Of a stretch of 36,405 nt of DNA, positions 1 to 36,405 are shown piece after piece. The DNA is from Bifidobacterium breve (GTDB lineage Bacteria; Actinomycetota; Actinomycetes; Nanopelagicales; Nanopelagicaceae): contig CAMCYA010000009.1 of NCBI GenBank assembly GCA_945883675.1, forward strand, positions 1-36,405, in the 5' to 3' direction. Within the stretch, counting starts at the first letter, position 1. Each line of letters begins with the position of its first letter. A program made the translations under genes and the position numbers. A model generated the notes under the pieces. The model was not told the origin of the DNA. It saw nothing but the letters and a program-made list of their open reading frames with translations, and did no database searches.

Positions 1-1
1 C

Positions 2-436
2 GTATTTGATGGATACGAGCCTTGGTATGGAGATATCCGTACTCGCGGTACCGGATCACTTGTTTCTGATCGAATGGGAACTGTTACTTCTTATGCACTC
101 TATGGAACACAGGATCGCGGAACGATTTTCGTTGAACCCGGTGATGAAGTTTATGAGGGCATGGTTATTGGTGAGAACTCACGTAGTGATGACATGGACG
201 TTAACTGTGTTCGCGAAAAGAAATTGACAAACATGCGTGCTTCGGGAACTGATGAATCAGAGCGCTTGATTCCGCCAAAGAAGTTAAATATGGAAGGTGC
301 TTTGGAATTTTGCCGCGAAGATGAGTGTGTAGAAGTTACTCCTGCAGTTGTTCGTATCCGTAAGGTAACCCTTAATGGAGATGAACGAGCACGTGCAACC
401 TCTCGCCAAAAGAAGGCAAACCTCAACGCTAACTAA
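2..436 (+). CDS. typA: TypA/BipA ribosome-associated GTPase, C-terminal part (5' end outside window)
   Basis: The reading frame is open from base 2 and gives about 144 codons of the C-terminal end of TypA/BipA, a translational GTPase that binds the ribosome and helps assembly and stress adaptation. Visible family signatures are the segments [35 protein letters not shown] and RVRKVTL-like IRIRKVTL near the end, with the lysine/arginine-rich tail typical of the family's unique C-terminal domain. The GTPase domain, EF-G-like domain II and most of domain V lie upstream of the window. A strong intrinsic terminator follows 15 bases after the stop, so this is probably the last gene of its transcript. 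Identification is by recognised motifs; the truncation is only due to the window edge. Confidence 0.93.
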
Positions 437-450
437 CAGATAATTCACAG

Positions 451-490
451 AAAAAGTCCCTCGCAGTTAATTCTGTGGGGGACTTTTTAT
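451..490 (+). terminator. Intrinsic terminator after typA
   Basis: AAAAAGTCCC (451-460) pairs perfectly with GGGACTTTTT (479-488), and CAG (464-466) can pair with CTG (473-475) inside. The 3' arm ends in a T run. The flanking A and T runs make it usable in either direction. Confidence 0.85.
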
Positions 491-594
491 TGCCCAAATC
501 AATCAGGGAAATTTTTGCAATGATGAGTCTTTCTTAAACTAATTTGCAGATTCCTCGCATACACTGCCACTTCGATAATTAAGGGGTGTTTGAG

Positions 595-1266
595 TTGACG
601 AAGAAGAGCCGTGTAATTCCTATTGCGTTGGTTGCAGTGCTTGCAACCGGCGCGATTACTGTTGAGAAAATAATCTCCTCACGTATTGCTATACGTGTCT
701 ATGAAGTATTACCGAGAGCATCAGATGTAACAGCTTCCATACCTTTGTTGGATCTTCCCGGAAATATCATTACGGACTCAATAAAGTCGATTCACATCAA
801 TGTTGGTGAATATGCGTTGAAAGATTCAACCTTTAAACCCTCTTTGGCAATTGATGCACGCGATATTTCTAAGGACACACCAAATGTGATCGGATCTTTG
901 GATGTAACTGCAACCATTCCTGCCGACACAATTACACAGTTAGCAGATTTTAATAATGCCCAAATCATAGGAAATACCTTACAAGTATCTGTTGGATCGG
1001 CAGGTCTTGGAACAGCAATCCTTGTTCCCAAGTATTCTGGCAATCAGATTTATTTTGAGCTTCAAGGTGTATCTCTTTTTGGTGGTGAAATACCTGCAGA
1101 CTCATTGCCAGCAGATATTAAAGACCAGATTAAGAGTAAGAGCGTTCGAACCTTAAATGCACCCGAAGGTATGAACGTTAAATCCATTTCATTAAGCAGC
1201 CAAGGCCTTGCATTAACAATGCGAGGCAAAAACATTCGTCCAACAAAAATCGGTTCAACTTTCTAG
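595..1266 (+). CDS. Secreted or membrane-anchored DUF2993 (LmeA-like) phospholipid-binding family protein
   Basis: About 223 residues. An N-terminal KKSR patch is followed by a hydrophobic stretch (IPIALVAVLATGAITV), fitting a signal peptide or membrane anchor. The rest is an alternating beta-rich pattern (IKSIHINVGEYALKDSTF, LDVTATIPADTI, LQVSVGSAGLGTAILVPKY, YFELQGVSLFGGEIP) of the DUF2993 type. In mycobacteria the relative LmeA binds phospholipid and supports lipomannan maturation in the periplasm; whether that function holds here is unknown. Start choice: a GTG at 586 is in frame, but AAGGGG (581-586) overlaps it and sits 8 nt before the TTG at 595, so I prefer 595. It stands alone between the typA terminator and adnA. 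Family call is moderate because it rests on fold pattern and context. Confidence 0.68.
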   Translation: MTKKSRVIPIALVAVLATGAITVEKIISSRIAIRVYEVLPRASDVTASIPLLDLPGNIITDSIKSIHINVGEYALKDSTFKPSLAIDARDISKDTPNVIGSLDVTATIPADTITQLADFNNAQIIGNTLQVSVGSAGLGTAILVPKYSGNQIYFELQGVSLFGGEIPADSLPADIKDQIKSKSVRTLNAPEGMNVKSISLSSQGLALTMRGKNIRPTKIGSTF

Positions 1267-1345
1267 AATGTGAACATGTTGGATTTTAAATAAATATAAG
1301 GCAAAACGGGCGGTTAACTAGCGCCACAGACTCAAACCCACCGAT

Positions 1346-4300
1346 TTGTCGGCTCAGTCGGGCAAGATGCTCACTGTGAGCAAGGCGCTATTTACCCTCG
1401 TACGACAGGTACTTTCGGCTGCTCCAGTTGCACTCGATAACCAACAATTAGAGGTTGTTGCATACCGAGGCGGCCCTGTTGTAGTTCAAGGCGGCCCAGG
1501 TACCGGAAAAACAACGGTACTTATCGAAGCGGCGCTTTCGCGAATTAACGCAGGGCAAAATCCAGACTCTATTTTGTTGATTACTTTTGGTCGCGAATCT
1601 GCATCACAGCTCCGAGATGCAATTGCACTACGTACAACAAAATCTATGTATGAACCGCTGGCCCGAACATTTCATTCACTAGCTTTTTCAATACTGAAAA
1701 TGAAAGCAAAAGGTGGACCCGATCCGATTTTGCTCAGCGGCCCTGAACAAGAAACCTTCATCAAAGAATTACTTCAAGGCGATATCCAAGATGGCTATAA
1801 AGAATGGCCCGAAGATTTGCACTTAGCCTTAACCACAGATGGTTTTGCTCGAGAGCTACGCGATTTGATTTTGCGTGCATCAGAACGCGCAATTACTCCA
1901 GATCAACTAGCAAAACTGGGAGAAATGCAGGGAGAAAAGTATTGGTCTGCCGCAGCATCTTTTTGGAAGCGATACATCAATTCCATGGTGATGCGAGAGA
2001 TCTCTGCACAAGATGCAAAGTTAAGAATTGATCCCTCAGAGATAATTTCTCGTGCATCTCTCCACTTGCGCAACAACCCTGCTCTGTTGCAGGAACTTCG
2101 AAATAGATTTACAACAATCATGGTCGATGAGTTTCAAGAGAGTGATCCGGCGCAAAGAGAGCTTTTATCTCTACTTGCCGGAGATGACCTAGTTATATGC
2201 GCCGACGCCGATAGCAGCGTAGGAAGATTTCGAGGCGCAGACCCAGATGGATTATCTGGTGCGTTAGATCCATATCGAAAGAAAGAGTTCGTATTAAACA
2301 ACGTGTACCGAAATTCTAAGGCAGTATTTGAAGTGGGCCATAAATATGTTCAAACATTTCGTGGCTCACCTATTACTCGCAAAAGAGTATGTGTAAATAA
2401 TGAAGCGGGACATGTAGGAGTTCACCGTTTTAGGTCAGGGGCAGAAGAGGCTGCATTTATCGCACATCAGTTCCGCAGCGCACATCTTCGCGAAGGTATC
2501 GAATACAACAAGATGGCAGTCATCCTTCGAACTCCTGGTGTCACAGCAATTGCGCTACGCAGAGCATTTTCACAAGTAGGAATTCCAGTTGCATCAGAGC
2601 TTCAAGCACTTGCTGGAAATCCTGCAATTGCTCCGTTTTTGCTCTTAGCTCGCGTAGCCATAAATTCTCAGCCACTCAATCTAGATACTGCAGAGCGCTT
2701 ATTGCTCAGTGAATTTGGTGGCGCAGATTCCATATCACTTCGAAGAATTCGCAGAGCGCTTATTTCAAATCGACTTGAAGGGGATGAGAGATCAGGTTCA
2801 CAACTATTGCTCGATGCAATCAATGATGGTGATTTAAGCATTGAAGGCGGCGATTGCATTTTAAGAGTTCATAAACTGCTAAAGGGTGCTCGCGCGGTAG
2901 CACGAAGTAAAAAAGCCACAGCCGATGATCTTTTGTGGAATATTTGGGATAACGCAGTTGCTAGCGATGGCCAAAAAATATCTGATGCCTGGAGAAATCA
3001 ATCCCTGCGATCTGGATTACGCGCAGCTGCTGCAGATCGAGATTTAGATGCAGTGATGCAGTTATTTGAATCTGCAACTAGATTCTCAGAGCGTTTTCCA
3101 TTGTCAGGTCCTGCTGCATTTATTAATGAGATTACAAACGAAGATATTGCGGGTGACGTAATCACAGCAAAAGGAGTGCGCCCAGATTTTGTTGAGATAC
3201 TGACCGTGCATAGCGCAAAGGGTCGTCAATGGGATTTAGTGGCAATCGCAGGTTTGCAAGAAGGTACTTGGCCAAACCTAAAACAACGCTCTTCACTATT
3301 AGGATCTGAACGTTTAGTAGAGCGAGATCGCAATCCTGATATCCCGCGCGATCAACTTGATCTATTAGCTGCTAATGGTCTTATGCAAGATGAGCAACGG
3401 TTATTTCATGTTGCCCTCACGCGTGCAAAGAATTCATTGTTGATTACAGCAGTTCAGCGCGAAGACGAAGAGCCATCGCAGTTCTTTGAAACCATCGATG
3501 TGATGCTAAGTGGAATTGATGAAGAAGATAAAGTAATAACGCAGGTACCTCGACCAATAACTATTCCAGCGCTAGTAGCAGAACTGCGTTCACAGTTAGA
3601 TGGTGAGAACGCTCAAACTGCAGCGCAACTACTTAAATCAATGAGCAACAACGGAATCGATTTATCTAATCCAAGTAGTTGGATTGGTTCGGTTGCTTTG
3701 AGTACCGACAAGTCAGTAATTGATAGTGATAAAGAGGTAATCGTCTCACCTAGTGGCGCAGAATCTTTTGTCGAGTGTGGAGTTAAATGGTTTCTACAAA
3801 ATAATGGTGGAACAAATGGCGACAGCACCGCACAAGTTTTAGGATCTGCGATTCACGCATTTGCTGCAAAAATGATTCAAGAACCAGGTACTACTAAGAG
3901 TGAGTTAATTGCTAGCTTAGAGAGTTCATGGAAGTTAATTGACCCAGAAAGCGGGTGGGTTAGTGCATCACACCTTGAAACCGCTGTAACGATGTTAGAA
4001 AAATTCGTTGATTATCACAAGGAGACGCCTCGAGAAATTAAGGGCGCTGAGCTTCGTTTTGATGTAAAACTTGGACGTGCGCGAATAATTGGAACCGTCG
4101 ATAGGCTCGAAGTAGAAGCAGATGGCTCACTATTTATTATCGATTTTAAAACTGGAAACACTGCAATTAGTAAAGAAGAGGCAAAGAACAACCTTCAATT
4201 GGCTAGTTATCAATTAGGAATTGCAGAAGGTGGCTTTAGCGATGGGGCAAAAAGCGCAGGGGCTGAACTTGTCTACCTTGGTACAAATACAGCAGGAGCA

Positions 4301-4477
4301 ACAATTCGAGAGCAACGATCAATAAATCTAGAAGAAATAAAAGAGAAGATAGAAAATATTGGAGAAGGTATGGGCGCAGCCACCTTCTTTGCAACAGTAA
4401 ATAAGCGTTGCAAAGGTTGCTCCGTTAGAAAATCCTGCCCAGTCCAAAACGATGGTCGCGCGGTGAATGAAAAATGA
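1346..4477 (+). CDS. adnA: AdnA: helicase-nuclease subunit with Fe-S-type RecB nuclease domain
   Basis: About 1043 aa, the usual AdnA length. It partners AdnB in the actinobacterial end-resection motor for double-strand breaks. The N-terminal UvrD-like motor shows Walker A GGPGTGKTT (49-57), Walker B VDEFQ (D261, E262), motif V TVHSAKGRQWD and motif VI VALTRAK. Motif III reads ICADADSSVGRFRGAD, lacking the usual Gln of GDxxQ. The C-terminal nuclease has TVDR (D919) and IDFKTG (D933, K935). Four cysteines, C811 and C1022-x2-C1025-x5-C1031, match the C-(n)-Cx2Cx5C iron-sulfur arrangement known from AddB and Cas4. adnB begins at 4474 with a 4-base overlap, so the pair is translationally coupled. 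The start is uncertain: TTG 1346 has no ribosome-binding site, and ATG 1367 or GTG 1376 are alternatives. The name rests on domain layout plus the adnAB-nudC-uvrD2 context. Confidence 0.9.
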   Translation: MSAQSGKMLTVSKALFTLVRQVLSAAPVALDNQQLEVVAYRGGPVVVQGGPGTGKTTVLIEAALSRINAGQNPDSILLITFGRESASQLRDAIALRTTKSMYEPLARTFHSLAFSILKMKAKGGPDPILLSGPEQETFIKELLQGDIQDGYKEWPEDLHLALTTDGFARELRDLILRASERAITPDQLAKLGEMQGEKYWSAAASFWKRYINSMVMREISAQDAKLRIDPSEIISRASLHLRNNPALLQELRNRFTTIMVDEFQESDPAQRELLSLLAGDDLVICADADSSVGRFRGADPDGLSGALDPYRKKEFVLNNVYRNSKAVFEVGHKYVQTFRGSPITRKRVCVNNEAGHVGVHRFRSGAEEAAFIAHQFRSAHLREGIEYNKMAVILRTPGVTAIALRRAFSQVGIPVASELQALAGNPAIAPFLLLARVAINSQPLNLDTAERLLLSEFGGADSISLRRIRRALISNRLEGDERSGSQLLLDAINDGDLSIEGGDCILRVHKLLKGARAVARSKKATADDLLWNIWDNAVASDGQKISDAWRNQSLRSGLRAAAADRDLDAVMQLFESATRFSERFPLSGPAAFINEITNEDIAGDVITAKGVRPDFVEILTVHSAKGRQWDLVAIAGLQEGTWPNLKQRSSLLGSERLVERDRNPDIPRDQLDLLAANGLMQDEQRLFHVALTRAKNSLLITAVQREDEEPSQFFETIDVMLSGIDEEDKVITQVPRPITIPALVAELRSQLDGENAQTAAQLLKSMSNNGIDLSNPSSWIGSVALSTDKSVIDSDKEVIVSPSGAESFVECGVKWFLQNNGGTNGDSTAQVLGSAIHAFAAKMIQEPGTTKSELIASLESSWKLIDPESGWVSASHLETAVTMLEKFVDYHKETPREIKGAELRFDVKLGRARIIGTVDRLEVEADGSLFIIDFKTGNTAISKEEAKNNLQLASYQLGIAEGGFSDGAKSAGAELVYLGTNTAGATIREQRSINLEEIKEKIENIGEGMGAATFFATVNKRCKGCSVRKSCPVQNDGRAVNEK

Positions 4478-7400
4478 GTATGGATAAAGAAGATAAAAAG
4501 GTGAAGTTTTCACCAGAGGAAATCATCGCTAAATTACAGGCCCATCCTAAATTTGGTTCACAGATCAAGCCCATAACATCTCATCAAGCCCAGATTATTC
4601 AAAGCGGTCTAGAGCCCGCCGTTGTAGTTGCTGGTGCAGGTTCTGGAAAAACAGAAACAATGAGTAATCGAGTCTTGTATTTAGTTGCAAATGATCTTGC
4701 TACACCAGATCAGATATTGGGTTTAACTTTTACACACAAAGCTGCTGGAGAGCTTTCAGTTCGAATTCGAAAACGTTTGCGTCAACTCTCACAGTTGCCA
4801 GAGTTCAAACATATATCTTCAACGACTACAGCTGTAACTACTTATCATTCCTATGCTGGCAAACTTCTTAGTGAACATGCTATTCGTTACGGAATAGATG
4901 CAGATGCCGAACCATTAGGAGAGGCGGCGATCTGGCAGATTGCATCTGACGTTGTTCGAAATTGGGCAGATGATTCTTACCGTAATCAGAGCGCAGTAAG
5001 TACTGTAATAAAAGATTTGTTAGGGCTTTCTAAATTCATGCTTGAACACCAAGTCAATCCAGCCGATATTGAAAGAATTGATAACGAGATTTTAGAACAG
5101 ATGCAAAAGCTTTCGGGAAGCACTAATGACGAAACTAGAGCAGTAGTCAGAGCTATGCGACAGCGAAACTCACTACTTCCAATGGTTGAGCTTTTCATGC
5201 AACGGCGCAAAGCGGCTGGAGAGCTCTCATTTGATGACCAAATGTCGTTGGCTGCAGATATTTCAGAAAACTTTCCAGACGTTGGCGCATTAGAGCGCAC
5301 AAAATACAAAGTCGTATTGTTAGATGAATACCAAGATACTTCGCAGTCTCAAGTTCGAATGCTCTCCTCTCTATATGGAGCGGGCCATCCAGTCATGGCT
5401 GTGGGCGACCCATCGCAAGCAATTTATACATGGCGCGGTGCATCTGCTGGAACTATGGCATCTTTTGCAAAATATTTTCCAAAACAAGCTGATCAAAAGG
5501 GAACACAGATGTTTTCCCTTCCAACTACATTTCGTAACGACAAAATAATTCTGGCAGCAGCAAATGCACTCGGCACGCACATTAAAAGCACTGGTGGACA
5601 ACAAGTAGTTGAACTTGAAGCTCGCAACGGTGCAGGTTCTGGCGAACTGGCATATGGTGTTTATGAAACTATTGAGAGTGAAGCAGTTGGAATAGGCGAG
5701 TACTTCAAAGCGCTGTGGAACACGGCAGATGCTAAATCCTTTGCAGTTCTTGTTCGAAAGCGCAGCCAGATTCCTGCGATAGAAAACGCTCTGCGTGAAC
5801 AAGGTTTACCAGTTGAAGTAATTGGAATTGGTGGACTGATTCATATTCCAGAGGTTGCAGACGTTGTTACTTTAATGAAGTTAATTACAGATCCTGATGC
5901 TGGCTCATCTTTGATGCGCCACCTAACAGGCCCAAGAATCAATTTAGGTCCACGTGATATTGCAGCATTAGGTTCATTTAGTCGCGAACGAGCAAAGTCT
6001 ATGCACGCTGACTCTAAGAGCTTCATTAAAAAAATAGCAGCAGGAAATCCAGAGCAGTTAGAGGCCGATGACCAATTTAGTGGATCCATAATCGATGCAC
6101 TTGATGAAATAACTTCGGCAAAAAGCTTTGGGTTTAGCGATATTGGTTATCAACGGTTGGTTGTTTTTGCACAAGATCTTCGCCGACTGCGCGCTCATTC
6201 AGGCGGCCAAATAACAGATTTAATCTCCGAAATAGAAAACTACTTAACCCTAGAGACAGAGATTGTTTTACGTGAAGGCTCACAAACTGGCCGCAGACAT
6301 CTAGACCGCTTCTTGGATGAAGCCGCCAAGTTCCAACGAACCGGTGGATCGATTTCAGCGTTTTTGGATTGGTTAGACGTTGCATCTGATGAAGAAGGGG
6401 GCTTGAAAGTTGGCGCTCCTGAAGTGCGCACCGATGTGATTCAGATTCTTACGGTTCACATGGCAAAAGGCGCCGAATGGGATGTAGTTGCAGTACCAGG
6501 ATTATCAGAAGGAACATTTCCGGGTGTTAATAAAAGCGATCCAGATAACTGGTTAAAGAATGAAAAGCATGTTCCCTTTCCTCTAAGAGGCGATGCAGCA
6601 GAGCTACCTTCATTTACCTTTGATGGAATCGAAAAAAATAGCGATGCAGCAAAAGCGATTAAAGCCTTTAGCACCCTATGTGTAGATCAAATCAAGATGC
6701 GTGAAGAAATGCGCCTTGCATATGTTGCAGTAACTCGTGCTCGCACTCATCTCTTGTGCACAGCATCTTGGTGGCGCGATGGAACACGATCTGTTGCACC
6801 CAGCATAATTTTTAACATAATTGCCGCCTCTGCCAGCAGTAACGGTGGCATTCTTATCAGCGATGCAATAGCTCCCGAAGAAGGTGGTGAAAATCCAACC
6901 CTTGAAAATCCACACAATGCCCAATGGCCACGCGATTACTTGGGAGACAAACGTGCTCAATTCGATGCTGCTACCGCCTTAATTGACTCAGCAAAAGAGC
7001 ACTCTTTAACTTTAGATAAAGATGAGGCAATTAATTCTTGGATATTAGATGCCCAATCATTAATCACAGAGCAGAAGTTGGGGAAGAAAGATGTAATTGA
7101 AGTTGTGCTTCCGACTCGACTTTCTACCTCTACTTTGGTTGCACTCCATGAAGACCCGCAAGCATTAGCTTTAAACATTCGCCGACCTATGCCGCGAGGT
7201 CAAGATCAGTATTCACGCAGAGGAACTGCTTTTCACTTATGGGTTGAACGAGAGTTCACAGATGCTGCAACATTATTTGGTGAAGAGTATTTAGATTATT
7301 TAGATCCACTTGAAGAGGACTCAACATTAGAAAATCTCAAGGCATCATGGCTAAAGAGTAGTTTTGCCAAAAGAACTCCCGTTCGCGTTGAAGTTCCATT

Positions 7401-7692
7401 TGAAACAACTATTGCCGGAGTCCTCATCCGTGGACGCATAGATGCTATTTATTCTGATGGAGATGGTTTCCAAGTTGTCGATTGGAAGACAGGCTCAAAG
7501 AAATTGGGTGAATCTGCTCGGGTTCAACTGGCTATGTATCGCTTAGCGTGGGCAAAACTATTTGGATGCGATCTTTCAAAGGTAAGCGCTGCTTTTCACT
7601 ACGTTCCAACTGGAGTTACAGATCAGCCAGTAGATCTGTTAAACGAGAATGATTTAGTTCAACTCATTTCTACAATTCAGGTTCAAAACTAA
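4474..7692 (+). CDS. adnB: AdnB: ATP-dependent helicase-nuclease subunit
   Basis: About 1072 aa; overlaps the adnA stop (ATGA). A complete UvrD-like motor: Walker A AGAGSGKT (53-60, K59), Walker B LLDEYQDTS (D284, E285), motif III VGDPSQAIYTWRGA, motif V TVHMAKGAEWD and motif VI VAVTRAR. The C-terminal RecB-family nuclease shows H921 (RGTAFHLW), D990 (GRIDAIY) and D1003-x-K1005 (VVDWKTG). In mycobacteria AdnB is the lead translocating motor and each subunit cuts one strand. Here the AdnB motor motifs are canonical while AdnA motif III is degenerate, consistent with that division. No Cys cluster is seen at the C-terminus, as expected for AdnB. It ends 12 nt from the stop of the convergent EEP hydrolase gene. 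Confidence 0.92.
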   Translation: MSMDKEDKKVKFSPEEIIAKLQAHPKFGSQIKPITSHQAQIIQSGLEPAVVVAGAGSGKTETMSNRVLYLVANDLATPDQILGLTFTHKAAGELSVRIRKRLRQLSQLPEFKHISSTTTAVTTYHSYAGKLLSEHAIRYGIDADAEPLGEAAIWQIASDVVRNWADDSYRNQSAVSTVIKDLLGLSKFMLEHQVNPADIERIDNEILEQMQKLSGSTNDETRAVVRAMRQRNSLLPMVELFMQRRKAAGELSFDDQMSLAADISENFPDVGALERTKYKVVLLDEYQDTSQSQVRMLSSLYGAGHPVMAVGDPSQAIYTWRGASAGTMASFAKYFPKQADQKGTQMFSLPTTFRNDKIILAAANALGTHIKSTGGQQVVELEARNGAGSGELAYGVYETIESEAVGIGEYFKALWNTADAKSFAVLVRKRSQIPAIENALREQGLPVEVIGIGGLIHIPEVADVVTLMKLITDPDAGSSLMRHLTGPRINLGPRDIAALGSFSRERAKSMHADSKSFIKKIAAGNPEQLEADDQFSGSIIDALDEITSAKSFGFSDIGYQRLVVFAQDLRRLRAHSGGQITDLISEIENYLTLETEIVLREGSQTGRRHLDRFLDEAAKFQRTGGSISAFLDWLDVASDEEGGLKVGAPEVRTDVIQILTVHMAKGAEWDVVAVPGLSEGTFPGVNKSDPDNWLKNEKHVPFPLRGDAAELPSFTFDGIEKNSDAAKAIKAFSTLCVDQIKMREEMRLAYVAVTRARTHLLCTASWWRDGTRSVAPSIIFNIIAASASSNGGILISDAIAPEEGGENPTLENPHNAQWPRDYLGDKRAQFDAATALIDSAKEHSLTLDKDEAINSWILDAQSLITEQKLGKKDVIEVVLPTRLSTSTLVALHEDPQALALNIRRPMPRGQDQYSRRGTAFHLWVEREFTDAATLFGEEYLDYLDPLEEDSTLENLKASWLKSSFAKRTPVRVEVPFETTIAGVLIRGRIDAIYSDGDGFQVVDWKTGSKKLGESARVQLAMYRLAWAKLFGCDLSKVSAAFHYVPTGVTDQPVDLLNENDLVQLISTIQVQN

Positions 7693-7704
7693 TAATCTAG
7701 TTAA

Positions 7705-8544
7705 CTACTTGATCCTGACTCGGATGGGTAGGTGATCACTAATTCCTGTAACCACCGTATCTAACGCTTCAAACTGATCAGCTTTCAATGTGTCACTTAA
7801 AATGTAGTCAAACTGAATCTTTGCACCCCAGGATGGATAAGTATTTTGCGTCACCAGTGATTTCCATTGTGAGGCTACAACTGGAATATCTTTTGGAAGA
7901 TTGAGATCTCCAATTATTAATACTTGAGTTCCATATTTTTTGCTTAACTCTTTGGCCCATCGTTTTATTTTTCGAAGTTGTAATATGTTGAGGAATGGCA
8001 CAAAAGAAAGATGAGTGTTAATAATCGTCCATCCATTTTCAAGAGTGGCTGCAAGTGCAACCCTTGGTTCATCTGCAACATAAATTGGTTTGACACTCTG
8101 CTTTCCATTTTTACCTTCAGTAGGAATTATCAGTGGCATGCCGATTACTGAACGTCCTAAATCAATACGGTCCCAATGTTTAACAGGAATCTTTGAAGCG
8201 ATCCCTATGCCATAACCACCAACTAACTCTGCTCCATCATCGGTGTGAGAATTTTTATCAGTAACAATCGGCAGATCAGTTTTTCCGAGTGCACGCCATT
8301 TAAATCCTGGTGTTCCAATAATGCTTGGGGCAAAAGCCCAATCTTCGGCTTTCATTGATTCGGCAAGTAATTGAACCTGTGAGATTTTTCCTGATCTCTC
8401 TAACTTCTCATCTACTTCTTGCACCCCTATGACATCGGCATTAATTTTTAGCATCGCCTGGCCAACCTTTATCTGGTCGGCCAAAATGTCATTTGTAGGG
8501 GGAATAGCCATTGCATGGAGCAGATTCCATGAGGTTACGAGCAC
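7705..8544 (-). CDS. Endonuclease/exonuclease/phosphatase (EEP) superfamily hydrolase
   Basis: 279 aa, GTG start. Active-site motifs of the DNase I-like EEP fold occur in order: SWNLL (N7), GVQEVD (E43, metal ligand), NTHLS, GDLNLP, QFDYIL and the terminal SDHLPI (catalytic His/Asp). There is no signal peptide, so it is probably cytoplasmic. The substrate cannot be told from sequence: EEP members include AP endonucleases, nucleases, phospholipases and phosphodiesterases. The position between adnB and nudC makes a nucleic-acid substrate plausible but unproved. It is divergent from nudC, with only 27 nt between start codons, and convergent with adnB. The start is supported by TAGCCT placed 6 nt before the GTG, a leaderless promoter layout. 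Confidence 0.85.
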   Translation of the reverse strand: MLVTSWNLLHAMAIPPTNDILADQIKVGQAMLKINADVIGVQEVDEKLERSGKISQVQLLAESMKAEDWAFAPSIIGTPGFKWRALGKTDLPIVTDKNSHTDDGAELVGGYGIGIASKIPVKHWDRIDLGRSVIGMPLIIPTEGKNGKQSVKPIYVADEPRVALAATLENGWTIINTHLSFVPFLNILQLRKIKRWAKELSKKYGTQVLIIGDLNLPKDIPVVASQWKSLVTQNTYPSWGAKIQFDYILSDTLKADQFEALDTVVTGISDHLPIRVRIK

Positions 8545-8571
8545 GGCCTAAGGCTAGTAGCGTTGACCCCT
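8545..8571. promoter_or_regulatory. Back-to-back leaderless promoters for the EEP hydrolase and nudC
   Basis: On the minus strand TAGCCT (bases 8551-8556) lies 6 nt before the GTG at 8544. On the plus strand TAGCGT (8558-8563) lies 8 nt before the ATG at 8572. The two -10 candidates are one base apart, so each promoter's -35 region lies in or near the other gene. Only one polymerase could bind at a time. Inferred from pattern only. Confidence 0.5.
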
Positions 8572-9534
8572 ATGAGTGAACTCAATCTTTCACCAATTGA
8601 TCGTGGCAGCGAATTACGCACTGACGCCGCAAAGTTGGAGCAACTCTGGAAAGAGGCTCAGATAATTCACCTTGTTGATTCCAGAGTTAGCGCAACAGAT
8701 GACGCGTTAACTTTTATCAATGCCGCTGCTGTCGCAGAACTTTTAGAGAGCTTTATTGAAGGCGAGCGGTTTTTCCTTGGAACAAGCCGTGAGGACAACC
8801 AGCCATATTTTGCCTGGCGGACAACCTGGATTAATCAACCGATCGATGACGGTTCAGGTGATTTTGAAAAAGATAAATATCATGGGTTTAAAACATTACG
8901 TGAAGTTGGTGGCAATTTAGATGCAGAAGACTTAACTCTTGCAATGCATTCAGTTGGTTTAGCAAATTGGCATGAAAACCACACTCACTGTTCTAAGTGC
9001 GGCGCACAAACAGTTATCGATTTGGGTGGAAGCGCTCGCATATGTACCGAAGATTCAACACAACACCATCCCCGCACTGATCCAGCGGTAATTGTTCTTG
9101 TCAGAGATGCAGCGGATCGAATTTTGTTAGGCCATCAACCAATTTGGCCAGAGAAACGTTTTTCAACCTTTGCTGGATTTGTCGAGACAGGTGAGTCATT
9201 TGAAGAATGTGTCTCGCGAGAAGTATTTGAAGAAGCCGGTGTTTACACATCACAAGTTAATTACATAACTTCTCAACCGTGGCCATTTCCTGCATCCATC
9301 ATGATTGCATTTGAAGCATTTGCAGATCGCCCGCAAGATGCCCGCCCAGACGGTCAAGAGATAACTGAAGTTCGTTGGTTAAGCCGTGATGAGATGAAAC
9401 AAGCAGTTGCAACAGGTGAAATTTTGTTACCACCAGGAATCTCTGTAGCAAGAAGAATGATTGAATCTTGGTATACACGTGTAGAAGGTTATTCACGAAG
9501 CGATTTGCAAGGCGAGCAATCTTGGAGACCGTAG
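8572..9534 (+). CDS. nudC: NudC-type NADH pyrophosphatase / NAD-cap hydrolase
   Basis: 320 aa Nudix enzyme that hydrolyses NAD(H) and removes NAD caps from RNA in characterised relatives. It has the Nudix box GFVETGESFEECVSREVFEEAGV-type pattern (G-x5-E-x7-REVxEEAG), the NudC-specific SQPWPFPAS motif just after it, and an upstream zinc-ribbon remnant HCSKCG followed by RICTED in place of a second CxxC. The segment PRTDPAVIVLV marks the start of the catalytic domain. ATG 8572 is chosen over TTG 8563 because TAGCGT sits 8 nt ahead of it. The reading frame overlaps the start of uvrD2, as in the mycobacterial nudC-uvrD2 neighbourhood. Confidence 0.93.
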   Translation: MSELNLSPIDRGSELRTDAAKLEQLWKEAQIIHLVDSRVSATDDALTFINAAAVAELLESFIEGERFFLGTSREDNQPYFAWRTTWINQPIDDGSGDFEKDKYHGFKTLREVGGNLDAEDLTLAMHSVGLANWHENHTHCSKCGAQTVIDLGGSARICTEDSTQHHPRTDPAVIVLVRDAADRILLGHQPIWPEKRFSTFAGFVETGESFEECVSREVFEEAGVYTSQVNYITSQPWPFPASIMIAFEAFADRPQDARPDGQEITEVRWLSRDEMKQAVATGEILLPPGISVARRMIESWYTRVEGYSRSDLQGEQSWRP

Positions 9535-11201
9535 GAAATCTTCGTGCTGAAGAAATTCTTAACGCATTAGATGCCGAACAACGCGCTGTTGCACTTGCCT
9601 CACGTGGACCTGTCTGTGTAATTGCTGGTGCAGGAACTGGGAAAACACGTGCAATCACTCATCGCATCGCATATGCCGCTGCAATCGGAACAATGGATCC
9701 ACACAAAACACTTGCACTTACCTTTACTGCTCGAGCCGCTGGAGAGATGCGGGCACGACTTCGCTCATTAGGAGTTCCATCGGTTGCTGCACGAACTATC
9801 CACGCAGCAGCTTTAAAGCAGTTAACTTTTTTTTGGCCCCAAGTTTTCGGTGGCCGAACACCTGACTTAATCACCACAAAATCTAGTTTTTTATCAGAGG
9901 CCATTAAGCGCGCACAGCTTCAAAGTGAACTTTCAATAACCTCAAGGGATCTTCTCCGTGATGTCGCAACCGAGATTGAGTGGTCAAAAGTCTCACAGAT
10001 TGCACCTTCAGATTATTTGGCAGAGTCACAAAAGCGCACAGTCAAACCTCGAATTAATCCTGAGCAGTTAGCAAAGGTCTATACCGCCTACGAAAGTGTT
10101 AAGCACCAAGAGCGTGCAATTGATTTTGAAGATGTTTTACTTCTGACCACTGCGATGATTGAGCAAGAGCGCGAAGTACGAGAGAGAGTTCAAGACCAAT
10201 ATCGTTTTTTCACTGTTGATGAGTATCAGGATTTCTCACCTCTACAACAGCGTTTGTTAAATGCATGGCTCGGCAGTCGCCAAGAGCTATGCGTTGTCGG
10301 TGATCCTGCTCAGACAATTTATTCATTTGCTGGCGCAACACCGGTTTTTCTTAATTCATTTACAAACAGGTTTCCTGATGCGCAAGTTATTCGCTTAACA
10401 ACTGGGTATCGATCTACGCCTGAGATTATCTACACAGCCAATAGCATCTTGCGCAAAGGCGCTATGGGTAATGAGCTAGTTGCGGTAAATGATCACGGAT
10501 CAAAGCCAACTATTACTGCATATAACGATGAATCAGCAGAGATTGCAGGAATTATTCGAGACATTACTGCACTGATTTCAGAAGGTGTTGCCCCACAAGA
10601 GATCGCAGTCCTTGCTCGAACAAATAACCAGCTTAATGGTTTAGAAAAAGCTATGAACTCAGCAAACTTGCCAAACCAGGTTCGTAATACCGAACGTTTT
10701 TTTGAGCGTAAAGAAGTTCGAGACTTCCTTCGCTTAGTTCGAAATGCATCTGTTATTCCGACACAAGGAGTTGAGTGGCTAGATGAACTTCGAACACTTG
10801 CTCAACCATTTCTAACAGGTGGGCCAATAGATGGAATTGCCGCTCTGCTGCACCTGGCTCGAGAGTTGGATGCTGACACCGCATTTACTCCAAAGAATTT
10901 ACGCACATATCTTCGCGAAGTTGAAGATTTAGTTTCTCAAAATAATCCTCCAACAATGCCTGTAACAACCCTTGCAACTTTGCATGCAGCAAAGGGCTTG
11001 GAGTGGGAACGTGTATTTCTGATGGGAGCCAGCGAGGGCATATTGCCCTTAGAAAATAACAGCACCACAGGTGATCAAGCTTCAATTGATGAAGAAAGAC
11101 GTTTGTTTTATGTGGGCATCACGCGAGCCAAGGCAGATCTGCGCCTGAGTTATCGTGGAAAGCCATCTCGATTTCTTCTCGAAGCAGGGCTAGTTAACTA
11201 G
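9522..11201 (+). CDS. uvrD2: UvrD2-type SF1 helicase without HRDC and tetracysteine modules
   Basis: About 559 aa from TTG 9522, preceded by AAGGCGAG at a usable distance and overlapping the nudC end by 13 nt; an upstream in-frame TTG (9468) would add non-homologous residues. All UvrD/Rep motor motifs are present: Walker A AGAGTGKTR (K41), Walker B TVDEYQD, motif III VGDPAQTIYSFAGA, motif V TLHAAKGLEWE, motif VI VGITRAK. The protein stops at FLLEAGLVN right after the motor. Mycobacterial UvrD2 continues with an HRDC domain and a four-cysteine module, to about 700 aa; neither is present here and none is encoded downstream. Role inferred: 3'-5' unwinding in DNA repair. The UvrD2 name comes from similarity of the N-terminus and from synteny with nudC and whiB7. 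Confidence 0.85.
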   Translation: METVGNLRAEEILNALDAEQRAVALASRGPVCVIAGAGTGKTRAITHRIAYAAAIGTMDPHKTLALTFTARAAGEMRARLRSLGVPSVAARTIHAAALKQLTFFWPQVFGGRTPDLITTKSSFLSEAIKRAQLQSELSITSRDLLRDVATEIEWSKVSQIAPSDYLAESQKRTVKPRINPEQLAKVYTAYESVKHQERAIDFEDVLLLTTAMIEQEREVRERVQDQYRFFTVDEYQDFSPLQQRLLNAWLGSRQELCVVGDPAQTIYSFAGATPVFLNSFTNRFPDAQVIRLTTGYRSTPEIIYTANSILRKGAMGNELVAVNDHGSKPTITAYNDESAEIAGIIRDITALISEGVAPQEIAVLARTNNQLNGLEKAMNSANLPNQVRNTERFFERKEVRDFLRLVRNASVIPTQGVEWLDELRTLAQPFLTGGPIDGIAALLHLARELDADTAFTPKNLRTYLREVEDLVSQNNPPTMPVTTLATLHAAKGLEWERVFLMGASEGILPLENNSTTGDQASIDEERRLFYVGITRAKADLRLSYRGKPSRFLLEAGLVN

Positions 11202-11309
11202 CCATTTACGCTCAAATTAATCACCTTGCAAGTAAGGTCGCCCATGCTTTACCATTGACACTTCACTATTCATGGCGGGTAGTGAAAATGAGAGAAGGGA
11301 TCAACGAAT

Positions 11310-11465
11310 ATGTCTAACGCATTATTCGTAACAGCAAACGCACCGCGTTCTGCTGCGATCGCTGCTTCTCATACAACCAAAAAGTCTTCTTGGCATACCT
11401 CAAAGCCTGCGTTTTACGCAGCTTTTTATGCCGGACAAGAGGCCAATGGTGGTTCAATCGAATAA
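11310..11465 (+). CDS. 51-aa ORF in the whiB7 leader (candidate regulatory leader peptide)
   Basis: ATG at 11310 is preceded by GAAGGGA (11294-11300), 9 nt away, and the frame runs to TAA at 11463-11465. The product starts MSNALFVTANAPRSAAIAA and has a central KKSSWH and an aromatic YAAFYAG stretch before an acidic end. It has no transmembrane segment and no motif I recognise. The stop codon lies in the loop of a 6-bp hairpin, and a strong terminator begins 22 nt later. It may be a sensor of ribosome stalling for whiB7 control, or simply a small free-standing protein gene with its own terminator. The sequence cannot decide between these. Confidence 0.55.
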   Translation: MSNALFVTANAPRSAAIAASHTTKKSSWHTSKPAFYAAFYAGQEANGGSIE

Positions 11466-11486
11466 TTCGATAAAGAACTAGAAGCC

Positions 11487-11530
11487 AAGGGCCTCGAATC
11501 CACAAGGATTCGGAGCCCTTTTTCTTTTTC
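11487..11530 (+). terminator. Strong intrinsic terminator between the leader ORF and whiB7
   Basis: Bases 11487-11501 pair with 11506-11520 around an ACAA loop: a 15-position stem with one U-G wobble and one C/A mismatch, GC-rich at the base, followed by TTTCTTTTTC. Part of the 5' arm (TCGAAT 11494-11499) is also complementary to ATTCGA (11465-11470) just upstream, which gives a possible competing pairing. Confidence 0.88.
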
Positions 11531-11650
11531 TAAAACGAACAAAACTCAAACGAGTAAAGACAAATAACCAATAAGAGAAAGACCGGAAGCAGTACCCGAT
11601 AACAATCGGCCAACAGGGAGACAGAGTTTCCCAGAAAAAGAGGTGAGAAC

Positions 11651-12049
11651 ATGAGCGTTCTCTTCAGCGAACTATTAGTACCAGGCTGGGCAGATGAGAA
11701 GATCGGTTTAGATGCGGTAACAGGCACCTACAGCGATGGCTCATCATTTAACTTGCCATGTCACACTAGCGATCCTGAACTCTACTTTTCTGAGGACGAG
11801 TTAGAAGTCGCGCAAGCTAAATCTCTATGTGGTGGATGCCCTGTGCGAGCACAGTGTTTAGAAGGCGCCTTATCCCGCCAAGAGCCAGCTGGCGTATGGG
11901 GTGGTGAACTATTTGAAGATGGTCGCATCATTGCCAAAAAGCGCAAAGCTGGTCGCCCGTCTCTTAAAGAAGTTGCAACACGAGATGCAGAAGGCGAGTT
12001 AATTGAACTCACTCTCGCTCCTAAGCAACGCGATGAGAGTGCGGCGTAA
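11651..12049 (+). CDS. whiB7: WhiB7-family Fe-S transcription activator
   Basis: 132 aa. The four [4Fe-4S] ligand cysteines are C37, C60, C63 and C69 (LPCH, CGGCPVRAQC), followed by the WhiB turn GVWGGE (81-86) and an AT-hook-like KKRKAGRPS (96-104). The run from LPCHTSDPELYF to GRPSLKEVA aligns by eye with mycobacterial WhiB7 almost throughout, and the gene also lies next to uvrD2 as in Mycobacterium. WhiB7 binds the primary sigma factor and turns on intrinsic resistance genes when translation is inhibited. Here there is a longer N-terminus and about 25 extra residues after the AT-hook. AGAGGTGAG (11639-11647) is the ribosome-binding site. It is preceded by an attenuator-like leader. Confidence 0.88.
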   Translation: MSVLFSELLVPGWADEKIGLDAVTGTYSDGSSFNLPCHTSDPELYFSEDELEVAQAKSLCGGCPVRAQCLEGALSRQEPAGVWGGELFEDGRIIAKKRKAGRPSLKEVATRDAEGELIELTLAPKQRDESAA

Positions 12050-12051
12050 GT

Positions 12052-12063
12052 TAAACTCCAATC
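12052..12063 (+). promoter_or_regulatory. Leaderless-type -10 element for the small membrane protein gene
   Basis: TAAACT (12052-12057) is followed by CCAATC and then the GTG at 12064, a 6-nt gap. No ribosome-binding site is present. Confidence 0.45.
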
Positions 12064-12441
12064 GTGAACTCAGATTCTGTCAAAGCCGCTAAAGCTCGCG
12101 CACTAGTGGCATCCCTACTGTTCCTAGAGGCTGGAGTGATTTTTGCATTAGCAATGTGGTTAGTTGGGCTAACTATTTTTGCTGATTCATTTGAGTTGTT
12201 GCCTTTATTAGGTGTGCTCTTGTTCGCTCTACTGGGTTCAGGTGGACTAGCTATTTCAGCTGTTGGTTATCGCAAAGGGAAGTACTTTGGAAGATCACCT
12301 TCGGTTCTAGCAAACTTAATTGCATTGGGTGTAGTTACTTATATGTTGCAGGCAAAGTTATGGTTTGTCGCTGCAGCGCTTGCAACACTTGCACTTACTA
12401 CTTTAATTGCAACCTGGCGCGCTATTCCAACAGATATATAG
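12064..12441 (+). CDS. Small four-helix integral membrane protein, function unknown
   Basis: 125 aa from GTG 12064, supported by a -10-like TAAACT 6 nt upstream and no ribosome-binding site. Four hydrophobic segments are visible at about 13-38, 44-68, 82-95 and 98-116, with the basic loop YRKGKYFGRS between the second and third, so the loop is probably cytoplasmic. I recognise no family motif. It follows whiB7 by only 14 nt and might be read through from it. It faces the SDR gene, ending 29 nt from that gene's stop. Confidence 0.7.
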   Translation: MNSDSVKAAKARALVASLLFLEAGVIFALAMWLVGLTIFADSFELLPLLGVLLFALLGSGGLAISAVGYRKGKYFGRSPSVLANLIALGVVTYMLQAKLWFVAAALATLALTTLIATWRAIPTDI

Positions 12442-12470
12442 ACAGTTTATTTTCGTAGAATTTTAACTTG

Positions 12471-13190
12471 TTACCAAGGCACTACTTCGTTGTCTTCCCA
12501 CAAAACTCCGGTTATATCTCCAGTATTAAACTCGCGAATCGCTAACCAGTTTGCAGTTGCTGCACCTTCTTCGGCAGTACGGGGTGCATCGGGACCTCCC
12601 ATATCTGTTGCTGAATGATTAGGACAGATTGCATCTACTAATACTCCACGGGAACCCAAACCAGTTTCATGAGCCAGATTTCTCACGAATGCGTTAACAC
12701 CAGCTTTACTAATTCGATACGGCGCAAGACCACCCGCTGTGCCTGGTCCAGACATTCTTCCTAAACATGCGGAGTAAATAATGACTCGACCCTTTCTGGC
12801 ATCGACCATGGCGGGCACTAATCCATTAACTAGAGTGAATACAGAATCCAAGTTGATTGACATAACGCGACGCCATTCATGGTCGGTCGTCTTTAATGTC
12901 TTTGACATTTTTTCACTCATTACTCCATGAGCAATCATCAAGATCTCAGGTGTCTCTTCGTTCGCAGCAATTTTCTCGGTGATTGCTCGAGTCGCAGCAA
13001 TATCCTCTAGATCAACTTGGTAGACCGTAAATTTTTGATTGGGAAAACTCTCAGACAATTTTTGTTGAGCAAGATTTAACCTGGTTGGATCCTTTGCAAT
13101 CATGGCAAGATTAAAGCCAGCGTTCGCTAACGCCTTAGCGCTCTCAAAACCTAGGCCTCGACTGGCACCTGTAACGACTGCTAATCCCAT
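12471..13190 (-). CDS. Short-chain dehydrogenase/reductase (SDR)
   Basis: About 239 aa NAD(P)-dependent oxidoreductase with a Rossmann fold. The N-terminal cofactor motif is TGASRGLG (7-14), and the catalytic triad candidates are S140 (IIYSACLG), Y158 and K162 (YRISK). The classical NAG segment reads AHG here. The loop between Ser and Tyr is about five residues longer than usual. The frame is open further upstream to 13253, but that adds a non-homologous arginine/hydrophobic N-terminus, so ATG 13190 is preferred: it puts the first beta strand at residue 3. The substrate cannot be predicted. It is monocistronic and divergent from kgd. Confidence 0.85.
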   Translation of the reverse strand: MGLAVVTGASRGLGFESAKALANAGFNLAMIAKDPTRLNLAQQKLSESFPNQKFTVYQVDLEDIAATRAITEKIAANEETPEILMIAHGVMSEKMSKTLKTTDHEWRRVMSINLDSVFTLVNGLVPAMVDARKGRVIIYSACLGRMSGPGTAGGLAPYRISKAGVNAFVRNLAHETGLGSRGVLVDAICPNHSATDMGGPDAPRTAEEGAATANWLAIREFNTGDITGVLWEDNEVVPW

Positions 13191-13333
13191 AGCCAAACTG
13201 TGCCGTATTTTGAGGCCAAATGACGCCTGAATAACTGTGGCCAATCTCGCCAAGGCCCATAAAATAAAATGTTTATGCTTGAAGGCTACTGCCGATAGGC
13301 TTAGGCCCTAGTCAATGCAAAAGGAGCTTGCCA

Positions 13334-16300
13334 GTGTCGGCACAGGATTTTGGCGCAAATGATTGGCTCGTAGATGAAATGTACGAGCATTATCTAGCGG
13401 ATCCTACTTCTGTAGACCCTGCGTGGATTGAGTACTTTAAAGCAAATAAACCTGGCTCACCTATTGGCTCAAATGGTGCATCCAGTGCAACGGTAAATAC
13501 AGGTGCGGTTAAAAACTCACCTCCAACACCACCAATTCCAAAGTCTGTACAACAGGCAAATGGGCAACAAGTCACGCAACCAATTACACAACCCGTTGCT
13601 CAAGCACCAGTTTCACAAGTTGCCCAACCGGTTACTCCAACTCAATCAACACAACCAGTGGTACGGGAAAAGGCAATAACTCCTGCAACACCTGCGGACC
13701 CAATTGTTAAGCCAGTTCCAGTTTTGATTACGCCTTCTGCATCAACGCTCGAGCCACTTCGTGGAGTTAGCGCTCGTGTTGTGCAATCGATGGAGGGTTC
13801 ACTCTCTGTTCCAACGGCCACATCAGTTCGCGTAGTTCCTGCAAAATTAATGATTGATAATCGAATTGTTTTGAATAATCATTTAGCACGCGGGCGAGGC
13901 GGCAAGGTTTCATTCACACACATTGTTGCCTATGCAATGATTAAAGCAGTACGAGCTATGCCAGAGATGAATGCATTTTTTGGTGAGATCGATGGAAAGC
14001 CAGCAATTGGCAAGCCGGAACATATGAATTTAGGTATAGCAATTGATCTTGCAAAGCCTGATGGATCACGCCAATTGCTTGTTCCTTCAGTTAAAGGTTG
14101 TGAAGATTTAGATTTTGGACAGTTTTGGAGCGCCTATGAAGCAATTATTAAAAAGGCACGAGCAGGTGCTTTAACAGTCGAAGATTTTGCTGGGACAACT
14201 ATGTCCATTACTAATCCAGGAACTATCGGAACCGTTCACTCAGTTCCACGACTTGTTCAGGGCCAAGGTTTAATTCTGGGTGTTGGCGCTATGGACTACC
14301 CAGCAGAGTTCCAAGGGGCAAGTGAAGAGACACTTGTGAATATGGCAGTAAGTAAAGTCATTACTCTTACAAGTACCTATGACCATCGCATTATTCAAGG
14401 CGCACAGTCAGGTGATTTCTTGCGTCGCATGCATGAGTATCTTTTGGGTGCCGAAGGTTTCTACGATGAAATATTTGCTGCACTCCGTATTCCGTACGAG
14501 CCAATTCGTTGGTCTTCAGATTTTGCTTTTACTCGCGATGAGGAAATCAATAAAACCGCACGTGTACAACAGTTAATTCAGGCGTATCGAACATTTGGTC
14601 ATCTGATGGCAGATGTAGACCCATTGGTCTACATGCAACGCTCACATCCAGATCTTGATGTGGTTACGCACGGTTTAACTTTGTGGGATCTAGACCGTGA
14701 GTTTGCAACCGGTGGCTTCGGTGGCAAGAAATTTATGACTCTTCGCAAAATACTTGGAATTCTTCGTGATGCATATTGCCGATCTGTCGGCGTTGAATAT
14801 ATGTACATTCAAGTGCCGCAAGAGCGTCAATGGATTCAAGAGCGTGTAGAAGTTGGATATGCCAAGTTGCCACGTGAAGAACAGTTGCGCGTTCTACGTA
14901 AATTAAATAGTGCCGAGGCTTTTGAGTCGTTCCTTCACACTAAGTTTGTTGGACAAAAACGTTTCTCACTTGAAGGTGGAGAATCAGTAATCCCACTTCT
15001 TGATTCAGTGATTTCAGCAGCAGCTGAAAAAGGTTTAGATGAAGTTTGCATTGGTATGCCACACCGCGGACGACTTAATGTATTGGCAAACGTTGCTGGA
15101 AAATCAGCTGGCCAGATTTTCCAAGAGTTTCAAGGACACTATGCCGAAAATGAGATCCATGGATCTGGTGACGTTAAATATCACCTAGGAACATCAGGTG
15201 TCTTTACTGCCGAATCTGGCGCACAAACTAAAGTGTATTTGGCAGCAAACCCTTCTCACTTAGAAGCTGTTAATCCAGTACTCGAAGGAATAGTTCGTGC
15301 TAAACAAGATCGACTCAATATTAAAAATGCTTTTTCTATTCTGCCAATTCTTTTACACGGAGATGCTTCATTTGCAGGTCAGGGCGTTAATGCCGAAGTT
15401 CTTCAGATGTCAGGTTTAGGTGGTTATCGCACAGGCGGCACAGTTCACATAGTTGTTAATAATCAAGTTGGCTTTACGACAGGACCACAAGCCTCACGTA
15501 CTTCTGAATACTCCACTGATTTTGCAAAAATTATTCAGGCTCCGGTCTTCCACGTAAATGGGGATGATCCAGAAGCATGTGTTCAAGTTGCTCGATTAGC
15601 TTTCGAATATCGTCAAGAGTTCAATAAAGACGTGGTCATCGACATGATTTGTTATCGCCGCCGCGGGCACAATGAAGGTGATGAGCCAAGCTTTACTCAG
15701 CCATTAATGTACAAATTAGTAGATGCAAAGAGATCAACACGTACTTTGTATACGGAGGCATTAGTAGGTCGTGGTGACATCACACCTGATGAAGCTGAAG
15801 AGATCGCACGTGATTATCAAACTCAACTTGAATCTGTCTTTGCATCACTAACTAATACCGACTTTAATTCAGATGCGAATTTCAAACCCCCAGTAGCACC
15901 TGATGCAACAGCGATCGAGACAGCAATCTCTGAGAGCACTGCACGCGAGATTGCAGCAACGCAATCTGCATTTCCTGAGGGCTTCCATGTTCATCCTAAA
16001 TTAACTCCACAGTTAGCTAAGCGAGTTGAATCACTAAATGATGCAACAATTGATTGGTCTACCGGAGAGATGCTCGCATTTGGATCCCTACTTAAAGAAG
16101 GCCATCCGATTCGACTTGCCGGACAAGATTCACGACGAGGCACATTCTCAAATCGCCATGCTGTAATTATTGACAAAGAAAATGGCAATGAATGGACACC
16201 GCTTCGCTCGCTGATCAATGATGAAAATCAATTCTTTGTTATTGATTCACTTCTAAGTGAATACGCGGCAATGGGCTTTGAATACGGCTATAGCCTTGAG

Positions 16301-17077
16301 CGTCCTGAAGCACTTGTTCTTTGGGAAGGACAGTTTGGAGATTTTGCTAATGGCGCCCAAACAGTTATCGATGAGTTTATTTCTTCAGCTCTACAAAAAT
16401 GGGGAGAGCGTTCTTCATTAGTTCTACTTTTGCCTCACGGTTATGAGGGTCAAGGACCTGATCATTCATCTGCACGTATCGAAAGATATTTACAGCTTTG
16501 TGCCGAACAAAATATGACTGTTGCCCAGCCAGCTAGTCCAGCAAATTATTTCCACTTGCTTCGTTGGCATGCAAAAAACCCAACTCGTCGTCCACTTATT
16601 GTCTTTACCCCTAAATCAATGCTTCGGCTCAAGGCTGCAGCATCAGCCCTTAGCGATTTCACCAGCGGATATTTCCAACCTGTAATTGGTGATGCAACTG
16701 TAAATAATGCATCACGAGTAATTTTCTGTTCAGGAAAGATTTATCATGATCTTGTTGCTGAGCGCACAAAAATGGGAGAGAACTCAACTGCAATTGTTCG
16801 AGTTGAACTTCTTTACCCACTTCCAATTGATGAGATGGTTGCAGAGGCAAATAAGCATCCAAATGCGAATCTGCTCTGGGTACAAGATGAACCTGCAAAC
16901 CAAGGACCGTGGTCGCACATCGCACTTCGAACATCAGATGCACATGGTGGTCACGGATTCGGAGCACGCACTCTTCGTCGTATTTCTCGTCGCGCAACCG
17001 CATCCCCAGCAACTGGAAGCCATCATCTGCATGAGGATGAGCAAAAAGCTTTACTACTTGAAGCGTTTACGCGTTAA
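13334..17077 (+). CDS. kgd: Multifunctional 2-oxoglutarate dehydrogenase (fused E2-like/E1, Kgd type)
   Basis: About 1247 aa, the size of mycobacterial Kgd/SucA. It converts 2-oxoglutarate to succinyl-CoA, or acts as a 2-oxoglutarate decarboxylase or carboligase, in the TCA cycle. Residues 1-40 are the E1-type N-terminal tail (FGANDWLVDEMYEHYLADP). A Pro/Gln/Thr/Val-rich linker follows to about 130. An E2 acyltransferase-like domain comes next, with SITNPGTIGT and the active-site DHR (D350, H351). The E1 domain shows the thiamine diphosphate motif GDASFAGQGV and PHRGRLN. There is no lipoyl domain, as in other actinobacterial fusions, which use lipoyl groups in trans. GTG 13334 is chosen because AAGGAG (13321-13326) lies 7 nt upstream; TTG 13328 is too close to it. 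It converges with sodX, one base apart. Confidence 0.95.
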   Translation: MSAQDFGANDWLVDEMYEHYLADPTSVDPAWIEYFKANKPGSPIGSNGASSATVNTGAVKNSPPTPPIPKSVQQANGQQVTQPITQPVAQAPVSQVAQPVTPTQSTQPVVREKAITPATPADPIVKPVPVLITPSASTLEPLRGVSARVVQSMEGSLSVPTATSVRVVPAKLMIDNRIVLNNHLARGRGGKVSFTHIVAYAMIKAVRAMPEMNAFFGEIDGKPAIGKPEHMNLGIAIDLAKPDGSRQLLVPSVKGCEDLDFGQFWSAYEAIIKKARAGALTVEDFAGTTMSITNPGTIGTVHSVPRLVQGQGLILGVGAMDYPAEFQGASEETLVNMAVSKVITLTSTYDHRIIQGAQSGDFLRRMHEYLLGAEGFYDEIFAALRIPYEPIRWSSDFAFTRDEEINKTARVQQLIQAYRTFGHLMADVDPLVYMQRSHPDLDVVTHGLTLWDLDREFATGGFGGKKFMTLRKILGILRDAYCRSVGVEYMYIQVPQERQWIQERVEVGYAKLPREEQLRVLRKLNSAEAFESFLHTKFVGQKRFSLEGGESVIPLLDSVISAAAEKGLDEVCIGMPHRGRLNVLANVAGKSAGQIFQEFQGHYAENEIHGSGDVKYHLGTSGVFTAESGAQTKVYLAANPSHLEAVNPVLEGIVRAKQDRLNIKNAFSILPILLHGDASFAGQGVNAEVLQMSGLGGYRTGGTVHIVVNNQVGFTTGPQASRTSEYSTDFAKIIQAPVFHVNGDDPEACVQVARLAFEYRQEFNKDVVIDMICYRRRGHNEGDEPSFTQPLMYKLVDAKRSTRTLYTEALVGRGDITPDEAEEIARDYQTQLESVFASLTNTDFNSDANFKPPVAPDATAIETAISESTAREIAATQSAFPEGFHVHPKLTPQLAKRVESLNDATIDWSTGEMLAFGSLLKEGHPIRLAGQDSRRGTFSNRHAVIIDKENGNEWTPLRSLINDENQFFVIDSLLSEYAAMGFEYGYSLERPEALVLWEGQFGDFANGAQTVIDEFISSALQKWGERSSLVLLLPHGYEGQGPDHSSARIERYLQLCAEQNMTVAQPASPANYFHLLRWHAKNPTRRPLIVFTPKSMLRLKAAASALSDFTSGYFQPVIGDATVNNASRVIFCSGKIYHDLVAERTKMGENSTAIVRVELLYPLPIDEMVAEANKHPNANLLWVQDEPANQGPWSHIALRTSDAHGGHGFGARTLRRISRRATASPATGSHHLHEDEQKALLLEAFTR

Positions 17078-17104
17078 GTTATTTCTTTATTGTAAAAATA
17101 ACTT
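17076..17104. terminator. AT-rich hairpin across the convergent kgd and sodX stops
   Basis: AAGTTATTT (17076-17084) and AAATAACTT (17096-17104) are perfect complements. The hairpin starts in the kgd stop codon and covers the sodX stop, so both mRNAs would end in it. Low GC makes it a weak terminator candidate. Confidence 0.4.
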
Positions 17105-17390
17105 GTCCAACTAATTCATCACTGTAAATCAAGCCCCACTGGCGAGAATCGGTACTGCTTTCGTTATCGCCTTCAACCCAAAATTTCTGGTCAACAACTT
17201 TCTTTAGCCTTTTAACAAGAAAGATTCCTGGACGTTCTCGCTTTTCAATAACAAGAATTTTTCCAATCAGCCCAGTACCAAAGTTTCTCTCAGGTGAATT
17301 GCCAAACCATCTAACAAGTAACCAGGCCCCATCCTTATAGGTAGGTGCCATAGATCCCCCTGCCACCTTGACTGTGCCAAATCTGCTCAT
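17079..17390 (-). CDS. sodX: SodX: Ni-superoxide dismutase maturation protease (S26 family)
   Basis: 103 aa soluble member of the signal-peptidase-like S26 family. The catalytic serine is in GGSMAPTY (S13), and the general-base lysine is probably K60 in LVKRL. The EGDNESSTDSR box of this family follows. No transmembrane segment is present, unlike true leader peptidases, which fits a cytoplasmic protease that trims the NiSOD N-terminus to expose the nickel-binding His. It is divergent from sodN, with 43 nt between starts, which firmly supports the assignment. Confidence 0.9.
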   Translation of the reverse strand: MSRFGTVKVAGGSMAPTYKDGAWLLVRWFGNSPERNFGTGLIGKILVIEKRERPGIFLVKRLKKVVDQKFWVEGDNESSTDSRQWGLIYSDELVGQVIFTIKK

Positions 17391-17433
17391 GGGCGGTAGT
17401 CTCTCACCTGAAGTTCAATTAAAGGAGACCGAA

Positions 17434-17823
17434 ATGTTTGCACCAAAAACTACCGTGTACGCACACTGCGATCTTCCATGTGGTGTTTACGATCCAGCGC
17501 AGGCAAAGATCGAAGCGCTATCAGTGAAAGCTTGCATGGAAAAGTACGCAGCAAATAGCGACGCTGATTTTCGATCACGTTCAGTAGCAATTAAAGAAGA
17601 GCGCTCACATCAAGTAAAAGAACATCTATGGGTTCTGTGGACTGATTACTTTAAGGCTCCTCATTTTGAAGCCTATCCACAACTACACACACTCTTTAAT
17701 GATGCAACCAAGCTTGCTGGTGCAGCAGGAACAAAAGGAACACAAGATATTGCAGTTGCAGATAAGCTAATTTCGAAAATTGATGAAATCGCAGAGATTT
17801 TCTGGGCAACTAAGAAAGCGTAA
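17434..17823 (+). CDS. sodN: Nickel superoxide dismutase precursor
   Basis: 129 aa. The nickel hook HCDLPCGVYDP is seen at residues 11-21: H11, C12 and C16 become His1, Cys2 and Cys6 after removal of the ten-residue leader ending in YA. The remainder is the four-helix bundle with KEHLWVLWTDYFKAPH near the middle. ATG 17434 is used because AAAGGAG lies just upstream; the frame is open to 17368, but the extra residues would overlap the sodX start and disrupt the short leader. The product dismutates superoxide in the cytoplasm and needs nickel; no nickel transporter is in the window. Its stop is 4 nt from the hotdog gene's stop (convergent). Confidence 0.95.
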   Translation: MFAPKTTVYAHCDLPCGVYDPAQAKIEALSVKACMEKYAANSDADFRSRSVAIKEERSHQVKEHLWVLWTDYFKAPHFEAYPQLHTLFNDATKLAGAAGTKGTQDIAVADKLISKIDEIAEIFWATKKA

Positions 17824-17827
17824 ATAT

Positions 17828-18247
17828 TTAGTGATTTGGTGAGTCACTCATCAAATTAAGCGCAGCGGTGCGGGCGAGGAAAGATACTCGCTCCACCGCT
17901 GATCTTTTTATTTGAGCAGCTGCAATTTGACGATCATGTTCATAAACTTCACATTCAAAAGTTAACTCTTTATCTTCAACACTAATTACACGTGAAGTTG
18001 CTCGTAACTCTGCCCCGATACTGGCGGGTGATAGAGATAAAAACTCGGTGCTGACAGGAATTGTGGTCTGCCCTGCTTCAAGGAATAAATCTAAAGAAAG
18101 TATCGCAGCATGCTCCATTAGGTTGATTAGTTGTGACGGGGCGATGATTGGTAAGTCACCAATCCCTAATGCCACTGAAGTATCACCTGGTCGAACAATC
18201 ATCTCTGTTAGTCCAACTGCGCCAAGAACTTCTTCAGAAAATTGCAT
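17828..18247 (-). CDS. Hotdog-fold thioesterase-like protein (FlK-like)
   Basis: 139 aa. The pattern APSQLINLMEHAA followed by TTIPVSTEFLSLSPASIGAEL and repeated strands resembles acyl-CoA thioesterases of the fluoroacetyl-CoA thioesterase group: a helix carrying the Glu of LMEHA, then beta strands. The histidine present in FlK in the second segment is not obvious here (EFLSLSP), so catalysis is uncertain. It starts 2 nt after rsrA on the same strand and is probably the third gene of sigR-rsrA-hotdog. A link between thiol stress and acyl-CoA chemistry is only a guess. Confidence 0.65.
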   Translation of the reverse strand: MQFSEEVLGAVGLTEMIVRPGDTSVALGIGDLPIIAPSQLINLMEHAAILSLDLFLEAGQTTIPVSTEFLSLSPASIGAELRATSRVISVEDKELTFECEVYEHDRQIAAAQIKRSAVERVSFLARTAALNLMSDSPNH

Positions 18248-18249
18248 CT

Positions 18250-18672
18250 TTATTTACCCTGGCCATCAAGTGAATCTGGATCAACAGGATTGTTTAACAC
18301 CACAATTTCTTCACTATGTTCAATTCGAACCTCGTGATGCTCAATTTGTCCAAACTCGTCGATCTCTATTGAAATCTCAGTCATGCTGTATTGAGTGTGA
18401 ATTTCTGTAAAAGTACCGGCTGCGTTCTCGTGAATTTGTCGAAAAATGGATGCATGGAGCTCTTCTGGTGCCTGTTCGTTACAAGTTCTACGGAGCGTTT
18501 CTTGCATCAGTGATCGTAAGGACTGCTCATGGGAAAGTTCAGATTCACAGGCAGGACATTGTGATAAATGAATTTCAATTTTATTCATTTCTGGAGCTTC
18601 GATATTTCCTTCAATGATAAACACAAAAGAGTTTAAAACTTCATTACAGGCTAGTTCGAAATGTGCGCTCAT
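18250..18672 (-). CDS. rsrA: RsrA-type redox-sensing zinc anti-sigma factor
   Basis: 140 aa. The zinc anti-sigma motif is H35-x3-C39-x2-C42 (HLSQCPAC) with the additional N-terminal C9. In Streptomyces RsrA the matching residues are C11, H37, C41 and C44, so the spacing is conserved exactly. Disulfide stress oxidises these thiols, releases zinc and frees SigR. The protein is about 35 residues longer than typical RsrA: from about 95 on there is an acidic, Glu/His/Ile-rich tail ([19 protein letters not shown]) that I cannot assign. Its ATG overlaps the sigR stop by 4 nt, so sigma and anti-sigma are co-translated. Confidence 0.9.
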
Positions 18673-19274
18673 GGCTTAGCCCCCGACTTCTTATCGGTGC
18701 TGTATCCAAGTTCCTTTGCATAATCAGTTAACCGTTCCCGTAACTGTTTTCTTCCCCGATGAAGGCGAGACATGACTGTTCCGGTGGGTACGCCTACAAT
18801 TTCTGCTATTTCTTTGTATGAGAAGCCCTCAACATCGGCCAAGTAGACAGCTATTCGAAACTCTTCGGGAATATCCTGGAGCGCACGTTTGATATCACTA
18901 TCGGGTAAGTTTTCAAGTGCCTCAACTTCAGCAGATTTGCCTTGATCACTCGTATGTGATGCAGCATCGGCTAACTGCCAATCTTGAACTTCGCCAGAGG
19001 AAAGTTGCGGACGACGCTGGTCTTTTCTGTATGTGTTTATGAATGTCGTAGTTAGAACTCGATAGAGCCAGGCTTTCAAATTTGTACCTGGTTCAAATTG
19101 GTGAAAAGATGCAAAAGCTTTTAAATAAGTATCTTGAACTAAATCTTTTGCATCATGAGGATTTTTTGTATACCGCAAAGCTGCTGCATACAGCTGATTT
19201 GTAAAAACAAGAGCATCGCGCTCAAAGCGGACAGCACGATCCGCTGAGCTCTCTTTGACTAAATCCATTGACAT
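18669..19274 (-). CDS. sigR: SigR/SigH-type ECF sigma factor (thiol-oxidative stress)
   Basis: About 201 aa ECF sigma factor. Region 2 is seen in [20 protein letters not shown] and the [20 protein letters not shown] stretch. Region 4 is seen in [25 protein letters not shown] followed by [19 protein letters not shown], a signature typical of SigR/SigH. ATG 19274 is preferred over GTG 19286, because TAGTGT (bases 19283-19288 on this strand) lies 8 nt before it. The immediate downstream rsrA confirms the type. SigR regulons cover thioredoxin, mycothiol metabolism and proteostasis; none of those targets is in this window. I found no clear GGAAT-N18-GTT autoregulatory promoter. Confidence 0.92.
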
Positions 19275-19282
19275 GAAGCAAA

Positions 19283-19288
19283 ACACTA
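19283..19288 (-). promoter_or_regulatory. Leaderless-type -10 element for sigR
   Basis: On the minus strand TAGTGT is followed by TTTGCTTC and the ATG at 19274, an 8-nt gap. It falls within the 17-nt gap after the SRAP gene, so sigR could have its own housekeeping start. Confidence 0.4.
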
Positions 19289-19291
19289 TCG

Positions 19292-20008
19292 CTAAAAGAG
19301 TGTTTCTGGCTCCCCAAGAGGTGTTTCCTCAGTCAACTCTTTTCCATTGTGTGCAACAGAGTTAACTGCACTTGAAACCGGACGAGCCGTAACCAGAGAA
19401 TCGGGGTGTTTAACCACCATCAATGACTTCAGATTCTCCACATTATTTTCTTTCGGATCTAGCCACTGCTTCCACCGGTCAGTGGGCATAAAGACAGGCA
19501 TTCGACTATGTATTGCTTCAAGTTCACCTTGAGCTTCCTGAGTAATTATTGAAGCAGTTTCCATTACTTCTCCACTTGGAGCAATCCAACTACTCCAAAT
19601 TCCAGCAATAGAGAGTTGCTTGTCATCTTTTGCACAGATGTAGAAAGGTTGCTTGGGCCGATATTTACCAAGTGCAGTTGCCCATTCGTAATATCCCGTT
19701 GCAGGAATCAAACATCGAGTTGTTCGAAAGGCATCTCTGAAAGTTGGTTTTTCAAAAATAGATTCACTTCGCGCATTAATAGCACGCGATTGAGAGTTTT
19801 TTGCTTCTTGAACATTCTTTAACCAGGGAGCTATCAGACCCCATGAAACAGTTGCAAGATCAGGCGATGTGCCTCTGATAATGTAAATGGGATTTGTAGG
19901 CGCAATATTCCAATTCAATGGCAGGCTATTTTGTGGAGCAGTTCCTGATACTTCAAATTGCTCCATAAGTTCGCGCATATCGGCGGTTTGCGCGTATCTG
20001 CCACACAT
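19292..20008 (-). CDS. SRAP-domain protein (HMCES/YedK family)
   Basis: 238 aa. The protein begins MCGRYA, so after Met removal Cys2 becomes N-terminal, as needed to form the thiazolidine crosslink to abasic sites in single-stranded DNA. Other conserved parts are [26 protein letters not shown] (Glu) and IHSRMPVF (His). The family shields AP sites from cleavage during replication. In M. tuberculosis the homologue is also next to aroA. The start is supported by TACCCT 6 nt upstream. It is divergent from aroA. Confidence 0.92.
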
Positions 20009-20085
20009 AATTCAAGGGTATCGCAGGCATGAGGTGTTTTCATTATTCAAACCTTGAACTTATCGACAGGGGATAGAATGTACCG
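20009..20085. promoter_or_regulatory. Divergent leaderless promoters between the SRAP gene and aroA
   Basis: On the minus strand TACCCT (bases 20015-20020) lies 6 nt before the SRAP ATG. On the plus strand TAGAAT (20074-20079) lies 6 nt before the aroA ATG at 20086. Neither gene has a ribosome-binding site. Confidence 0.6.
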
Positions 20086-21387
20086 ATGACACAGAACATT
20101 AACTGGCCTTCCATTTATCGTGGGGCATCACCAGTTCAGTTAAGCGTTGTCATTCCTGGATCTAAATCCGTTACAAACCGTGCACTTGTTTTGGCTGCTC
20201 AAGCTAATTCGCCCTCCCTTTTGCGCCGTCCTTTAGTTTCTAGAGACAGCCAATTAATGGTTGCCGGAATAAAATCTCTTGGAATTGGTATTAAAGAAAG
20301 AGATGTTGAGATCAATGGGGTGCAAGAACTTCATTGGGAAGTTACTCCTGCTCGGCTAATCGGAGGAGTGAAAATCGATGTTGGAAACGCAGGTACTGTC
20401 ATGCGATTTCTACCTCCTCTGGCAGCACTTGCTCAGGGTGATGTTGCTTTCGATGGAGATCCGCGATCTTATGAACGTCCGTTAGGGCCAGTAATTAAAG
20501 CGCTAGAAGAGCTTGGTATTTCAGTTGATCATGAGAATCGCTACAGCCTTCCACTTACTTTGCAAGGAAAGGGTTTAATCAAAGGCGGAAAGTTAACTAT
20601 TGATGCAAGTGCATCAAGTCAATTTTTATCAGCGGTTTTATTGGTTGCCCCTTCATTTACAGATGGATTAGTTGTTCAACATCAAGGTGAAAAAATGCCT
20701 TCCATGCCACATATTGAAATGACAGTAGAAATGCTGCGCCAGTTTGGTGGAGATGTTGGTGTCGATACAAAAGCACAAACCTGGAGCGTTAAGCCAGGTC
20801 AACTGCATGGGTGTGAATTAGTTATCGAACCAGATCTTTCAAATGCTGCGCCGTTTCTTTCAATTGCAATGGTTTGTGGAGGAAGCATAACTATTGCTGA
20901 TTGGCCAGAAGCTACAACACAACCCGGAGATCAGCTTCGTTCCATATTAACTTCGATGGGTGGCTCTGTTGCCTTAAATAAAAATGGATTAACTGTTACT
21001 GGAAATGGCCAGATACATGGAATAGATATTGATCTCCATGATGTCGGTGAATTAGCTCCATCTATTGCCGCACTCGCCGCCCTTGCAAATTCACCTTCTT
21101 ACTTGCGAGGAATAGGTCATCTTCGTTTGCATGAGACAGATCGTTTAGCTGCTTTAACGAGAGAGATAAATTCACTCGGAGGAGATGTAGTAGAAGAAGA
21201 AACTGCACTACGAATAAATCCTGCTCCACTTCATGGCGGAGTTTTTCACACATACGATGATCATCGACTTGCAACTGCAGGAGCTGTTCTTGGATTAGCA
21301 GTGAAAGATATTGAAGTAGAAAATATTGAGACAACTCGCAAAACTCTTCCTGATTTTCCAGGTCTTTGGAGCTCTCTTTTAGCATGA
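20086..21387 (+). CDS. aroA: 5-enolpyruvylshikimate-3-phosphate synthase
   Basis: 433 aa, full length. It joins shikimate-3-phosphate and PEP in aromatic amino acid synthesis. Motifs: PGSKSVTNRALVLA (active-site Lys), NAGTVMRFLPP, GDPRSYERPLGPV, SASSQFLSAVL, HETDRLAAL and the C-terminal YDDHRLATAGAVLGLAV. The NAGT-MR segment is the glyphosate-relevant loop. The start is well set: TAGAAT and a 6-nt gap precede it. The stop overlaps the rsgA ATG by 4 nt, so the two are translationally coupled. Confidence 0.96.
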   Translation: MTQNINWPSIYRGASPVQLSVVIPGSKSVTNRALVLAAQANSPSLLRRPLVSRDSQLMVAGIKSLGIGIKERDVEINGVQELHWEVTPARLIGGVKIDVGNAGTVMRFLPPLAALAQGDVAFDGDPRSYERPLGPVIKALEELGISVDHENRYSLPLTLQGKGLIKGGKLTIDASASSQFLSAVLLVAPSFTDGLVVQHQGEKMPSMPHIEMTVEMLRQFGGDVGVDTKAQTWSVKPGQLHGCELVIEPDLSNAAPFLSIAMVCGGSITIADWPEATTQPGDQLRSILTSMGGSVALNKNGLTVTGNGQIHGIDIDLHDVGELAPSIAALAALANSPSYLRGIGHLRLHETDRLAALTREINSLGGDVVEEETALRINPAPLHGGVFHTYDDHRLATAGAVLGLAVKDIEVENIETTRKTLPDFPGLWSSLLA

Positions 21388-22421
21388 CGCCACGTGAATA
21401 CGATGAAACAGATGCCCGTGTGCGCCCCAGTAGAAGTACGCGCCCACGAAGTAAAGACAGACCTTCACACTCAGATGCAATTTCAGCTTTAGTAACAACT
21501 GTCGATCGTGGTCGTCAAACTTGTATTACCGATGATGGGGTAATTGTTACAGCAATGCGAGCTCGAGAGTTGGGTCCCAAATCTGTTGTAGTTGGAGATC
21601 AGGTTTCATTAGTCGGAGATACTTCTGGTAGTGAAGGCTCATTGGCACGCATTGTTAGCGTAAAAGATCGTCGAAATTCTTTAAGCCGAACAGTTGATGA
21701 CTCTGCGCAAGTGGAGAGAACTATTGTTTCAAACATTGATCAACTTGTAATTGTTATCGCAGCAGCCAATCCGGAGCCACGTCGTGGGTTAATTGATCGC
21801 TTTCTTGTCTCTGCTTTTACTGAAGGTATAGTTCCAAAGATTGTAGTAACAAAGACTGATTTAAATGAAGTCCCTGGATTTTTGGCAGAGTATGAAGGAC
21901 TTGATGTTGAGATAATTCCAACAGCAATCAAAAGCACGTCACGAGAGAAAGATCTAACTCGTCTACATAAAGTTTTAGATGGCAAGATCTCAGTACTTGT
22001 CGGCCACTCTGGAGTCGGAAAATCAACACTTATAAACGCACTAGTTCCGGATGCAGATCGACTTACTGGAGATGTCAATGAAGCGACCGGGCGAGGACGA
22101 CATACCTCATCGAGTGCAATTGCACTTCCATTAGTTAGTACAGGCCACACTGAAAGCCATGGCTGGATTATTGATACACCTGGTATTCGAGCATTTGGAC
22201 TGTCACATATAGATAATCAAAAAATTATTGATGCATTTAGTGATCTATCAGAAGTTGCCGCTAACTGTCTTTCTAACTGTTCGCACTCAGAAGAAACATG
22301 CAAACTAGATGCGTGGGCAAGCCCAGAGGGAATTGCGAATCCTCATAGAACTGCAAGGTTGGCAAGTCTTCGCTCCTTGTTGGCAGTAAAAGAGAGCGCT
22401 CCTACCTCAGTAGAGGATTAG
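21384..22421 (+). CDS. rsgA: RsgA: circularly permuted ribosome small-subunit GTPase
   Basis: 345 aa from ATG 21384. The permuted G-motif order is evident: G4 TKTD first, then G1 GHSGVGKST (207-215) and G3 DTPG. An N-terminal OB-like domain follows a very basic arginine/serine start (RPSRSTRPRSKDR). The C-terminal zinc part reads NCLSNCSHSEETC, with C-x3-C-x-H-x4-C spacing, one shorter in both gaps than the usual RsgA zinc knuckle. It acts in late 30S maturation. An in-frame TTG at 21366 exists, but the 4-nt overlap with aroA favours 21384. Confidence 0.93.
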   Translation: MTPREYDETDARVRPSRSTRPRSKDRPSHSDAISALVTTVDRGRQTCITDDGVIVTAMRARELGPKSVVVGDQVSLVGDTSGSEGSLARIVSVKDRRNSLSRTVDDSAQVERTIVSNIDQLVIVIAAANPEPRRGLIDRFLVSAFTEGIVPKIVVTKTDLNEVPGFLAEYEGLDVEIIPTAIKSTSREKDLTRLHKVLDGKISVLVGHSGVGKSTLINALVPDADRLTGDVNEATGRGRHTSSSAIALPLVSTGHTESHGWIIDTPGIRAFGLSHIDNQKIIDAFSDLSEVAANCLSNCSHSEETCKLDAWASPEGIANPHRTARLASLRSLLAVKESAPTSVED

Positions 22422-22433
22422 ACTTCAATCACT

Positions 22434-23288
22434 ATGGGCAACTCGCACACGCACCAATCTGCTGATCTACACGATGATCTTGCATTTGCCCATGCACTTG
22501 CAGACCTAGCTGATGCGATTTCACTTGATCGATATCAGGCACAGGATTTAGTTGTTACAACTAAACCAGATTCAACACCAGTAACCGATGCAGATCGCGC
22601 TGTAGAAACGGCAATCCGAGAGGCAATTTCAACTCATCGATCCGATGATGGTCTAGTTGGAGAAGAGTTTGGAAGCAAAAAGGGTGAAAGCTCTCGCTAT
22701 TGGATAATTGATCCCATTGACGGAACGAAAAATTTTATGCGCGGAGTTCCAATCTGGGCCACTTTGATTGCATTAGTTGAGATTAATGAATCAGGTAATG
22801 AGGAAGTAATAGTTGGAGTCGTTAGCGCACCTGCTCTCTCTCGTAGGTGGTCAGCAGCTTGTGGCCATGGCGCGATAGTCCGATTCAATTCCGATGATTC
22901 ACTAAATGAGGAATCAGAATCAGATGGATCGATCGAAAAGAGAATTGAAGTATCAAAGGTTTCAACTCTTGCCGATGCATCTATTTCTTACTCTGACTTT
23001 ATTGGATGGGGCGAGCGTTTAGAACCATTCCAAAAAATGTTGAACTCTGCTTGGCGAACTCGCGCCATTGGTGACTTCTGGTCACATATGTTGGTTGCAG
23101 AAGGTTCAATAGATGTTGCCGTAGAACCATCTCTTGCAATTTGGGATATGGCAGCTCTAGAAATTATTGTCCGCGAAGCTGGTGGTGCTTTTACTGATAT
23201 CTCTGGTCGCAGCGGTCCATTTGGAAGTAGTGCAGTCTCTACAAACGGTTTACTCCATAACGCAGTTATTAATGGTGTTAACCCATGA
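22434..23288 (+). CDS. hisN: Inositol-monophosphatase-family phosphatase, probably histidinol-phosphatase HisN
   Basis: 284 aa Mg-dependent phosphatase of the IMPase fold. Metal-binding motifs are GEEFG (Glu), DPIDGTKNF (D93, D96) and WDMAALE (D238). Placement directly after aroA-rsgA matches actinobacterial histidinol-phosphate phosphatase HisN, although myo-inositol-phosphatase activity cannot be excluded from sequence. A TAGACT overlapping the rsgA stop lies 9 nt before the ATG and may give a separate start site. The stop overlaps the P-type ATPase start by 4 nt. Confidence 0.82.
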   Translation: MGNSHTHQSADLHDDLAFAHALADLADAISLDRYQAQDLVVTTKPDSTPVTDADRAVETAIREAISTHRSDDGLVGEEFGSKKGESSRYWIIDPIDGTKNFMRGVPIWATLIALVEINESGNEEVIVGVVSAPALSRRWSAACGHGAIVRFNSDDSLNEESESDGSIEKRIEVSKVSTLADASISYSDFIGWGERLEPFQKMLNSAWRTRAIGDFWSHMLVAEGSIDVAVEPSLAIWDMAALEIIVREAGGAFTDISGRSGPFGSSAVSTNGLLHNAVINGVNP

Positions 23289-25528
23289 GCACGCCTCTTG
23301 AACCTACAACTCTCTCAATTGAAGGAATGACATGTTCATCCTGTGTAAACACGGTTGAGAAAGCGCTTAACTCCGTAAATGGCGTACGTGCAACTGTAAA
23401 TTTTGCAACAGAGACTGCACATATTTTGGCACCTGCCGAGATGCAAGCCAAAGATTTTATTAAGATTGTAGAAAAAGCTGGATACTCAGCAACGCTTATA
23501 ACTGATGCTCAATCGATAACACTTCACAATAAAAAATCCGGTAGAGCTTTATTCTTTGCATCAATCTTTGCAATTCCAGCAGTTGCTCTTTCAATGGTGA
23601 TGAGTTGGCACCATCAGGTTGATATGTGGATTCATGAAGCCCTTGATTATTTTGGTCTCCTACACCCTCTTTACTCTCCGACTGCATGGGCAGTTATCGC
23701 ACTTAGTGCACCGGTAGTAATTTTGGTTGCATATCCGATTCATAAAGCGGCGCTTAGAAATTTGCTCCATCCAACGATGGACAATTTGATTTCAATGGGT
23801 TCACTAGCAGCTTTCGGGTGGTCAATCTATGCAAATTCAACTGGTATCGGTGATGTTTATACCGAGGTTGCTGCCGGCGTTATTTTCTTTGTAATCCTTG
23901 GTCGCTTTCTGGAAACTCGAGCAAAAGCTAAAGCAAGTAATGCTCTCTCATCCCTTCTTGCACTGGACAGCAAAGAAGTAACAATAATTCGTGGAGGTTT
24001 TCCACTCATAACCTCCATAGATCAATTACAGATTGGTGATGAGTTTGAAGTCCGCCCAGGTGATCGCATTGCAACAGATGGCATTGTCATTAGCGGAGAA
24101 AGCACCGTTGATAATTCGATGTTAACTGGGGAATCAAAGCCAGTTGACGTCCGACCAGGTTCACAAGTTATAGGAGCATCGCTTAATCACAACGGTCGTT
24201 TAGTTGTTAGAGCCACAAGAATAGGTAGCGATACTGAGCTAGCACGAATCACATCTATGGTAATTAGCGCACAAGGAACTAAAGCGCCGATTCAGCGATT
24301 GGCAGATCGAATTAGTGCAGTTTTTGTGCCAATTGTTACAGTATTAGCAATTGGAACATTTGCTGGATGGTATTTAACAGGCTCAACACTTACCCAATCA
24401 ATCTCTATCGCAATTACCGTTTTAGTTATTGCATGCCCTTGCGCTCTTGGTTTGGCAACCCCCGTGGCACTTCTAGTGGCATCAGGGCGTGGCGCTCTAC
24501 GTGGAATTGTTATTCGTGAACCTCGAGTACTAGAAGTTGCTCGAAAAGTAGATACGGTTTTGTTTGATAAAACTGGAACCCTAACTGAGGGTGTAATGAA
24601 TGTTCAGCAAGTGACACTCTCATTAAGTGCGGGAAATGTATTGGGGGCGTCATTTGCCTCAATACTGACCGAGGAGAAAATCCTTTCCTCTGCTTTAGCG
24701 ATTGAGTCTCTTAATTCTCACCCAGTTGCACTATCAATCTCTAGATACGCACTATCTAATAAGGCGACAAAACTAGAAGTGAATGAATTCTCTGTAACAC
24801 CAGGTGCCGGAGCTGCAGGTCGAGTACACATTGGAGATCGTTCTCCAGTGGTGTTAATTGGTTCACCAGCTGCAGTTGCCCATAGTGCCACTGCTTTTCA
24901 CTCAGAGATAAAACAAGCAATTGAACTAGGGGAAGCAGCGGGGCTAACAGTTGCAGTTTTAGCATGGGATGGTGTTGCTTTGGCTGTTTTTTCAGTTGGT
25001 GATCAACTGAAAGAAAATGCTGCCGAAACAGTTTCTTCTCTTCGAGCGCGAGGTATTACTCCTTGGCTTGTAACTGGAGATAGTTCACAGGTTGCTGCAA
25101 ATGTGGCTTCCGTGGTGGGCATTGATGCCGCTCATGTTGTTTCCCATGCATTACCTGAAACAAAGTTAGAGATCGTCCAAAAGCTCAAATCCGAGGGACG
25201 CACGGTCTTAATGATTGGTGATGGAATCAATGATGCAGCTGCCCTTACTGCTGCCGATCTTTCCATGGCAATGGGAACAGGAACTGATACAGCAATAAAT
25301 AGCGCTGACATTACGTTGATGCAGTCAGGACTAAATAATGTCGTTGAGGCACTAAAACTATCGACCAAGACGATGAAAATAATTCGCCTTAACATGGGTT
25401 GGGCATTGATCTATAACGTCATCGGCCTACCAATAGCCGCAGCAGGCTTACTCACACCTCTGTATGCAGCAGCTGCAATGGCTGCAAGTAGCGTTCTTGT
25501 CGTAACTAATTCACTTCGCATCAAATAA
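23285..25528 (+). CDS. P1B-type (copper) heavy-metal-transporting ATPase
   Basis: 747 aa. One N-terminal heavy-metal domain carries GMTCSSC (C17, C20). The transmembrane metal motif CPC (C384-C386) is typical of Cu+/Ag+ exporters, the actuator loop has TGES, the phosphorylation site is DKTGT (D428), and the hinge is GDGINDAAAL. Eight membrane helices are expected. Substrate is inferred to be Cu(I). No CopZ chaperone or CsoR regulator is next to it; it is coupled to hisN by a 4-nt overlap instead. It ends 22 nt before a strong two-way terminator. Confidence 0.9.
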   Translation: MSTPLEPTTLSIEGMTCSSCVNTVEKALNSVNGVRATVNFATETAHILAPAEMQAKDFIKIVEKAGYSATLITDAQSITLHNKKSGRALFFASIFAIPAVALSMVMSWHHQVDMWIHEALDYFGLLHPLYSPTAWAVIALSAPVVILVAYPIHKAALRNLLHPTMDNLISMGSLAAFGWSIYANSTGIGDVYTEVAAGVIFFVILGRFLETRAKAKASNALSSLLALDSKEVTIIRGGFPLITSIDQLQIGDEFEVRPGDRIATDGIVISGESTVDNSMLTGESKPVDVRPGSQVIGASLNHNGRLVVRATRIGSDTELARITSMVISAQGTKAPIQRLADRISAVFVPIVTVLAIGTFAGWYLTGSTLTQSISIAITVLVIACPCALGLATPVALLVASGRGALRGIVIREPRVLEVARKVDTVLFDKTGTLTEGVMNVQQVTLSLSAGNVLGASFASILTEEKILSSALAIESLNSHPVALSISRYALSNKATKLEVNEFSVTPGAGAAGRVHIGDRSPVVLIGSPAAVAHSATAFHSEIKQAIELGEAAGLTVAVLAWDGVALAVFSVGDQLKENAAETVSSLRARGITPWLVTGDSSQVAANVASVVGIDAAHVVSHALPETKLEIVQKLKSEGRTVLMIGDGINDAAALTAADLSMAMGTGTDTAINSADITLMQSGLNNVVEALKLSTKTMKIIRLNMGWALIYNVIGLPIAAAGLLTPLYAAAAMAASSVLVVTNSLRIK

Positions 25529-25550
25529 ACACTGACTAAATTTTTTCATG

Positions 25551-25578
25551 AAAAAAGGACCCTTACGGGTCCTTTTTT
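25551..25578. terminator. Bidirectional intrinsic terminator
   Basis: AAAAAAGGACCC (25551-25562), a TTAC loop, and GGGTCCTTTTTT (25567-25578) form a perfect 12-bp stem. It ends the copper ATPase transcript and, on the other strand, the tRNA transcript. Confidence 0.93.
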
Positions 25579-25595
25579 CGTTTCAGTTTTTAATC

Positions 25596-25672
<77 letters not shown>

Positions 25673-25755
25673 TCGGTAGAGCAATCCTATGCGAACTCGC
25701 AGTTAAAGGCCAAATCCAAGCACAAAGAAGAAATACTGATTACTGCATGTGTACT

Positions 25756-28614
25756 TTATTTAGATTGCGAATTTATGATTGCTTCGGCTGCTTCGACTGC
25801 AGATTCCAATCGTTTCTTAGCTTTGCCATATGCTTCCAAATCTCCTTTTGCAAGGGCTGCATCTCCATCTCTAATTGCACTCATAGCACTTGCTATTGCG
25901 CTTGCAAGGGATGAGTTAGTTGATGTTCCTGTATTTCCATTAGTTGTTGAACCACCGGCAGAAGTACCAGAGTTACCAGAGAAGACTTGATCCAGCGCGC
26001 CCTTTAACGTCTCATCAAATCCGATTTGATCACCGAATGAAACCAGAACCTTCTGCAGTAGAGGGTATGCAGATGTGTTAGCAGTTGCCTGCACATAGAC
26101 GGGCTGAACGTAGAGTAAGCCGCCTCCAACTGGCAGTGTTAACAAGTTACCCAACACAACATCAGAACCACCACGGCGAAGAAGGTTTAATTCGGTTGCA
26201 ACATCAGTATTTGCCTCAAAGTTTGCAGCTACCTGTGTAGGTCCTGCAACGTTTGTATTTCTAGGTAGCTGTAATACTGACATCTTTCCGTAATCCGGCC
26301 CGGCATCGGAATTTACAACTGCAAATGCAGACAGGTTCTCACGTCCTCCGCGAGGCACAAATGGAGTAGTTAAAGAAAACACTGGAGCTTTAGTTCCAGG
26401 CATCTGAAGTGTTAAGTAATACGGTGGTTGTGCACCAGCGTTAGCTCCAAATGTTGAAGGATCTCGGGGGATGCGCCAGAAATCTTGCCCACCATAGAAA
26501 GCCTCTGCAGTTCTAACATGGTAGGAACTCAAAATCTCTCTTTGAACTCTAAAGAGGTCTTCAGGGTAGCGCACATGCTCCATTAGCTGATCTGAGATTG
26601 CACTCTTTGGAAGAAGTGCATTTGGAAATGCCTTAGCCCAAGTTTTTAAAACTGGATCTTGATCATCCCATGTATACAGGGAAACTGTTCCATCATAAGC
26701 ATCCACAGTTGCTTTTACAGAGTTTCGAATGTAGTTAATACTTTGATTTCTTAGTAATGCAGAAGCGCCAGTGTTTGTAGTAACCGTATCGTTAATGGCA
26801 TCTGAAAGTACTGTTCGGCGTGAATATGGATAGCCGGCACTTGTTGTATATCCATCAATAATCCACAAAACCTTTCCATCAATTAACGCTGGATAAGGAT
26901 CTCCATCAAGAGTTAACCACGGGGCAACTTTTGCGACGCGATCTCGAGGATTTCTTTCAAAGAGAATCTTTGAATCTTTGTTGATCAGATTTGATAACAA
27001 AATTCTTTGTTCTTGATACTTAAGTGCAAATACTGCTTTATTTACAAGTGAACCAACTGGAACTCCACCTTTACCTGTGTAGGTGTAATTTCTTTGTCCA
27101 TTTGGTGAAGCATCATCTGGATAATCAAACTCCACTGGTGTATCTGTCTTCACTCCACCAATAATTGAATAGTCAGGAACATTCTCACCGAAATAAATCC
27201 GTGGCTGGAATTCGCCCAATGCACCCTTAGGAGGCAAATCGCCAAGTGCAAAGGAAGGCTTACCATCTGCGTCGCGTTCGTTTCCGTAGGCCGCAACAAA
27301 ACCAAACCCGTGTGTGTAAACAAGGTGATCATTGATCCAATTTCGAGATGGATTTCCAGCAATATTTAGTTCACGAGCTGCAACAACAACATCGCGCTTG
27401 ACTCCGTTTACTGTGTAACGATCAATATCTAAAGTTTGAGGGAAACTGTAATAAGGGCGAATCTGTTGAAGTTGACGGAAAGTTGATGAAAGAACATTTG
27501 GATCCATCAAACGAATATTTGCAATTGTGGCGGCATCATCTGCAAGTTGACCCGAGTTAGTTGCAGCTGTTGCCTGGTAATCGCTAACAGTGACATCTGA
27601 GATCCCATAGGCCGCGCGAGTAGCATCAATATTTCTTTGAATAAAAGGTGCTTCCTTAGATGATTCACTTGGCTTAACCTGGAACTGCTGAATTGCACCT
27701 GGGTAAAGACCAGCAAACAGAACTGATGAAACAACAAGCAGTGCCGTACCGGCTGCAGGTAGCAACCAGGATTTACGAATAATTGTTGCAAAGAATAAAA
27801 CCGCACAGACCAATGCAATTCCAGTCAAAATTGCCTTTGCAGGCAATACAGCGTTGACATCTGTATAAGTTAATCCTGTTATCAACCTGCCCTCTTTAAG
27901 AGCTAGCGCATATCTATCAAACCAATAAGCAACAGCCTTAAGGAGAACAACAACTCCTAGCAAAACTGAAAGTTGAACACGTGCAGCGACAGTGGTGCGA
28001 TCTTGCTGAACTTGCAAGCGAATTCCACTGTAGAGATAGTGGACAACAGCAGAAGCAATTATTGCCAGAACAGTTGTTGTAATTGCCCAAGAGATTAATG
28101 ACTGCCAAAAAGGTAAACGGAATGCAAAGAATGAAACATCCATATTGAACTGTGGATCTGTTACACCAAAGCTTGTTGAGTTTTTAAATAGCAACCATGT
28201 AGTCCACAATTGTGATGAAGCAGAACCAGCAAAGTAAAAAATTGCCACGCTTAATCCGATGAATAAACCTTTACGGATTGGCTCTACTTGTGATCGATAT
28301 CTTTCAAGATTATCTGATTCGACCATCATTGTTACATAAAGTGGACGGCGCTTATAAGCAATAAATATATTTGCCATTACAATAAGTGCAGTTAACAATC
28401 CACCAATAATGAAGAGAAAAGCTTTTGTACCAAGAATTGTTGACCATGTGCTTGTGAAATCTACAGACTTAAACCACAACCAATCTGCATAAAAACCACT
28501 CAATGCAGTAAAGAGAATTCCAAGAACAACAAGGATTCCGAAGGTCAGCGCGAGCGGACTCTTGCGACCTTTAAATTGGAAGTTGGGGCGTTGAAACTGT
28601 GGTGTATTAGTCAT
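25756..28614 (-). CDS. UPF0182 family large membrane protein
   Basis: 952 aa. The N-terminal third has about seven hydrophobic helices, including LALTFGILVVLGILFTALSG, with the early motif FYADWLWFKSVDF. The rest is a large domain, probably extracytoplasmic, with family blocks such as IQRNIDATRAAYGI, IRLMDPNVLSSTFRQLQQIR and FGVDPQF-like FGVTDPQFNMD. A Gly/Thr/Ser/Asn linker (about 885-905) precedes an Ala/Glu/Lys-rich helical tail. Function is unknown. In mycobacteria the homologue is next to the Lon-like PDZ protein, as here. The start is set by ATG 28614, with TAGTTT 6 nt upstream. Confidence 0.93.
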   Translation of the reverse strand: MTNTPQFQRPNFQFKGRKSPLALTFGILVVLGILFTALSGFYADWLWFKSVDFTSTWSTILGTKAFLFIIGGLLTALIVMANIFIAYKRRPLYVTMMVESDNLERYRSQVEPIRKGLFIGLSVAIFYFAGSASSQLWTTWLLFKNSTSFGVTDPQFNMDVSFFAFRLPFWQSLISWAITTTVLAIIASAVVHYLYSGIRLQVQQDRTTVAARVQLSVLLGVVVLLKAVAYWFDRYALALKEGRLITGLTYTDVNAVLPAKAILTGIALVCAVLFFATIIRKSWLLPAAGTALLVVSSVLFAGLYPGAIQQFQVKPSESSKEAPFIQRNIDATRAAYGISDVTVSDYQATAATNSGQLADDAATIANIRLMDPNVLSSTFRQLQQIRPYYSFPQTLDIDRYTVNGVKRDVVVAARELNIAGNPSRNWINDHLVYTHGFGFVAAYGNERDADGKPSFALGDLPPKGALGEFQPRIYFGENVPDYSIIGGVKTDTPVEFDYPDDASPNGQRNYTYTGKGGVPVGSLVNKAVFALKYQEQRILLSNLINKDSKILFERNPRDRVAKVAPWLTLDGDPYPALIDGKVLWIIDGYTTSAGYPYSRRTVLSDAINDTVTTNTGASALLRNQSINYIRNSVKATVDAYDGTVSLYTWDDQDPVLKTWAKAFPNALLPKSAISDQLMEHVRYPEDLFRVQREILSSYHVRTAEAFYGGQDFWRIPRDPSTFGANAGAQPPYYLTLQMPGTKAPVFSLTTPFVPRGGRENLSAFAVVNSDAGPDYGKMSVLQLPRNTNVAGPTQVAANFEANTDVATELNLLRRGGSDVVLGNLLTLPVGGGLLYVQPVYVQATANTSAYPLLQKVLVSFGDQIGFDETLKGALDQVFSGNSGTSAGGSTTNGNTGTSTNSSLASAIASAMSAIRDGDAALAKGDLEAYGKAKKRLESAVEAAEAIINSQSK

Positions 28615-28626
28615 GGGAGAAAACTA
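28615..28626 (-). promoter_or_regulatory. Leaderless-type -10 element for the UPF0182 gene
   Basis: On the minus strand TAGTTT (bases 28621-28626), then TCTCCC, then ATG. It lies in the 90-nt gap after the Lon-like gene, so UPF0182 probably has its own start site. Confidence 0.45.
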
Positions 28627-28704
28627 TCGCACCCACGCTTTCCCACCAATCCAAATTTCCCTTTGCCTTCAAGGGGTTAGAACCAACCTTTAGGCGGACA
28701 GATA

Positions 28705-29499
28705 CTACTTTTTGCTGGTTTCTAAGTATGAGATTGCTTGAGCCAAGGTTGCAACCGTTACAACCTTAATGCCGGCTGGGACATTTGCGATTTCCGAGGC
28801 ATTGCTAACAGGTGCAAAAAACAATGTAGCTCCAACTTTATGAGCAGATGTAATTTTTTCATTGATTCCACCAATGCCGCCGACTATTCCACGAGCATTA
28901 ATAGTTCCAGTTCCTGCAATGTGCTCACCTTCTAAAATATCGCGCTCGGTTAAAAGCTCAACTAAAGCAATTGCAAATACAAGACCGCCACTAGGGCCTC
29001 CAGTTTCCTTGACTTTAAACTCGATGTTTTTTGTTTCCAATTTATCTGCGCGCACTTGACCAATACTTACGGCATCAGTTGCAGATGAATCGGCGGCCAT
29101 AATCTTTGGATTTGATTGCAAATAGTTTACGGCTGCAAAAATTGCTTTGTCCTGAGAACTAACCATTTCAGCCTTGGCCTGTTTTCGTTCTTCTTTAGAA
29201 GTTGTGCCGGGTGGAAATATTGCAGATTTTGGATAAACAGAACGCTCACTACTAATCCATGAGTAAATTATCTCAGGTCCAAAGATCCAAGAATCTGGAT
29301 TAGTCACACGTATTGACATTAAATCGATTCGACCTGTTGCAGGATAGTTGTCAGTTGATTTGAATGTAATTACACCCTTAAAAATATTCTGTGCCTCTCC
29401 GGGCAAAACTATTGCAAAAGGCAGCGGCGCAATTGTTGCTAACAGAAAAAAGATTCCAAGAGTAATTGTTACTAAACGGGGTAAGGGTGAAAATCGCAT
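28705..29499 (-). CDS. Membrane-anchored Lon-like (S16) serine protease without PDZ domain
   Basis: 264 aa. One N-terminal membrane anchor (about 9-30) comes first. A domain with SIRVTNPDSWIFGPEII follows, then the S16 proteolytic domain with GGPSGGL (catalytic S170) and GGINEKI (K215), 45 residues apart, close to the Ser-Lys spacing of Lon. The mycobacterial relative (about 340 aa) carries a PDZ domain between the anchor region and the protease. Here the chain passes directly from MVSSQDKAIFAAVNYLQSN to VSIGQVRADKLE with no room for one. It is encoded between a small membrane protein and UPF0182. The active-site pair is intact, so it is probably a working protease. Confidence 0.85.
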   Translation of the reverse strand: MRFSPLPRLVTITLGIFFLLATIAPLPFAIVLPGEAQNIFKGVITFKSTDNYPATGRIDLMSIRVTNPDSWIFGPEIIYSWISSERSVYPKSAIFPPGTTSKEERKQAKAEMVSSQDKAIFAAVNYLQSNPKIMAADSSATDAVSIGQVRADKLETKNIEFKVKETGGPSGGLVFAIALVELLTERDILEGEHIAGTGTINARGIVGGIGGINEKITSAHKVGATLFFAPVSNASEIANVPAGIKVVTVATLAQAISYLETSKK

Positions 29500-29520
29500 T
29501 AGAAGAATCTCACTAGATCT

Positions 29521-29820
29521 TTAAGGTTGCAGTGGTTTCGGTTGAGATTCATTATTAGAAACAATGGATTTCTCTTCAACTTCTTCCTGATCAAATAGTT
29601 GAGGTTCCATATTTGTAACTGAATTGAAAGTTGCATCAGCGTCACGGGCTTGGGTATCACGAAGTGAATCTTGAAAACGTTGAAAGCGATCTACGGATCT
29701 CTTTGTTTCAGTTTGAAATTTGCTTTCAAACTTTGTCACCCATAACACGTAACCGAGTGCGCCAATTAGCCCAGTAGCAGGGACTACCCACCAAATAAGA
29801 GCTAAAAATGCATTGGACAT
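29521..29820 (-). CDS. Small single-pass membrane protein, function unknown
   Basis: 99 aa: one transmembrane helix at about 8-29 (LIWWVVPATGLIGALGYVLW) followed by a charged, probably cytoplasmic, helix and an acidic tail. No known motif. It is 21 nt upstream of the Lon-like protease gene on the same strand and could be a partner or substrate of it (guess). The start is supported by TAAGGT 6 nt upstream of ATG 29820. Confidence 0.65.
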   Translation of the reverse strand: MSNAFLALIWWVVPATGLIGALGYVLWVTKFESKFQTETKRSVDRFQRFQDSLRDTQARDADATFNSVTNMEPQLFDQEEVEEKSIVSNNESQPKPLQP

Positions 29821-29838
29821 GTTCCTACCTTACTAAGG
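29821..29838 (-). promoter_or_regulatory. -10 element with a small palindrome upstream of the 99-aa membrane protein
   Basis: On the minus strand CCTTAGTAAGG (bases 29828-29838) is an 11-base palindrome containing most of the -10 candidate TAAGGT (29827-29832), which is 6 nt before the ATG. A regulator binding the palindrome would block the promoter. Confidence 0.35.
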
Positions 29839-29936
29839 TTTGAAAGAGTAAGCGTGCTGCAGAGGGGAAGATGCATGTGAGTTAAGCGGGAATGAAAGAG
29901 AATGCAAAATTATTCTAAGACTGGGAGGATTAAGAG

Positions 29937-31253
29937 ATGGCAAACTTTGGTTTTACCCCTGGCGGCGCAGATGATTCAGATGGATCTGAAGAACCTGTGG
30001 ATTTTGCCGCCATGATGGCGCAGATGCAGCAACAGATTCAACAACAGTTTTCGATGTTGGGAATTAATGGACCAGGATTTACTGGTTCAGATGAAGCGCT
30101 GCCGAAAAACATTGTTCGCGATGTATCAAAAAAGTTTACGAGTTCTCAGAGTTCTGCCCCAGTTGGTCAAAGTGACCTCGCTCAAATTCAGCAGGCGTTT
30201 TCAATTGCCGAGACCTGGCTCAATGAAGCAGTCTTATTCCCACAGACACCACAAAGCGGAAATGCGGCTTTGGCACGTACTGATTGGATTGATGCCACGC
30301 TCTCCGGTTGGCAAAGCGCAGTAGAGCCTCTAGCGGTCGGGTTATCGGCTGCAATTGGTGAATTACTGGATCAAGCATCGATTGGCGAAGAAGAATCTGA
30401 TGCACATCCGGATAGTGAAAACCCCGAATTGGCGATTCCTGTCGGAATGATTTCAATGCTTCTTAAATCATTTATTGGTTCATTGATTGCAACACAGTTA
30501 GGACAAGCAATCAGTGGCTTAGCTAGCAAAGTCACTGGCGCTCACGACGTAGGACTGCCCCTACTTGATCCTGCATACCCGGCTTTAGTTCCGCAAAACA
30601 TCCGTGAATGGTCAACAGATCTTGATATTGCCCTAGATGAAGTTCAGATATTTCATGCACTCCGCGAAGCATCAGTTGCCCGGTTGTTTTCAAACAATCC
30701 ATGGTTAGTTTCATACATCCGTACTGCAATTACTGATTACGGAAAAGGAATCAACATCGACATGGAAGCAATTCAAGAGCAGGCACAGCGTGCACTCGAT
30801 GAGAGCGGTGGCTTTGATCCAACTAATCCTGAAAGTTTAAACATCGCTTTAAATAGCGGAATATTCACACCACAAGAAACACCCGCACAAAGAGCGGCGC
30901 TAACAAAGTTAGAGACAGCTCTAGCGCTCATAGACGGATGGTGTGAAGAAGTTGTTTCCTTAGCAGCAGGAAATCGCCTTCCAAATCTGAATGCATTACA
31001 AGAGACTTTACGTCGTCGACGTGCAACTTCAGCTCCCGCTCAACAACTATTCTCTTCGCTTTTAGGATTACAAGTTTCACCACGTTTAACACGTGAGGCG
31101 ACTGCATTTTGGACCCAAGTACGTGAATTAAAAGATATTGCAGCCCGTGATCAAATTTGGAGTGGAATTTTGCCAACTGCAGATGACTTGTTGACTCCTG
31201 AGAGTTTCTTGAAGAGTTTAGAAATCCCAGATGATTTGTCGGGCTTAATTTAA
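29937..31253 (+). CDS. Zincin_2 / DUF2342 family protein (putative metallopeptidase-like)
   Basis: 438 aa. It starts MANFGFTPGG with a Gln/Met-rich helix, and family blocks include LALPVGM-like LAIPVGMISMLLKS, YPALVPQNI, HALREASVARLFSNNPWL, YGKGINIDMEAIQEQA and the C-terminal RRRRATSAPAQQLFSSLLGLQ. The family is annotated as zincin-like, but no HExxH motif exists in this protein, and the segment LREASVARLF lacks a histidine I would expect there in relatives; activity is uncertain. GGGAGG lies a few bases upstream of ATG 29937. Mycobacteria carry the homologue divergent from the Lon-like and UPF0182 genes, as here. Confidence 0.82.
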   Translation: MANFGFTPGGADDSDGSEEPVDFAAMMAQMQQQIQQQFSMLGINGPGFTGSDEALPKNIVRDVSKKFTSSQSSAPVGQSDLAQIQQAFSIAETWLNEAVLFPQTPQSGNAALARTDWIDATLSGWQSAVEPLAVGLSAAIGELLDQASIGEEESDAHPDSENPELAIPVGMISMLLKSFIGSLIATQLGQAISGLASKVTGAHDVGLPLLDPAYPALVPQNIREWSTDLDIALDEVQIFHALREASVARLFSNNPWLVSYIRTAITDYGKGINIDMEAIQEQAQRALDESGGFDPTNPESLNIALNSGIFTPQETPAQRAALTKLETALALIDGWCEEVVSLAAGNRLPNLNALQETLRRRRATSAPAQQLFSSLLGLQVSPRLTREATAFWTQVRELKDIAARDQIWSGILPTADDLLTPESFLKSLEIPDDLSGLI

Positions 31254-31267
31254 CGTGAATTAAAAAG

Positions 31268-31338
31268 CGAACTCCCCGGTCACTTGCTCTATGTCAGCCT
31301 TCCCCTTGCTGACTTAGAACTGTTATCCGAGGAGTTCG
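31268..31338. other. Structured intergenic element (two nested hairpins)
   Basis: CGAACTCC (31268-31275) pairs perfectly with GGAGTTCG (31331-31338). After one mismatch CGG/CCG continue the stem. Inside, GTCAGC (31293-31298) pairs with GCTGAC (31308-31313) around a C-rich loop. No T run follows, so it is not a normal terminator. It starts 15 nt after the DUF2342 stop. It may be a small RNA, an mRNA 3' structure or a protein-binding site. Confidence 0.5.
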
Positions 31339-31406
31339 TACCCGTAAAATAAGCGTTCTTGAAGCGATAATCAACTAAGCATCGCGCTGTTTTAGGTTGA
31401 CAAATC

Positions 31407-31458
31407 GTGATTTCTTCAGATAAAGGCCTTTCTATTTCTACCTTTAAAAAGAAATCAC
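31407..31458. repeat. Long inverted repeat (hairpin) in the gap before the YgjP-like gene
   Basis: GTGATTTCTT (31407-31416) and AAGAAATCAC (31449-31458) are perfect complements. Nested within are TAAAGG (31421-31426) and CCTTTA (31441-31446). AAAGG can alternatively pair with the adjacent CCTTT (31427-31431). Together this is a 16-bp interrupted stem, unusual outside terminators, and no T run follows. Confidence 0.55.
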
Positions 31459-31473
31459 CATAGATTTATCTCA

Positions 31474-31498
31474 ATCTCTCAAGGTTTAGTTGAGAGAT
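31474..31498. promoter_or_regulatory. Perfect 9-bp inverted repeat just upstream of a -10 box (operator candidate)
   Basis: ATCTCTCAA (31474-31482), seven bases, TTGAGAGAT (31490-31498). It ends five bases before TATTAT and covers the -35 position, the usual place for a repressor or activator dimer. Confidence 0.55.
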
Positions 31499-31502
31499 GA
31501 CC

Positions 31503-31515
31503 TATTATTTTTCAT
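31503..31515 (+). promoter_or_regulatory. Leaderless-type promoter of the YgjP-like gene
   Basis: TATTAT (31503-31508) is followed by 7 nt and then ATG 31516. No ribosome-binding site. Confidence 0.6.
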
Positions 31516-32130
31516 ATGCAGCATCCAGATCTCCATGGAGAATCTTTAGTTGAAAAAACACTTGAAGAATCAACGTTGCCTGGAATCACCGAGGGCGAGA
31601 TAGTCGTCATTCGCTCCAACCGCAGGAAGAAAAACATCTCGGCCTATCGCCAAGGCGGTCGAATTGTTGTCTCAATCCCCGCCAGAATGAGTAAGGCCGA
31701 TGAACGGGCCATGGTTCCGGAAATGGTGGCAAAGATTCGTGCCCAAGAGGCCGTTGCAACGATGAGCGAAGAGATTTTGCTGGTTAGAGCTGGCGAACTG
31801 CTCACGCAGTTAGCTCCAGAGATTTCTGCGCGCCCAGCATCGGTCAATTGGCGGGCCATGCGCGAGCGCTGGGGATCGTGCACAGGCATCGACCGCTCAA
31901 TTCGTATCTCAGATCGCCTCAAGGGAGCACCTGAGTACGTTTTGGATTACGTGCTCTTTCATGAGGCCATCCATTTGCAGTATTTCGACCACGGCCAGGA
32001 GTTCAAGGAGCTTTTGGCTCGTTTCCCCCAGGAAGTACAGGCTGAGGCCTATTTGCAGGGCTATGAGGCGGCCGAAAACGCGCTTACCGCTCCAGAGGCC
32101 CTAAAAAAACTCCTAAATAAGGGTGCGTAG
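31516..32130 (+). CDS. YgjP-like zinc metallopeptidase (DUF45/M48-related)
   Basis: 204 aa. The zinc site is HEAIH (H149, E150, H153), followed by the further ligand region YFDHGQEF (H159), as in the YgjP/SprT-like group. The upstream block WRAMRERWGSC matches the family's conserved RWGSC motif, and RRKKNISAYRQGGRIVVSIP is the usual N-terminal strand pair. Substrate unknown. The gene stands out: GC is about 55-60% in lines I counted against about 43-45% in neighbours, and codons ending in C or G are frequent. This suggests acquisition from a higher-GC relative. It is preceded by a palindromic operator candidate and a leaderless promoter. Confidence 0.87.
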   Translation: MQHPDLHGESLVEKTLEESTLPGITEGEIVVIRSNRRKKNISAYRQGGRIVVSIPARMSKADERAMVPEMVAKIRAQEAVATMSEEILLVRAGELLTQLAPEISARPASVNWRAMRERWGSCTGIDRSIRISDRLKGAPEYVLDYVLFHEAIHLQYFDHGQEFKELLARFPQEVQAEAYLQGYEAAENALTAPEALKKLLNKGA

Positions 32131-32231
32131 TTACGCTTAATCAAGCGTGGGGCGAGTAATCTCATACCAGAGCGCCTACCCCAAAAGGGGAGCATCCCAT
32201 TGGGATCGTAAGCGTCGATAGGAGGAAAGAA
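32131..32231 (+). promoter_or_regulatory. Structured leader of the DUF5679 gene with competing pairings
   Basis: ACGCTT (32133-32138) can pair with AAGCGT at 32143-32148 or with a second AAGCGT at 32210-32215. CCCC (32179-32182) can pair with GGGG at 32149-32152 or at 32187-32190. ATCCC/GGGAT (32194-32206) is a third hairpin. The ribosome-binding site GGAGG begins 6 nt after the second AAGCGT. The arrangement resembles a two-state RNA switch, but no known riboswitch class is recognised. Confidence 0.4.
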
Positions 32232-32396
32232 ATGACAGCAGAGACATACAAGGGTGACGCTTACTGCGTTAAGTGCAAAGAGAAGCGTGATTTCGAAGGA
32301 ACTGTAAAGGTTTCCGAGTCTGGCCGTCGCATGGCACAGGGCATCTGCCCAGTGTGTGGCACCAAGGTCAATCGCATTCTTGGCAAAGCCCAGTAA
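32232..32396 (+). CDS. DUF5679-type small zinc-ribbon protein
   Basis: 54 aa starting MTAETYKGDAYCVKCKEKR. Two CxxC pairs, CVKC and CPVC, make a four-cysteine zinc ribbon, with SGRRMAQG between them. Similar tiny proteins are common in actinobacteria and have no established role. GGAGG (32221-32225) sits 6 nt before the ATG. GC is slightly above neighbours, with codon choice suggestive of strong expression. A strong terminator follows at 32452, so it is a compact single-gene unit or shares a transcript with the metallopeptidase. Confidence 0.85.
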   Translation: MTAETYKGDAYCVKCKEKRDFEGTVKVSESGRRMAQGICPVCGTKVNRILGKAQ

Positions 32397-32451
32397 TTAA
32401 ATTTCATTGTGCTTAAACCAGCCTTGCTGGTCAGTACATGTCTAGCGTTTC

Positions 32452-32488
32452 AAAAGAGCCTCACTCCAATTGGATGTGGGGCTCTTTT
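32452..32488. terminator. Intrinsic terminator after the DUF5679 gene
   Basis: AAAAGAGCC (32452-32460) pairs with GGCTCTTTT (32480-32488). Inner pairs extend the stem to an AATT loop with one bulge. A smaller ACCAGC/GCTGGT hairpin lies just before it, at about 32417-32432. Confidence 0.87.
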
Positions 32489-32572
32489 GCGTTAAGTACA
32501 ACATTACTAATCGTAATAACTAAGTTTTTGATTCCACAGATTTCTTGATTCACAATCATCGGGCGCTCGCAA

Positions 32573-32605
32573 TTGACACGCATTTACACTGGGTATCCTT
32601 AGGCC
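32573..32605 (+). promoter_or_regulatory. Leaderless promoter of prfB
   Basis: TTGACA (32573-32578) and TATCCT (32594-32599) are 15 nt apart. Six bases separate TATCCT from ATG 32606. No ribosome-binding site. Confidence 0.6.
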
Positions 32606-33700
32606 ATGGCCGCACGCGAGTATCAATTAGAGATAAACACCATTGATGCGACCCTTGTTTCAATTGAAAAAGTTTTAGATCTGCCTAAACTCAGGAAACA
32701 AGCAGACGAGTTAGAAGTTGAAGCAGGAGTCCCAAACCTTTGGGATGACCCGGAGGCTGCCCAAAAAATAACTAGCCGACTGTCTAGAGTTCAATCCGAA
32801 ATTGTAAAGTTATCAGGGCTTCGTCAACGAGTGGAAGACTTGCCTATTCTCTTTGAACTTGCAGTAGGGGAGCCTGGTGGAATTGAAGATGCCGAAAAAG
32901 AGTTGGATGCAGTAAAAAAATCTGTTAGTGAATTAGAAGTTCAAACACTTCTAAATGGTGAGTATGACGATCGAGATGCACTCATCACAATTCGCTCTGA
33001 AGCAGGTGGAGTAGAAGCAGCTGATTGGGCAGAGATGATCATGCGTATGTATCTGCGTTACTGTGAACGTCATAGTTTCAAAGTTGATGTTCTGGAAACT
33101 TCATATGCTGAAGAAGCAGGAATTAAATCAACTACGTTTAAAGTTTCCGCCCCTTATGCATATGGAACGCTTTCTGTTGAGCAAGGAACTCACCGACTTG
33201 TTCGAATTTCACCTTTTGACAGCCAAAGCCGCAGACATACATCTTTTGCTGGCGTAGAAGTTGTACCTGTAGTTGAGCAAAGTGATCATATTGAGATCGA
33301 TGAAAAAGAAATTCGCGTGGATGTCTATCGCTCATCTGGGCCTGGCGGACAAGGTGTTAACACCACCGATTCAGCAGTTCGATTAACTCATATTCCAACC
33401 GGGATCGTTGTCTCTTGCCAAAATGAGCGCTCCCAAATTCAAAACAAAGCGACTGCATTAGCAGTCTTGCAATCAAGATTGCTGGAGCGAAGAAGGCAGG
33501 AAGAGCAGGCAAAGATCAATGCCCTTAAGGGAGATAACTCTGGCTCTTGGGGAAACCAAATGCGTTCATATGTTTTGGCCCCATATCAAATGGTTAAAGA
33601 TTTACGGACCAATTATGAAACCGGTAATACATCTGCGGTTTTAAATGGCGAGATTGATGAGTTCATAGAAGCCGGAATTCGCTGGCGTCGAAGTTCATAA
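32606..33700 (+). CDS. prfB: Peptide chain release factor 2
   Basis: 364 aa. It recognises UGA and UAA: the SPF codon-recognition tripeptide is at 202-204, and the catalytic GGQ at 247-249 ([19 protein letters not shown]-like block). It is a single continuous frame from ATG 32606, so the programmed +1 frameshift used for RF2 autoregulation in many bacteria is absent, as in other actinobacteria. Start set by TATCCT 6 nt upstream. Followed by ftsE after 166 nt. Confidence 0.96.
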
Positions 33701-33866
33701 AAATTAAGGCTAAATTAATAGTCAAACCCTTAAAATTCTCAGAATCCATGCAATCTCACATTTTTCTTAGGCTCAAACCACGCCAACATCCATAGATTTC
33801 TAGAACATTTACATAAACTACAGTCAGGTCGAGGGCTAGAGCCCCGCACATGTAATGGGAGATGTA

Positions 33867-34556
33867 ATGATCCGCTTTGAAAACGTCACAAAGGTTTATT
33901 CAGGACAAGAGCGCCCAGCTCTAGATACTGTAAATCTGGAGATTGTAAAAGGCGAGTTTGTATTTCTAGTGGGACTTTCAGGATCTGGAAAATCAACTTT
34001 CTTGCGTTTGGTCTTGCGCGAAGAACGCCCAACATCAGGCTCTATTCATGTTGCAGGTAAAGACCTACACACATTAGCAAAACACAAAGTGCCTGAGCTC
34101 CGTAGATCTGTCGGAACTGTTTTCCAAGATTTTCGCTTGCTGCCAAACAAAACCATTTCTGAAAATGTCGCGTTTACATTACATGTTCTTGGATATTCAC
34201 AAAAAGAAATCAATCGTGAAGTTCCAGAAGTTCTCGAGTTAGTTGGATTAGAAGATAAGGGCGATCGATTGCCTTCTGAAATTTCAGGCGGCGAGCAACA
34301 GCGCGTGGCTATTGCAAGGGCCTATGTCAGCCGCCCGCCAATCTTGATTGCCGATGAGCCAACTGGAAATCTAGATCCAGCAACATCAGTTGGAATTATG
34401 AAATTATTAGATCGAATTAATCGCGAGGGAACAACTGTTTTAATGGCTACTCACGATGCAGGGATTGTGGATCAGATGCGCAAACGCGTAATTGAACTAG
34501 ATCTAGGACATGTTATTCGAGATCAAGTTCGTGGTGTTTATGGATATACCGGTTAA
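33867..34556 (+). CDS. ftsE: Cell division ABC-type ATPase FtsE
   Basis: 229 aa from ATG 33867, the usual FtsE length, starting [16 protein letters not shown] just upstream fits as ribosome-binding site; ATG 33855 would add four odd residues. Walker [10 protein letters not shown] (36-44, K42), signature SGGEQQRV, Walker [12 protein letters not shown] and the switch histidine in MATHD are intact. With FtsX it forms the membrane complex that activates peptidoglycan hydrolases at division. The 166-nt gap upstream holds a GGGC/GCCC hairpin (33833-33844) and TAAACT-like -10 candidates, and little else. Confidence 0.95.
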
Positions 34557-34573
34557 GGGCGAAAGGTAGAAAA

Positions 34574-35476
34574 ATGCGTGCACGGTTTCTATTAAATGAA
34601 GTCCGAATTGGACTTCGACGCAACTTAACAATGACTTTTGCTGTTGTTGTTACAACTGCAATCTCACTTTCTTTACTTGGTGTTGGGCTTCTTGCGAATG
34701 CACAAGTAAGTGCGATGAAAGATTATTGGTATGACAAGATTGAAGTCTCTGTATTTCTATGTGGAAACCTCTCCGACTCACCTTCATGCGCAGCTGGTGT
34801 AGTCACAGCAGCACAACGACTTTCAATTCAACAAGGATTAACAGAGCTATCTGTTGTTGAAAGCGTTTTCTATGAGTCACAGTCTCAGGCATACTCTCGC
34901 TTCAAAGAGAGATTTACGGATTCTGCAATTGCACAAAATGTTACCGCTGATCAGCTACCAGAATCATTTCGTGTTAAGTTAAAAGATCCAACAGAGTTTG
35001 CAGTTATTGTCAGTGCATTTAGTGGTCGCCCCGGAGTTGATGTTGTTCAAGATCAAAGATCAATCTTGGAAAAATTCTTTAAGTTACTGGGAGTACTTCG
35101 AAATGGAGCACTTGCAGTTGGCCTTGCATCCGTTCTAACTGCTGCACTATTGATTTCTAATACTCTACGAATTGCCGCCTTTAATCGACGACGTGAAACA
35201 GGTGTAATGAAATTAGTTGGTGCCTCTTCTTGGTCTATTCAACTTCCATTCTTACTAGAAGGTGTCATCTCTGCAATATTTGGTTGGGCTATTGCAACAG
35301 GATTGCTTGCAGGACTAAAAACAGTGGTCGATACAAATGTTGCACCTTTGCTTTCATTCACTAATTTCTTTGGATGGCGAGAAGTATGGGTCTCATCTGC
35401 CTACTTATTGGCTACGGGCTTGGTAGTTTCCATTCTTGCCTCTGTGATCACCCTGCGTCGCTACTTAAAGGTCTAA
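34574..35476 (+). CDS. ftsX: Cell division membrane protein FtsX
   Basis: 300 aa, four transmembrane helices: one near 20-42, then a periplasmic loop of about 130 residues with two cysteines (FLCGNLSDSPSCA) that may form a disulfide, and three helices in the C-terminal half around NGALAVGLASVLTAALLISN and onwards. The motif RRRETGVMKLVGASSW at the cytoplasmic face is the FtsE-contact region. It is 17 nt after ftsE with AAAGG upstream, clearly co-transcribed. Confidence 0.95.
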   Translation: MRARFLLNEVRIGLRRNLTMTFAVVVTTAISLSLLGVGLLANAQVSAMKDYWYDKIEVSVFLCGNLSDSPSCAAGVVTAAQRLSIQQGLTELSVVESVFYESQSQAYSRFKERFTDSAIAQNVTADQLPESFRVKLKDPTEFAVIVSAFSGRPGVDVVQDQRSILEKFFKLLGVLRNGALAVGLASVLTAALLISNTLRIAAFNRRRETGVMKLVGASSWSIQLPFLLEGVISAIFGWAIATGLLAGLKTVVDTNVAPLLSFTNFFGWREVWVSSAYLLATGLVVSILASVITLRRYLKV

Positions 35477-35485
35477 TTACTCAAT

Positions 35486-35502
35486 CAAAACCCGTGGTTT
35501 TG
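35486..35502. terminator. Hairpin after ftsX
   Basis: CAAAACC, CGT, GGTTTTG: a perfect 7-bp stem starting 9 nt after the stop. It lacks a T tract, so termination is only possible, not clear. Confidence 0.4.
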
Positions 35503-35586
35503 CTGGCGCTCACCTATTGAACCAAGTGAGAGAATTAGAGTCAGCAAATCAATAATTGATTGCTAAAACTAGGGTGGTGACGCGGC

Positions 35587-36090
35587 ATGGTTAAAGAAGT
35601 TGGCCGCAAGGTCATTGCTCAAAATAAGAAAGCACGACATGACTACTCGATAGCAGATGTAATTGAGTGTGGGATGGTGCTTACAGGAACGGAAGTTAAG
35701 TCACTTCGCGCAGGTCGTGCATCTTTAATCGATGGATTTGCGATGATAAATGATGGTGAACTTTGGCTGATGGGTGTACATATTCCTGAATACACAGAAG
35801 GTACCTGGACTAATCACACTCCTCGAAGAGAACGAAAACTTCTAGTTAACAAAAATGAGCTAAATAAGTTGATTGGCAAGATGAAGGATTCGGGAACTAC
35901 ATTGATCCCTCTGCAACTCTATTTTAAAGATGGTAAAGCGAAAGTTGAGATAGCAATTGCTAAGGGAAAGAAAGCACACGATAAGCGTGAGGCGCTAAAA
36001 GAGCGCGAAGCAGACCGTGAGGTTTCGCGCGTGGTTTCGCGCAGCCTCAGCGGAAAAGCATCTCGAGCTGCATCAAAATACGACGATTAA
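35587..36090 (+). CDS. smpB: SmpB: tmRNA-binding protein for trans-translation
   Basis: 167 aa. It starts with [15 protein letters not shown], and the typical [19 protein letters not shown] and [19 protein letters not shown] segments follow. The C-terminal basic tail that enters the mRNA channel is present ([14 protein letters not shown], then a Ser/Arg-rich extension). SmpB carries tmRNA to stalled ribosomes; ssrA starts 134 nt downstream. Upstream is an imperfect inverted repeat AGCAAATCAA-TAA-TTGATTGCT (35543-35564). An in-frame TGA at 35578 confirms the start cannot be further upstream. Confidence 0.96.
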
Positions 36091-36210
36091 CACTTTAGAT
36101 CATTCCTGATTTACACTTAGTTCACCGCCGCTTCGATACCTCAATTTTTGGGGAATTGTGGCGACGGCGCAGAAAATTGACAACTAAATAGAGAATTTAA
36201 ATTAGCTTTC

Positions 36211-36216
36211 TATATT
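36211..36216 (+). promoter_or_regulatory. -10 element of ssrA
   Basis: TATATT followed by 7 nt and then the first G of tmRNA. A TTGACA at 36177-36182 is 28 nt upstream, too far to be its -35. The gap from 36091 also holds GC-rich and CAATT/AATTG inverted repeats at about 36124-36169, with no T tract. Confidence 0.55.
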
Positions 36217-36223
36217 CACTCTT

Positions 36224-36405
36224 GGGGGTGAACGGTCTCGACTTTGGATGTTGAGGCAGGGGAAGCGGGCCGAGGAAGCCGGAATGATCTCGTAAACCAA
36301 TAATCCGTGCAAAAATAACTGCTGACAACAATCAGCAAGCTTTCGAACTCGCTGCATAAGCATTTCGAAGCCGTTAGCCCAGGTGCCGCTCTCGACCTGG
36401 AACCT
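36224..36405 (+). ncRNA. ssrA: tmRNA (5' part; 3' end outside window)
   Basis: The 5' end GGGGGTGAACGGTCTCGACT matches the conserved tmRNA start that forms the tRNA-like domain. The tag reading frame begins at GCA 36309 and encodes AKITADNNQQAFELAA with a TAA at 36357-36359; its AA end marks it for degradation by Clp proteases. Pseudoknot-type sequence follows to the window edge. The 3' tRNA-like half is missing because of the window limit. Next to smpB, as is common. Confidence 0.95.

Follow-up and report, generated by a model that had tools for sequence, protein, structure and literature searches.

A candidate ribosome-mediated transcription attenuator in the leader of whiB7 in freshwater actinobacteria

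Introduction

Actinobacterial whiB7 genes carry a long leader in which an upstream open reading frame (uORF) and an intrinsic terminator make up an attenuator that operates by means of an antiterminator overlapping both (PMC10727445, PMC11550727, PMC13393426, PMC4128351; the primary source is Lee 2022). The closest described systems are the whiB7/wblC attenuators of Streptomyces coelicolor and Mycobacterium (Lee, Lee & Roe 2022; Burian & Thompson 2018; Dinan 2014, PMC4128351), and an earlier description of the present DNA, the sequence-only reading, had named whiB7 attenuation in these genera as a precedent, which the published work on actinobacterial whiB7/wblC bears out. The locus described here resembles them in its uORF, intrinsic terminator, overlapping antiterminator and WhiB7-type promoter, and it shares a uvrD2-like neighbour with most of the whiB7/wblC loci of the class that were examined. 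It differs from the known attenuators in that the leaders of its genus are lower in GC, have uORFs of 41–69 codons in which a motif specific to the genus, FYA-x-FYA, lies close to the 3' end and, in two clades, have uORFs predicted to be leaderless.

Attenuators of other genes share parts of this arrangement. In the ilvB1 attenuator of M. tuberculosis a ribosome positioned on the stop codon covers about 26 nt and blocks the antiterminator, and a stall at the regulatory codons permits it (PMC13236596), much as we propose below; ilvB1 is unlike the whiB7 leader in that it governs an operon for amino-acid biosynthesis, to which its control codons (LVVI) correspond. Attenuation of the trp/ilv type, in which the downstream genes make the amino acid of the leader codons, does not describe the present leader, where the downstream gene encodes a transcription factor. 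The leaders of ABCF resistance genes (are5sc, vmlR) and of lmo0919/rli53 also combine a uORF with a terminator and antiterminator and are induced by ribosome drugs, but the uORFs of are5sc and tiaA are very short, with stalling at the start codon, and a resistance gene rather than a regulator follows directly (PMC12421871, PMC11550727).

Results and Discussion

Gene context of the leader

The window, which is the whole stretch of 36,405 nt that was analysed, belongs to a draft genome of 1.19 Mb, which has the freshwater Ca. Planktophila/acI actinobacteria as its nearest named relatives. A uvrD2-like helicase gene (9468–11201, + strand; open reading frame call and Pfam UvrD-helicase match, E 1e-53) lies upstream of the leader, is a conserved neighbour, and is separated by 449 nt, from its stop codon at 11199–11201, from the ATG of whiB7 at 11651. 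The whiB7 gene (11651–12049, + strand) matches Pfam WhiB with 62 bits, and its product contains four cysteines, a GVWGGE sequence and an AGRP AT-hook-like motif. The top match among solved structures in the PDB is WhiB7 of M. tuberculosis (E 1e-22), followed by the next WhiB protein at 3e-10; judged by its sequence, the gene is a WhiB7 orthologue. Three further WhiB proteins are encoded in the source genome. A 125-residue hydrophobic open reading frame without a Pfam match (12064–12441) starts 14 nt past whiB7, and co-transcription of the two is possible.

Of 135 genomes of the genus, 105 have WhiB7; among those with a completeness of 90% or more the count is 41 of 44. The DNA upstream of these genes yielded 89 distinct leaders. 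The order uvrD2, uORF, terminator, whiB7 recurs across the genus, with a distance from uvrD2 to whiB7 of about 350–510 nt where one contig carries both genes (the gene end in L100 is less clear). In all 89 leaders an open frame ends 107–221 nt 5' of whiB7, encodes a C-terminal motif of the YA-x-FYA type and is followed directly by a terminator, and the hairpin around its stop codon is likewise found in every one. The sequence-only reading had correctly placed the 449-nt gap, the 51-codon frame, the hairpin with the stop codon as its loop and the terminator with its T tract, and had looked to related genomes for support; the three elements recur throughout and compensatory changes are present, as described below. 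It had also held that occurrence of the 51-residue frame as an ordinary gene elsewhere would count against an attenuator. Within the genus the frame was never found in that situation, and all matches to the peptide adjoin whiB7 or come from contigs too short to reach the whiB7 position. Three draft genomes have two whiB7 copies or part copies each, namely G007 (C56, C3), G036 (C12, C5) and G142 (C7, C42). The two copies in G007 differ in sequence type, and contamination is the simplest explanation for the doubling in all three.

The predicted promoter and 5' end of the transcript

In promoters of the WblC/WhiB7 type the binding box lies 3 nt 5' of the -35 element, a spacer of 16–19 nt leads to TANNNT, and transcription starts 7–8 nt further on (PMC7157823). 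The region 11217–11255 (+ strand) fits this layout, with an AT-rich box TTAATC (11217–11222), the trinucleotide ACC, a -35 element TTGCAA (11226–11231), an 18-nt spacer and a -10 element TACCAT (11250–11255), as identified from the motif and a pattern match in the own genome. The motif with a spacer of exactly 18 nt is found in 68 of the 89 leaders, and the remainder are truncated or off-pattern. The motif points to a WhiB7-responsive promoter upstream of the leader, which WhiB7 would bind and which is presumably autoregulated. The TTGACA box to which the sequence-only reading had drawn attention is present at 11255–11260; it was rejected as a promoter because it is not conserved, its counterpart in relatives being TTGTCA or TTGCC, and because it overlaps the conserved -10 element and the predicted start. 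When whole genomes were scanned with the strict promoter pattern (G000, G143, G067, G015, G156, G155, G060 and others), essentially whiB7 alone was recovered and other matches stayed at the control level. These streamlined genomes may have a very limited visible WhiB7 regulon, or one that relies on a looser motif.

The extreme 5' end of the predicted transcript folds into a 10-bp stem-loop, TTCACTATTC...GGGTAGTGAA (11263–11287, + strand; -10.7 kcal/mol), that begins at the predicted transcription start. A stem starting no more than 5 nt from the predicted start is found in 64 of 68 leaders, and in most relatives the sequence has changed and the stem is kept. A role as an mRNA-stability element is possible.

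The uORF and its peptide

The uORF (11310–11465, + strand; frame call and conservation) has 51 codons, ends with TAA at 11463–11465, and is preceded by a Shine-Dalgarno-like AGAAGGG (11293–11299, + strand) 10 nt 5' of its ATG. Similar purine-rich stretches precede the uORF starts of most relatives. In L017, L086 and L098, and in L101, L102, L105 and L106, the ATG lies 5–9 nt past the -10 element, and in these two clades the uORF is predicted to be leaderless, the others having a Shine-Dalgarno sequence. The reading frame is maintained across the genus, with most change at third codon positions. Comparison of the 89 leaders, in which the frame, a start signal and the peptide recur and the 3' part has a synonymous bias, indicates that the uORF is probably translated.

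Codons 35–41 encode FYAAFYA (11412–11432, + strand), just 5' of the antiterminator strand. Residues Phe 39, Tyr 40, Ala 37 and Ala 41 are conserved at 1.00 and Tyr 36 at 0.98, and position 38 is Ala in 0.71 of sequences. At codons 36–37 and 39–41 the amino acids are thus 98–100% conserved while the codons vary (GCA/GCC, TAC/TAT), and in 69 of 72 distinct sequences the distance from the last Ala of the motif to the stop is 11 codons. Codons 44 and 45, on the other hand, are preserved at the codon level as GAG and GCC. The codon columns therefore suggest two kinds of selection, one on the peptide at FYA-x-FYA and another on the RNA at GAG GCC and its partner arm. The peptide is also unusual in composition. 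The uORF of the window has 12 Ala among 51 residues where 5.3 are expected from the window proteins (P 0.005), and 23 Ala, Ser and Thr where 12.4 are expected (P 0.001); genus uORFs average 22% Ala and 46% Ala, Ser and Thr, as compared with 10% and 24% in window proteins.

Terminator and predicted antiterminator

The intrinsic terminator (11487–11529, + strand) consists of a stem at 11487–11520 with loop ACAA and T tracts at 11519–11529. On its own it folds with about -22 kcal/mol and, relative to dinucleotide shuffles, the terminator segment has z = -4.6 and the fold of the whole leader z = -5.9. All leaders of the genus have a terminator, with energies between -17.8 and -24.3 kcal/mol and a mean of -22 kcal/mol. 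The 5' arm of the terminator is shared with a second predicted structure, an antiterminator at 11439–11495 (+ strand) for which folding and covariation provide the evidence. Here GAGGCC (11439–11444), the codons 44–45 described above, pairs with GGCCTC (11490–11495), TGGTGGTTC (11447–11455) pairs with GAACT and GCCA, and the tip is formed by ATCGAA-TAA-TTCGAT. In the RNA, UGGUGGUUC lies opposite GAACU and GCCA, and the AUCGAA/UUCGAU tip is closed by a UAA triloop. The antiterminator has 21 bp and a fold of -26.1 kcal/mol, with z -4.7 against dinucleotide shuffles. Its 3' strand doubles as the terminator's 5' arm, so that the two structures are mutually exclusive.

The same arrangement is predicted throughout the genus, where the terminator 5' arm is captured by the antiterminator in all folds, with a mean of -28.3 kcal/mol as compared with -22.2 kcal/mol for the terminator alone. 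The antiterminator segment has z < -2 in 62 of 65 distinct sequences (mean -4.9), and the stop codon falls inside the apical loop in 65 of 65 distinct leaders, as compared with 20% in shuffles. In the divergent group L101, GGATCCGGGTC lies opposite an altered arm, GGGCCCTAATCC, with retention of pairing.

These structures alter two parts of the sequence-only reading. The hairpin with TAA as its loop (11457–11471, + strand) exists as described, but as an isolated 6-bp element it is weak (z -0.8) and it is instead the apical part of the antiterminator. The competing pair that had been proposed, ATTCGA (11465–11470) with TCGAAT, is superseded by GAGGCC together with the 11447–11455 segment. The concern that the competing pairing amounts to about 6 bp against a stronger terminator does not hold for the 21-bp antiterminator (-26 vs about -22 kcal/mol), because the GAG GCC codons pair with the terminator arm GGCCTC.

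Covariation

RNAalifold applied to a plain MAFFT alignment gave a consensus of 5 pairs. Indels in the antiterminator tip keep this consensus small, and for this reason a swap test and a covariance-model alignment were used. In the covariance-model alignment, which is fitted to the structure, 12 of 22 pairs have two-sided changes, there are 61 compensatory cells as compared with 21 ± 4 after shuffling, and 81% of cells are paired as compared with 22–49% when the structure is slid by 1–3 columns. An alignment that was not fitted to the structure gave a weaker signal that is still present (covariation score 0.171 vs 0.135 ± 0.007). In the alignment-free swap test, the 5' and 3' strands of each of 16 clades were compared with strands exchanged between clades in 20000 permutations, the counts of which are not strict probabilities because the clades are related. 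Own strands outperformed swapped strands for the antiterminator tip (-11.5 vs -8.3 kcal/mol) and for the terminator arms (-21.9 vs -18.4 kcal/mol), with 0 of 20000 permutations as good in either case. The base helix is nearly invariant and has little covariation (309 of 20000 with 16 clades; not significant with 11). The comparisons thus indicate that tip and terminator covary, and the predicted antiterminator, built from the uORF end and the terminator 5' arm, is partly covarying.

Comparison across the class

Among 52 leaders from elsewhere in the class, belonging to other genera and families, capture of the terminator arm by the end of the uORF amounts to 0.65, as compared with 0.33 in shuffles, and 40 of the 52 have z < -2. 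In 44% of them the stop codon is placed in an apical loop (20% when shuffled), in contrast to its placement exactly in the loop in all genus members by the same test. This strict placement is also found in sister genera of the family. The covariance model built for the genus matches the element, with E values from 4e-10 to 0.04, in further genera of the family and, in a class-wide search beyond the family, found no match; there the architecture persists and the sequence does not. An Rfam search of the leader gave no match at the gathering score, and two matches at E up to 5 were both far below their gathering scores. Attenuation of whiB7/wblC through a uORF is already published, and a similar architecture occurs class-wide; what is specific to the genus is FYA-x-FYA, together with the strict placement of the stop codon that the sister genera share. 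The suggestion that a 51-residue leader frame would make this a different version of the system consequently finds weak support: the length is not unusual, as it lies within the genus range and the class has a similar architecture. What sets the lineage apart is the FYA-x-FYA motif and the position of the stop exactly in the loop.

A model for the switch

The effect of ribosome position was modelled on the window RNA with a 26-nt footprint, a value taken from PMC13236596. In nascent RNA, before the 3' arm of the terminator exists, the predicted probability of the antiterminator is 1.00 with the A site at codon 39 or earlier, 0.67 at codon 40 and 0 from codon 41 on, so that the modelled switch point coincides with the FYA-x-FYA motif. 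With a ribosome at the stop codon the terminator has a modelled probability of 0.96. For later stall positions, about one relative in three retains a partial capture of the arm. In the full-length window RNA at equilibrium the terminator is favoured even with a stalled ribosome (P 0.92), and equilibrium favours the antiterminator in only 11 of 67 genus leaders; read-through would therefore have to be kinetic, as in other attenuators. An upstream hairpin is able to form in ribosome-free RNA according to folding, which makes the behaviour of the untranslated state uncertain. A constrained two-state comparison was set aside, as it conflicts with direct enforcement of the structures.

We consider it very probable, at roughly 0.88, that the leader is a ribosome-mediated transcription attenuator controlling whiB7. 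The attenuator-like character that the sequence-only reading had assigned to it is upheld by synteny, conservation of the uORF peptide, covariation of the terminator and the antiterminator tip, and the computed ribosome-position switch. In the proposed mechanism transcription would start at about 11262 from the WhiB7-type promoter, presumably activated by WhiB7, and a ribosome would begin the uORF behind RNA polymerase. In normal translation the ribosome would reach the stop codon in the antiterminator loop and melt or block the antiterminator, the terminator (11487–11523) would fold and whiB7 would remain off. If the ribosome were slowed or stalled at or before about codon 39–40, by ribosome-targeting drugs or by too few charged tRNAs such as those for Ala, Phe or Tyr, codons 44–45 (GAGGCC) would be left free. 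The antiterminator could then form before the terminator 3' arm is made, and polymerase would read on into whiB7. Translation attenuation of the erm type, in which the whiB7 ribosome-binding site (GAGGTGAG, 11640–11647, + strand) would be sequestered, is unlikely because the predicted switch ends about 120 nt 5' of that site.

Alternative explanations

The switch could chiefly be an amino-acid sensor in which the FYA-x-FYA codons and the Ala-rich peptide gauge the supply of Ala, Phe and Tyr, with antibiotics as a secondary input. The enrichment of the uORFs in Ala and in Ala, Ser and Thr is in favour of this, as is the presence of control-like codons at the modelled switch point. The amino-acid composition of the mycobacterial whiB7 uORF reportedly enables whiB7 to respond to starvation, with a specific role when alanine is scarce (Poulton 2024, a study cited in PMC13236596 and PMC10727445), and this too counts for an amino-acid sensor. 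However, no single biosynthetic end product corresponds to Phe, Tyr and Ala together, the gene that follows is a general regulator of translation stress, and amino-acid and drug inputs could both work via one stall; we regard a primarily amino-acid-sensing switch as somewhat unlikely. Alternatively, FYA-x-FYA could be a drug-dependent nascent-chain arrest motif, the peptide itself stalling the ribosome with certain antibiotics as in erm leaders. Residues Ala, Ser and Thr promote stalling by chloramphenicol and linezolid (context specificity), and the peptide is rich in them; moreover its motif is nearly invariant in amino acids, free in synonymous change and situated exactly where a stall must occur. 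Against this, FYA-x-FYA is confined to the genus, with WYPAF or GFYTF at the matching place in sister genera, and whiB7 leaders of other actinobacteria reportedly respond in its absence, which leaves an arrest motif unlikely. The same low expectation applies to an arrest-peptide variant in which the whiB7 leader of streamlined freshwater actinobacteria acquired FYA-x-FYA as a sensor peptide, whose nascent chain would stall the ribosome, with drugs or under charged-tRNA shortage, at the exact tipping codon.

A further explanation would be that the uORF is an ordinary gene for a small protein, closed by a terminator of its own, and that whiB7 is transcribed from a separate downstream promoter. 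The uORF does appear to be under peptide selection and a good terminator follows it, but within the genus it is found only in front of whiB7 and its 3' end is held at the codon level so as to pair with the terminator arm. A + strand promoter between 11530 and 11650, which the sequence-only reading had named as evidence that would speak against attenuation, was looked for and not found, and conservation within the leader is lowest there, with 20–42% identity to relatives whose antiterminator and terminator are 93–98% identical. We therefore consider an ordinary gene of this kind highly improbable, and retain the ribosome-mediated attenuator.

The full whiB7 antibiotic and translation-stress attenuator seems to be kept in small-genome freshwater actinobacteria, which suggests that these bacteria are exposed to ribosome stress in open water. 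Taken together, the leaders of the genus also dissect the attenuator into parts kept as peptide, parts kept as RNA and the required ribosome stop, and the sensing step can be tested by a few point mutations.

Other features of the window

Two RNA genes were observed elsewhere in the window, a single tRNA gene (25599–25672, - strand) and the 5' half of a tmRNA gene (36224–36405, + strand) that runs off the window end.
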